Shown piece after piece: positions 1-64,000 of a stretch of 64,000 nucleotides of DNA; the stretch's first letter is position 1, and each line of letters begins with the position of its first letter. Source of the stretch: Tillus elongatus (taxonomy: Eukaryota > Arthropoda > Insecta > Coleoptera > Cleridae); NCBI GenBank assembly GCA_964006375.1, contig OZ023265.1, forward strand, positions 158,395,618 to 158,459,617, read 5' to 3'. A program made the translations under genes and the position numbers. Below the pieces are notes generated by a model. The model was not told the DNA's origin. It saw nothing but the letters and a program-made list of their open reading frames with translations, and ran no database searches.

Positions 1-47
<47 letters not shown>
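1..47. repeat. (AT)n microsatellite
   Basis: Uninterrupted AT dinucleotide run cut by the window edge. It forms the core of a hairpin-ended repeat unit whose other modules follow up to about 420. Confidence 0.97.
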
Positions 48-51
<4 letters not shown>

Positions 52-1222
52 AACATATAAAAATTGAAACTGACCCCGGATATGGGTTCTAGGGGTCCTA
101 GTTCGCACTCATTTGAAAGAATTTTTGCAAAGTCTCACCATCGATACCTCACTATTAGTGCATTTTTAAAAATAAAAATGCACTAAAAGCCTGAACGCAG
201 CAAGTACGTTATGGTAATGCATTTTCATAGAATCGGGCACAAAATATTTTATTATAATTTTTTTTTCTTTTAACATAGACATCTAAATTTTGGTTTATAG
301 TTTACTTTTTATATCGTAAACCTACCTACCAAATTTGGTTATCATAGCTTTTTTATTTTTTGAGATAACAAAGTCTAGAAGCAGCAAGTGCGTTATGAAT
401 TTTCATAAAATATATTTAATAGCAAATATGTCTCTTTAATGCAAGCAGACGTCAAGTTGGTCACTGCTAAAACCTATATAGTAGAAAGAATGCACCATAA
501 AATAACTTATTGTTTGAAAACGCACAACAATTTTTCGAAAATAAACTTAAAATGTTTCCAAGAAAACCGACGAACGTTAGGTTATATAGCAAATTGAAAA
601 TTCGCTAGCAAAACGCGCTTACTTCGTCTTGATTTTTTTTACAAACATGCATCATATTTCGATGAAAAATGCAATAAGGAATGTTAACAAAATATTGTAG
701 ATATCACCAACGACTTACGGGCCATCCTGTGATTGTCAAAATAATTTTATAAGATGCAGCTCAAGACATCCTATAATTAACGTATACAATGTTTTTCTCG
801 TATCTTGCATAATAACAATTATATTGAGTTTTACCGTAGATATACGCCACCCTGTATACATGTAAATAGATAAAAACTGAAACTACACCAGGGTATGGAT
901 TCTGAGGCGCCTAGTTTGCACTCATTTGACGAAATATTCTTAAAATTCAAAAATCGCGGTCTCCTCAATAACGAATTTTTTTTTTTAACGAAAATTAGCT
1001 AAAAATTATAGACCGTTAAAACACTAACTTAACTGAAACTACTGCCAAAGCATCAGATTAAGGGTCTATTTGAAATGAATTTTCTGGAAATATTTTAGTC
1101 AAATAAAGGACAATGACGGATGAAGCTGAATTTTTTTTTTCTTTAAATGTCTATAACTTTTTTGTCTTTTAACGTATAGACCAAAATTTTGAGGCATATA
1201 TAATATAAATACGCATACCAAA
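48..1222. repeat. AT-rich dispersed repeat modules, no gene
   Basis: No coding signal. The stretch is a mosaic of modules found elsewhere in the window. 60-180 matches the flank of the (AT)n arrays at 47340 and 58970 (inverted). The hairpin ACGCA-GCAAG-TGCGT type appears at 196-212 and 382-396. 420-560 matches 36590-36745, and 700-840 matches 14155-14300 inverted. The hAT element at 1223 was inserted into this older repeat. Confidence 0.7.
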
Positions 1223-3967
1223 TAATGGCGTGCGGTCCATGGAAGCAAGGGAAGCATTGCTTCCCTCAAAATAACGACCACATACCTACATAAAAATAAT
1301 TTGTATTAAACCGCATTATTTAAAATCCATTTTGTATTTTAAATATTAAATTTTAAATTCTAAAACTAATTTATCTATTACAAATTTTAATTCGCAAGCT
1401 CACACATAATTATTTATTATGCATCATACTGTACTTGTATATGCGCTCTGCGCTCTTGGCAAGGACGTCGTCCCAGTAAACCGGTAAACCGACCGTCAAC
1501 CAACAGCATGAACCTGATACTACGAGAGTGGATGCAATGACTTCAGTTAAATACACGTAGCCAGCAGGCCACATAATGAGAAACCCTTGCTCGACGCAAT
1601 GTACGTGTATTTCAACATGTAGAACGTGTTGGAAGACCCGATGCACGTACAACGTGAATGTCGCTGATTATTTCGTAGAAATAAGCAGTTGACTAAGTTA
1701 AATACATTGGCATTTTATGATTATTAATATGGCTGCAACTACATCAGCTTTTAACAGCGGCGTTGGTGGGTGTGTGAATTTACAAACTTTACGAACAAGT
1801 GGTAATAATAATTGTGATTGTGTCGTGTGTTTTTTGATAACCAAAGGATTTTCAGCTTTATCGTTTGCTGAAAAACTTGCTATTATCAATAAAGGTAGGC
1901 CGAAACCTACTCTAAAAAACTCAAATACAAGAATTAAAACATGTATTGGACATTTCAACGCGGAAAAAACTTATAAACAATATGAATGGTTAACAGGAAT
2001 AAACTGTTTTGTTGGCCTGGTAGTCTATTTGTGACTGGAAAGGGGGTGTGGAATAATAGTGGGTTTTCCGACTTGAATAATCTACATAAAGTAGTAAAAA
2101 GACATGTTATATCTAAAGCGCATTTACAGACCATTTTAAAATTAAGTGTCTTTGAAAAAAACGCAAATTGAACACGCCGTTGACAAGCAGATAGAAATTA
2201 GCCATCGCCAACACAATGAACTCGTTGATAAAAACAGAAACATATTAAAAAGACTTATTGATGTTGTGTGTTTTCTTGGTCAGCATGAATTGGGGTTCAG
2301 GGGTCATGACGAAACAACTACATCTGCAAATAGAGAAAACTTTCAAGACCTAGTTTCTTTAATAGCCAAATACGACATTTGTTTAAAAAATCACTTGGAA
2401 CAGTCTAACGTTTTTCGCGGGACATCAAATCGCATTCAGAATGACTTAATTGCGGCTGCTGCCACTATTATTTTCAAGAGAATTAAATTTGAAATTAAAC
2501 AGACTCGTTTCATTGCTATTGTTCTAGATGAAACAACCGACGTAACTAATTTAAGTCAACTATATGTAGTAATACGCCATGTAAAAATGGATGGGAGCAA
2601 GAAAGATTTTTAGACTTAAAAAATGTGACAGAAGATCGTACCGCAAACGCTCTATATAAAATTGTGCTTAATATTATGCAAGATATTGAGGAGACTGATA
2701 ATAAATTAATTTCCCAAAGCTATGATGGGGCTGCTGTTATAGCCGGACATTTAGGAGGTCTTCAAACTAAAGTGCGGGAAACGTTTTCCAGTGCTCTATT
2801 TGTACACTGTTGTGCTCATAAATTAAATTTAATTTTATCCCATAAATCATATTAAAGAATGTAAGGTGTTTTTTGCTACCCTAAGTGGAATGGCTGTTTT
2901 TTTTCCAAATCTATGAAGCGCACACAAGCCTTAGACTCAATTGTTAAAAAACGTTTACCCAAAGTAGCTGCAACCCGATGGAACTACAACGGCAGAGTTG
3001 TGTGAACTATATTTGAACACCGTGAATCGTTAATTGAACTTTTTGAAAACATAATAGAAAATAGCAAAAATTGGGATGCAGAAAGAATAAATAGTTCTAG
3101 AGGATTTTTGGATGGTTTGAAAAGAGACTTTAATTTTAATTTTTTACTTAATATATTTTCGGAAATATTTCCGTTTTCAGATAATGTATTTAACATATTG
3201 CAATGTAAAACAAATCACATTGGTTTTTGCCTGAAGAAAATTAGTGAATTTAAATCCATTATAATTCAAAAAAGGAATGAATTTGATAAGTTCTGGAAAA
3301 AACAATGGAATTAGGAAAAGTGAGCCACGAAGAAAGCGTCTGCGCACTGATAATGTGGGAGACCTTCAAACTTCTTATCGCCGCCTTTTCTGCAAAATCA
3401 TAGATCAAATTCAGCAGCAAATTAACTGCAGATTTGATCATCTCAGTGACCTGAAATTTCTTGAATTGTATAATTTTGGCGGATTTGTAGGGATACCTTT
3501 CCCAGAAGATTCATTCAAATCATTATTCCACCATTATGGACATTATTTTGACAAAACCTTCTTACGATCAGAACATACAGTCATTTATGAAACCGATGTT
3601 ATTGACACAAAAACGAACGCGAATGAACCTTTAACTTTCTTAAAAGAATAAAAATTGGAAAATGCATATTCTGAAGCGTCCAAATTATGTGAATTAGTAT
3701 TAACAATTCCTGCTACTGTAAAACGAAATTATTCTACATTGAAACGTATCAAGAGTTTTGTTAGGAATTCAACAGGACAGGAAAGACGTTCCCAAATTTC
3801 AATTTTGTCAATTGAAAATAACTTCGTCGAGGAAATGTCCCAGAATCCACAGTTTTATGACATTATTAACGAATTTGCCAAAAACGACAGAAGAATTGAG
3901 TTACACTACAAATAGGTAAGTTTCTGAAAATTTCTTCCCTTATTTAAAATGTCACCACACGCCCCTG
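1223..3967 (+). mobile_element. hAT-superfamily DNA transposon, complete ends
   Basis: The element is bounded by an 8-bp duplication ATACCAAA at 1215-1222 and 3968-3975, the size expected of hAT insertions. The ends are imperfect inverted repeats: the left begins TAATGGCGTGCGGT and the right, reversed, reads CAGGGGCGTGTGGT. About 2.7 kb long, with a hAT transposase relic inside. The empty site lies in an older AT-rich repeat. Seen directly: duplication, inverted ends, coding relic. Known for the family: 8-bp duplications. Confidence 0.88.
1717..3915 (+). pseudogene. hAT transposase (TTF zinc finger / DUF4371 / dimerisation type), broken
   Basis: Three or more frames carry successive parts of one protein of the ZNF862 / zinc-finger MYM-type-1-like hAT group. 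1717-2171 holds a TTF-type zinc-finger region (YEWL, CWP, and KRHVISKAH) split by a frameshift near 2000. 2146-2613 contains the start of the RNase-H-like core with the expected acidic motif VLDETTDVTN. 2625-2855 continues with SYDGAAVIAG and VHCCAHKLNL. The C-terminal dimerisation region follows at 3277-3915. At least four frame breaks and a stop separate the pieces, so no functional enzyme is made. It would have catalysed cut-and-paste of the surrounding element. Family assignment is from motif recognition only. Confidence 0.85.
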
Positions 3968-4126
3968 ATACCAAACTACGTTCCCCTCATTCAGTTATTT
4001 CCGGAGATATATAAATTTTCTTAAAGAAAACACAAAATTTTCCTGGCTAACGAACTTATGCAAGCTACTTGCCGAAGAAAGGTGCTTGCCAAATTTGATC
4101 AAAATCGGCCTATTATTTTTTGAGGT

Positions 4127-4300
<174 letters not shown>

Positions 4301-4709
4301 AATGGGCCAAGTTCGCGCTTATTTGAAGAAATTTTTTAAATTCAAAAATCGCCATCTCATCACTAGTGAATGTTTTAAAGAAAATTCACTAAAATTGGTA
4401 TATGCTTTTCGCAAGACTGACAAACTGACAAACCAGTTAAAGTACTATTCTAATGATTATTTTTCAAGTGCGTAAGAAAAATCTATAAAACGACGTTTTT
4501 CTACAAAACTATAGTGAGTGACCAAATTATTAGTTACATGTGTAAAAATTTCATTTTCATCAGTTTGAAGTGATATAACGTTCTAAGATAGTGGTCATAT
4601 TATACTTTTTCGGTAAATTATTTATTCCTTGTACAATTAAGAATATTCATATTTCTTTTAAATCAGTAATTATAAAAAAATCAAAGTACAAAATATTTAG
4701 TACCATCTC

Positions 4710-5799
4710 TTAGTACTTAGTAGATCCTCCATTGGCATCAATTACAGCTTGAACCCTTTTTGGCGTGCTCTGAATACATTTTTTTTACATTTTCTTTTAA
4801 TTCTTCATCATGATCAAACTTTAGTCAATGCCTCTATGAGATTTTGCTTGTTTTTGGTGTTTTCTTTCGATATTTCCCATTTCAGGAATTCCCAGGAATT
4901 ATCGATGGGGTTCATGTTTGGCGAGTTGCCGGGCCAAGGCAAAACTTTGATATGTTTTTTCTCTAAGAATGCTGTTACTGATTTAGCTTTGTGACAAGGA
5001 GCGCAATCATGCATAAAAGTGTATTCAGAAGGATTAGCAAACCAATCTCTGATCTGAGGAATCCGTCTTGTCTCCAATACTTTTTTGTACTGCTCCTGTT
5101 TCATCATGCCCTCCACTATGTAAATGCGTCCTGTACCTCTTCCACTGATAACTGACCATACCATAATCTTCAGAGGATTTTGACAGTCTCGACGACACAG
5201 TCAGGGCGGTATTTCTCATCCTGTATTCGCCGAACAAATGAAGATTTATCCATCATCATGTCAATGTGAGATTCGTCTGAGAAGCAAACCTTGAACAAAA
5301 TGAAAATATTAAATACAAATGGACCACAGTGATTAAAATATAACTGAAAGAGCCAAAATTAAGGATAAAAGGGAAATATTCACATTTTCCCAGTCTGCAA
5401 CCGTCATGTATCGATGTTGCTTAGCCCATGCCAAACCTTTAATCTTCATGGCCGGAGTCAGTTTTGGTTTCTTTGCTGGTCTGCAGCATTTGAATCCCAT
5501 TTCTACAAGGCGACGCCTAGTTGTTTTGATAGAAATGGTAATGCGGGCTTCATTTATAATTTTCGTCAACTCCTTCGTACACTTTCTCCTGTTAGCCAGG
5601 CAAATGTTACCTATTTTTCGGATATCTCGAGGCGTAGTGAGTCGCTTACGTCCACATTTTCCAGTTCTCTCTTCACCGTCATCACATTCACATCTGTAAG
5701 TGAAGCAATGTTTCTTTGGGAATAATTTGAATGCTTCAATAACGCAGAAATTTCTGAAATCTTTTCTGGGAGAATATCTTTGTTTTTCCCATTTTCCAC
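4710..5799 (-). pseudogene. Tc1-like transposase, intron-containing, broken
   Basis: The minus strand carries an N-terminal helix-turn-helix (about 5610-5799, NYSQRNIASLTDVNVMTVKR), a second paired-type helix region (5384-5570, TTRRRLVEMGF), and the DDE domain with CFSDES at about 5275 and FMHDCAPCHKAK / NSPNMNPIDNSWEFLK at about 4880-5010. Between ADWEN and VCFSDE the frame is interrupted by 94 bases (5290-5383) that begin GT and end AG on the coding strand, so a spliceosomal intron is inferred. One-base frame breaks lie near 5656 and 5175, and a premature stop is at about 4822. The natural end is likely the TAA at 4710-4712. All three catalytic acidic positions (D, D, E/D) are still recognisable. 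Inactive as it stands. Confidence 0.85.
5290..5383 (-). other. Putative spliceosomal intron in Tc1-like transposase
   Basis: On the minus strand the segment starts GTGAATATTT and ends TTGTTCAAG. Removing it makes the Tc1 motif ADWEN-VCFSDES contiguous, and stops are present inside it. No transcript evidence is available. Confidence 0.7.
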
Positions 5800-6113
5800 A
5801 AAAAATTCGAAATATTAATAATTGAATGCACTATATTTACACAGAACTACACTTTTAGAATATTATTTCAAAACAATATAACCTCAAAATGCAATTTTCA
5901 CATTTGACACAGAAGTGACAGATATAGATCTACAACTCCACTCTTATGTCATCAATCAGTGTTACCACAGCAAAAAATGTCAAAGGGTATTGTCAGGATT
6001 ATAATACAAAAATATCTCGCAGAAGAAATAAATTTATAGGTGTACTAATAGTGTTTGAATGTTAATTATTAAGAAAAACTACAGTGTAACTAATAATTTG
6101 GCCACCCACTGTA

Positions 6114-6935
6114 TATATTATAGCAAAAGAACAATAGCCTGAATGTCCCCCAAATCCTCATGTCAAATTTAATGTAGACGACAAACATGAACCACATTTC
6201 ACCCCTTGATCTAAAAAGATTGTATCCCCTAATGGCGTAATTTTAACATTTGAATATTGGCAAACACTAAAGAAATATTTACTTAGGGGAAGTGTCGTTA
6301 ACAATAATATCTGTGAACGAAATTGCTCAAAGCAAATTCAATTTCACTCGTAGGACGGAAAAAATTACTAAATAAATTTCTGGGCCATAACGTACATACG
6401 TATAAAATGATAAAATGATTACTTCGTCTAATCAAATACTAGGATCGAGAGTGTTCACAAATGGGGTAAGTTCTTTGTGTGAATAATTGAATATTCCATT
6501 CATTATACATAAATTGTTTCAGTGGTCCTTTTACAAATGTCCTCATTTTGTGGAATTCAGTATTATTTCGAATAATATCAGATATAACTACCTAAAATCG
6601 GTTTATTGTAGTTGTTAATGCGTTATTTAGACTTCCTATTAACTTTCGTATTTACAGAGACCGTTCCCAAAATAAACGGCACACAGCCGGCAGCGTTTAT
6701 GTAATTTGAGCAAAAAAAAAAGTTTCTATTAAATAGGTCCGGACAACCTTTGTTTTCAAGGCTCTTGCTCTTCATAAATGTTACTAATATTTGAATTTAG
6801 CTGGGTTTGGTTATTTTATAAAAACTTCAGAAAGTTTTGCTAATAGAGAGCTAAACGAGCGCAAATTGTGGCCCCTAGAGCCCAAAATAAAGGTCCGATT
6901 AAATTTGTATATGTTTTTACATATTAGTGAATTTT
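6114..6935. other. AT-rich sequence, no feature recognised
   Basis: No open frame with family resemblance, no RNA gene and no clear repeat boundary was seen between the Tc1-like element and the next repeat unit. Confidence 0.4.
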
Positions 6936-7050
6936 TAGTGAATTTTCTTTAAAAAAATTCACTAATCAGGATATCCCGACTTTTGAATTTTGAAAAAATT
7001 TCTTCAAATGAGCGCCAATTAGGCCCCTTAAAACGCATATCCAGGGTCAG

Positions 7051-7134
<84 letters not shown>
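6936..7134 (+). repeat. 5' half of an AT-core hairpin repeat unit with (TA)n
   Basis: Starts with the inverted repeat TAGTGAATTTTC / AAATTCACTA (6936-6966), followed by the module that normally precedes the arrays (GACTTTTGAATTTTGAAAAA, then GCGCNNAATTAGG). It ends in TA repeats at 7056-7134, where mariner copy A has inserted. Confidence 0.75.
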
Positions 7135-7137
<3 letters not shown>

Positions 7138-8270
7138 GGCGATGCATTGAAAACGAAACAGGCCGATTTGCGTCCAGAATTTTTTTTTTAAGAAACGCTG
7201 AAACACGTCAATTTTAATATTGAGGGGGACATGTTTTGACATAAAACTCAACTTTGTCACATCAACTCCTTAAGGGTGGTGATAACAACCCTTATATTTT
7301 AAGTAGGGGGCATGGGTCAAGTGTTACATCGTTTGAAAGCTCTTTCTTTTCTCAATTCAACACTTTATTTTTTTTGGAAGCTTTATCAACTCGTTTAAAA
7401 ATTATTCACAGTTGGAATTGCAAGAACGTATTTCATTCATTGTGATAAGAAATGCACTGATTAGTCAATTTTTCGTTAAAAAAACTAAAAAACAAAACCA
7501 AACGTTCAAAAATGTTTATTCAGTTAAGTAAGTGTTCAAATTGTTGACCACCAGCTTCCATACAAAAGTACAAATTTTGTTCAAAACGAGCTCTGACATT
7601 CTGGAGCATTTGTGGAGTTATGAGATGGCATTCTATAACAATGCGTCGTCGTAATTCTTCCAGAGACTTCTGTTCTGTTGCGAAAATTCTGCTCTTTAAA
7701 TGGCCTTATAGAAAGGAGTGTAAAGGAGTTAAATCCGGTGATCTTGGGGGCCACTCAATAGCACCTCTACGCACAATCCATTGCTCCGGAAACTCTCTGT
7801 TCAAAACTCCCTAACACGTTGTGAAAAATGTGGAGAAGCTCCAACTTGTTGAAACACTAATTGATTTTCTTGATAGCGATCATCATTTTCAACAATGTCA
7901 ATTAGTAAGGGTAAACGATATCTTATAGTAACTCCAAATACGTTTCGTCACTTAAATTGCCATAAAAAAAATGGTCCGATTAAACGGTCTCCAAAAATGC
8001 CAGTCCAGACATTAAATTTCTGTGGAGTTTGCGTGTGGACTTCGTGAAAATTTTTTGGATTATTATCTGCCCAATAACGACAATTATGACGATTGACTGT
8101 AGAGTTGAATAAAAACGTACATTCGTCTGAAAAACAGATATTGAACAGAAAGCTCCTGTTATTAGCTATTCGTGCAGTCATAACTTCACAAAACTCCAGC
8201 CGCCGATCAAAATCATCTTCATCTAGTTGTTGTACAAGATGAATTTTATACGGGTGAAATTTATGATGCT
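7135..8270 (-). mobile_element. Mariner/Tc1-superfamily element, copy A (truncated)
   Basis: Begins CAGGGCGATGCATTGAAAAC directly after TA repeats and shares a terminal repeat of about 330 bp with copies B (33005) and C (52661). The transposase lies on the minus strand at 7514-8270. The opposite end is missing, because at about 8271 the sequence changes abruptly to an unrelated LINE. This is an older insertion cut by a later event or by recombination. Confidence 0.85.
7514..8270 (-). pseudogene. Mariner-type DDE transposase fragment
   Basis: Minus-strand frames contain NICFSDECTFLFN (first catalytic D at about 8125), the segment WTGIFGDRLIGPFF, and at 7510-7830 the region around a QQDGAPPHF-like motif and GHLKSR. 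These are the DDE core and C-terminus of the same mariner family as copies B and C. Frame breaks fall at about 7950 and 7815, and the N-terminal DNA-binding part was lost at the LINE junction. Not functional. Confidence 0.8.
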
Positions 8271-9225
8271 TCAATATTCGCTGAGTAGCTCCCTGACAGC
8301 TGCCAGTACCGATCCGAATGATGTGTTGCTGGAGGCCGCCTCTGTGTCTAGGAAGTCACTCAGCGCTACTTCCCTGTTCTCTAGCGTGTTCTCCAGTTTT
8401 AGCACCAGTTGGTGCAGTGCTGTTTCTGTTAAGATTCCTGCTCTGTTTGGATATTGTCCGCAGTGTGGTGGATATGCTTCCAGTACACCAGCCCTAATGT
8501 GCCGGTCAAGTCGTTTTTCCATTGTTTTGAGCGGAAGGGACATGAGGCTTATTAGCCTCAGGGACGTTGCCTGGTCTTTTGGACGCCACGGCTTAGGAAC
8601 GAATACAACCTTGGCCAGTCTCTATGCCCTCGGAATATACCCGAGAGCCAGACTGGCCCTCATAATGAGAGTAGGCGCCGGCGCCAGTATATCAATACCC
8701 TTTGGTGTCGAGCATGGTGGGCATTATCCTGTTAAATCCCGAGAATTTGTATGGCTCAAATCTGTTTATGGCCCATCTAACTTTGCTCCATGTATCCACC
8801 TTTTTGGCGACTGTCAACTCACTCTACTCTAGATGCTCGCCAATACGGCGCCTCTATCTCCAAGTCTTCCCAGTTCGGAGGTGATTAGTTTATTATGTTG
8901 CATCCGGGGAAGTGCATCTGTAGTATAATTTCCATAGTTTCCTTCCCGTCCCGTAGATGTTTTGAGTCCGCTAATGTTGATCTGAGTGCCCTTGGACAGG
9001 ATTTTGTGTAATCGAGCACTCTCAGATGTGTTCTCCACATATTCGCAGTGACTCCTCCACGACTCCTTCTTGGTGTCTCTCAATCTTTTCTTATAGCTCG
9101 TTAGGGCATATTTGCACTCATCCCATGCCACAGACCTTTTGGTCACGTAGAACAGCTTGCGAACCTGCGTCCTACTTTGCCTGAGGTCTTCATTCCACCA
9201 CGAGACATTCCTGGTGGATGTTCTT
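8271..9225 (-). pseudogene. Non-LTR retrotransposon ORF2 fragment (jockey/R1-like reverse transcriptase)
   Basis: The minus strand contains, in order, WDECKYALTSYKKRLRD (about 9100), a linker, and the early reverse-transcriptase segment LPLKTMEKRLDRHIRAG and ILTETALHQLVLKLE (8271-8543). This is fingers-domain sequence before the catalytic YxDD block, which is absent. The preceding region 8550-8830 encodes further ORF2 sequence in a different frame. Both ends are truncated, and it abuts mariner copy A on the left. Clade assignment between jockey and R1 is uncertain. Confidence 0.72.
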
Positions 9226-10149
9226 ATAAAGGAGTATAGTAAACAATTCTTGTTTTAAAAAGTTTCTAAGACAACATTTTCACGAAGTGATTAAGAAACA
9301 TTCGAAAAAGATTTCTGAAAAATACCTGGGACCAGCTATGAAATGAAATAGACTGCTTAGAAAGAGAATTATAGTTGCGACGGTAAGGTGACACTGCCAT
9401 CAGATTGTGATGATACCCTAGAAAAATATACAGTAAATTTCTGTTCGAGTTCAGAAGAATTGAGTCGTTTGCGCAAAAGACTCCTTAAATCTAGCGGAAG
9501 AGTACACTTCATGCCGTTTCGCCTTAGACATAAATAAAGGAAAAATCAGGATAAATGTAATGGTAAATGCAGTTAGATGGCGTATCGATTTTAAGTATGG
9601 CTTCCGCCACGTCATGGAGAGAAGAAGAAAAATGTTAACGGTTTTATTGCTTTTTTCCTTGAATTTATGACGGTGTATTACTTTCAACGTGAAACAACTG
9701 GTCAGCATTCTTTATGGGAACTGTTCTTCTATCTCAAGCCAACATACTGTAAACCAGGTCATTTATCAGTAAAGAGACGCGAGGAATATAAACTTCGAAA
9801 GACATGGAACTTTTACTCAAGTTTTAGTTTGTTACGTAAAGTGAACATCGATTCTGGGGAAACACGAAAGTGTTTGTCGTAAAGTCAGTAAATTACAAAA
9901 CTCAATCAGGTTTATGTTACTGCGAAAATGGCATAATTGTCGAAATTCAAAAAATTATGACCAATTATTATAAAAACTTCTCCAAATCCTATTAGCCAAC
10001 ATTTTTTTTAAACTTATAACCTGAATTTTGGTAGGTGGTACTTTTTATGGAAAAACTAAATAAATAAAGAGAAACGTGTGTCTCATTTTTCTTTAATTTT
10101 GCGGTGAGAGGACTGTGTCTGACTTAAAAAAATAGAAGTATCTTTAAAA
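9226..10149. other. AT-rich stretch, no gene recognised
   Basis: Two short open frames (9451-9708 minus, 9667-9882 plus) overlap each other and show no family motif. No RNA gene was seen. Confidence 0.4.
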
Positions 10150-10600
<451 letters not shown>

Positions 10601-11510
10601 TTAAAAATATTCAAAATCTGCTCTAAATATAGAAGTAGATACCTTTTCTGTGGCTGCACAGAGAAAATTCGTTTGCCTGTCGATGCTGTAAAAAAAAGGA
10701 AGGTACATACCAAGTTTTATCAAAATCGGCCCATTATTTTTTGAGTTATCGGTGTAATACACATTTCTGCGAAAATTCACTAAAAAGAATATGAATAGCG
10801 AGGATTGACTAACAATAGAAACGACAAAACACACAGGACGGTTGAAACCGTGTATGTTAGGCAGAAATGGTACGTTATCTGCAGAAGGGATCATTGACTA
10901 ATAGCTATTTACAAAGATGAAATCTGCACGTTATGATAATTAAACTAGGGGAAAAGGAAATTTAATGTTAAGTGGCCTCACGTTATAAAGGTGATGAATG
11001 TAGCAGGAGACCACGTAAGGCACCTAGAAAGAAATGTTACACGGAAATTTTAAGTAATTTATTAGGTTACATAATTAAAAATTACATAGAGAGCGAGCTT
11101 TGACTAACAGTGTAAATTAAAGGTACAATCATAGCAAATGGAGAACCGATGCCTAGTAAGAGGATGCTTCTACAATTTTCATTTTCGATAGAACAGACTA
11201 GTGAGCTTTGCCATTGAATCATAAAGAAGAAAGAGAGGAAAATAAACCGAAAGTGAAGCTACAGGGACGCCTTATGCGGTGGAATACAAGTAGGTTTTTG
11301 TAGGGTGATAAGTATGTAAAATAGTTTAGCAGTAAGGGTAAGCAAAGCGTCATGTTAAGAGTAAATACTGTAACAGCGGCAGAAGCAGAAGTCAATGGAA
11401 GCCACGTCTGTTCGGCCAGAGCAAATTTTATAAAGAAACTATTGACTTTTAATAATAACAATAGACTAAAAACGATGCGAGTTGTAAGGAAAATAGAAAT
11501 GATCTGAAAC
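10601..11510. other. AT-rich stretch, no gene recognised
   Basis: 10690-10780 repeats the module that follows (AT)n cores elsewhere (ATCGGCCCATTATTTTTTGA). No coding or RNA feature could be supported in the rest. Confidence 0.4.
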
Positions 11511-12530
11511 AAAATATTTTATTATGATTTTTTTTTCTTGTAAGATAGAAATCTAAATTTTGGTGTATTAGCTGTCGCATAATATAGCAGAAATTTAAAG
11601 AAAATCAAGCCAAGTTTCTATAAAAATGATTCTAAAGTAGTTTATTTTATCTTTAAACTTAATCATAAGACGTCATATAAGACCGAAACAGTCCTGAGAT
11701 GTGTTTCAATGGTAATTCTCCTAATTCTGTAATTAATTAGTTCTGTATACTTTGAATATAATATCCCGGGCATGATGCCTATTTAAAGTATCACGCAAAT
11801 AAAACCTGTGTTGACGTGTGCCTAGATAGGGGTACCGCGTTTGCCTCTCAAGCAGAAGGTTACGCGATCGAATCCAGCTCGATGAATGTATGTTTCTTTT
11901 AATATATTATTTTGACATTTGGAGAAACAATAGTGCACAGATTCCATACGTTTTGAACAAGATTTCATTTTTATTTAAAACGCCTAAATAAGTTGTCACC
12001 TTTGAGTCTAAAATTATAATTTTGTTATTGTTGTAATTGTTATTGAAAAAACCGATTTGATTAGGTGGACTAAAAGGAAGTCATACTGGCGATTAATAAG
12101 GAAAATAACTGCTACGTTTATAATTTGGCATATACTTTACTTTTCTAAATATGAATTAAGTTTTATTCTGGAAATCTTCTGTACAACTTTAACGAAATTT
12201 GTAATACAAGTTTCTTTTAAAGAGACTTAACTATCTACAGATATAGCAAAATTTTGTGCTTTACCTTCATAGAAAATTGAGTTTTGGGAATTTTTCACAA
12301 AAGGAGTTAGAACGCAAGATTTTTTTGATAATAGACAGATATCGATGGTAACACTTTCGAAAGAATTCTTCAAACGTGCGCGTACTAGGACCTCGACAAT
12401 TGATCTTCAAGGTCTGTGTAAGTTTAAAGTATTGACTTTCCTAATATGCCGTATAATAATAGTGTACAATTCCTATTAAAATTCGCTACTATAACGCACT
12501 TGCTGCGTCCCGAAGTTTTTTAGTTTTAGT
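11511..12530 (-). repeat. Diverged dispersed repeat (inverted relative of 50204-51420)
   Basis: The stretch reads, on the opposite strand, like 50204-51420: shared landmarks are the GACGTC(A/T)TAT region (11670 versus 51310), a CAACCTAATCAA region (12055 versus 51016), and the terminal hairpin with ACGCACTTGCTGCGT at about 12497. This copy lacks the SINE present in the other and so shows the empty site. Confidence 0.65.
11820..11886 (+). tRNA. tRNA-like sequence (degenerate; probably SINE- or pseudogene-derived)
   Basis: A-box-like GATAGGGGTACC and B-box-like CGATCGAATCC are spaced as in a tRNA. A possible anticodon arm TTTGC-CTCTCAA-GCAGA would give a CTC anticodon. Acceptor stem pairing is poor, so a working tRNA gene is unlikely. 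Confidence 0.3.
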
Positions 12531-13630
12531 ACAATCACGTTATAAAATTATCCTAGTCTTAAATAATCCAAATTTCAGATTTGCCCAATTCTTCCGCATG
12601 ACCTGAAACATAAAACTCGTGTTATCTATGTTAACTCTTCCACATTTTCCAGAGTTCAATCCATAACTTTTTCTGGAGTATACAATCAATATCACTATTA
12701 GAGCCAATAGATGTCCTTAAATCCTTATGAATTCTCTTGGTAGCAACCATTCCACAAACTGCCGGTCAGCTTAGGGACAGCGGAAAAAGAAAATACAATG
12801 GTGATTGCTTCTAGGTTTTTAGGTTAGACTTGCTGTGAACGATTTTGTCTTGTGACCTTAAGAAGTCAACGTATCGAACGTCATATGTATTATCTATCGT
12901 CCGAGAATCTAAATGTAGGTCCTTGTTAAAACTTAATAAGTTATTTATGGTTGTAAGACTGAGGACACAGAATAATACTGTTTTCGGTGCATATTATTAT
13001 AGCTTCAATCGATATATACGTCAGTGGAGAAATTATAGCCCTGTTGCTTTCACCTGTTAAATTGACACAAAAGTAAAAAAATAAACAAAAAAAGTTCGGG
13101 ACGCAGCATGTGCGTTATGGTGGTGAATTTTCATAAGAATTGTACACTAATAGTAAGATATACTATAAAAACTAATATTTTAAATTTAAATAGACCTTGA
13201 ATATCGGTTTTAGGGTCCCAGTTAGCGATTATTTGGAAAAAATGTATATTTTATCTGGAGCTAAAAAATTAAAAATTGGTCTTAGATATAATATGTAAGT
13301 ACTGCAAGTGTCTTTAAATTAAAAAAAAGTGTTACAAATTTCATTAAAGTTACAAAAGTTTTTCAGAAAAAAAAAATTTGTTACAAAGGGAATGTACCTG
13401 TCAAATTATAAATATGGCAGGTATTTTTCCTTATTTATTGTTTGGATGGTTTTGTTTTAGTCAACCCATCCAGTTTTTGCACACAATAAACAAACAAAAA
13501 AGGTTTTTTAGAACAAATTTGTAGTTATCCACGAAGCTCATTATGTCATTTTCCTTAAATTTAGTACCTACGTGCGTTTACATAGGTGTCAGCTATCGGA
13601 TTTGAAATATTTTTTCGAAAATTTTGTACG

Positions 13631-13633
<3 letters not shown>

Positions 13634-13713
<80 letters not shown>
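13634..13713. repeat. (AT)n microsatellite
   Basis: About 80 bp of AT inside the long-inverted-repeat element. It is followed by GTATCACACCGATAA, the module that typically borders these arrays. Confidence 0.97.
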
Positions 13714-13717
<4 letters not shown>

Positions 13718-14386
13718 CACACCGATAATAATGGGCCGATTTTGATTAAATTTGGTGAATACCTTCCTTTTGCAAGTGGCTAGGATAAATTTGGTGGTTT
13801 ATATCATTATAGGTAAATTATCTACCAAAATTTAGCTCTGTAAGTTGAAAGACAAAAAAGTTATGTGCATTTAAAGAAAAATAAATTGAAGTTTTCCTCA
13901 AAAGGTCAAAGCCGCGGATTAAAACTCCAAATTGGCAACATTTAGGCAAATAACCTGAAACTAATACGAGCTATGGATAGAAAATGTATCAAGAAGAATG
14001 TTTTACAAAGCCTGAAGTCTTAGCTTTAACCGTCATTGTCGTTCATTTTACTAAAATGTTTCTAGAAAATTCATTTCAAATAGACCTTTTTTCTAATGTT
14101 TTGGCAGTAGTCTAAGCTATAGGGTTTATCGTTTAATGGTATATAATTTTTATAGAATTTTCTTAAAAATCAATAAAGCTCAATATATCCGTTATTATAC
14201 AAGATATGAAAAAAATTGTATACATTAATTATAGGATTTCGAGCTACATCTTAAAAAATATTTTTACAATCACAGGCTGGCCTATAAGTCGTTGGTGATA
14301 CAAGTTATTTTTTTTTATCTAACACGAGTTATGTTATTGCATTTTTGCATTTTCCATCGAAATATAATGCATGTTTGTAAGAAAAG

Positions 14387-14688
14387 AAATTCTGGACGCA
14401 GCAACTGCGTCATAGTAATGAGTATTCTTTAAATGCTACAAATTTGCTATTAACCTATAAGGTTGACTAAGAGACCAGTTTTTTCGGGAACACTTTAAGT
14501 TTACTTTCGGAAATTTTTGTACATTTTCAAAGTTATTTTGGTTAAACATGGCACCTTGTTTCTACTATATTGGTTATACTGGTAACCAAATTTGATGCCT
14601 GCTTTCTTAAAAAAACACACATATTTGCTATTAAAAACATTTTAATGAAAATTCATTACCATAGCGCACTTGTTGCGTCAGACTTTTG
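14387..14688. repeat. MITE-like unit with inverted hairpin ends (nested)
   Basis: Starts TTCTGGACGCAGCAACTGCG and ends CGCACTTGTTGCGTCAGAC, with subterminal TGCTATTAA modules in inverted order. About 300 bp, similar in form to 56780-57070. No coding capacity. Confidence 0.6.
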
Positions 14689-15090
14689 TTGTTTATTGTT
14701 TGCAAAAACTGAATGGGTTGACTAAAACAAAACTATCCAAGCAATTAATAAGGAAAATACCTGCCATGTTTATAATTTGACAGGCACATTCCCTTTGTAA
14801 ATCATTATTTTTTTCTAAAAAACTTTTGTAACATTAATGAAATTTGTAACACAATTTTTTTAAAGGCACTTGCAGTGCTTACATATTATATCTAACACCA
14901 AATTTTAATTTTCTAGCTCCAAATAAAATATAAATTTTTTCAAATAATCGCTAACTGGGACTCTAAAACAGATTTCCAAGGTCCATTTAAATGTAAAGAA
15001 TTAGTTTTGATAATATATCAAACTAATACTGTACAATTCTTGCGTAAATTCACTACTATAACGCACTTGCTGCGTCCCGAAATTTTTTAT

Positions 15091-15897
<807 letters not shown>

Positions 15898-16044
15898 ATT
15901 TTAACTGACCAAGGAAATGGGTTTCAGAGGCCCTAATTCGTGCTCATTCGAAGAAAATTTCCGAAAGTCTCACCATCGATATCTCTCTATTAGTGAATCT
16001 TATTAATGAAAATTCACTAAAAACAGTTATATAGTAGTTATTTA

Positions 16045-16460
16045 TGTACCATGGGTATAAATAGATGTTTATGCCCGAGAGCGACGATTTTACAAATCCG
16101 AGGGCCTCTGGCCCGAGGGTTTGTAAGTCGCTCGAGGGCATACACCTCTATTTATACCAGCGGTGCATACAAAATTTTGTCATACTAGTCATACCCAAAC
16201 AATGAAACATGAATCACCGTTAGCTGAAGGCAACCTAACTATCACCGGATCTTTTCAGAACTGTCAATTTTATGTTAATCCGACTAAATAATGTTAATTA
16301 AATATTTACATATTACTTTTATTCCATTATCTGTAATTTAATTAATAAAGGTTATTAAAGAAGGCAAACAAAAATTATTTGTTTTGATGTGCGCGCGGGC
16401 CATAAAGTGTACTTTTTGCCCGCGCGGGCCGTAAAGTACACTTTATGGCCCTTGGGCATA
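16045..16460. repeat. Nested palindromes, MITE-like
   Basis: Two strong hairpins lie here. 16053-16160 pairs GGGTATAAATAGATG / TATGCCCGAGAGCGAC with GTCGCTCGAGGGCATA / CTCTATTTATACC, with an inner GAGGGC-CTCTG-GCCCGAGGG fold. 16397-16452 pairs GGGCCATAAAGTGTAC with GTACACTTTATGGCCC around GCCCGCGCGGGC. CATACTAGTCATAC (16181) and CTAGTATGACATAAC (16511) may be its inverted ends. No coding frame. Confidence 0.6.
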
Positions 16461-17040
16461 AAGTACACCATTATATAGTTGGTAACTAAGCAATAAAAAC
16501 ACAATAATGAACTAGTATGACATAACAATAATTTCTTTTTAGTAGACTCTTATTTCACACAGTTAAATATGTACAAACTGTGAAATAATTTAGGTTACTA
16601 TTGGAAAAATTATATTTAAATAAATTATATTAAAAATCAATAGTAAGTTAGTAAGTAACAAAAAGTCTGTGCGCAGCATGTGCGCTATAGTAGCGGTATT
16701 GCATAAAAATGTTTTTAATAGCAAGCATGCATCAAATTTGGTTACCAGTATAACCTATATAGAAGAAACAACGTACCACATTTCATCGAACTAAGTTTAT
16801 TGCTCGCAAAAGTACCAAAATTTTCGGAAACTAAACTTAAGATGTTCCCAAAAAAAAAACCTCCGATTTTTCTAACTAATGAACCTCCTCAAGCTGTTTA
16901 ATCCCAAATAGCTTTTCGACAAAACTTTGCATGAAAACTTAGAAACAATTTTTCACGAAAATTCGAAAACATTTTTTACCACTTATTAAATATTATTATA
17001 TTATATTATTATGCCCATCACTTCGGAAACAGTTGAGGTA
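16461..17040. repeat. AT-rich dispersed repeat modules
   Basis: 16660-16860 repeats the hairpin (GTGCGCAGCATGTGCGC) and the TTGGTTACCAGTATAA module also found at 36531-36745. The rest is featureless. Confidence 0.5.
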
Positions 17041-17062
17041 TGGCAGTTTGACCTTTTTTCTT

Positions 17063-17319
17063 TTATTTTTTGTGGATATAAAATGAGTCGTGTTTCTTTG
17101 GTAGCAGCTCTATTTCCCTACATTTCTCGGACATCCATTCCTCCTTTGCATTTCTGCATTTTCGGCGAATGCTCCTGTTAAGTTCTTTGTATTTTGAGCG
17201 CACGTTTTTGCTTTTTTCCTCTCTTCTATGAGGTTTAATGTTTGTGTGGACATCCATTCCTTATTTTTCTTCGATAATATAAAATTTAAAAATTTTGCAT
17301 ACTCATAACCTAAAAACAT
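17063..17319 (-). pseudogene. RTE-like LINE ORF fragment
   Basis: Two overlapping minus frames contain a partly duplicated basic segment with WMSTQTLNLIEERKK, RSIRRKCRNAKEEWM and IELLPKKHDSFYIHKK. This is the helix-rich linker between endonuclease and reverse transcriptase of RTE-type elements. It is about 85 codons with a frame break and no catalytic domain. The assignment rests on pattern recognition alone. Confidence 0.55.
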
Positions 17320-17499
17320 ATGATGGGGTGCTTGTGGTCATAAAAGTGGGGGCCTATGTGGACCTGTCCAGATATGCCCCCAATCTGCTAAAATTGATTT
17401 CTAGATTTCTAGTTTTGAAATTTATTTGCGGAATGATCTGAAATTACGTTAAAAAACAAATCAAGTAAACACTGATGAGACGAGCGTTCAGAACGCACT

Positions 17500-17775
17500 C
17501 AACTACGTCAACTAGCGTTACGCAAAAGCTCGTTAAAAGCAAGCCTTTCGCAAAGCACAATTCAGTTCTACGATCGCTCTCCTCTTCTTAGCTTCTTGAG
17601 ACTCCGAGTTCCTAATATTCCACTTAAACACCGCTCGTGTGTTTAAGCCAGTTCAGTTCTACAGTCCAGTTCGACTACAAGTCTCATCTTCTAAGCTTCT
17701 TGGGACTTCTAAGATCCCAATCTTCTACTTAAACACCGCTCGTGTGATTAAGCCAGTTCAGTTCAGTTTCCAATC
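17500..17775 (+). repeat. Two-copy tandem repeat of about 100 bp (possible LTR or leader DNA)
   Basis: The segments 17555-17665 and 17665-17768 are similar. Both contain CTTAGCTTCTTG / CTAAGCTTCTTG, then CTTAAACACCGCTCGTGTG and TTAAGCCAGTTCAGTT. The following 18130-18170 (AATCCACCTGC...CATTGGGG) has the look of an LTR-element leader, but no LTR pair or retroviral gene was found, so the identity is open. Confidence 0.5.
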
Positions 17776-18315
17776 TTCCTACAGAAATTCCGTTCGTACA
17801 GTGATACTGTGAAAAGTCAGTGTTTTCTTCTAAATTAGAAAGTACACGTAATCAACTTCCACCATACGCGTAGTTAAATAAATGCAATAACAAGTAGCTA
17901 ATAAGATTGTGAAATCTCCTGAAATCAAGTATAAAACCACAAATTGTAAATAAGTGTTAAGTTCAAAGTGTACATAGTAACAATACAACATATATAAATA
18001 TAAAAAGTGTATTATTGAAATCTTCTGGAATCCAGTGCACCTAGAGTTATAAATACAGTCCACATACAGTCCACTTCTTCAACATATTCTTCTTCCAACG
18101 CTAACTACCAAAGCCGTATAATTAGCGAGGGTGAGATCAATCCACCTGCAAAACATTGGGGAAAAAAACAAGCTCTCTCTCCCCCAAATATGTTTATTTA
18201 AATCATGCACAATAATAGTGACAGTGTTCCCAAGTGAGTATTATGCTCATTTATTAACTATGTTTTTGACCTTTGCTATTAAAAAAAAGTTACGTTTAGA
18301 ACCGTCTCAAATACA

Positions 18316-18382
18316 ATTTGGAGACCTGAATCTAAAAACTGTATTGTGATGAATTGGAGCCTCCAAATTGTACCTATCGGTG
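18316..18382 (-). repeat. Fragment related to the 284-bp satellite
   Basis: Reversed, CAATTTGGAGGCTCCAATTCA...ATACAGTTTTTAGA resembles the satellite segment around 29395-29435. A second dispersed fragment lies at 47178-47230. This shows the satellite sequence also exists outside the array. Confidence 0.55.
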
Positions 18383-18487
18383 CTCGTCACATGTTCACGC
18401 CTTAAAATTCTTTCATAATTAAGTTACATAACAAAATGATTTTTTCATCAATGTATAAGTACACATATTTTATTTATGTTCTACAAA

Positions 18488-18585
<98 letters not shown>

Positions 18586-19310
18586 TAGTATGTAGCCTGA
18601 TGATTTGAGTTTCAATTCATTTTAAGCAAAATTAATTAAAACCGGAAGATATAATTAGTTCGCTGTAGCCGAGTTCCTGTATATGACAGACATATTTCTT
18701 TTTGACCCCATTATTAATTTCTCCGCAAAATAAGGCATTAACATAGGCTATCAAACAAGCATTCCTAAAGAAGAGTGTGGAGTATCCTACAATGGCATCG
18801 TTGTGCCTGTATTACTGAAAGCATATACTCGTATTCCCTTTCACCCTGATCTTTTCTGGGCCTGGTCTCTTATTTTGTTCATTGGGGTCGAGTATTTGAG
18901 AGCCCTTTGCACGACTACTGGTAGTTTCAGGGGAATACTTACCTCAGTGGAAATGAGTGTTAACAATGATGGCACCTGCAGGTATCAAATCCTTATACAT
19001 ACGCCTTTTTTGTGTCTGTAGAGATTTTTGCTTCAAGAATTGTAATAGGGTATACAAGAACTAACCACAATATAATGATTTACCTAGGCATTAATGTTTT
19101 GAATATGTACTTATTCTTTGTAGTTCTTATTGCGATTCCCCTATCAGCGCTGTGTCATTAGGATACTTTGTGAATATAACCGTTGTCCGATATAAATCGA
19201 GTCATGGGCGCTTTAAGGCTTATAACTTCAAGAGGGTTTTAAGCCTTTCTTTTGATCAAAATTGATTTTTAACTTCCCAGATTATTTCCAAATTTTTCGT
19301 CTGTCAGAGC
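18383..19310. other. (AT)n at 18491-18586; otherwise no gene recognised
   Basis: An AT array of about 90 bp lies near the start. The short frame 18803-19021 shows no family motif. Confidence 0.4.
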
Positions 19311-19312
19311 GT

Positions 19313-19480
19313 TTCTTTTTGTTGTTGTTTTAGTTCAACGTCGGTGTATTTCGGCCACTATGGCGAATCACCGACGCTAGGAAAACAGTTTCACCTCACT
19401 ATCCTGGAAAGTTTGCTGAAGTCCTGCCTTTCTGTAAGGAGGGTAGGGGTTCTGTAGGGATTATTATGATTCCTGCTGTC
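19313..19480 (-). repeat. SINE fragment, same family as 49591 and 50649
   Basis: Shares the body with the two complete SINEs: ACCGACGCTAG, TTTCACCTCACTATCCTGGA and TTTCTGTAAGGAGGGTAGGG. The tRNA-like head is absent. Confidence 0.65.
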
Positions 19481-19754
19481 TTTTCCTTCAGCCTTTTGCA
19501 CTTCCATAAACCAATTGAAAAAATACGGCGATAATGGAGATCCTTGCAGCACAGTTCTTCTTATCTTAGATTCGATTTAGTAGTTGTTCTAAATTATTGT
19601 TATAAGAATAAAACTCCTAATATTAGAAGTCAAATTTTCGACATTTTTAATCATATTTTGCCTCATTTCGTAGAAATAGAACGCATATTTGGTGTCAGTT
19701 TAAATTTTAAACACACACTCCCACATACATTCAGACACCCACACTCACACACAC

Positions 19755-20294
19755 ATGAAACTTAACCTTAGTAACGCACTTCCAGAAGCCTGGATTGATG
19801 AAGGAATCAATTGGAATTCATGTTTTAATTCACTCACCCCAGGCTTCATAACAGATGTAAGATGGAGATTTTGTAAAAACCGCCTCGCAGATCCTGTTTT
19901 TCTAAAAAGGGCAGGTTTTTTAGCATCAGACAACTGTCCGTTTTGCATGGCAACAAAAGGGACGACGTGGCACATAATCGTAGACTGTATTAAGGTACAA
20001 GAAATATGGGGCCTGCTGGAGCTTATGCTATGCAGACTCTTGAATAGGCAACGTATAGAAGTTAAAGACATTATTTGTGGTTTTCATACAAGCTGTAGAG
20101 AATGTGTACTTGCCAACTTCTTGTTAAATCTCACTATCAGTACCATATATAGACTTTTGTTAAACTACCTAAAACAACAAAGCAGCCTACCGTCATATAA
20201 AATGGTTTTTGTAGCAAGAATCAAAGCAAGAATTTTAACCAAATACCTATGCATGGTACATGGGAAAACACAATCTCGCCAATTTCCAAAATAA
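19755..20294 (+). pseudogene. LINE ORF2 C-terminal fragment with zinc-binding domain
   Basis: An open frame of 179 codons. Residues about 30-75 carry FITDVRWRFCKNRLADP followed by CPFCMATKGTTWHIIVDC, the CxxC...HxxxxC pattern of the zf-RVT domain that follows reverse transcriptase in several LINE clades. The rest is a helix-rich tail ending at 20294. There is no reverse transcriptase core upstream, so this is a 5'-truncated insertion. The 3' end at 20640-20666 has an AATAAATAATAATAA-type tail. The ATG is internal to the original protein. Clade unresolved. Confidence 0.7.
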
Positions 20295-20448
20295 ATGGTG
20301 TGTTGATGGTATTCTATGCTTTCTTCATCAAGATATTCTTCAGTTTTCGTCTCTTATGGAGTAAATAAAAACTAAAAACAATAGTGCGAGCATTTGTATA
20401 AAGTGTGTACATAAAGATGTATAATTCTTGTATAATTAATTAATGTAG

Positions 20449-20551
<103 letters not shown>

Positions 20552-20857
20552 GACTGTGATTCTAGTTAGTAAGAAAAGTAATTGTACTTACATGAAAATC
20601 TCTGCAGGAGATTGTAAATTATTGAAAAATGTATAGTTTTAAATAAATAATAATAATAATAATAACTCACACACACATATACATATACACTGTGTCTATA
20701 AAGTAACGCATAAATTCAATTAAATTGAAAGTGACCATTACTAACCCGGCATCACCCAGTTGGGATCCACCATACCCTTCGTGCTATAAATTAAGTTGTA
20801 TCTTTCGGTTCCCCTCACATATGTTTTTATGGTTGCCTATAGCTTTCTAAAACATGT

Positions 20858-21311
20858 AAGACTAGATGCATTCTCGCAACAATTGGAACCGTAGACCGGT
20901 TTCGCTCTCATTAGAGCTCTTCAGTACGGCATACTAATTGCAGCAAAAATGCACCAAAAATAACACGGCTATCGTATAGCCAGTCTTAAAACACTAAGTG
21001 ATTGGTGAACGTGTCGCCACCTAGTTCGGAACCAAGTACTATGTTGTCACGCCCGCTCCAATTAACACAGTGTTAAAAATAGAGACAGTATACAACTAAC
21101 TAACAATTTAAAAAATTGTTAGCCCTGGCCCATTTCTACCCCAATATAGGTCCCTATATTGGGGTAGAAATGGGCCAGGGCTAACAATTTTTTAAATTGT
21201 TAGTTAGTTGTATACTGTCTCTATTTTTAACACTGTGTTAATTGGAGCGGGCGTGACAACATAGTACTTGGTTCCGAACTAGGTGGCGACACGTTCACCA
21301 CTCACTTAGTG
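20858..21311 (-). mobile_element. Foldback insertion with hammerhead ribozyme (Penelope/retrozyme-like)
   Basis: Flanked by a perfect 14-bp direct repeat TTTCTAAAACATGT at 20844-20857 and 21312-21325, taken as a target duplication. Inside, 20992-21150 and 21153-21311 are near-perfect inverted copies (159-bp arms, 2-bp spacer, one mismatch noticed). The unpaired 20858-20991 carries a hammerhead core on the minus strand. The same family recurs head-to-tail at 49144-49525 and as a remnant at 63486-63670. No protein is encoded. Confidence 0.8.
20887..20930 (-). ncRNA. Hammerhead ribozyme, minimal stem III type
   Basis: The minus strand reads: stem I strand GCCGTA; core CTGAAGA (CUGANGA rule kept); stem II GCTCT-AATG-AGAGC; core GAA; self-complementary stem III ACCGGT; cleavage-site C; stem I return TACGGT. 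All catalytic-core bases are canonical. Stem III has no room for a loop, so cleavage would need two copies pairing through ACCGGU, as known for hammerheads of Penelope-like elements and retrozymes. Predicted cut lies 3' of GGTC. No activity data. Confidence 0.85.
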
Positions 21312-21581
21312 TTTCTAAAACATGTTTGTGAAGAAGACTCTTAGCCCCTTTTAGTTTTTAGTCTTGAGTTGGCCACCAGTCGAGTAACAACGCGTCAAAG
21401 TACCTGAAGGTTCCAGAGACCCCACCTGGGTTGTAAGGTTATAAAGTTTGTATGTTTGCAATAAAGTGTTTTACGTTGTTTGACGTTACAAAACTACGAA
21501 TTTACATAGAAAGGTGAGTGGTTACCTTGATATAAATTAGGGTATACTACTGTTTACAGCAACGTAATTTAATACTACAGC

Positions 21582-23278
21582 ATGTCATATTACGAAAAAG
21601 AACAAACCAAACTTATGGCGCTTTGGGAAGAATGCAAAGATGACGAGGAGGAATTCATAGTCTCTGAGGGGGATGGTGAAGTTGATCATTTAAGCGTCCA
21701 CGGTAGTCATTCTGATAGTGAAATTTGAGATAATGGTGCCGAAAATACTGAAGACGTACTTGAAAATGATATAAGTGAGTATAGAGGTGGATATTATGTG
21801 GGTAAGGACTCTATTACAACATGTAACAAGCAGTATAGTAATACCAGAGTAAGAACTAGGGCAGAACATATAATTTTAAAATTACCAGGATGCAAACCTT
21901 ACGCTAGAGATGCGAAAACTCCGCTGGATTGCTGGCTTCTGTTTTTTGACTCAACAATTATTGACAGCGTTACAGATTGCACAAACGTTATGATTGCCAA
22001 AAAGCTGTAGGCTATAAAGATAAAGAATATTGTAGCAATACAAACGTAACTGAAATAAAGGCTTTATTTGGTACCTTGTACCTTGCTGGTGTATACAGAA
22101 ACAGCCATCGCCATCTCAAAGAACTCTGGAGAACAAATGGAACGGGCATTGATATATTTCGTACAGTAATGGCTCTCAATAGATTCACATTTTTCCTTCA
22201 GTGTTTACGTTTCGACAACGTAGACAACACACAAGAACGCCTGAAATTAGATAAACTTGCAGATATACGGGCTGTGTTTGAAAAGTTTGTTTCAAACTGT
22301 AAACAGGCATATACACCAGGAGAATATTTAAAGATAGATGAAAAATTAGAGGCCTTTCGAGGTTGCTGTTCTTTTCGCCAGTATATTCCCAAGAAGCCTG
22401 CTAAGTATAGGATAAAAATCCAGGCTATGGTGAGCTCTCGCACATTTTATGTGCTTAATATGGAAGTTTATGCAGGAACTCAGCCGGATGGGGTTTATCA
22501 ACCAAGCAACAAACCTGTTGATATTGTGTAAATATTAGTAGCACCGATTTCTGATAGATATCGAAATGTCACCTTTGATAACTGGTACACTTCCTATGAA
22601 CTTGTGAATATTTTACGTGAAAAGCATAGTTTAACGTCGGTAGGAACTCTTAGGAAAAACACACGCGATATACCGTCAGCGCTACTAGAACTAAATAATA
22701 GACCATCTAAGAGTTCAATGTTTGCATTCCAGAAACATAACGCAATGGTATCGTATGTACCAAAGAAGGGTAGAAATGCTATTTTGTTCTCCTCTCTTCA
22801 TCATGATGACGAGATAAATCTACGGGGGATAAAAAACTACCCGAAATGGTAAGCTTTTACAATTTTACCAAAGGCGGTGTAGACCTTGTCAATGAATTGT
22901 CAGGAAGTTACACTGTATCTAGGAATTGCAGAAGATGCCCACAGAGAATTTTTTTTCTAATGGATACAGAATAAATTAATAGCCAGGTCACTTATAGGAC
23001 AAATACCAACAACTATTAAAAAAAGTGTCGTATATTTTTGGAAGATCTGGGTCTAGCTTTGATAGAGCCAACTTTGCAAGAAAGAAAAAATAACCTTCGA
23101 CTCACAAAATAACTTCGATTCAATATTCCCAGTGTGCTAGGCGAGACAAATGCTCCTCCGTGTAAAATACAAAAAAGCAGGATATGGTAAATGCGAACAA
23201 TGTCCCAGAAACAAAGACAGAAAGTTGAAGTGTTCTTGTTCTAATACAAGACCACCAAAACATACACGTTGCAGCTAA
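21582..23278 (+). pseudogene. piggyBac-family transposase, broken
   Basis: Starts at ATG 21582 with an acidic N-terminus typical of piggyBac proteins, interrupted by a stop at about 21727. The catalytic domain follows: FGTLYLAGVYRN (22070-22100), KIDEKLEAFRG, VTFDNWYTSYEL (first D, about 22580), SSLHHDDEINLRG (second D, about 22800) and FTKGGVDLVNEL (third D, about 22895). The C-terminal cysteine-rich domain KCEQCPRNKDRKLKCSC ends at TAA 23276-23278. Frame breaks lie near 22005, 22530 and 22853, with further lesions after 22910. The three acidic residues persist but the gene is dead. Terminal repeats and TTAA ends were not identified with confidence. Confidence 0.85.
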
Positions 23279-23284
23279 CATAAA

Positions 23285-23458
23285 CACAGAAGTACCTCTA
23301 GCGACTATACTGAATCCCGCCCAAGCAGACCGCTATATAATCAAGTACTCAAACAAAGGCAATCTGTTTACACAGATGACCATCAAAATATCCTTGAAAA
23401 CACGCTTACTTCTATTCTGGGCGAATTTAAATCCCTTTTCACACAACTGATGAATTAA
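23285..23458 (+). pseudogene. LINE ORF1 (gag-like) C-terminal remnant
   Basis: The frame encodes SSDYTESRPSRP, a linker, and ILGEFKSLFTQLMN before a TAA at about 23456. The short helical tail ending in FKSLxxQL is common at the end of jockey-clade ORF1 proteins and sits directly upstream of ORF2. The N-terminal part, including any zinc knuckles, is missing. Confidence 0.55.
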
Positions 23459-23508
23459 AACCAGATTATGCTTAATCTGTTATCAAGACTTGTTAATAAT
23501 TTCAACTG

Positions 23509-26139
23509 GCTAAGTTTATACGCATTGCAACATGGAATGCCAAGGGACTAACTAGTCGCAAACAAGAACTAATAACATTTGTCAACATTAACAAAATAGA
23601 TATAATGCTGGTCTCTGAAACCCACTTCACAAATAAGTAAGTATTCCGAATCCCACTCTTCTCTACAAACGCTATAAATCATCCAGATGGCACCGCACAC
23701 GGCGGTACTGCAGCTCTCATCAGAAGCAATATTAAACATGACGTCCTACCCCCGTACGTAACGACTGAAATTGAAGCAACAACTATTAAGGTCTATACAG
23801 AAACCTGGAGTTTTGCTGCATCGGCACCATATTCTCCACCAAGACACGCACTAAGTGAGTACCAATACAAAGATTTCTTCCAAACTCTCGGCCCTAGATT
23901 TATTGTTGGAAGGGACTGGAATGCGAAGCACACTTACTGGGGCTCTAGACTAATAACACTTAAAGGTCGCAATCTATTAAAAGCAATAATGGTTAAAAAC
24001 TATAATCTGGTATCAACGGCTAAGCCTACATATTGGCCAACAAATACAAACATAATACCTGACGTACTCGACTTTTTTGTGACAAATGGAGTTGCAAACA
24101 GTTATATAAGCGTAGCAACACCTCCAGATTTATCGTCTGATCATACACAGGGGTAGCCACTTTAGGTACTACAGTGATAAAAAAGGGACGAAATGCTACA
24201 TTAACGACCTCTAGAACTAACTGTGAATCATACCAGCGATATATTGAAAATACCATAAACTTAAATCTGGCTATAAAGCAACCGAATGAACTTGATGATA
24301 CCGTTAACTATTTTACTGAGCTGATCCAAGAAGCAGCCTGGAAAAGCACCCCGTCAGTTACAGACAATAACTTATCAGTGAACCAGATACCCCTAAAAGT
24401 GCGACAACTGATTGCAGAAAAACGTCAAGCTAGAGGAAGATGGCAACGAACACGTAATCCTACTGATAAATTATATTATAACCGATTAGTCTAAAAACTT
24501 CATAAGACCCTTCAAAATCTTACAAACTCAAATTTCAATCAATATATTCAAGATATCAACAATAGCGATGATTATGCCATCTGGAAAGCTACAAAGAACT
24601 ACAAAAGGCCTCTAGTGAGAGTGTCTCCCATAAAAAAGTCAAACGTAGAATGGGCGTGCTCAAGTCAGGATAAAGCGAACGCTTTTGCAGATCACCTGAC
24701 TGAAGTTTTCAAACCAAATGAAAACGATCCAAGAATATGTTACAGAGAAATAGAGTCCTTCAGAGACGTGCCGTGTCAAATTTCACTTCCATTTAATCCA
24801 TTTACGAAGAAATAAATAAAAGCCGAAATCAAGAAACTAAAGGCCAAAAAAGCTCCGGGTTACGAGCTTATCACAGAAAAGCTTCTTCAATATCTTCGTG
24901 AAAAGGCAATTTCTTTGCTGACCATAATATACAATCGTATGATGAACCTATCTTATTTCCCAGCCTTATGGAAATACGCCTTGATTATTATGATAGCTAA
25001 ACAAGGCAAACCTGAACGTGAGGTTACATCTTATCGACCTATAAGCTTGCTATCCATACTAGGCAAAATAGTTGAAAGACTATTGCTGAAGAAGCTAAGG
25101 AAACATCTTAACCTGCATAATATAATACCAAGACACCAACTAGGCTTTAGAGAACATCACTCCACACTCCAGCAAATTCTCCGAATAATCAACAGAATAT
25201 CAACCAGTCTTGAAAACAACGAATTTTGTAGTGCATTGTTTTTAGATTCCTCTCAAGCAATCGATAAAGTCATATACAAGATCAACAATCTTCTACCACA
25301 GCCATACTACTCGTTACTAAAATCCTACTTGTCAGATCGTTACTTTTCTGTGAAACACAATGACGCGATATCAAGTCTATATCCCATAGAATCTGGCGTA
25401 CCACAAGGGAGCGTACTGGGACCACTACTGTACTTAATCAGCACATCAGATATACCAGAGTCAGGTAACACAACACCTGCTACCTTTGCTGATGATATTG
25501 CAACACTATCATCGCATCTAAAAGGTGAGATAGCTTCACAAAACTTACAACAATACTTGGACGAGATCAGTAAATGGTTTAAGAAATGGCGTTTCAGTGT
25601 AAATGAAAGCAAATCAGTTCAAGTAACATTTACTAATAAAAATACGATCTGCCCAAGAGTAACTCTATTTAACAACCACATACCTGTAAACACTGAAGCA
25701 AAATATCTTGGTATACATCTTGATCGACGTTTAACGTGGAAAAGGCGTATACAGTCAAAGAAAGCACCAATCAATTTCGTCAGATGCACTGGCTCCTAGG
25801 AAGAAAATCAAAGCTCATCCTCAGCAACAAGCTACTGATCTACAAGGTATTTTTAAAACCAATCTGTACCTACGGAATTCAGTTTTGGGCAGGCGCAAAA
25901 CCAACAAATATCCGAATTATACAGAGACAGCAATCCGAAAACTACGCTCAATGGTTTCCAACCTTACCTTACATCAAGATCTCAAAATCCCTTTCGTTTA
26001 TGAAAAAATTCGAAGATACGCCCAAAATTATCACGCAAAGTTGCCTGGCCACGTGAGTCCCCTCATAGAACAATTTTCTGAAGACCCTTTCTACGAGAGA
26101 CGCTTAAGAAGAACCTGGCCAACAGACCTACTAAATTAA
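23509..26139 (+). pseudogene. Jockey-type LINE ORF2: endonuclease and reverse transcriptase, broken
   Basis: The AP-like endonuclease starts IRIATWNAKGL (about 23518), with LVSETHF, GRDWNAKH (23913) and LSSDHT near 24135. The reverse transcriptase spans about 24800-25760: YRPISLLSILGKIVERLL, HQLGFREHHSTLQQI, GVPQGSVLGPLLYL and TFADDIATL, the FADD catalytic box. The C-terminus ends RRTWPTDLLN at 26139. Lesions seen: a stop at about 23638, stops or shifts at about 24155, 24493, 24813 and 25799, and loss of the usual aspartate-phenylalanine order in DSSQAIDKV. It encoded the element's target nicking and copying activities and is now non-functional. Confidence 0.85.
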
Positions 26140-26370
26140 CAATTCAGTGTTGTCCGAGAGGGAGTGCCGACACTGGTGGGCTTCTCCTCACACGCTTTGC
26201 ATTATTTATTATTTATATATGTGTATATATTTTTTAGTTGTTTTTAATTATTTTTATTTTCGTTCTTCTGGGTTTATTTTTATTTTTCGACTAGAACATA
26301 GTGTAACATATTTACTTAATACTCATTGTAGGGTAGATTGTAAAAATTTAATAAATCAAAACAAAATTTT

Positions 26371-27216
26371 ACTTGTTACATTGTTGGTAAAATGCGTTTA
26401 TCAATAGCTCAAAGAATTGGAGTTGTAACGAAGTTTGTATTTTGTTAAATACTAAATATCCGGATATGTCTAGCAATCAATCAACAGTGAGTCGAATAGA
26501 TAAGAAATTACGAGGAACTTATTTTTACAGCAACTAAATAGCTCATTTAAATTAAACGACATTCCAATAATGTGATGTATAGTCTTTGTAACACTTTGAA
26601 ACACAAGTCTTCATCTTAATGAATCTGTCACTCTCTGCTTGTGTATTTATGGCTGCAGGGGGGCGGATTATCATACAAATTACGACAAGAAAATAACCAG
26701 AGGATATATTAGAAGGAAGAAAAGCATGTAAACTGCGAACTGTGTGTCATCCTTGTTGATCCGGTAGACTTCTAATTATCTCTGCTGATATTCAATCATT
26801 CTTGTTTGTTGTCTGGAACAGAAAACGGTTAAGGGGATAATTATCACAATCGATCAACCTCAAACATCGAACTCTTGCTTCCTGTAGTTTTTTCTAAAAG
26901 ACTATCTAACCTTTTGAAACAGCTCGTGGATTTCTCATCGGTTTATTGACAACCGGAGGAAATGAGGCGTGGGTAAATTAGAACGCTTAACAGGGTTTAC
27001 TTTGGCCTTTTAGATTTAATGCATCGATTGTTAAAAGGGTGAGCTTTAATCAGAACATCCACAAAAACTTTAAAATCAATACACATACATATGTCCCACG
27101 ATTTATATCGAAAAGCAGTTAGAACTAATCTTGTAAATTTGCAATTTAGCAATTTTATTTGCATATAAAGTAGCAGAGAATAATTTAGTTTGTTTAAAAG
27201 TGTAAAAGGAGTCTCC
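26371..27216. other. No gene recognised
   Basis: AT-rich. The minus frame 26997-27332 has hydrophobic stretches but no family motif. The right end of the piggyBac element may lie here but was not located. Confidence 0.4.
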
Positions 27217-30168
27217 TTTTTCAAAAACCTGCTAAAAGAACGAATGCAGCTCCATTTACAAAATAACAAATTGTAAAAGAATAACCGCAATAACGCGAAA
27301 TATAATAATATAAAAACTGTCTGTAAGTACAATGTGAAGAACCCAATTCATCAAAATACAGTTTTCAGACCTCACGAGCGTGTTGCTAACAAAGCAAAGT
27401 ATACAGACTGACCCACACTGTTTAGCCGAAAATCTCTGTAATTAGGATTCCATTACCTGTTTTTGTAAAACCGCTTGTTATTAAATATTCCATTCATCCT
27501 TTTTTTTAAAACCTGCTAAAAGAACGAATGCAGCTTTTTTTTTTAATTTCAACAACACACCAAGTGGGCTTACAGCCTAAATACTAAGGTACCGTGGGTG
27601 TTGACAAGGAGGAAAGAGGCAACTTGTTAATTCTGAACTTGAAGGTTTGGAGGTTCGGAGGAGAAGGAAAAACATGTGCCGGCAAGGAATTCCACAACTT
27701 GGAAGTCCTCGGGACAAAAGAGCAGGCATAACAAGATGTTCTATGCCTGGTGACCTGGACAGTAAAAGGGTGCATTCGCTCTGTTCCCCTGGTAGATCTG
27801 TTGGGGGCAGCAGGTGGGGGAACTATGGAGGAAAGCTCCTCTGAGCAGTGCCCGTGCAGATATCTATAAAAGAGAGAGAGAGAGAGAGAGGTCACCAACG
27901 GCACGTCGGTCGGCAAGGGATGGCAGCCTTTGGGTGAGGGTAGGGTCACCGATGAGACGTATAGCTCTCTTTTGAATTGAGTCCAGGATATCGAGTGTAG
28001 AAGCGGCAGCTGCACCCCAGATGTGGTAGCAGTATTCGAGGTTTGGCCTTATTTGTGAAGTATATAAGGTATAGAGATTAGCTGGTCAAAAGTATTTGCG
28101 AGCCCGGAAGAGGAAACCTAATTTCTTGGTAGCCGCTTCTGCAATTGATGTGACATGTTGGTGCCAATTAAGATTTCGATCCACAGAAATGTCAAAGAAA
28201 ATGACTGATTACTTTGAATAACTTGGTTGTTCATTGTGATGAGTCTAGGGCTGGTGTATCTCTTATGAGAAAGAAAGCAAGACTGAGATTTGGTGGGGTT
28301 GATTTGTACAAGATTTCTACTTCCCCAGTCTAATATTTTTTGGAGATCCACGGAGTCAGAACCCTCCATGAGTCTGCGATCCTTATCTAATTGGGCTAAA
28401 GAGACAGGCTTAGAATTTTGTATATTTGAGTGAAGGGTGCTGTCGTCCGCGTAACTGTGAACTGGGTTGGATGTGCTAGAAAGGAGGTCATTGATGTGGA
28501 GAAGAAACAAAGTAGAGGCTAAAGCTGAACGTTGAGGAACTCCTGCATTAATTGGATACTGTTTAGAGGAATAGCCATCCACAACAACAGAAATGCTCCT
28601 GTTGGAGAGGAAATTTGCTGGTCGAATGCTTTGGATATGTCTAGAGCAACAATCTGGGAATCACCGTGTAGTTCCATAGACTTGTTCCAAGAATGGGTAA
28701 CAAAGGAAAGGAGGTCGGCAGTCGATCTGCGCTGACGGAATCCATACTACCTGTCGTGGATTAGACTGTGTTTTTCAATAAATTTTAGTAATTCGGTGTT
28801 TATATATTTTTCCATCACTTTAGAGACGACTGAAAAGAGATAAATAGGCATGTAGTTGCTATGAAGCGCTTTGGATCCTTTCTTGGGGATGGGTTGTACT
28901 CGAGCAGTTTTCCAGTTACTAGGGAATATGCCTTTATTGTAATATATATAAAACAGATGCGTCAGGACAGGAGTAAGTTCTGGTGCGTATTTTTTGAGAA
29001 CAATTGCTGGGATCTCGTCAAGGCCAGAGGCTTTCCTGGTATTAAGAGAAAAGAGCATCTTTTGTACCTTTTTAGTTTTGAAATTGATATCCGTCATTTT
29101 ATGCGCCTCATTGGGGACTGTTGGTGGTTGAACATTTGGAGGTGGGTTTAGAGTAGAATTGTCGGCGAACAACGAAGCAAAAAGTTCAGCCTTGCCCAGG
29201 GCAGTAAAAACAATTTCACCCCCTGAGACAAGAGATGTGAACGTGCTTTTGCAGAAATTATTTCCAATTATTTAGCAAGAGTCTTGAAGGGTTTGCGCCG
29301 TTGGAGCTTAAGCCCCGTCTACAAAATAACAAATTGTAAAGGAATAACCGCAATAACATGAAATATAATCATTTAAAAACTGTCTGTAAGTACAATTTGA
29401 AGAACCCAATTCATCAAAATACAGTTTTTAGACCTCACGAGCGTGTCGCTAACAAAGCAAAGTATACAGACTGACCCCACACTGTTTAGCCGAAAATCTC
29501 TGTAATTAGGATTCTATTACCTGTTTCTGTAAAACCGCTTGTTATTAAATATTTCATTCATTCTTTTTTCAAAAACCTGCTAAAAGAACGAATGCAGCTC
29601 CATCTACAAAATAACAAATTGTAGAGGAGTAACCGCAATAACGCAAAATATAATCATTTTAAAACTGTCTGTAAGTACAATTTGAAGAACCCAATTCATC
29701 AAAATACAGTTTTCAGACCTCACGAGTGTGTCGCTAACAAAGCAAAGTATACAGACTGACCCCACACTGTTTAGCCGAAAATCTCTGTAATTAGGATTCC
29801 ATTACCTGTTTCTGTAAAACGGCTTCTTATTAAATATTCCATTCATTCTTTTTTCAAAAACCTGCTAAAACAACGAATGCAGCTCCATTTACAAAATAAC
29901 AAATTGTAAAGGAATAACCACAATAACGCGAAATATAATCATTTTAAAACTGTCTGTAAGTACAATTTGAAGAACCCAATTCATCAAAATACAGTTTTCA
30001 GACCTCACGAGCGTGTTGCTAACAAAGCAAAGTATACAGACTGACCCACACTGTTTAGCCGAAAATCTCTGTAATTAGGATTCCATTACCTGTTTCTGTA
30101 AAACCGCTTGTTATTAAATATTCCATTCATTCTTTTTTCAAAAACCTGCTAAAAGAACGAATGCAGCT
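27217..30168. repeat. 284-bp tandem satellite, four units, interrupted by a LINE
   Basis: Units begin at the motif GAATGCAGCTCC: 27242-27525 is complete, then a LINE (about 27532-29305) interrupts, then units run 29306-29589, 29590-29874 and 29875-30158. Spacing is 284-285 bp. Each unit contains TAACAAATTGTAAAGGA, GAAGAACCCAATTCATCAAA, CAGACCTCACGAGCG and AGCCGAAAATCTCTGTAATT. Units look well over 90 percent identical. The array is bordered on the right by the LTR at 30169, and a detached piece lies at 31086-31180. Confidence 0.9.
27532..29305 (-). pseudogene. Non-LTR retrotransposon ORF2 (jockey/CR1-like), copy 1
   Basis: On the minus strand three frames give: KVQKMLFSLNTRKASGLDEIP and a fingers-domain start (29172-28747); DGYSSKQYPINAGVPQRSA and VHSYADDSTLHSN, the YADD catalytic box (28582-28118); and a C-terminal region with LSLFYRYLHGHCSEELSS and SFVPRTSKLWNSLPAHVFP (28015-27584). 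A poly(T) at 27531-27543 marks the 3' poly(A). Compared with the copy at 60515-62273, about 68 bp are deleted near 28610, several frames are shifted and a GA microsatellite at 27867-27890 has expanded. It is inserted inside the 284-bp satellite. Not functional. Confidence 0.85.
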
Positions 30169-30604
30169 TGTTGACGATAGTCAACACACATGTATAATAC
30201 GTAGTTCTTGTTTCATTTGTCTATAGAGGTCAGCATCGCTCTGGCATCTTCTTAAGGTGTCACCCCTCCCTAGGGGTGCAAGGCGCGGGCGATTCGTTAG
30301 GCATTTAAGCATTAAGTCAGAAGAACTAAATCAGTTAAGACGTCTTTGGTCTTTATACGTTATACAATTCAGTATACAAATATACATATACATACGCATT
30401 TAACCTTTATACAACATACAAAGTAAGCAACTGTAATTCACTCCCATATCACATAGTTACAGTGTTAAGTGTAAATAGTGTTTGTACATACAAAGTAATT
30501 TATATAAAAACATTATTAAGTAATCCGAGAGTGTTAGTGTTCTTAACCACCCTTTAAATCAATACAAGTAAAATAAATCACACAATTAATGTCGCTCGTC
30601 AACA
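30169..30604 (+). mobile_element. LTR of a BEL/Pao-like retrotransposon
   Basis: Starts TGTTGACGATAGTCAACA and ends CGCTCGTCAACA, so the ends TGTTGAC / GTCAACA are inverted. AATAAA lies near 30572. It is followed directly by TTTGGTCCTTCGAGCCGGAT, a leader seen after LTRs of arthropod BEL/Pao or Gypsy elements. The insertion lies inside the satellite motif GAATGCAGC. The superfamily is a judgement from the leader, since no pol gene remains. Confidence 0.7.
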
Positions 30605-31190
30605 TTTGGTCCTTCGAGCCGGATTATTGTTCCAGTGCAGGAACAATAATAAATTACAAAACTAGAACATGCAGCGTCATCTATTTGAATAAGTCCTTAC
30701 TTCAAAATTAATTAAATCTGGTCGTGATAACTGCCGTTACAGTGTTTGTTGTAAGTAAACAGATTTCAAGATATAATGGAATTGTTTTATGTTGTATAGG
30801 TGTCATAGGCCACTAGTGTTAGAAATATTGTTTCCATAGGTATTTCTATGCCTAAAATGTCGTAAAATTTTGCTTGTCATATGGAGGAACATTAGTGAAG
30901 AAGGAAAAACTTAGATAAATCCAAAATATTTAGACATATAACTCGGCTGTTCATGACTATGAGCCAAATTCGACTTCTTTCAAGATGAAGTAATTTATAT
31001 AAAAACGTTATTAAGTAATCCGAGAGTGTTAGTGTTCTTAACCACCCTTTAAATCAATACAAGTAAAATAAATCACACAATTAGTAACAAATTGTAAAGG
31101 ATTAACCGCAATAACGCGAAATATAGTTATTTTAAAACTGTCTGTAAGTACAATTTGAAGAACCCAATTAATCAAAATTGTTGTTCTTGT
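30605..31190 (+). repeat. LTR-element leader remnant, partial second LTR and satellite fragment
   Basis: 30605-30985 is leader-like sequence with no gene. 30987-31083 repeats LTR positions 30496-30591 almost exactly (GTAATTTATATAAAAAC to CACACAATTA), and then 31086-31180 returns to satellite sequence. The arrangement indicates a deleted element, LTR to partial LTR, inside the satellite. Confidence 0.7.
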
Positions 31191-31344
31191 TGCTCTTACT
31201 TGGTGAAACTGGTTCATACTACATACACACTATTTCTCTGGTTTCACTGTTGGTTTTCGTTTATGTAAATGAAGGACGTAGCCAGCGTGTAAGCTAACTG
31301 GAGCAAGTGGCCCTTCTGAATTCTAGATGTTCTCGAATATTCTT

Positions 31345-31395
31345 CAACGTTTCTGTAACCGGTTTCGCTGCTTGAGGGCATCCTCAGATAAAGTA
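31345..31395 (-). ncRNA. Degenerate hammerhead-like motif
   Basis: The minus strand has CTGAGGA, a weak stem II (TGC...GCA), then GCGAAACCGGTT. The CUGANGA and GAA-ACCGGU blocks are kept but stem I does not pair, so activity is unlikely. This may be a relic of another hammerhead-bearing retroelement. Confidence 0.35.
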
Positions 31396-31599
31396 AAGTT
31401 GAGTATTATCAAATCAAGACAACTATAGATAAAGATGTGTTGCTCTGTTATTATTTTTTGATCAAAAAATTCTTTAAAATAAAAATAAAATGAAACAAAA
31501 AAGATGGATAACGCTTTCAAAATGTCTACGTGATGTATTCCAACATTTAACATAAAGATAGTTATGTTTCCTTGATTGGTCCCTTCTGCTTATAATTTC

Positions 31600-32833
31600 C
31601 GTAACCACACTGTATATTGTTCTCCATTTTGCTTCTGTTTCTAGCATATGTTTGTTAATGTTCTCTGCTGTCAGTTTTTACCCAGTCACATTTGTAGCTC
31701 GTTCTATCTCTATAATCTAATTAATTGGTGCCTTTTAGGACCGTAAGCTTTGGTGTTTTAGGTTTCCCACAATAGATGCAAGCATCAGTCTCCGCCAGTC
31801 AGAACGTTACCAGATAGGATTTAAAATTTCCGTGCCCGGACAGGAACTGCGTTAGGTAGTATGCTGCATCTCCATGTTTTCGTGTTACCCAAGGCCTTGC
31901 TAATGGAATTCATTTCTTTGTCCACTGAGCTGTTAATCTTTCCTCTTGGCATTCTCACTGACATTTGCTCATCGTCTCCTCCTGTCTCCTGTTTTAACAC
32001 CTCATTGTTCTCATCTTTGCGATATATCTGCTCCGCTAATAATAAATGTATCATTTCTGGTATGACTTGCGCTGCCTTGATTGAGACTACGGCTGCAATT
32101 ATAATTACCACCCTTCTCTGTATAGTTTCCAGGACTTCCCTCCATTTAGTTGCCTCGATCCAATCTCTCCATGCTGGAGCACCATACTGTGAAATAGAGT
32201 TAACAACGCAGCTCAGTATCCCTCTTCTACCTGCTCTTGGGCTTCTAACATTTGGTACTAGGCGATTCAGGAAGGCTGTAGTTTTCTCTGTTCTCTCAGC
32301 AATTGGTTCAATTTTCAAGTTCCCTGTTACAGCTTAGTAGTACCACTTCTGTGGTGCTAGTTAGAGTTGCTTCTTCTGGATCCAGCCTCTTTGATCTTCA
32401 GTGTCTTCCTTATCTTTCCCGCATACTATCAGAGCTAGGTCATCGGGATATCCTAGAACCGTTGTGTCTTCTGGCATTTACATTTTTAATACATCATCGT
32501 AATACATGTTCCGCAGGGTCGGACCCAACACTCATCTCTGTGAAGCACGACTTGTCACTCTCATTGAGAGATTTTCTCCAACCAATATCTGCCTTTCCTC
32601 TGCAAATCAGTTCAATAAGGTATGGTGATATTGGCATTTTTTAGCGTATCTAATATTCCGTTCCACGGCATTGCTTTGAAGGCATTTCTCACGTCGAGTG
32701 TTAACAAAGCCGCAGCAATATGGAGCTTCCAGTCATTTTGGGAGACGCGTGCGGCAATATTTGGATAAAGGTTTCCCAGAAAAGTAGATTGGGATCGGTT
32801 TATACTTCTTTTAGAATTAAAGTTTTTTTCCAA
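31600..32833 (-). pseudogene. R1-like LINE ORF2 C-terminal half, broken
   Basis: Reading the minus strand: 32833-32612 has ALLTLDVRNAFKAMPWNGIL (reverse-transcriptase palm block with the first catalytic D). A different frame at about 32440 encodes GYPDDLALI, the YxDD box with proline in place of the usual alanine. 32318-31821 is the thumb/C-terminal region with SVVNSISQYGAPAWRDWIEATKW-like sequence and a long basic tail. Stops and shifts separate these. The endonuclease is missing, so the copy is 5'-truncated. The R1 clade is suggested by the AGRRGILSCVVNSI and YGAPAWRDW signatures. Confidence 0.8.
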
Positions 32834-33004
32834 AAATATCCAGTAAAGTGATATCTTACCTGAAAAAAAATAGTTGCCACAGCAACGAAGTTGTTTACGT
32901 TAGAAAGGAAAAATGTCGAAAAAGTTTTGTAAATTTTTTTTCTAAATAATAAATATCTCAGGAAATACAAGTGCCTGTCCATATATTTACTAACGCTGTG
33001 TATA

Positions 33005-34724
33005 TAGGGTGGCTCATTGAAAACGAATCAGACCGATTTGCGTCCAGCGAAATTTTTTTTTAAGAAACGCTGAAGCACGTCAATTTTTAATATTGAGGGC
33101 GACATGTTTTGACATAAAACTCAACTTTGTCACATCAATCCCTTAAGGGTGGTAATAACAACCCTTATATTTTAAATAGGGAATATGGGTCGAGTGTTAC
33201 GTCATTTGAAAGCTCTTTCTTTTCTGAATTCAGCACACTATTTTTTTGGAAGTTTTATCAACTTTATTTATAGTTGAAGATGCAAAAACGCATTTCACTC
33301 ATTCCGATAAGAAATGTGCTGATAGTCAATGTTTTGTTGGTTTGTAAACAAAAAATTGACTATCAGAACATTTTTTATCGGAATAAGAGAAATGCGGTTT
33401 ATTTTTTCAGTTTATCGGTCGGTTTGATACTACTACCAAGTGGTTCAGTAGACAACAAAAAACGGGATCCTGAACGTTAATTTCCGGTTAGAAATGAGGC
33501 TACTGAGATTGAAGTTTTAGGACAAATTGCTGCAGACCCAACTTTGAGCACGAGAAAATTGGTTACTGTTTCAAACATCAAAAGAAGAACTATTCAGCAA
33601 ATATTCACCGGTATAAAATGTATCTTGTACAACCAGTGAATGAAGATGATTTTGGTCGGCGGCTGGAGTTTTGTGAAGTTATGACTGCACGAATAGCTGA
33701 TAACGGGAACTTTCTGTTCAATATATGTTTTTCAGTTTATTAAACTCTACAGTCAATCGTCATAATTGTCGTTATTGAGCAAATAATAGTCGAAGAAATT
33801 TTCACGAAGTCCACACTCAAACTCCACAGAAATGGAATGTCTGGACTGGCATTTTTGGAGACCGTTTAATCTGAACAATTTTTATTGATGGCAATTTGAG
33901 TGGCTAAACGTATTTGGAGTTACTAAAATATATGGTTTACCCTCTACTAATTGACATTGTTGAAAATGATGATCGCTATAAAGAAAATCAATTAGTGTTT
34001 CAACAAGATGGAGCTCCTCCGCATTTTTCACAACGTGTTAGGGAGTTTTTTAACAAAGAGTTTCCAGGACAATGGATTGGGCGTAGAGGTGCTATTGAGT
34101 GGCCCCCTAGATCACCGTATTTGACTCCTTTATACTTCTTTCGATGGGCCATTTAAAGGGTAGGATTTACGCAACAGAACCGGAGTCTCTGGAAGAATTA
34201 CGACGACCCCTTGTTGAAGAATGCCGTCTAATAACTCCACGAATGCTCCAGAATATCAGAGCTCGTTTTGAACAAAATTTGTACTTTTGTATGGAAGCTG
34301 GTTGTCAACAATTTGAACACTTACTTACTGAATAAACATTTTTGAACGTTTGGTTTTGTTTTTTAGGTTTTTTTTTTTTGACAAAAAATTGACTGTTGAC
34401 TAACTGGTGCGTTTCTTATCACAATAAATGAAATACGTTCTTGCAACTCCAACTGTGAATAATTTTTAAACGAGTTGATAAAACTTCCAAAAAAATTAGT
34501 GTGCTGAGTTTAGAAAAGAAAGAGCTTTCAAATGATGTAAAACTCGACCCATGTTCCCTATTTAAAATATAAGAGTTGTTATCACTACCCTTAAGGGGTT
34601 GATGTGACAAAGTTGAGTTTTATGTCAAAACATGTCCCTCCCATTATTAAAATTGACATGTTTCTTAAAACAAAAATTTCTCTGGACGCAAATCGGTGTG
34701 TTTCTTTTTCAATGCGCCAGCCTG
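33005..34724 (+). mobile_element. Mariner/Tc1-superfamily element, copy B, full length
   Basis: Both ends are present: left TAGGGTGGCTCATTGAAAAC and right, reversed, CAGGCTGGCGCATTGAAAAA, each flanked by TA (33003-33004 and 34725-34726). Terminal inverted repeats extend about 330 bp (33005-33330 and 34390-34724), unusually long for mariner. The left inner region 33290-33400 contains a further inverted repeat. The element is 1.72 kb. Confidence 0.9.
33395..34335 (+). pseudogene. Mariner-type DDE transposase, copy B, broken
   Basis: Recognisable blocks are KKRDPER / ATEIEVLGQIAADPTLS (helix-turn-helix linker, 33450-33570), a decayed first catalytic region near 33720, and a good C-terminal half. 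That half has DDRYKENQLVFQQDGAPPHF (second D) and RRGAIEWPPRSPYLTPLYFF (34080-34140), ending FEQNLYFCMEAGCQQFEHLL before TAA 34333. In the last acidic motif both positions normally D read Y, removing the third catalytic residue. Several stops and shifts are present, so the copy is inactive. Confidence 0.83.
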
Positions 34725-34726
34725 TA

Positions 34727-35504
34727 TAGGTAAACACATAAAAATTGAAACTGATCCCGGGTATGGGTTTTAGGAGGCCTAGTTTTTAAAATTCAAAAGT
34801 TGGAATTCCACAATAGCGATTTTTTTTACGAAAATTCGCTAATAGCAACATAAAATATTGAATACCTACCGGCAATTTATAATCATGTATTAAGAGCTAC
34901 CACTTCCTTTTCTCGAAGACATAACACTTTAACAGGGGTTCATTAAAGGTTGTACGCAGGGAGAATGCGAGCCAACGTTTGTGAGCACATAACCATATTA
35001 ACGAGTTCACACCATAAACCCTTATAAAGATTCATTTGTCTCTACGGGAGAGAAAAAGTGAGTTTCCATGAAATAAATCTACTTGACTCCCATTAGGTAG
35101 TATAATTACAGGAACTGAGAGGAAGTAGTTTTTACGTATATTCCTCGAATGTCTTTTTATCTCGTAAATTGTAATTAGTTGAAAACACTGACTTAGATGG
35201 GTAATCCTTTTTTTCTGGCTTTAACATCTATCTCACGGAAATTATTAAGCTTTGAATTGGATTAATTTTAAGTACACTTAAAGAACCCGAATCACCACAA
35301 CACTAATTTTCACTAACAAAGTTAGGGTCTTCAGAGGATGGTCAATTCTTGAATGAGGAAGTTGCATATAATTTACTTTTGATGAAACACGTATTTAAAG
35401 TACAGCAAAATACTCTAAAAATATATGTCTACAAATAAACCTCCCTTCAAGTGAACCACTAATTAGTAATTAACTATTGAAAGATTGAATATAATTAAAA
35501 AAGA
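34727..35504. other. Repeat-unit fragment (34727-34850), then no gene recognised
   Basis: 34735-34845 is the (AT)n-flanking module with its TAGTGAAT-like inverted repeat, here without an array. The rest shows no coding or RNA feature. Confidence 0.4.
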
Positions 35505-36230
35505 CAGGCTGAGCGAAAACGCGATCTGATTGGTGAAGAGGTTTGTGACGTCAGGATCCGGTACACCTGCGTGATACGCGGGCATCGCCATTTAACCTTG
35601 TCTTGTTTTCGCTTTTGTTTACATCGAATTCCGAGCAGTTTTATCATAATTTTAAGTAGTTCTGGTTTCTAGTGTCTAATATAGGTTCAAAGGTAGTAAG
35701 TTGTGTTTAATCTAGTTTAGTGCGTGACTGCGTGATGGCTTCAGCAGATTTAGAAACAAATTTTGAGGTTATGCTTTTATTTACATTATCTTTTATAAGA
35801 AATTACTACGTAAAATCCAATACGGATATTTACGGAATAAAATAAGGTTCATATCAGACCTCCCAGCTTTCACTCCTTTTAGCTCAGCATTCATGAAATT
35901 CGGGTTGTTTCCTAAAAACGCAAACATTACAACTACATGCATTTTTGGTAAATTATCAGATTGTCCTTGGACAACTCCAACTTCTGTAGTCAAACTATAA
36001 GACTTTGCAGTTTTTAAAATAATTAATACGAGTATATAGATATTAACAATAATATAAGTTCATAATATAACTATCCGGCACAAGTCGCATAAACACTAAT
36101 GGTGAGATGAGGATCTCTGTGTGAGTAAGCGAGACAGCGAGACAGCGAGACTCGTTTTGGCAGATACCGGATCGTGACGTCACAGTAGGCCATCTTTGTT
36201 TACGGCTGCGTTTTGGCGCGGAGACAATTA
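35505..36230. repeat. Possible non-autonomous DNA element with CRE-like inverted ends
   Basis: The left end TTGTGACGTCAGGATCCGGTA (35545-35565) and the right end, reversed, TGTGACGTCACGATCCGGTA (36166-36186) are inverted. Outside them AAAACGC and GCGAAAAC sequences are also mirrored. The middle holds short frames, including 35793-35993 on minus (66 codons) with no family match. The interval stands out by higher G+C at both ends. The boundary is not proved. Confidence 0.4.
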
Positions 36231-36530
36231 TTTGGATTTTATATATTTTTTTACAGGAAAACTATTTGTTAAAAATTAAAATTTTATATGGCAATTGGTT
36301 TTATACAATGTAGGGAATTGAATAAGAGAATAATTAAAAAAATGTGCAAATTCCTCATTGATGAATTATTAATGAATTTAAAGGCTTGCCTATTATACAA
36401 AAAGTTTTTCAGTTTCAAATTAACTTGTATTGATTAAAGTTGGTTGAAGGTTTTAATATAGTTTCATGTGACCTCGTTGTTTCCCAGTGTTCCCATAAAA
36501 GAAACGGTAACGTATTTAGCCCATTTGTTA

Positions 36531-36750
36531 AAAGTCTGTATGCAGGAAGTGCGTTATGGTAATGAATTTTCATAAAAATATTTTTAATAACAAATATGTC
36601 TTTTTTTTAAAGCAAGCAGGCATGAAATTTGGTTACCAGTATAACTTATATAGTAGAAACAATGTACCATATTTCATAAAAATGGTTTTATTGTTTGAAA
36701 ATGTACAAAAAATTTCCTAAAATAAACTTAAAATGTTCCCGAAAAAACTA
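36531..36750. repeat. Hairpin-ended dispersed repeat fragment
   Basis: Contains the GCAGGAAGTGCGTTATGG hairpin variant and the TTTGGTTACCAGTATAA module shared with 420-560, 14440-14600 and 16730-16860. Confidence 0.6.
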
Positions 36751-36764
36751 ATTCCTGGCCAAAG

Positions 36765-36886
36765 CGCCTCCGTGGCCGTGCGGGAAAGTCGATTCAGACT
36801 TTCCAATACGGACTCGGGGGACGACGGTTCGAGACTCACCGGCGGCAGATGATTTTTCAAATCACTATCGTCGTTGAGATCGAGCT
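36765..36886 (+). tRNA. tRNA-like head (type II, Ser/Leu-like), probably SINE or pseudogene
   Basis: Acceptor strands GCCTCCG and CGGCGGC pair at six of seven positions. The A-box-like region is TGGCCGTGCGG, the anticodon-like arm is AAGTC-GATTCA-GACTT, a long variable region follows, and the B box is GGTTCGAGACTC. A short non-tRNA part follows, then a (TGACC)n tail leading into the virus-like element's terminus. It may be a tRNA-derived SINE whose simple-repeat tail merged with the terminal repeat. Confidence 0.45.
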
Positions 36887-37305
36887 GACCTGACCTGACC
36901 TGACCTGACCTGACCTGACAGCTGTCAACGTCAGTTGTCACCTGACCTGTCAGGTGTCAATGTCAGCTGTCACCTGACCTGTCAGTGTTGACAGATGTCA
37001 AATGTCACCTAACCTGTCATATGTCACATCTGTCACAAGCATTCCAAGATGGCTGACCTGTAATAGACAGCTGCAACCCCTGGTTCTCTATGAAACTGAC
37101 CTGAGATGACGTCACAAGCGTTCCAAGATGTCTGACCTGTGTCCATAGATATCTACAAGTCAGGTTAGGTATTAACTGTCTTATGTCTGACCTGTGATGA
37201 CGTCACAAGCGTTCCAAGATGTCTGACCTGTGTCCAAAGATATCTACAAGTCAGGTCTCCATGTGTGTTTGTCGAATACCAGCTGTCTGATTGTTTATTA
37301 AGGTA
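36887..37305 (+). repeat. Left inverted terminal repeat of the virus-like element
   Basis: Begins with about seven TGACC repeats, then blocks of CTGTCA / TGACAG and TGTCACCTGACCTG, and two copies of GATGACGTCACAAGCGTTCC with TAGATATCTACAAGTCAGGT. The same sequence inverted is at 46110-46592, over 90 percent alike by eye. Contains CRE-like TGACGTCA sites and CAGCTG E-box motifs. Confidence 0.85.
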
Positions 37306-38200
37306 ATGTTTGTATTTGTTATTTGAATGCAAACAGACATGTTAATAAGAGTGTACTTACATACAACAAGAGACGTCATCCTTGTTTCACAGCTTAACAC
37401 ACACTACTGAACAAATGTCTCCTGTGTTGAGGAAACAGACAGACAGACAACTGATTGCCATTGTTGAAGCTTATACATGCTGTTTGAAAGGATATAACAC
37501 ACGTCATGACAGTTCAAAGTCTTTGCTTAGACTGACAGATGCATGTGTATTTGAAAGAAAAGCATTCGCCTGAAATTAGATTTGAACCCACGAACCTCGA
37601 ATCCGCCATAGACAGCTTTCTCAGATATACTATTGCTAAACCAATAGCTCCACAGACGCACACGTTAAAAGTTTGTTCGCAGTTGTATATATAAAACAAA
37701 AGCCAGTTGTTGTTTACATATGAGGTTAGGTGTTCGTATACATGTTGATTACCAATCATCTGATTGTTTAGTAAGGTTATGTTTGTATTTGTTATTTGAA
37801 TACAAACAGACATAATAAGAGGAGTGTACTTACATACAGCAAGAGACGTCATCCTTGTTTCACTGCTTAACACATACTGAACAAGTGTCTCTTTCTCTTG
37901 TATTGAGGAAACAAACTGATGTAAGAGAGAGAGAGAGAGAGAGAGGCCTTACAAAAGGATAAACAACGTTTTACAGTTGTTAACCTTGATCCTGTTTGAG
38001 CTTGTCTGTGTATCTGTTTAATATACGCAAGAGAGAGGCCCTCTTAAAGGTAAACAACGTGTCAGTTGATGACCTTGTGTTATATCTGTTGAATCATTCC
38101 ATTATACGTGTTTGAGCTTGTCTAGAATACAGTCGTTAGAAGTATGACATCATCCATGTAAAAAACAAATACAGTTTAAAACGGTTACTGTGGGTAATAT
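37306..38200. repeat. Subterminal non-coding region with internal direct repeats
   Basis: A block of about 115 bp, TGATTGTTTA to TTAACACA, occurs at 37288-37400 and again at 37760-37875. 37499-37541 is inverted relative to 44642-44690 and 44768-44810 (AGTCTAAGCAAAGACTT). A (GA)n run lies at 37925-37945. A B-box-like GGGTTCAAATC is on the minus strand at about 37578-37590. No protein gene. Confidence 0.65.
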
Positions 38201-38201
38201 G

Positions 38202-38250
38202 TATAAATAGGCTACACACAGACACTCTTAAACATATTCATAATTCAGTT
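38202..38250 (+). promoter_or_regulatory. Candidate promoter of the KilA-N gene
   Basis: TATAAATA at 38202-38209, and an arthropod-type initiator TCAGTT at 38245-38250. The spacing of about 43 bp is longer than the usual 30, so the true start may be nearer 38232. The first downstream ATG is the KilA-N start at 38302. Confidence 0.5.
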
Positions 38251-38301
38251 GTTGTTGAGAAAAGACTTGCTTCAGTTTACTCTACCCAAATCTGTTTCAA
38301 A

Positions 38302-39237
38302 ATGGCTACATTAAGTGATGTGTGTTACCAGCAAATTAAAGACAACTTCTGGTATGGTCTATTTGGAGACTTTCAACTTATTATCGATAAGAACACTGGC
38401 TATTTTAATGTAACTAAACTGTGTAAAACTAGTAATAAAAAATTATATCATTGGATGGAAAATAAGAAAACTAAAGAGTTGATTGCCTATTACAACAGTC
38501 GGCTGAAGGAACAATTGGGTTATCGGAATACCGAAAAGCCAAATATTCCAACCGAAGGAGCCCACTTAGAGTCGCTTCCAAAGGGTCGAAATACCAATAC
38601 CCTAAAAACGGACGCAGCATCTCAAGTAACACCAGCAACAGCTACATACGTATTAAACATTGGTGGAGCGCTCGCTGAAAACGACACGATATCTGGTACA
38701 TATGTGTGTAAAGATTTGATAGTAAATTTGGCTTGCTGGATATCCAATCAGTTCTATGACAAATGCAACCAAATTATTTTTGATTTTTTCCTAAACGAAT
38801 TTGATCAGAAATACAAGGACAACCTAGATGCGATTGAAGTAAAATTAATGGAGATAAATGATGAGGTGCAACGTATGCGAGAAACAAATGCTAAAGTCAC
38901 AGAATATCTTGAAGATATATCCCCAAAGCCAAGTAACCTGGGAAAAATAAGTGTGTTTGGTTTACTTGCAAGAAACGAGACAGGCGCCCCCTATCCATAT
39001 CATGCTGTAAGAACACAAAAGAAAAGTTTCCCCAGGGCTGTGAGGAACTTTAAAAATAAACACCCCAACGCCCAAGTGATCCTAAACAAGCTGTACGATC
39101 CAAATTCAGTAAATCTCTTTAACATAATAAAGCCTGAAGTGAAATACCTTACAGCACATAGAAACAACCTACATATAGCCGATGTACCACAAGATAAGTT
39201 TGTTCAGGATATTATTGCTTTAAGACATACTTTTTAA
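38302..39237 (+). CDS. KilA-N domain protein
   Basis: 311 codons, intact. Residues about 20-115 form a KilA-N domain (FQLIIDKNTGYFNVTKLC, KKLYHWMENKKT, then the segment around LIVNLACWISNQFYDKC), a DNA-binding fold common in large DNA viruses and phages. Residues about 165-205 look like a coiled coil (KLMEINDEVQRMRETNAK). The C-terminal third (KISVFGLLARNE to LTAHRNNLHI) resembles the DUF3627-type domain that follows KilA-N in invertebrate DNA viruses. The start follows a TATA/initiator pair, and AATAAA is at 39249-39254. As the only regulator-like gene of the element, it may control transcription or take part in replication, but that is inference. Confidence 0.85.
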   Translation: MATLSDVCYQQIKDNFWYGLFGDFQLIIDKNTGYFNVTKLCKTSNKKLYHWMENKKTKELIAYYNSRLKEQLGYRNTEKPNIPTEGAHLESLPKGRNTNTLKTDAASQVTPATATYVLNIGGALAENDTISGTYVCKDLIVNLACWISNQFYDKCNQIIFDFFLNEFDQKYKDNLDAIEVKLMEINDEVQRMRETNAKVTEYLEDISPKPSNLGKISVFGLLARNETGAPYPYHAVRTQKKSFPRAVRNFKNKHPNAQVILNKLYDPNSVNLFNIIKPEVKYLTAHRNNLHIADVPQDKFVQDIIALRHTF

Positions 39238-39248
39238 TTGTATTACAA

Positions 39249-39254
39249 AATAAA
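39249..39254 (+). terminator. Poly(A) signal of the KilA-N gene
   Basis: AATAAA 12 bp after the stop codon. The convergent gene on the minus strand ends 160 bp further on. Confidence 0.6.
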
Positions 39255-39411
39255 AACACAGTAATTTTAACAAAGACTTTTATTTGATTCTAAGTACAAG
39301 TATGTAAACTCTTGGAATACATTTATAGAATTATTAACATAAGATGGTTCAGTGTTGCGTTGGTGCTGTTGTTGTTGTTGTCGTTGGTGCCTCTTCATGG
39401 CTGTGGGCTTA

Positions 39412-40531
39412 CTAGGTGATAACACTAGCTTCTTTTAGTTCTTCCAAGATTGACTGAATTTCGTTGTTATCAGCATTATTACCTGCAACTTGGGAAGCCA
39501 CTAAAAGTCTAAGTCTGTCAACCAACTCGTTTATGTCATTCCAATACACATAGGTTATTTGTTTGTTATTTTGTATCATATAGTTGTTGGTGCTGATGTT
39601 GTTGTTAGGGTTCATGCCGTTGCCTTCGCTGCTCTTATCACTGTGAGTTTTAAGTTCAGTCTTTTGTTTTTTGTTAAGATGTCTGACGTTGCTGTCGTCA
39701 TCGTCTTCCTCGTAGGTGTAACCAAAACCTTGAGGAGTTGAGGATCTACGACCTCGTGGATTTATCACTGGTTTTATTAGAGTCAGATACTTTTCAGAGG
39801 AACAACCCTTGGTTCGGGCGTTAGGATCATAGTTCATTTTATGAACACTAGTTGCTTCTAGAATATCTCTATAGTGTTGAAGATCGTCATAGGTATACCC
39901 TCTAGGTGTTTTCATAAATATCAATTCTAGCAGACCTTGTGTTTGCGGATATCTCCGTTGACCTAGTCGAATGTCATTATCAGTAAAGTCCAAGTGTTTA
40001 TTGCCAAGACTCCAGCTACCGGTATCTTTAGCGTAGCGAGCACCATACGTTTGATCAATGGTAGCGAGCCTTGGTGGTTCAGTAAAATACTTGTCTACAT
40101 AATATCGAACTCGTTCAGGATATTGCTCCAAAAATTCTTGATATGCAGGGTTGGATGTGACAGTTTGTAGGTCTGCCTCAAGCTCTTCAAATGTTGGGAT
40201 ATCCTCATCGGAACTTGTCTCCTCAGCCTCTTCCCTAGGTTCAGCTTCAAAAACTTCATGGTCTTTAAGGAACTGTACTTGGGGTTTCGTTTCTGGTATA
40301 TCGACTTCGTCTTTGATTTGTTCAGCCTTTGGTGGTTGCGGTGGGTGCTGCTGCTGCTGTGTTTTTAGATATTTCACTTAGGGGCTCAACAAGTGGTTTA
40401 TATAAACGTTGCAGAGCATCATCATTCTCAGCTCTGTTAAGTTTAAGCATTAAATGTTTTTTTCGAATATTGTCAGCAAGTTGTAAAATCCTTTTCTTAA
40501 CTTTTCGCTCTTCCTTACCCAACACTTCCAT
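39412..40531 (-). pseudogene. DUF8207-like protein of virus-like elements, one frameshift
   Basis: Two overlapping minus frames form one protein. 40531-40322 begins MEVLGKEERKVKKRIL with a basic, coiled-coil N-terminus. 40377-39412 (321 codons) carries a Q/P-rich hinge, an acidic stretch (EEAEETSSDED), a central domain (YPERVRYYVDKYF, GLLELIFMKTPRGYTYDDL), a poly-acidic linker, a basic NKKQKT, and the C-terminal signature YWNDINELVDRLRLLVASQV. The second frame has no ATG before its core, so it depends on the first; a one-base shift at the (CAG)4 tract (about 40350) separates them. Such proteins accompany capsid genes in arthropod elements and the function is unknown. The break could be a mutation, a sequencing slip or a +1 recoding site. 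Family name recalled, not searched. Confidence 0.75.
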
Positions 40532-40660
40532 TGTGCTACAACTGTTTGGTGTTACCAGTCGGTCTAATCATTTGTTTGAGCGATACAGGTTGTGTGGTGG
40601 TTTAACATATACTGACTCCTTCATGGTACATGCCTTCTTATTTATCACGATGTCTGGCTG

Positions 40661-41068
40661 TCTTGTTAGACAGCTGTGTTAGACAGCTGTGTTAGACAGC
40701 TGTGTTAGACAGCTGTGTTAGACAGCTGTGTTAGACAGCTGTGTTAGACAGCTGTGTTAGACAGCTGTGTTAGACAGCTGTGTTAGACAGCTGTGTTAGA
40801 CAGCTGTGTTAGACAGCTGTGTTAGACAGCTGTGTTAGACAGCTGTGTTAGACAGCTGTGTTAGACAGCTGTGTTAGACAGCTGTGTTAGACAGCTGTGT
40901 TAGACAGCTGTGTTAGACAGCTGTGTTAGACAGCTGTGTTAGACAGCTGTGTTAGACAGCTGTGTTAGACAGCTGTGTTAGACAGCTGTGTTAGACAGCT
41001 GTGTTAGACAGCTGTGTTAGACAGCTGTGTTAGACAGCTGTATGACAGCTGTGTTAGACAGCTGACTG
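40661..41068. repeat. 13-bp minisatellite, about 30 copies, E-box core
   Basis: Tandem copies of TTAGACAGCTGTG, nearly invariant over 400 bp, with one altered unit near 41040-41050. Each unit contains the palindrome CAGCTG. It lies between the start of the DUF8207-like gene and the end of the ATPase gene, where their transcription runs in the same direction, so it occupies the upstream region of the former. Confidence 0.95.
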
Positions 41069-41088
41069 CCCTGTCTATCATTGTTGTG

Positions 41089-41784
41089 TTAGAATAATAT
41101 ATATCTATCGAATCCTTTTCTATATCGGCCTTTGTGTACATCGTTTTCCTTCACAATCACCAACACACCATACTTATTATCTTTCCAGCATTGGTAGCAG
41201 ATAGTTTTAAATTGTTTAAAGTCCATATCGGTGGTCACATGATCATCGTACACGTGTTTTAAATTGGTTTCATCTTGCTTGAATAACACAATAACATTGG
41301 TGTTGTCACGAACCAGATGTTTGGGTATTCGTGTATATGTTTGACAGAGATAGAATGAATCAATATTCTTATGTCTGCCCATACTGAAGTATGCTCTTAT
41401 TTTATCTTGTTTGTCACAAGCTACATCATCAAATATAAACACAGAGTTGTCCTTGGCATCTGCCGGATCTAATATTTCATCGTTTTCTCTATAAGGATAG
41501 TAACCAACACCTTTTGTTGCATTCATCACCTCCTTTAACATCTTGTATTTCGGTTGATACAGAGACTTTGAATACACATACACGTTATCAAATTTTAAAC
41601 CGTTTGCTTCAAACAACAAACTCAGCATGACATTAGTTTTACCACACCCACTCGGACCACATATGATACAGCGAACGGTGTTTGGAAAGAGAGGACCATG
41701 CCTCAGTTGTTGTTGAGCTGTGTCCGTAACAACATCGTCTATATTTGTAATGGGTAAGGCAGAAGCGTGTTTGCTGGTACGCAT
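41089..41784 (-). CDS. Genome-packaging ATPase (FtsK/A32-like)
   Basis: 231 codons, intact. Walker A is CGPSGCGKTNVMLSLLF at residues about 42-58 and Walker B is VFIFDDVAC at about 114-122. LCQTYTRIPKHLVRDN follows, matching the sensor region of A32-type packaging ATPases of Polinton-like and large DNA viruses. The length is normal for the family. It would drive DNA into preformed capsids. The gene is divergent from the pX-like gene at 41856, with about 70 bp of shared promoter (an AATAAAATATAG element on this strand). The C-terminus is followed 20 bp later by the minisatellite. Residues needed for ATP binding and hydrolysis are intact. Confidence 0.9.
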   Translation of the reverse strand: MRTSKHASALPITNIDDVVTDTAQQQLRHGPLFPNTVRCIICGPSGCGKTNVMLSLLFEANGLKFDNVYVYSKSLYQPKYKMLKEVMNATKGVGYYPYRENDEILDPADAKDNSVFIFDDVACDKQDKIRAYFSMGRHKNIDSFYLCQTYTRIPKHLVRDNTNVIVLFKQDETNLKHVYDDHVTTDMDFKQFKTICYQCWKDNKYGVLVIVKENDVHKGRYRKGFDRYILF

Positions 41785-41858
41785 CTTAACTTAAACTAAA
41801 CTATATTTTATTTGGGTGTGTATATATATGAATGCAAGTGAGACACCCAGTCAGTATG
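41785..41858 (+). promoter_or_regulatory. Divergent promoter, ATPase and pX-like genes
   Basis: Rightward: TATATATA at 41820-41828 and initiator TCAGTA at 41851-41856, spaced about 30 bp. Leftward: the minus-strand TATA-like AAATATAG near 41800 is close to the ATPase ATG at 41784. Confidence 0.6.
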
Positions 41859-42452
41859 CATGTTGGTGTCACAGAGTGTGGGTTGTTATTAACAAAGACA
41901 GATACAGGTTTTGCTGAAACGTTGCGGGGCGTTACAAACACCATGAAAGTTAACAGAAAACTTGATGAGGGGTTTTATGTAATCAACTCGAAGCCAAAGA
42001 AGAAGGTTCCCTTTAAAAACATACTAAGTCTGATTGAGGAAGTTATAAAAGATAGAAACCTTATTCCAACAGCGAACGCCGTGTTTGATATAGCTCATAC
42101 AATTGTTAGAAACATTGGTGGACGTAAGAATGTGCAGAAACCTCGAGTTATTCCAATACCTAAAAGTGGAGGCTTCCTTCCGCTGTTGCCTCTGATATTT
42201 GGTGGGCTGTCAGCACTAGGAGCTCTGGGTGGTGGTGCTGCAGGTATTGCCAAAGCCGTGAACGATGCCAAGTCTGCGAAACAGAAACTAGAGGAGGAAG
42301 AACGGCACAACAAAACAATGGAAGCCATCGCGATGGGTAGGAGAGGGAGTGGCTTGAAATTTAAGCCAAAATGCAAGAGACTGGGCAAAGGCATGTATCT
42401 CAAGAAACAGCGCTCCGGTTATGGGTTGTATCTGCAAAAACCATTGCAATAA
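41856..42452 (+). CDS. pX-like virion core/minor capsid protein
   Basis: The frame is open from 41832, but that ATG lies between the TATA box and the likely transcription start. Starts at 41856 or, with a normal leader, 41943 (MKVNRKLDEGF) are more plausible. A hydrophobic glycine/alanine-rich segment (LPLLPLIFGGLSALGALGGG) about 90-125 residues in is followed by a charged helix (KSAKQKLEEEERHNK) and a strongly basic, glycine-rich tail (GSGLKFKPKCKRLGKGMYL). This layout is that of adenovirus pX/pVI-like proteins of adintoviruses, which bind DNA or membranes in the virion. The role is inferred from layout and from its position before the capsid genes. The stop overlaps an AATAAA at 42449. Confidence 0.72.
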   Translation: MHVGVTECGLLLTKTDTGFAETLRGVTNTMKVNRKLDEGFYVINSKPKKKVPFKNILSLIEEVIKDRNLIPTANAVFDIAHTIVRNIGGRKNVQKPRVIPIPKSGGFLPLLPLIFGGLSALGALGGGAAGIAKAVNDAKSAKQKLEEEERHNKTMEAIAMGRRGSGLKFKPKCKRLGKGMYLKKQRSGYGLYLQKPLQ

Positions 42453-42484
42453 AAGACTCAAACAGTAGCCTGTGTGTATCAGTC

Positions 42485-43195
42485 ATGGCGCACACCTTTG
42501 TGTTGAAAGACCGCAGCTCCCATCTGTCGTCAGACTACCATCCACCAATTGTTTTGGATGGTAATTATGCTGTTGCCTTGATAGGCTTTCACACCTACAA
42601 CAACATACCCAACATCTATGAAGGTAAAAACAAATTTCATGTAAAAGAAGGAACCGGTTGGCGAACCATCACGATACCCACCGGTGCTTATGAAATAACA
42701 CACTTGGAAGAGTTACTTCAAAATGAACTTGTTGGTGCTACAGCAACACACGAACAAAAGCAACAGGCTCTGATTCTGAGACCTAATCCGAACACCATCA
42801 AATGTAGACTAAAGTCTTATACAAATGTCAGTTTTGAATTTGATGGTTCGATTGGGCGAATGTTGGGCTTTTCAAAACAAGTTCTTCAGCCGGACACCTT
42901 TTATGAATCTGATTTACCTGTTGAAATAGTGGATGTTAGACAGATTCGCATCGAAACCAATATTGTGTCTGGTTCCTATTATAACGGACAACCCTCACAT
43001 ACGCTGTATGAGTTTGCTCCGATGGTTGATCCTGGCTACGCAATCGACATAGAACCTAAAAATTTAATTTACTTGCCGGTGAACAAGCAAGAGATTTCCA
43101 ATATAAGCATCGACATCGTCGACCAAGATTCAGTTCCTGTCAACTTTCAAGGTGAAGAGGTGTCTGTTCGCTTGAAACTTATAAAAGTTGCTTAG
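42485..43195 (+). CDS. Penton-like minor capsid protein
   Basis: 236 codons from ATG 42485. The frame is open upstream to 42371, but that part overlaps the pX-like gene and has no resemblance. Begins MAHTFVLKDRSSHLSSDY and contains YAVALIGFHTYNNIPNI, a hydrophobic beta strand region. The C-terminus (EISNISIDIVDQDSVPVNFQ, GEEVSVRLKLIK) is the typical last strands of the single-jelly-roll penton proteins of Polinton-type elements. It would form the capsid vertices with the major capsid protein encoded 120 bp downstream. Compact spacing with both neighbours suggests a late-gene cluster, although each gene appears to have its own TATA element. The assignment comes from terminal motifs and gene order. 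Confidence 0.78.
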   Translation: MAHTFVLKDRSSHLSSDYHPPIVLDGNYAVALIGFHTYNNIPNIYEGKNKFHVKEGTGWRTITIPTGAYEITHLEELLQNELVGATATHEQKQQALILRPNPNTIKCRLKSYTNVSFEFDGSIGRMLGFSKQVLQPDTFYESDLPVEIVDVRQIRIETNIVSGSYYNGQPSHTLYEFAPMVDPGYAIDIEPKNLIYLPVNKQEISNISIDIVDQDSVPVNFQGEEVSVRLKLIKVA

Positions 43196-43213
43196 TATGT
43201 TGGTCTTTAAGGA

Positions 43214-43250
43214 TATAAAAGCAAGTGCATCTACCACAACAAATTCAGTT
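43214..43250 (+). promoter_or_regulatory. Promoter of the major capsid gene
   Basis: TATAAAAG at 43214-43221 and initiator TCAGTT at 43245-43250, spaced 31 bp, the textbook arthropod arrangement. Predicted start near 43247, giving a 71-base leader to the ATG at 43318. Confidence 0.75.
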
Positions 43251-43317
43251 GAGTCAGACACATCAAAGGGTACGCTTCGTCCCGATAATATTGAGTTCCT
43301 GCAAAGCCTGGGTTACC

Positions 43318-44523
43318 ATGTCGTCAAAACTAGAAATATTCAAAGAACCCGTGTTTGATGATGGCATCGATCGAGAAGAGCTGCGCTCTTACTATTCACC
43401 AACTAAATCGTTTGGTAACAGCGATGAAATTGAAATAGCCATCAACCAACAAGATGCGTTCGTATGTCTGGCCGAGTCAGCTCTAATAATCGAAGGTGCT
43501 CTGGAACCTGTAGCATTCCAAAATGCCACTGGTGCTTGTTATCTGTCAAATAATGGAGGAGCAGCTCTGTTTGAATCCATGACCTATGAGTTAAATAACA
43601 AGGAAGTGGAACGAGTGCGAGACCCATACACCACAACCATCATCAAAAGTCTGCTATCGTTCAGTAAGAATGAAGCCCAATCTCTTAGCAATGCCGGTCT
43701 GAATGTGTCGTCGGAGCACATCACCTTAAATGATAACAAGTTTCACATGCTCATACCTGTCTGGTTCCTCTTCAGTTTCTTTCATCATTTCAAAGGAGTT
43801 CTCTGTGGCAAACATACTTTCCGCTTTACAAGAGCTCGAAACGATTCCAACGGCTATTACAGCACAGGTACGGCACGAGCAAAAATTACCGTAACCAATA
43901 TGTTTTTAAAGGTAAAACATGTATTTCCCAATGATAAAATGAAATTGGAACTGATGGATAAAATAGCCAAAGACACCTCTATATTTCTCGCATACCGCAA
44001 ATGGGACATATATGAGTTACCAGCACTCAGAGATATCAACAGAGATGTGTGGGCTGTTAAAACTGCAACCAACTTGGAAAGACCTCGATATGTGATTATA
44101 GCATTTCAAACAGATCGTAAGGATAACGTGAAGAAGAGGTCAGACTATTTCGATAACATTGGTATGTTGGACCTCAGAGTGTTTCTAAATTCAGAATGCT
44201 ACCCTTATGAATCTATGAATATGGATTTTGAGAAATCGAAATATGCAGAAGCCTATAACATGTATACAGATTTTCAAAAAAGCTTCTGTTATAAAAACAT
44301 GTCGGAGCCTATCTTGAATTATGACGAGTTTAAAGACAGAGCTCTATTTGTGATTGACTGTCAGCACCAGAACGAGTCAATCAAGTCTTCAACGGTGGAC
44401 ATTAAGGTGGAGTTTATGAGTCACGCCAACTTCCCTAAAAATACGCGTGTTTATTGTTTGGTTATTCATGACAGTGTAATGGAATATAAACCTCTAACGG
44501 GCATCGTTAGAGCCATTATGTAA
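43318..44523 (+). CDS. Double-jelly-roll major capsid protein
   Basis: 402 codons from ATG 43318. The upstream in-frame ATG at 43225 precedes the predicted transcription start, so it is not used. N-terminus MSSKLEIFKEPVFDDGI, then SDEIEIAINQQDAFVCLAES. The second half has YELPALRDINRDVWAVK, LERPRYVIIAFQTDRKDN and SECYPYESMNMDF, and it ends YKPLTGIVRAI. These are landmarks of the arthropod double-jelly-roll capsid family (DJR-like domain) of Polinton-like elements. The product would assemble the trimeric hexon-like capsomers. The frame is intact with no stops, and AATAAA is at 44571-44576. Fold assignment is from recognised sequence motifs, not modelling. Confidence 0.87.
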   Translation: MSSKLEIFKEPVFDDGIDREELRSYYSPTKSFGNSDEIEIAINQQDAFVCLAESALIIEGALEPVAFQNATGACYLSNNGGAALFESMTYELNNKEVERVRDPYTTTIIKSLLSFSKNEAQSLSNAGLNVSSEHITLNDNKFHMLIPVWFLFSFFHHFKGVLCGKHTFRFTRARNDSNGYYSTGTARAKITVTNMFLKVKHVFPNDKMKLELMDKIAKDTSIFLAYRKWDIYELPALRDINRDVWAVKTATNLERPRYVIIAFQTDRKDNVKKRSDYFDNIGMLDLRVFLNSECYPYESMNMDFEKSKYAEAYNMYTDFQKSFCYKNMSEPILNYDEFKDRALFVIDCQHQNESIKSSTVDIKVEFMSHANFPKNTRVYCLVIHDSVMEYKPLTGIVRAIM

Positions 44524-44570
44524 TAATAGTATGTCATTTATGTATCAATATGTACAACTTAATTAATCCT

Positions 44571-44576
44571 AATAAA
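44571..44576 (+). terminator. Poly(A) signal of the major capsid gene
   Basis: AATAAA 48 bp after the stop codon, followed by T-rich DNA. Confidence 0.65.
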
Positions 44577-44579
44577 TTT

Positions 44580-46109
44580 TTATTGTATGTAAAACAGTTG
44601 TTTTATTTTTATTTTGTTGCATTTTTATTAACCCCTTTCTGTCTGTCAGTCTAAGCAAAGACTTCGAGCTGTCATGACGTGTTTGTTAAACAGCTGTACA
44701 AGCTCAAACAAGGTTCTATATGATACTTGTTGGGCAATCAATTGTCTGTCTGTCTTTTATTACACAGCTCTGTCAGTCTAAGCAAAGACTTCGAGCTGTC
44801 ATGACGTGTGTGTGTGTGTGTTAACAATCAACAACAGCGTCTATATGTTTTGTTTGGTTCAAGTGGATGTCATTAAACAACTGTGTTATTTCTATAACGA
44901 CCCCCCATTCAAGACCTCAACAGACGTCAGTGTGTGTTAAGCCGTGAAACATGTATGACGTCTCTTGCTGTATGTAAGTATACTATTATATTATTTATGT
45001 TTGCATACAAACAATACTTATCAAACAATCCTCGTATATCAAAGTTTAGTTTGATGTTTTAAATCGAGTTTTGTTACTTGTGTTTTTTGATCACTCCCTA
45101 TACAGATTCATTCTAATAGGAAAACACTAACATAAACAAACACGCATACATAAAACCAGGTCTCCAGTTTTATTACCCCCATTAAACAAATTCATTAACA
45201 TATCTACATGTAAATACGTTTTGTTATTGATAGTTTGCTTCAAACGTTTTTGTTTTTAGAATTTTATATTAGATATGTAAATTGGAACGTCTTTAAATAT
45301 CTTTTACTATAAAATATATATATACTATTGTTTTTAAAAAATTACCGTACCTATTATATATTCAAATTGGAATGTAATAGAGATACCACCCCTGCCCACA
45401 CACACACACACTCATCAGCCTGATAAACTCGTTTTTAAATTATCATATATGTAACAGGTTTTGTTTTATATATACCACTGCGAACACACTTTCACCGTAT
45501 GTCTGAATAACATGATCGGTTTAGGGACGTTTGCATATCTTAGTAAGCTGTATGGTTGGGGTTCGAATCTAATTCAAATCTAATTTCAGGCGAATGCTTT
45601 TCTTTCAAAAATCATATTTCAAATCAAAATCAAATTTCAAATTACCCGCTCAATATATCTTCCTAATATATGTATGTGTGTGCTAAACCGAATGACTGTG
45701 TCCAACAGATGTCTCCCCTCGAGCTAGGGAATATTCTCCCACTCTACAACTTTACAAATAGAATATTCCCTAGCTCGATGAGTCAGATCTCTGGACACAA
45801 CAGACAGTAATTTTCAAACAAATTCAAATTTCCCGCCAAAAACGAAATACCCTAACAAACTTCAATACACCTTAACAACACAATAAACAACAGACAGCTG
45901 TCCTTAATAAACAAATACAAACATAACCTTAATAAACAAACAGATGATTGGTAATCAACACGTGTGCGAACATAACCTTAATAAACAAATACATACATAA
46001 CCTTAATAAACAAATACATACATAACCTTAATAAACAAACAGATAGCACGTTGACGACATAACAAATACAAACATAACCTTAATAAACAAACAGATGAAT
46101 GGTAATCAA
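44580..46109. repeat. Right subterminal non-coding region of the virus-like element
   Basis: Two direct copies of TCAGTCTAAGCAAAGACTTC (44647 and 44768) mirror the left subterminal region. 45525-45600 mirrors 37555-37640 (GGTTCGAATCTAAT, GGCGAATGCTTTTC). A run of ACCTTAATAAACAAA repeats occupies 45900-46085. A perfect hairpin lies at 45719-45778. There is no open frame of note, so the missing polymerase or integrase is not hidden here. Confidence 0.7.
45719..45778. repeat. Perfect 19-bp-arm hairpin
   Basis: TCGAGCTAGGGAATATTCT (45719-45737) and AGAATATTCCCTAGCTCGA (45760-45778) are exact inverted copies around a 22-base loop. No similar structure is seen in the left subterminal region. It could be an origin, a resolution site or a small inserted palindrome. 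Confidence 0.9.
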
Positions 46110-46592
46110 CACATAAACAATCAGACAGCTGGTATTCGACAAACACACACACACATGGAGACGTGACTTGTAGATATCTATGGACACAGGTCAGACATCT
46201 TGGAACGCTTGTGACGTCATCACAGGTCAGACATAAGACAGTTAATACCTAACCTGACTTGTAGATATCTATGGACACAGGTCAGACATCTTGGAACGCT
46301 TGTGACGTCATCTCAGGTCAGTTTCATAGAGAACCAGGGGTTGCAGCTGTCTATTACAGGTCAGCCATCTTGGAATGCTTGTGAGAGATGTGACATATGA
46401 CAGGTTAGCTGACATTTGACATCTGTCAACACTGACAGGTCAGGTGACAGCTGACATTGACACCTGACAGGTCAGGTGACAGCTGACGTTGACAGCTGTC
46501 AGGTCAGGTGACATTGACACCTGTCAAAACTGACAGGTCAGCTGTCAACTGTCACAGGTCAGCGCATGCGCATGACGTCACGCGCATGCGCA
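46110..46592 (-). repeat. Right inverted terminal repeat of the virus-like element
   Basis: Inverted counterpart of 36887-37305, with the two GGAACGCTTGTGACGTCATC blocks and alternating TGACAG / CTGTCA / TGACCTG motifs. It extends further outward than the left copy and ends in GCGCATGCGCATGACGTCAC-type palindromes. Confidence 0.85.
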
Positions 46593-46778
46593 GAAAAAAA
46601 GTGGAGGGGGTGAGCCCAGGTGCTGGACTATCTACTGATTGAGGCCCCGTAATCGAGCTACAACCCACCTTTGTCCACCGCTCTAAGGAGTAGGCAGATT
46701 GAGGCCTTAGAGTTCATGTCCTTCTTCATGTCGATTTTTATAAATTCTGGATGCGGTTCAACCCGAGAACCAAGTATG

Positions 46779-46852
<74 letters not shown>

Positions 46853-47308
46853 TTAGAAATTTGAACAAAAACATTTCGATGCACAGGATAGGTACGGTTC
46901 TATGTAGTCCATTGGTCGAACTGTTATCTTAATAACCAGCGTGTCCGTCTTAGAAGAAATATTTGATAACGACGCAACTGATGACAAAGGCAGGTGTGCA
47001 GTTTTAATTAAAGGGATTTAAGACTTAACAGTGGGGGTCTGTCTGTATAGCTTCCTAGAGGAGGCTGGTCGCAACTGCTTGGCAACTAAAACATAAATAG
47101 GTAGTACTTCTAGTCTTTATTCAGTTAGTTTATGCATCCCTTTTATGACGCTAACATTGGTATCGAAACGATCGTCAGGTCTAAAAACTGTGATGTGATG
47201 AATTGGGTTCTCCAAATTGTACTTAACGGATTCCAATCAGCACTCATTTAAATTGTAGTGATTTGGCAGAGGCTACTTGAAAATTTCATTTATCTACATT
47301 ACGTTTAT
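46593..47308. other. (AT)n at 46783-46850; otherwise no gene recognised
   Basis: 46605-46760 is relatively G+C-rich with no recognised family (GAGGCC repeats at 46641 and 46701). 47178-47230 is a fragment related to the 284-bp satellite. Confidence 0.45.
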
Positions 47309-47432
47309 TAGTGAATTTTCGTAGAAAAAATTCACTAATGGGGAGATCCCGACTTTTGAATTTTGAAAAAATTTTTGCAAATGAGCGCGAACTAGGACCC
47401 CTAGAACCCATATCCGGGGTCAGTTTCAATTT

Positions 47433-47606
<174 letters not shown>

Positions 47607-47619
47607 CACACCGATAACT

Positions 47620-48182
47620 CAAAAAATAATGGGCCGATTTTGATAAAATTTGGCATGTACCTTTCTTTTGTTAATAGCTTGGATAAGTTCGTTAGTCAGG
47701 AAAATCGGACGAGGTTTTCCAGGAAAATTTTGAGTTTTCATTCGAAAAAAAATCATATCTCAAAAAGTAATAAGCCGATTTTAATAAAATTTGGCACATA
47801 CCTTCCTTTTATAAATGGCTTTGACATGTTTGTTAGTCAGAAAAATCGGACGAGGTTTTCCGGGAAAATTTTGAGTTTTCATTCGAAAAAAATTCATATC
47901 TCAAAAAGTAATAAGCCGATTTTAATAAAATTTGGCACATACCTTACTTTTGTAAATGGTTTTGACATGTTTGTTAGTCAAGAAAATCGGACGAGGTTTT
48001 CCGGGAAAATTTTGAGTTTTCATTTGAAAAAAATTCATATCTCAAAATGTAATAAGCCGATTTTAATAAAATTTGGCATATACCTTCCTTTTGTAAATGG
48101 CTTTGACAAGTTCGTTATTTAGAAAAATTGGACAAGGTTTTCCGGAAAAATTTTGAGTTTTCACTTGAAAAATTTTTTTATC
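47620..48182 (+). repeat. 141-bp tandem repeat, four units
   Basis: Units start at 47620, 47761, 47902 and 48043, exactly 141 bp apart. Each contains GCCGATTTTAATAAAATTTG and AATCGGACGAGGTTTTCC. Because 141 is divisible by three, an open frame of 173 codons runs through the array. It is taken as a by-product because the units lie inside a non-coding repeat. Confidence 0.92.
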
Positions 48183-48370
48183 TTAAAAAATATATAATCT
48201 ATGATAACCAAATTTGGTAGGTAGGCTTACGATATAAAAAGTAAACTATACACTAAAATTTAGATTTCTATGTTACAAGAAAAAAAAGTTATAATAAAAT
48301 ATTTTGTGCCAGATCATTTCTATGAAAATTCACTACCATAACGCACTTGCTGCGTCCAGACTTTTTTTTT

Positions 48371-49143
48371 TACTGAGTAGAAATTTTTTAACATACGTGA
48401 TACACGTATTCTGTCTGGTATTGTATCCTCTTTCTGGTGCTTTCTATTAAAAAACTGCAAGTTTAGTCATCTGTGTTTTGCGATGTTATTTTTTTCCTGG
48501 ACCGAAATTTGAAATATGCGGACAAAAATAAATACGATGCCAAAGTAATGTTCGGAGATCCAAAGATAAGTGAAGTACAGACGGTGAACATGATATCCGA
48601 TACAGCCTGCATGCAGTAGATAGTTGTATATTATAGTATGTGGCAAATAATTTGTGCATAAACTAAAATTTGTCAAATACTTTAAACTAGTATCAGCGCA
48701 CGTGCTTGTTACGTTATATAGATTAAATACCTGTGACATTACGGATAATCTATGCCTGCATCAAGGTTGGTACTTATAGCATATTAGGCAAGACAAAGCA
48801 CCAAATCCTCTTCATCAAGAAACACAAAGACATTCCACGCGTTGTTTAACTAGCGATTACTAGAACGTTCATTCTGTTTGACAAGTGGAAGCTCTAAAGT
48901 CTGTTATAAGCGCTTTAAAATAAAATAGAACTAATCAAGTACCTTCAAAATGATTCAATTGTCGGTATAAAATATACGAGGGTATACTGATATTTAGTTG
49001 GATTGGAAACTTTCCAGTAAGCACATTTCAGTTTATTTTCACCGGTAACGACTATTGTTTAGTGCATTTTCTTAAAAAATTCATTAACCAGGAGATAGCG
49101 ACTTTTGAATTTTGAAAAAGTTTCTTCAAATGACCTTGAACTA
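48371..49143. other. No gene recognised
   Basis: AT-rich. 49060-49130 is the (AT)n-flanking module with its TAGTGCATTTTC / AAATTCATTA inverted pair, here without an array. Confidence 0.4.
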
Positions 49144-49525
49144 CTTGGTTTCGCAACGAGATGGCGACACGTGTAAAAAGCGTGTCTTACATCTCAGTTA
49201 GTTTTGCAAGGCTGGCTACCGTAGCCGTATTACTTTTTATGTGTATTTTCGCTGCAATTAGTATGCCGTACTGACAAGCTCTAATTAGAGCGAACCCGGT
49301 CTATGGTTCTAATTGTGGTGAGAATCAATCTAGCCTTACATACTTTGTCCCTATATTGGGGGAAAAATGGGTCAGGGCTGACAATTTACTAAATTGTTAG
49401 TTGGTTGTATACAGTCTCTATTTTATAACATTCTGTGTTATTTGGAGCTGCCGTGACAACATATTACTTGGATCCGCAACGAGATGGCGACACGTGTAAA
49501 AAGCGTGTCTCACATCTGACTTAGT
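49144..49525 (+). mobile_element. Hammerhead-family retroelement remnant, head-to-tail partial dimer
   Basis: The segment CTTGG...CGCAACGAGATGGCGACACG begins at 49144 and again at 49468, so a 324-bp unit is followed by the start of a second. The unit holds a decayed hammerhead at 49265-49308 and the CCCTATATTGGGG / AAATGGG / CAGGGCTGACAATTT tract of the foldback at 20858-21311. Tandem dimers are the form expected of hammerhead retrozymes and of Penelope-like pseudo-LTRs. Confidence 0.72.
49265..49308 (+). ncRNA. Decayed hammerhead ribozyme
   Basis: GCCGTA, then CTGACAA (G8 of the core changed), stem II GCTCT-AATT-AGAGC, then GAACCCGGTC (A15.1 changed) and TATGGT. The secondary structure is kept but two key positions are mutated, so it is probably inactive. 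Confidence 0.75.
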
Positions 49526-49590
49526 AGAAGTTTGTTTGAATGAAACCTAGTACACCTGTTGTCTTTAGAGATAGCTTAATATTATGTACT

Positions 49591-49937
49591 TTATGTGTGT
49601 GTGTGTTTTTTTTTTGTTTCTTTAACTATTCTATTATAATATATTCTATTTCCGCGACTATGTCCAACAACCGACGCCAGGGAGAAGTTTAATTTCACTA
49701 TCCTGAAAAGTTTGCCGAACCGCTGCCTCTTTGTAAGGTGGGTTGGACAACGGATTTACACCCCCTCCCAACGGCGGGACGTGCAGGCATTCAACTTGCT
49801 CAGATACAATGCCACAACCTCGGTTAATGTTAATGTTACAGTATGTACTGAAGAACTGAAAGTAGAACTCTGGGAATCGAAAGCAGTATCTTTCGGTTCA
49901 GAGGCACACGTTCTCACCATCGAAACACCAAGCCTCC
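49591..49937 (-). mobile_element. tRNA-derived SINE with 12-bp target duplication
   Basis: Flanked by perfect ATATTATGTACT at 49579-49590 and 49938-49949. On the minus strand it starts GGAGGCTTGG, has the degraded tRNA-like head (GTGTGCCTCTGAACCG), a body shared with 50649-51008, and ends in a TTTGTTTC / CA-rich tail. 347 bp. The plus frame 49712-49951 is a chance frame. Confidence 0.8.
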
Positions 49938-49949
49938 ATATTATGTACT

Positions 49950-50203
49950 AAATTTAAGGTTTCTAGATTAATGAAAAATTCAGTGATTATAATATTAATA
50001 GATTATTTAGGAGACTACTAACGTACTTGTTGCTCCGATCATTTTAGCGAATTTTCGTTCTACGAGAAGATCGCTGCTTTCGAATTTGAAACCAATCTCT
50101 TCAAATAAAGACAAACTATTTTTTCTGGAACCCATATGCACGGTTAATTTCAGACTTTATATGTTTGCATATATCATCACAATAATACAAAAAAAATTTG
50201 GCA
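49950..50203. other. Repeat-unit fragment without array, no gene
   Basis: 50035-50170 is a diverged copy of the module that usually precedes (AT)n cores. Nothing else is recognised. Confidence 0.4.
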
Positions 50204-51420
50204 CGCAGCAAGTGCGTTACAGTAGTGAATTTTCATAAGAATTGTACACTATTATTATACGGCATATTAGTAAAGTTAATACTTTATACTTACACAGACC
50301 TTGATGATAGATTTTAGAGGTTCTACTACGCGCACATTTGAAGAATTATTTCAAAAGTGTTACCATCAATATATCTCTATTATCATATACATCTTGTGTT
50401 CTAACTACTTTTGAGAAAAATACCCAAAATGCAATTTTGTATGAAGCTAGAAAATTAAATTTTGCTATATCTATAGATAGTGTTAAGTCTCTCTAAAAGA
50501 AACTTGTAGTTACAAATTTCACTAAAGTTTACAAAACTTTCCAGAAGGAAACTTAATTTATATTTAAAAAAGTAAAGTATCTGCCAAATTATAAACGTAG
50601 CAGTTATTTTTCCTTACCTGCCTAAATGATTTCGTTTTAGCCAACCTATGTGTGTGTTTTGTTTCTTTAACATCGGCCTATTTCCGCGACTATGTCCAGT
50701 CACCGACGCTAGAGAGCAGTTTCACCTCACTATCCTGGAAATTTTGCCGAACCGCTTTGTCTTTCTGTAAGGAGGGTAGGGATCTTTAACGTGCCCAACA
50801 TCGCATGGACACGGGACCGACGGATTTACTCCCCCTGTGAAGGGCGGAACGCGCAAACATTCAACTTGCTCTCAAATACAATGCCAGAACATCGGTTGAT
50901 GTTAATGTTAGAGTTTGTACTGAAAAAGTGAAAGGAGAATCCTGGGATCTAACCCAGTACCCTTCGGTTCAGAGGCACACGTTCTTGTGCCTGAACCACG
51001 GAGGTTCTTTTTAGTCAACCTAATCAAGCTGTTTTTTCAATAACAACAATAACAAAATATCTGCTGAAAATTATAATTTAAGATTCAAAGGTGACAAAGT
51101 TATTCAGGCCTTTTAAACAAACACGAGATCTTGTTCAAAACGTATGAAATCTGTACACTATTGTCTCTCCAAATGTCAAAGTAGAACAAAAAAACTTCAT
51201 GCCACCGGATATTTTATATTATATTGAAAGTAAACGTAACAATTAATTACAGAGTTAATAGGATTGTCACCTGTTGTATGAATTCAACGACTGTTTCGAT
51301 CTTAAATGACGTCTTATATTTAAGTCTCAAGATAAAAAAACAAACTCTTTCAAAATCATTTTTATAGAGACTGACTTGATTTTGTTTAAGTTTCCATTAT
51401 ATTATGCTACACTTTCAGTC
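50204..51420 (+). repeat. Diverged dispersed repeat carrying a SINE
   Basis: Begins with the hairpin GCACGCAGCAAGTGCG and runs as the inverted counterpart of 11511-12530, ending near TTATGCTACAC. The SINE at 50649-51008 interrupts it. Confidence 0.65.
50649..51008 (-). mobile_element. tRNA-derived SINE with 14-bp target duplication
   Basis: Flanked by TTTTAG(C/T)CAACCTA at 50635-50648 and 51009-51022. On the minus strand it starts GAACCTCCGTGGTTCAGGCA (A-box region) and has the B-box-like GGGTTAGATCCCAGG about 50 bp on, so the head is tRNA-like. The body includes TTTAACGTGCCCAACATCGC (plus strand), and the tail is ACAAAACACACACA. The homologous site at about 12055 in the inverted relative lacks it. 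360 bp. Confidence 0.85.
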
Positions 51421-52158
51421 TAAAACTGTATTTGGGGCCGCTCATCAACCTACAAATACAGTTTTTTTTTAAATTGATTCAGGCCCGCAGTTAAAATAGA
51501 ATCACAAATTTTTTATTTCATGTCGCCTGTCATATACAATAATTGTGGCCGAGATTTCACGATTGGTGATCCGGGTAGTATGTTTTATGGCTGTTATTCA
51601 TTTTATTTGGTTAACGTTGATGTATGGTTTATACCTGTTGTATGAATCAATCTACGCATGGCAGTTAACTACGTTTCAACGCATGTCTTTCAGGTTTCAT
51701 TTTTAATTTGGAACAAACTCTATACATTGTGAAATAAATTACTTAAAATTCACAACATAGGTTTACTTTCACCATTTATTGCTACATGCAAAGTCTCATT
51801 CCGATTACTCTAATACTTACACCGGTTTAATTAATGTACTGAGGATTATATAGTTAGCTTTAAAAGATACAAACAAGTCATGTTGACTTAGGTATCCAAG
51901 GAAATATATTTTAGTTCTATCAAGATAATTCTGGTATTTGGAAGTGTTTATGATCTTAAGTTCTGTGTATGATCTCGTGTATTGTTGGATTGAATAAATT
52001 GATTAAATTGATTAATTAACTTACAAAAGTATAGCGTTTTAAATTTTTTTTCTATATCAGCTATAGCTGATTAATGAACTCGTCCGCGTGGACTTAATAC
52101 AGCGAAAATATGTCCAAGTTTCGCTCAAGTCAGTTGAGTATTTTTTGAGTTATCTCTT

Positions 52159-52160
<2 letters not shown>
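51421..52160. other. No gene recognised
   Basis: AT-rich. 52070-52160 is the module bordering the following (AT)n array. No coding or RNA feature was supported in the rest. Confidence 0.4.

Positions 52161-52233
<73 letters not shown>
52161..52233. repeat. (AT)n microsatellite
   Basis: About 73 bp of AT immediately left of a 311-bp foldback. Confidence 0.97.
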
Positions 52234-52236
<3 letters not shown>

Positions 52237-52283
52237 TATTCAGTTTTTGTGACGGTAATATTGTTATTTACTATAAAAAAAAT

Positions 52284-52594
52284 GTGGGAAAGCCGTCAGT
52301 TGCAAAATAAAAACTCTTTATTAAAAGCCGAGCTTTCGGAAAAGTTTATTCCATTCTCAAGGATATAACGTGAGTTTTACTTTAACTAATTATGGAATAA
52401 CAAACATGAAAAAACCTTTTTCTAAATTTGACACTTTTTGACTTCAGTCAAATTTATAAAAAGGTTTTTCATGTTGGTTATTCCATAATTAGTTAAAGTT
52501 AAACTCACGTTATATCCTTGAGAATGGAATAAACTTTTCCAAAAGCTCGGTATTTAATAAAGAGTTTTTATTTTGCAACTGACGGCTTTCCCAC
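52284..52594. mobile_element. Foldback element between two (AT)n arrays
   Basis: GTGGGAAAGCCGTCAGTTGC at 52284 is matched, inverted, by GCAACTGACGGCTTTCCCAC ending at 52594. The arms extend about 145 bp to a short centre near 52431-52447, with few mismatches. Both arms contain a TTGAGAATGGAATAAACTTT / TTCC(G/A)AAAGCTCGG segment, reminiscent of hammerhead-bearing retroelement ends but not meeting the core rules. Confidence 0.75.

Positions 52595-52598
<4 letters not shown>

Positions 52599-52660
<62 letters not shown>
52599..52660. repeat. (TA)n microsatellite
   Basis: About 62 bp of TA, bordered left by the foldback and right by mariner copy C. Confidence 0.97.
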
Positions 52661-52666
<6 letters not shown>

Positions 52667-54451
52667 GGCGCATTGAAAACGAAACAGACCGATTTGCGTC
52701 CAGAGAAATTTTTTTAAGAAACGCTGAAATACGTCAATTTGAATATTGAGGGGGACATGTCTTGACATAAAACTCAACATTGTCACATCAACCCCTTAAG
52801 GGTGGTGATAACAACCCTTATATTTTAAATAGAGAACATGGGTCTAGTGTTACATCATCTAAAAGCTCTTTCTTTTCTGAATTCAGCATACTAATTTTTT
52901 GGAAGTTTTATCAATTCGTTTAAAAATTATTCACAATTGAAGATGAAAAAACGCCTTTTACTCATTCCGATAAGAAATGTGCCGATAGACAATGTTTTGT
53001 TGGTTTGTAAACAAAAAATTGACTATCAGAACATTTTTTAATCGGAATGAGAGAAATGCGGTTTATTATTTCAGTTTATCGGTCGGTTTGATACTTGATA
53101 GTACTACCGAAAATTAATTTCACAATGGTGTATTCTGTAGAGGAAAGAGTTGAAATAATTACTATTTTTTTCAAAAACGATGACTGAGCCAACCGTACTG
53201 CAAATTTGTTTAATGAACGACATACGAACAGAGATGTTAACAGAAAATACATTTTGGAGTTAGTTACAAAGTTTCGACAAAGTTGTTCCGTAGCCAACAA
53301 AAAACGGGATCCTGAACGTGAATTTCCGGCTAGAAATGAGACTACTGAAATTGAAGTTTTGGGACAAATTGCTGCAGACCCAACTTTGAGCACGAAAAAA
53401 TTGGCCACTGTTTGAAACATCAAAAGAAGAACTATTCAGCGAATATTGAAAGATCATAAATTTCACCCGTATAAAATTCATTTGTACAACAACTGAATGA
53501 AGATGATTTTGATCGGCGGCTGGTGTTTTGTAAAGTTATGACTGCACGAATAGCTGATAACAGGAAATTTCTGTTCAATATCTGTTTTTCAGACGAGTGT
53601 ACGTTTTTATTAAACTCTACAGTCAATCGTCATAATTGTCGTTATGGGGCAGATAATAATCCAAGAAAATTTCACGAAGTCCACACTCAAACTCCACAGA
53701 AATTGAATGTCTGGACTGGCATTTTTGAAGACCGTTTAATCGGACCAATTTTTCTTTATGGCAATTTGAGTGGCGAAACGTATTTGAAGTTACTAGAAGA
53801 TATCGTTTACCCTCTACTAATTGACATTGTTGAAAATGATGATCGCTATTTAACCGGATTTAACTCCTTTAGACTTCTTTCTATGGGCCCATCTAAAGAG
53901 TAGAATTTACACAACAGAACCGGAGTCTCTGGAAGCATTACGACGGCGCATTGTTGAAGAATGCCGTCTAATAACTCCACAAATGCTCCAGAATGTCAGA
54001 GCTTGTTTTGAACAAAATTTGTAGTTTTGTATGGAAGCTGGTGGTCAACAATCTGAACACATACTTAAATGAATAAACATTTTTGAACGTTTGGTTTTGT
54101 TTTTTACTTTTTTTTTTACGAAAAATTGACTAGTGCATTTCTTATCACAATGAATGAAATACGTTCTTGCAACTCCAACTGTGAATAATTTTTAAACGAG
54201 TTGATAAAAGTTCCAAAATGATTAGTGTGCTGAATTTAGAAAAGAAAAAGCTTTCAAATGATGTAACACTCGACCCATGTTCCCTATTTAAAATATAAGG
54301 GTTGTTATCACCACCCTTAAGGGGTTAATGTGACAAAGTTGAGTTTTATGTCAAAACATGTCCCCCTCAATATTAAAATTGACGTGTTTCAGCATTTAAA
54401 AAATATATTCTCTGGACGCAAATCGGTCTGTTTCGTTTTCAATGCGCCAAG

Positions 54452-54453
<2 letters not shown>
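52661..54453 (+). mobile_element. Mariner/Tc1-superfamily element, copy C, both ends
   Basis: Left end TAGGGTGGCGCATTGAAAAC and right end TTTTCAATGCGCCAAGCA are each joined to TA repeats, so the insertion split an (AT)n array. Terminal inverted repeats are about 330 bp, as in copy B. Total about 1.8 kb. Confidence 0.88.
53127..54071 (+). pseudogene. Mariner-type DDE transposase, copy C, broken
   Basis: Starts MVYSVEERVEIITIFF (DUF4817-type first helix-turn-helix) at 53124-53130, with NLFNERHTNRDVNRK, then TTEIEVLGQIAADPTLSTKK and the HKFHPYKIH block. The catalytic domain begins NICFSDECTFLLN (first D, about 53585) and runs through YPLLIDIVENDDRY. After this about 220 bp present in copy B, including the second catalytic D, are deleted at about 53850. 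The tail resumes with a remnant of the GHLK region. Stops occur at about 53188, 53414 and 53493. Non-functional, but it preserves the N-terminus lost in copies A and B. Confidence 0.82.

Positions 54454-54532
<79 letters not shown>
54453..54532. repeat. (AT)n microsatellite
   Basis: About 80 bp of AT between mariner copy C and a hammerhead-like foldback. Confidence 0.97.
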
Positions 54533-54533
<1 letters not shown>

Positions 54534-54762
54534 TTTATTTGTTTGCTATAATTTTTGTGATTTTTTTATTGCTTTACGTAGACTGCAATTCCGAACCGTC
54601 CGTCCTGGTTCCTCATCAGCACCCTACTGGATAAAGAAGCGTGCTCATGATGAACCAGGACGGTTCAAAGCTGCAGTCCACGTAAACCAATAAAAAAATC
54701 ACAAAAAGTACAGCAAACAAATAAAGTGTATATTTAAAAGTGATTATAGTGTAGTGCATCAT

Positions 54763-54766
<4 letters not shown>
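54533..54766. mobile_element. Hammerhead-like foldback, copy 1
   Basis: ACTTTATTTGTTTGCT at the left and AGCAAACAAATAAAGT at the right (54711-54727) are inverted ends. The arms include CACAAAAATT, ACGTAGACTGCA and GAACCGTC and their complements. Each arm holds a decayed hammerhead core (54576-54623 minus, 54638-54683 plus). Lies between two (AT)n arrays. Confidence 0.72.
54576..54623 (-). ncRNA. Hammerhead-like motif (minus arm)
   Basis: The minus strand reads GTG, CTGATGA, stem II GGAACC...GGTTC with an enlarged loop, GGAATTGCAGTC, then TACG. CTGATGA is perfect, while the GAAA block and stem I are mutated. Confidence 0.55.

Positions 54767-54846
<80 letters not shown>
54767..54846. repeat. 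(AT)n microsatellite
   Basis: About 80 bp of AT to the right of the foldback. Confidence 0.97.
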
Positions 54847-54854
<8 letters not shown>

Positions 54855-55440
54855 AAATTCAAATGCACCTTGGATCTAGGGGGTATGCTGCTTTCAAATC
54901 AATATTGATCTACTTTACCACTGTAGTAACAGTGTTCCTATTTGGAGCAAGACACAAAAGGCCTTTAAATGTCGACTGTTGTCCTATTTAATAGAAAGCA
55001 CACGCTCACACATATACACACTTATATATAGATAAGCATGATGCACACATTGTGTCTCAGTTTACAGTTCTACTGGCAGTTGCATGATAACACTTTCTCC
55101 GTCCCGATTACGCCTTTACTCCAGACAGCTTTTCACATAAACGGGAATGCACATGTAAACCATAAAGGGAATACAATTCTCTGGAAGAGATAGACGAACA
55201 TACGTGTTGTCTAAAACAGGCTTCAAATCCAATTTGCTGATTGAAATCCTGGATACCTGCGTACGAGTTGTCGCTAGTTTTTACGTGTCTCGTCTTTTTC
55301 AAATGGAGATGATACATTAGTAAAGCTTGTGTCTATAAGCTTCGTATACTTTACTGTGAGGGATAAAGCTGAAAGCTTTTAGCAAAAACAACTTTACTTC
55401 AGTTAGCTAGAAAAAAACTACAGTTGTTTAATTATCAGTT
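54847..55440. other. No gene recognised
   Basis: Includes a short CA/TA-rich piece at 55005-55035. The minus frame 55108-55317 has no family motif. Confidence 0.4.
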
Positions 55441-55562
55441 TTAGTGAATTTTCATTAAGAACATTCACTAATAGCGAGGTATCGATAGTGAGATTTTTGG
55501 AAATGTTCTTCGAATGAGCGCGAATTAGAGCCTCTAGAACCCAAATCCAAGGTCAGTTAAAA

Positions 55563-55649
<87 letters not shown>

Positions 55650-56108
55650 GTATCCATCCGATTATTGAAAAAATAATTAACCGATTTCGATGAAACTCGG
55701 CAAGTACCTTTCTTTTATTAATGGCTTGGATGAGTTCGTTAGCCAGAAAAATCGAACAAGGTTTTCCGGGAAAATTGCTGAATTTGTTTTAAAGAAAATT
55801 ACAAAGCTGTTTTAATGAAATTTACTAGATATATTGCCTTGGAAGAGACCTTACCACGTACCAAAACTAACCTTTATAAGTTGATAGAAAATTGAGTTAT
55901 TCAAAATTTGAATTTTCTTACGAAAAATTTTTTTTTCTCTGAATATTACAAAAATATTTTAATGAAATTTAGTGAATATCTTTCCTTAGGAAAGACCTTA
56001 CTACATACCAAAATTAAACTTTTGAAGTTTATAGAAAATGGAGTTATTCAAGTTTGAAGCATTTAATAAAAATTCACTACCATAACGCACTTGCTGCGTC
56101 CCGAACTT
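55441..56108 (+). repeat. Complete AT-core hairpin repeat unit
   Basis: TAGTGAATTTTC / CATTCACTAA pair at 55441-55472, the CTCTAGAACCCAAATCC module, (AT)n 55567-55643, a GAAACTCGGCAAGTACC tandem region, and ends GAATTCACTACC-type then ACGCACTTGCTGCGTCCCGAAC at about 56106. Confidence 0.68.
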
Positions 56109-56779
56109 TTTATTATATTATATTTATATTATACATATAAATATTAAGCTTCCTATTTTCACGGTATTTAAAAGCCATCTCCATCTCTCGAGTTTAATCT
56201 GACAACACCACTATTTGTGATTTTTTAGCTGAGGAGTCATGAGAGAAACGTGTACGTTCTGTGCATAACCTCGAATTCGACTCGGCTAATACCTTAGAAT
56301 TTTAGAATATCAACTATCTATATTCAAAGATTAATAGAAATAGTAGGTCAATAATAACCCAGCTTGTAATTTTAACATCACAATGCCTTCGGGGGTCGAC
56401 CCTGACTGTAGTATATTATGGTTCTAACATCCAGTCAAACAAATAAGAAAGTGGTTGTTTACATCTGATTCAGGTTCTTAATCAATGCATGTAGGCACTG
56501 AACCAAAATTACTTCAAGAAGACATATGCCTACCTCAAACTAATTCAAGTGTAATACCTAGGGTACCTAGATACCTATGGTTTATTTACTCTTAACTTTT
56601 ACTCTTTATAGAACATTTAAACTAAACGAAACTACATAATATCATAAAGCAGTTTAACTTACATATATAATCAGATGTACAGTGTAAATTATTAAAATTA
56701 TAATTTCAAAATTTTGTACTGTTTATATTTATGTCATTTTCAGAAAGTATGGGTACAGTAATAGTAAATAAGTGTTGAA

Positions 56780-57070
56780 AAGAGTTTAGGTGCGGCAAGT
56801 GCGTTATGGTAGGGAATTTTTGTAAAAATATTTCAAACAGTGATGACTTCATTTTCCATTAAACTAGAATCCTCAGTTTTGATACTTAGTAAAACTCATA
56901 TAAAGGCAGCGTGGGAACTAGATTTGAGAAATAAAAGTTTATTTTCGGAAAATTTTTGTGCATTTTTAACAATAAGTAAATGCCTGCTTGCATTAGAGAG
57001 ACATATTTGCCATTCAAATATTTTATGAAAATTCACTTTCATAACGCACTTGCTGCGTCCAGACTTTTTA
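56780..57070. repeat. MITE-like unit with inverted hairpin ends
   Basis: Left GTGCGGCAAGTGCGTTATGG and right CATAACGCACTTGCTGCGTC are inverted ends of a unit of about 290 bp without coding capacity. The frame 56840-57028 is incidental. Confidence 0.65.
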
Positions 57071-57876
57071 TTATGTTTTGGCAGTTCTGTTTTGAGGTTA
57101 AGTAAATGATTGCATATGCTTCTAAAATTGGAAACCTAAGAATATTAACGTGTTTTGCTTATTTATTATGATATGACAGTTCTGTTTTGAGGTTAAGTAA
57201 ATGATTGTAAATGCTGCGAAAATTGGAGACCAAAGAATATTAACGTTGATACATTTTTTTTTAGAAAATTCACTAATAGAACTTGTTTTTAAAAAACTTT
57301 CGTTTTTGTTGAGAAATTGGTTCGATTAGGTTGACTAAAACAAAATCAACCAAGAGACAAGGAAAAATATCTGCCACGTTTATAATTTGGCTGATACATT
57401 CCTTTTCAAAACATCAATTAAGGTAAATTTTCATAATTGTCACTAAAAACATTTTTACGAAAAGTCGACAACATTGAACGCACTTGCTGCGTACAGCCGT
57501 TTTTTATTTTCAGAGATGCAAAATTTTCCGAAAAAAATGTTAGATGTTCGCAGAATAACTGGTTTGATCAGGCTGGCTAACAAACCTCTCTGAGCTATTT
57601 AGAAAAGTTCGGGACGCAGCAAGTGCGATATGGTAGCGAATTTTCATTAAATTTTTCAAATTTGGATTACTCAATTTTCTATAAGCCTCGAAAGTTGAAT
57701 TTCTGTATATAGTAAGGCATTTTTCAACGTAACGTGTTTAAGACATTTTATCAAATTACCTTTGTAATTTTCCGAGATAAATTTTCTTTCCGAAAGAAAA
57801 CTAACGATTTTCCTGGATAACGAACTTATCCAAGCTATTAATAAAAGGAAGGGACTTTCTGAGTTTTATCAGAGTC

Positions 57877-57880
<4 letters not shown>
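57071..57880. repeat. Mixed repeat modules, no gene
   Basis: A 70-bp segment (GGCAGTTCTGTTTTGAGGTT) is tandemly duplicated at 57078-57160 and 57173-57245. Terminal hairpins lie at 57475-57492 (minus type) and 57606-57625 (plus type). Confidence 0.55.

Positions 57881-57927
<47 letters not shown>
57881..57927. repeat. (AT)n microsatellite
   Basis: About 47 bp of AT left of foldback copy 2. Confidence 0.95.
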
Positions 57928-57930
<3 letters not shown>

Positions 57931-57935
57931 GGAAT

Positions 57936-58961
<1,026 letters not shown>

Positions 58962-59052
58962 ATCGATGGTGAGAATTTGCAAAAAAATTTTCAAATGAGC
59001 GCGAACTAGGACCACTAGAACCCATATTCGAGTTCAGTTTCAATTTTCATAT

Positions 59053-59054
<2 letters not shown>

Positions 59055-59122
<68 letters not shown>
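59055..59122. repeat. (AT)n microsatellite
   Basis: About 68 bp of AT, preceded by the standard flanking module (58962-59054). Confidence 0.97.
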
Positions 59123-59126
<4 letters not shown>

Positions 59127-59826
59127 ATAATTGTGTTTCCGAAACGAAGTATATTGCTAATTTCCGCGATTAAAAATAGTTTTACAAAAATTCGCTACCA
59201 TAATGCACATGCTGCATCCAGACTTTTTGAAATTAAGTTTAACTGTATATGGTGGCTGTAAAGTGTTTTCTTCTTAGATAAACCGTACGATGACTCTAGA
59301 GTATACGTTTATAGAATTATTTATAATTGAGTCATAACTAATTTAGACCGCATCTATATATTTGGGCTCCTTTTATGACAAAGACCAACAACTTAACCTC
59401 CGGAAGCCGTATATACATAATTAATGTGCACAATAAGCTCCCAGCGCAATGAAACTGTCGCCGCACATAAAAACCCTCTCTGCTTTCTAGTACAACAAAG
59501 AGCCTTATGAAGCATAAAATAACTTGTGGTGTATTTTATACGCTTAGTAATTGCTGTAATTTATGTAGAAGTATTAGCAATTCAACAGTGAAATTACTAA
59601 ACCAAACTGAAGTTATAACAGCCTGCAGTGAGTTGTGAAAAAGTACTTTTGAATTCACAATATATTGTTTACCTGCTTTTGCTTCTAAAACTTAAGATTA
59701 ACATTCCGGAAATAAACTTGCAGACGCATATTTGAAGTTTAATTAAAATCAGAAAGCTAAATTTACAATCTTGACACTGATATCTTAAAACTTGTTAAAT
59801 GCGAATGTTTTGAGTACAGTTATCTT
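59123..59826 (+). repeat. 0.7-kb direct duplication, copy 2
   Basis: See copy 1 at 58255-58961. The offset between copies is 868 bp, and the homology ends sharply at 59826. Confidence 0.93.
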
Positions 59827-60514
59827 TGTAGTAATTTTGTGATTAATTTACCAACAAACAAACACAACGAACCTATGGAACATTTGAACGCAAAACTAAA
59901 AGAAAAAGTTATTATAACAAAGCCAAGTTTTTAATTCTGTGTGTATGTACAAGTGTCCTATTTTCGTTGACATTGCTGGGCATCTCGGTTATTAGTAACG
60001 ATAAACCTTGCGGTTTTCGCGAAGCTGCGCTCCTTTTTTTGGAACGAAAAATACCGCAAACGAAATTGTCATACCCATCTTAGGTTGTGAGTTTCAGAGC
60101 GATATTGAAAAAATTGCATTTTCAGAAAATTACAAATCTATTTTAATGAAATTTGGTGCATTTATAGCCTCGCGGCAGGCCTTACTACATACCAAAACTC
60201 AACTTTCTAAGTTTATAGAAAATTGAGTTATTTACATTTTAAATTTTCTTTCGAAAAAATTTTTTTCTCAAAAATTACAAAGCTATTTTAATAAATTTTA
60301 GTGTATATGTTGCCTTGAGAAAGACCTTGCCACGTACCAAAACTCAACTGTCTAAATTTACATAAAATTGAGTAATTCAAATTTAAAAGATTTAATAAAA
60401 ATTCACTACCGTAACGCACTTGCTGCGTCTAGAACTTTTTTTAAATTTTATACTGAGAAGTATCCGTCAAATTGGAAATCATATACAGAACCCAAAACCA
60501 GAATCGCAGACTCT
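59827..60514 (+). repeat. AT-rich modules ending in terminal hairpin, no gene
   Basis: 60110-60400 has a two-copy tandem (ACATACCAAAACTCAACTTT) like 55800-56050, and ends AATTCACTACCGTAACGCAC and TTGCTGCGTC at about 60430. This is a repeat-unit 3' half. Confidence 0.55.
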
Positions 60515-62273
60515 CGAATTTTTTTATTTTTTTATTATTTTTTATTTCAACAACACACCACGAGGGCTTACAACCTAAATACTATCTTACCGTGGGTGAC
60601 GACAAGGAGAAAAGAGGCAACTTGTTATTTCTGGACTTGAAGGTTTGGAGGTTCGGGGGAGAAGGAAAAACATGTGCCGGCAAGGAATTCCACAACTTGG
60701 AAGTCCCCGGGACAAAAGAGCGGGCATAACAAGATGTTCTATGTCTGGTGACCTGGACAGTAAAAGGGTGCATTCGTTCTGTTCACCTGGTAGATCTGTT
60801 GGGGGCAGCAGGTGAAGGAACTATGGAAGAAAGCTCCTCTGAGCAGTGCCCGTGCAGATACCTATAAAAGAGAGAGAGGTCACCAACGGCACTTCGGTGG
60901 GCAAGGGATGGCAGCCTTTGTGTGAGGGTAGGGTCACCGATGAGACGTATATCTCTCTTCTTAATGGAGTCCAAGATAGCGAGTGTAGAAGCGGAAGCAG
61001 CACCCCTGTTGTGGGAGCAGTATTCGAGGTTTGGTCTTATTTGTGAAGTGTATAAAGTATAGAGATTAGCTGGTGAAAAGTATTTGCGAGCCCGGAAGAG
61101 GAAACCTAATTTCTTAGCAGCCGCTTCTGCAATTGATGTGACATGTTGGTGCCAATTGAGATTTCGATCCACAGAGATGCCAACAAGTAAAAAGGACTCA
61201 TTACTTTGAATAACTTGGTTGTTTATTGTGACGTGTCTAGGGCTGGTGTATCTCTTATGAGAAAGAAAGCAAGACTGTGATTGGGTGGGGTTGAATTGCA
61301 CAAGATTTCTATTTCCACAGTCTAATATTTTTTGGAGATCCACGGAGATAGAACCCTCCATGAGTCTGCGATCCTCATCTAGTTGGGCTAAAGAGACAGG
61401 CTTAGAATATTGTATATTTGAGTGGAGGGTGCTGTCGTCCGCGTAACTGTGAACTGGGTTGGATGTGCCAGAGAGGAGGTCATTGATGTGGAGAAGAAAC
61501 AAAGTGGGGGCTAAAGCTGAACCTTGAGGAACTCCTGCATTAATTGGATACAGTTTAGAGGAATAGCCATCCACGACAACAGAAATGCTCCGGTTGGAGA
61601 AGAAATTTGCTGTCCACGTACAGAGTTTTGGTGGGAGGCCATAGGCCTATAGTTTATTAGGCAGCGCTACGTGCCAGACCTGGTCGAATGCTTTAGATAT
61701 GTCTAGAGCGACAATCTGGGATTTACCGTGTAGTTCCTTAGACTTGTTCCAAGAATGGGTGACAAAGGAAAGTAGGTCGGCAGTTGATCTGCGCTGACGG
61801 AATCCATACTGCCCGTCGTGGATTAGACTGTCTTTTTCAAGAAATTTAAGTAATTCGTTGTTTATATACTTTTCCATCACTTTAGAGATGACTGAAAGGA
61901 GAGAAATAGGCCTGTAGTTGCTAGGAAGCGCTTTTGATCCTTTCTTGGGGACGGGTTGTACTCGAGCAGTTTTCCAGTTACTAGGGAATATGCCTTTATT
62001 GTAAGATGTCTGAAACAGACGAGTCAGGACAAGAGCAAGTTCTGGTACGCATTCTTTGAGAACAATTGCTGGGAGGCTTTCCTGGTATTAAGAGAAGACA
62101 GCACCTTTCGTACCTTTTTAGTTTTGAAAATGATAACCGTCACTTTATGCACGACATTGGGGACTGTTGGTGGTTGAACATTTGGAGGTGGGTTGAAAGT
62201 AGAATTGCCGGCGAACAACGAGGCAAAAAGTTCAGCGTTGCCCAGGGCGGTAGAAACAATTTCATCCCCTAGT
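60515..62273 (-). pseudogene. Non-LTR retrotransposon ORF2 (jockey/CR1-like), copy 2
   Basis: Same family as 27532-29305. The minus strand has VRKVLSSLNTRKAS (62218-62024), then the fingers/palm region KYINNELLKFLEKDSLIHDG and VALDISKAFDQVWH (61880-61647, first catalytic D). A long frame 61574-60783 carries GVPQGSALAPTLFLLHINDL and VHSYADDSTLHSN (YADD box) through LSLFYRYLHGHCSEELSS, and a last frame has SFVPGTSKLWNSLPAHVF (60773-60582). A T-rich tract at 60517-60551 marks the poly(A) end. A 16-bp deletion near 62070 and at least three other frame breaks are present. 5'-truncated at 62273. Confidence 0.87.
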
Positions 62274-63485
62274 CACTTTTTGCTTCAAAGGGCATATATA
62301 TTACAACGTTATATTAACACGTTGTAAAACATAATACTATACTTACTAAAATATTATAATATATTAGCAGTAAACTAACAGCACAAAAAGTTCCAATGAA
62401 AGAACTCATTGTTCTCCAAATAATCATTTTGTTACATGACACCTTTATCCACTTGCGTCTTCGATTATAATGAATACTGATAGTTATTCAGTCACGAATG
62501 TGTATGAATTTTTTTGTACTTCATATAATTAAATAGGTTTTCAATTTTCAGCAGGTAATCAATCAAATTAACTGGTCTAGACATGTAGCACTGATAAACA
62601 ACTTAATTTGAGTTCTGTATTTCAAAAATTTACTATTATAGCGCACTTGCTGCGTCCCGACTTTTTACATTTTTATACACTGAGAAACAAAGAAGCGTAG
62701 GTTGAAACAAGCATTCTTGTGAATAATTGGTGCTGTTAAAAATTTAGTGGCCTATTATGTTAAAATCTAAATTTTATTTTTAGTGACAAATGGTGGCAAC
62801 GCGCTCTCAAAATAACATTAACAGTTAACTAAGTAAAGATTGGAACCTGTAACTTATCAGAGAAGCGGTTTCAGCTACAAAAATGAAAGACATACCGATA
62901 AACAACTGGCTGTCTTCCTGAAAATTTTACTTAAATACACCCTACGTTGGCGTTTAAAAAACTATTTATAAATCTGTCATTCACATACTAAAACATTAGA
63001 ATAATACTTCGTGTACGTTGATGAACTAAAATGTCCACCTTTGCTCTAAGCTAGCAGCGTTTATATTTCAGAGGGTGTATTATATGTTTGTCTCTGCTTT
63101 GAGTCTGTCTTCTTATCAATTTTTGCCGTAATCAAGGATGTCTTTTCCCATTAAAGTATGCTTTACATTAAATGAATCCCAAGAGGAGGATCTTGAAAAC
63201 TGGTTAAGATAAATAACTTTAGTAAGATTATTTTCCACTGTAGATATGCTCGGAAATAACTGTGAAGGGCATATCTCCTAATCTAGTTTTTTTGTGACAA
63301 AGATAAAAGCGTATGTCGTTAAATTGAAAATGGATAATTTACATAAAAAGCTTTTACTTTTAGAAAACTACGTTACTTTACCTTAAACAGAGCGCAAAAT
63401 TGAAAACTAAAACATTTGCAAAAATATTAACAAAAGAATAACTTGATGTAACAGTGCTCTTTACTAAGCAAATGCATAAATTGCC
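62274..63485. other. No gene recognised; one terminal hairpin at 62640-62665
   Basis: The GCGCACTTGCTGCGTCCC hairpin marks another repeat-unit end. The rest is AT-rich without recognised features. Confidence 0.4.
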
Positions 63486-63670
63486 AGCCCTGGCCCATTT
63501 CTTCCCTAATATTGGGACAATGTATGTAAGGCTAGATGTATTATCACCATAATTATAATTATAAATGGGCCAAGGCTGACAATTTACAAAATTATTAGTT
63601 GGTTGTAAATAGTCTTTATTTTATAACAATTTGTGTTATTTGGAGCTGTCGTGAGAATATACTACCAGCG
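63486..63670. repeat. Remnant of the hammerhead retroelement family
   Basis: CCAGCCCTGGCCCATTTCTT (63484) and AATGGGCCAAGGCTGACAAT (63567) are inverted family segments. TTAGTTGGTTGTAAATAGTC and TTGGAGCTGTCGTGA follow as at 49400-49460. The ribozyme itself is lost. Confidence 0.65.
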
Positions 63671-64000
63671 TTGGGAATTTACGGGAAAATTAGCTTTGTT
63701 GACATTTGACGCGTCAACAACGTAAACAACGTCAGCAATGTAAAGAACGTAAACAACCCAATATTTATATAAGAGGATGAGTTTCTGCCAGAATCATGTG
63801 GCATCTCGTCCGTCATGTGTCATCCATCTGTCACTCTCAGCGTTTTCGTTCTGTGGTTTTATTATCCTTCAATGTGCGTTTTTAGCATTTAATAATGAGC
63901 TGGCGATTTGTTCATTCTAAAACGCCAAAAATATAGAATATTTTAACCTTTATCTTTGTTTTTAAGTTAATAGCAGTAACTGGCAATAATGTCTAAAGGT
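63671..64000 (+). other. Possible 5' end of a gene or element running off the window
   Basis: TGTTGACATTTGACGCGTCAACA-type palindrome (63696-63719), three imperfect AACGT(A/C)AACAACGT repeats, TTTATATAAGAGG (TATA-like, 63764) and a final ATG at 63989 opening MSKG. A promoter plus leader is plausible, but the product cannot be judged. Confidence 0.3.

What the first reader, a model, noticed from the sequence alone, without database searches (positions are those of the whole stretch)
36887..46592. Capsid-encoding Polinton/adintovirus-like element with no polymerase, integrase or protease
Long inverted terminal repeats enclose six genes: KilA-N, DUF8207-like, packaging ATPase, pX-like, penton-like and double-jelly-roll capsid. 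Capsid, penton, pX, ATPase and KilA-N frames are open, so virion parts may still be made. Known Polintons and adintoviruses carry PolB and an integrase; here the only unassigned space is non-coding. Either this copy is a deletion derivative mobilised by a full-length relative (a capsid-bearing satellite), or it is a lineage that replicates and integrates by other means, perhaps with KilA-N or host enzymes.
Basis: partly seen in the sequence, partly recalled or inferred. Interest (0 to 1): 0.88.

Follow-up and report, generated by a model that had tools for sequence, protein, structure and literature searches.

The report
Polinton split across separate genomic elements
A virus-like mobile element that encodes its own capsid but no polymerase or integrase is one of many near-identical copies in its genome, and the missing enzymes were found on two other kinds of element with similar ends, which suggests a virus-like transposon whose genome is divided into pieces.

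Summary
In detail: inverted arms of 365 nt (98%), open capsid, penton, pX, ATPase and KilA-N frames, a frameshifted DUF8207-like gene, no PolB, integrase or protease. The right terminus is 46636; the left end is lost. It is not a one-off deletion. Of 10 sister copies whose end regions I fetched, 7 show both ends (8.6-9.5 kb; 6 of 7 with exact 6-bp duplications). All 97 scored capsids are intact. The shared end motif occurs 518 + 510 times (control 0 + 0). One 17.3-kb element with that end, read in full, has integrase, adenain-like protease, ATPase, penton and a capsid 41% identical to this one, but only an N-terminal PolB domain. PolB sits on a third class (18.7-19.2 kb, 18 of 22 end nucleotides shared) in which no capsid, ATPase or integrase was found. 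None of 119 integrase loci lies within 30 kb of 77 PolB loci; neither lies within 30 kb of 97 class-A capsids. Best reading: a Polinton-class system divided over separately integrated elements that complement each other in trans; this one is a capsid segment or capsid-bearing satellite. Trans use is inferred; an unsampled all-in-one Polinton is not excluded.

The parts
36887..37272 (.). left terminal inverted repeat, truncated (roughly 110-130 nt of the end missing)
   Evidence: arm 36908-37272 pairs with 46145-46509 at 98%; AGTAGATAG end absent on the left
38140..39237 (+). KilA-N + DUF3627 protein (365 aa stop to stop)
   Evidence: PF04383 E 4.5e-22, PF12299 E 5.2e-16
39412..40567 (-). DUF8207-like gene, frameshifted in this copy near 40370 (frames 39412-40377 and 40322-40567)
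40560..41119 (.). 13-nt tandem repeat array between the DUF8207-like gene and the ATPase
   Evidence: family D1
41089..41790 (-). packaging ATPase (A32 type), 233 aa
   Evidence: PF04665 E 4e-9; 78.9% aa identity to the class-B ATPase
41832..42452 (+). pX-like minor virion protein; mostly removed by one shared deletion (window 41846-42369) in 7 of 20 loci compared
   Evidence: 64.3% over 171 aa to the class-B PLA2-pX protein
42485..43195 (+). penton-like minor capsid protein (ATG 42485, 236 aa)
   Evidence: ORF open; 52.6% to the class-B penton-like protein; name by recall and synteny
43219..44523 (+). double jelly-roll major capsid protein, 434 aa
   Evidence: PF21738 E 8.2e-77; 97 of 97 scored loci intact, this one included
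44524..46144 (.). apparently non-coding right region with direct repeats; 44798-46642 is 78% identical to the end of the class-B element
46145..46636 (.). right terminal inverted repeat, intact to terminus 46636 (AGTAGATAGTCCAGCACCTGGG on the - strand)

Best explanation
The element is a capsid-coding, non-autonomous member (class A) of a Polinton/adintovirus-class system whose genes are divided among at least three kinds of separately integrated elements with related ends. Class A (8.6-9.5 kb measured): KilA-N, DUF8207-like, packaging ATPase, pX, penton, capsid. Class B (17.3 kb in the one read): integrase, adenain-like protease, PLA2-pX, ATPase, penton, a different capsid, matrixin. Class C (18.7 and 19.2 kb): PolB and matrixin. 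Proposed working (inferred): PolB from C copies linear DNA with these termini, B integrase inserts it with a 6-bp duplication, B protease matures virions, and A rides along while supplying its own shell. Shown: gene contents of the elements read, ends, duplications, copy numbers, physical separation of the listed loci. Not shown: use of the enzymes in trans, packaging, expression.
For: Class A: 7 of 10 sister copies with both ends, 8558-9523 bp; 6-bp duplication exact in 6 of 7, 5 of 6 nt in the other; capsid intact in 97 of 97 scored; a pX-deleted form is itself multicopy (7 of 20). End motif, at most 1 mismatch: 518 + 510 hits, reversed control 0 + 0; A and C ends agree at 18 of 22 nt. Class B: rve E 3.7e-11, DJR E 8.3e-58, PLA2 E 1.8e-12, matrixin E 1.2e-26; PolB queries match only the N-terminal domain; duplication GAATGA. 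Class C: two elements with long TIRs, PolB frames, matrixin E 2.2e-28 in one, duplication ATCATT in one; no tblastn match to B integrase, capsid, penton, pX, ATPase or DUF8207-like gene in 14 pieces. Separation: 0 of 119 integrase loci within 30 kb of 77 PolB or 97 capsid-A loci; 0 of 77 PolB within 30 kb of a capsid A. B and C share matrixin (67.7%) and a PolB N-terminal domain paralogue.
Against: Locus lists are truncated: scored 77 PolB places of 809 candidates, 97 capsids of 7336, 119 integrases of 12280. 100 of the 119 integrase loci carry at least one stop (TGA) in the matched stretch and 19 none; whether it lies before the first Met (residue 21) or inside the gene could not be settled. 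One PolB family with an uninterrupted 1277-aa frame was read only about 5-9 kb to each side, part of it N, and could be a conventional Polinton. C ends differ from A/B within the first 22 nt, and the C1 and C6 PolB elements show no other shared DNA with the window beyond a KilA-N remnant. One class-B element only was read in full. No expression, virion or excision data.
Confidence: 0.6

Rival explanations
1. Class A (and perhaps B and C too) is a non-autonomous satellite of a conventional all-in-one Polinton (PolB + integrase + capsid) that lives in this genome or infected it, and which my sample missed.
For: A third kind of PolB locus has an unsplit 1277-aa PolB and a gene shared with class B (DEDD-like by eye, 45%); its surroundings were not read to their ends. 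Published PLVs without integrase were proposed to use resident Polinton integrases in trans (PMC4642659, passages).
Against: No listed PolB within 30 kb of any of 119 listed integrase loci; no class-B capsid or integrase match in the pieces read around that family.
Confidence: 0.25
2. Simple deletion product: A arose recently by internal deletion of a full element, and its capsid frames have just not yet decayed.
For: A lacks genes that its relative B has; ends and ATPase are clearly homologous to B.
Against: Capsid 40.6% and penton 52.6% identical to B, yet capsid intact in 97 of 97 scored loci; capsid pN/pS 0.083 over 20 loci (sample chosen by similarity; penton gives 0.515 on few changes). 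No B, C or other element read has a complete KilA-N gene.
Confidence: 0.07
3. A replicates and integrates by other means, with KilA-N or host enzymes.
For: KilA-N is the only gene outside the virion/packaging set and DUF8207-like gene, and its frame is open.
Against: 6-bp duplications and AGTAG...CTACT ends as in the integrase-bearing class; KilA-N/DUF3627 have no known integrase or polymerase activity (recalled).
Confidence: 0.05

Closest known systems
Polinton/Maverick (polintovirus)
   Same: DJR capsid, penton, A32-type ATPase, long TIRs, 6-bp duplication (the last recalled for Polintons); B and C together have PolB, rve integrase and an adenain-like protease
   Different: Per PMC4642659 (passages) all Polintons encode PolB and integrase; here no element read has both, and A has neither
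Adintovirus / meldvirus
   Same: capsid, penton, pX, ATPase flavour (recalled); PMC11071296 (passages) reports adenovirus-class virion genes in genomes without recognisable PolB and integrase
   Different: Its figure-legend example pairs virion genes with a primase-helicase and tyrosine recombinase; A has no recognisable replicase and is a high-copy integrated element
Polinton-like viruses without integrase
   Same: minimal morphogenetic module; trans use of a resident Polinton integrase was proposed (PMC4642659, passages)
   Different: algal/protist setting; here candidate complementing elements are found in the same genome
Tlr1 of Tetrahymena
   Same: integrase, ATPase and capsids without a DNA polymerase (PMC4642659, passages): like class B
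   Different: no partner element with PolB and matching ends is mentioned in the passages read
Bidna-like Vesanto virus
   Same: DNA virus related to PolB-bearing bidnaviruses, possibly of up to twelve segments, with terminal inverted repeats (PMC8363768, passages)
   Different: ssDNA; parvovirus-type capsid and no rve integrase (recalled)

Membership tests
Polinton/Maverick | protein-primed PolB encoded by the element | tested here: not met
   PolB queries find nothing in 36801-46700; 7 complete sisters are too short to differ by a PolB gene (8.6-9.5 kb)
Polinton/Maverick | rve integrase encoded by the element | tested here: not met
   class-B integrase does not match anywhere in the window; query matches its own source as control
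Polinton/Maverick | DJR capsid, penton and A32-type ATPase | tested here: met
   (penton by relation to class B and recall)
Polinton/Maverick | TIRs and 6-bp target-site duplication | tested here: met
   (6 of 7 sisters exact; the window copy lacks its left end)
Polinton/Maverick | adenain-like maturation protease | tested here: inconclusive
   none seen by eye in A; PF00770 gave 0 hits genome-wide but its control rang nowhere, and it also missed the adenain-like ORF of class B, which I name by eye and which gave no Pfam hit as a cut piece
Satellite (non-autonomous) of a Polinton | a helper in the same genome with usable ends | tested here: inconclusive
   similar ends and 6-bp duplications on integrase- and PolB-bearing classes; use in trans not tested
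Multipartite virus | segments packaged and transmitted together or in parallel | not testable with these tools
   no virion data
Adintovirus | PolB, integrase and hexon on one genome | tested here: not met
   as above; definition from PMC11071296 passages

The most novel reading that the evidence does not exclude
A dsDNA virus/transposon of the Polinton class with a truly multipartite genome in a eukaryote: polymerase on one integrated segment, integrase, protease and one capsid set on another, and a second, deeply diverged capsid set with KilA-N on a third, held together by common ends and amplified to hundreds of copies.
Probability: 0.4. Interest if true: 0.92.

Novelty: new variant of a known kind. 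Interest (0 to 1): 0.8.

Why it matters
Polintons are defined by carrying polymerase and integrase together. A genome in which many elements with one end signature divide these genes would show how a self-synthesising transposon becomes segmented or parasitised, and gives a natural system in which to ask whether capsids of one element carry another's DNA. It also bears on the origin of multipartite PolB viruses such as bidnaviruses.

Tried and rejected
A simple-deletion reading was rejected by sister sizes and capsid divergence. A 7-kb tandem PolB unit at C2:137.84 Mb was dropped as a likely assembly overlap: 1104 nt repeated at 100% in a piece that also holds a run of N. A 163-nt stretch shared by the window and one class-C TIR looked like a repeat insertion; tblastn shows a KilA-N remnant. 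AlphaFold on the penton alone was useless (mean pLDDT 32.6). Viral-contig searches with capsid, one PolB, a PolB alignment and ATPase found no relatives; a PolB motif pattern gave one contig whose ORFs look unrelated. PDB searches gave a Vsr-like endonuclease insert for PolB and nothing of note for the capsid. PHROGs added a transcription-regulator hit for KilA-N and a weak terminase hit for the ATPase. The listed end pairs were mostly not opened: of 27 pairs of 8-12 kb only 2 hold a capsid of the list. Three of 41 pairs carry PolB-type ends: 18.7 kb (PolB), 9.8 kb (middle 3 kb read) and 10.1 kb (unread).
Full report
What is there. The window lies at C4:158395618-158459617 of a 1.72-Gb assembly with 30 contigs. 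The element has inverted arms 36908-37272 and 46145-46509, 365 nt, 98%. Its right terminus is 46636, read from the ends of sister copies. On the left some 110-130 nt of the end are missing and replaced by non-element sequence, so this copy is damaged and shows no target duplication. Genes: KilA-N with DUF3627, a DUF8207-like gene that is frameshifted here, A32-type ATPase, pX, penton, DJR capsid. The DUF8207-like gene is open in 3 of 4 other copies fetched in that region; the fourth piece is a retroelement with DUF1759 and an aspartyl protease. PolB queries find nothing in 36801-46700; class-B integrase, matrixin and PolB-N queries find nothing in the 64 kb.

It is a family, not a relic. A protein search returned 97 scored capsid loci (this one included) out of 7336 first-look candidates; all 97 are full length, without stops, 99-100% identical. 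I fetched both end regions of 10 copies. In 7 of 10 both AGTAGATAG ends are present; lengths are 8558-9523 bp; the 6-bp flanking duplication is exact in 6 of 7 and matches at 5 of 6 nt in the seventh. The other three: one has its left end at the very edge of the piece, one has a retroelement upstream and no left end in the piece, one is a fragment without ends. Over 20 loci with sequence, capsid pN/pS is 0.083. That set was picked by similarity to the query, which biases it, and the penton (19 of 20) gives 0.515 on very few changes. 7 of 20 loci share one deletion of about 525 bp that removes most of pX, so a form lacking a virion gene has itself multiplied.

The ends lead to two other classes. 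The pattern AGTAGATARTNCGGCACYTGRG with at most one mismatch occurs 518 + 510 times, the reversed control 0 + 0; this would be some 500 elements if ends pair up. Of the 100 listed hits, 41 neighbouring +/- pairs give sizes of 8-12 kb (27 pairs), 17-19 kb (10), 22-29 kb (3) and 0.3 kb (1). I read one 17.3-kb pair in two pieces: matrixin metalloprotease, several orphan ORFs, a DEDD-like ORF (name by eye), DJR capsid, penton, adenain-like protease (by eye; it ends ...NTINCGHLCLKFL), PLA2-pX, ATPase, DUF8207-like, rve integrase and a lone PolB N-terminal domain paralogue, but no further PolB. Its right end region is 78% identical in DNA to the window family and its ATPase 78.9% in protein, whereas capsid is 40.6% and penton 52.6%. 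Its 6-bp duplication is GAATGA. I call this class B and the window family class A.

PolB is elsewhere. PF03175 gives 154 matches at 77 places (77 scored of 809 candidates), most with open frames of about 1000 aa or more. Two loci were read to both ends, apart from the PolB core that one search shows open: C1:52345617-52364329 (18713 bp) and one on C6 (19203 bp), with TIRs of about 1.6 kb in the first and similar in the second. Their ends are AGTAGATAATACGGCACTTGAG and AGTAGGTAATGGGTCACTTGAG; the first agrees with the capsid-class end at 18 of 22 nt. The C6 copy has the duplication ATCATT; the C1 copy sits in an AT run that tells nothing. They hold PolB, a matrixin (called by Pfam in the C1 copy; matching in C6) and small ORFs. 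A GT-AG intron at LMLNSFW^GK is seen in two PolB loci (L050, L051). tblastn with class-B integrase, capsid, penton, pX, ATPase and DUF8207-like protein finds nothing in 14 pieces from PolB loci and a PolB-type-ended element; only matrixin, the PolB-N domain, the DEDD-like gene and KilA-N remnants are shared (the integrase query finds its own source). This is class C. A further PolB locus (C2:60.86 Mb) is an 18.5-kb near-perfect palindrome with PolB in both arms, ends AGTAGTTAGTGGGCCAC..., no duplication, no capsid.

Physical separation. The class-B integrase search scored 119 of 12280 candidates, all 96-100% identical, on C1-C10 and C13. 100 of 119 carry at least one stop (TGA) in the matched stretch, 19 none. 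The query begins 20 residues before its first Met, and only residues 2, 7 and 10 of that leader are one change from TGA, against 21 positions behind it, so the stop may be harmless or may break the gene; a search from the Met did not complete. 0 of 119 lie within 30 kb of the 77 PolB places (nearest 77.9 kb) or of the 97 class-A capsids (nearest 49.5 kb); 0 of 77 PolB places lie within 30 kb of a class-A capsid (nearest 36.1 kb). Of 12 end pairs longer than 17 kb with capsid-type ends, 5 hold a listed integrase (one is the query's own) and none a listed PolB; the one with PolB-type ends holds PolB and no listed integrase. The lists are capped, so this is strong but not final.

Mechanism, shown and inferred. 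Shown: three gene sets on separate elements, similar termini, 6-bp duplications in all three classes (6 of 7, 1 of 1, 1 of 2 with the other uninformative). Inferred: class C polymerase copies, and class B integrase inserts, DNA with these ends; class A depends on both and adds its own shell. B and C each lack what the other has, which is what a divided genome would look like; A could be a third segment or a satellite with its own capsid. A conventional full Polinton in the unsplit-PolB family remains possible.

Known systems. PMC4642659 (passages) states that Polintons universally carry PolB and integrase, and proposes trans use of Polinton integrase by PLVs. PMC11071296 (passages) reports virion modules without recognisable PolB and integrase. 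PMC8363768 (passages) describes a bidna-like virus of possibly twelve segments. PMC6431247 was seen as passages. The 6-bp duplication and AG...CT ends of Polintons are recalled. Eight searches of the held library listed no report of a Polinton split over elements, judged from titles and abstract starts of the rows shown; one search found 0 papers for 'non-autonomous Polinton' and five variants. Most subscription papers and bioRxiv preprints are not held.

Noticed in passing
L051/L052 (C2:60858000-60877800): A PolB element exists as an 18.5-kb palindrome with 99.4% identical 9.2-kb arms, PolB in each. Eleven neighbouring pairs of PolB places lie within 17 kb of each other; by the strands, nine of the eleven point in opposite directions.
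   Followed up: partly
C10 (16.3 Mb) of the window genome: 8 of 77 scored PolB places and 5 of 119 integrase places lie on this small contig (about 1% of the genome), but 0 of 97 class-A capsids: perhaps a sex or B chromosome rich in class C.
   Followed up: no
L050 about 1025-1965, L051 about 5115-5240: PolB carries a GT-AG intron at the same codon (LMLNSFW^GK) in two families, while another family has an unbroken 1277-aa frame; PolB also has a Vsr-endonuclease-like insert.
   Followed up: partly
L069 (inside C1:27482131-27491935): The middle 3 kb of a 9.8-kb element with PolB-type ends is palindromic, with only a PolB N-terminal domain paralogue and KilA-N remnants: a possible fourth class.
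   Followed up: partly
L065 3-1448, L067 1312-3015: Elements of both B and C classes carry a matrixin metalloprotease with a hemopexin repeat.
   Followed up: partly
class-B integrase loci: 100 of 119 copies share a TGA somewhere in the matched integrase stretch, 19 have none; position unknown.
   Followed up: partly
window 21965-22528: piggyBac-like transposase fragment (by eye) and several LINE-like reverse transcriptase fragments elsewhere in the window.
   Followed up: no
window 36750-36890: SINE-like sequence with a box-B-like motif (by eye) abuts the truncated left end of the element.
   Followed up: no
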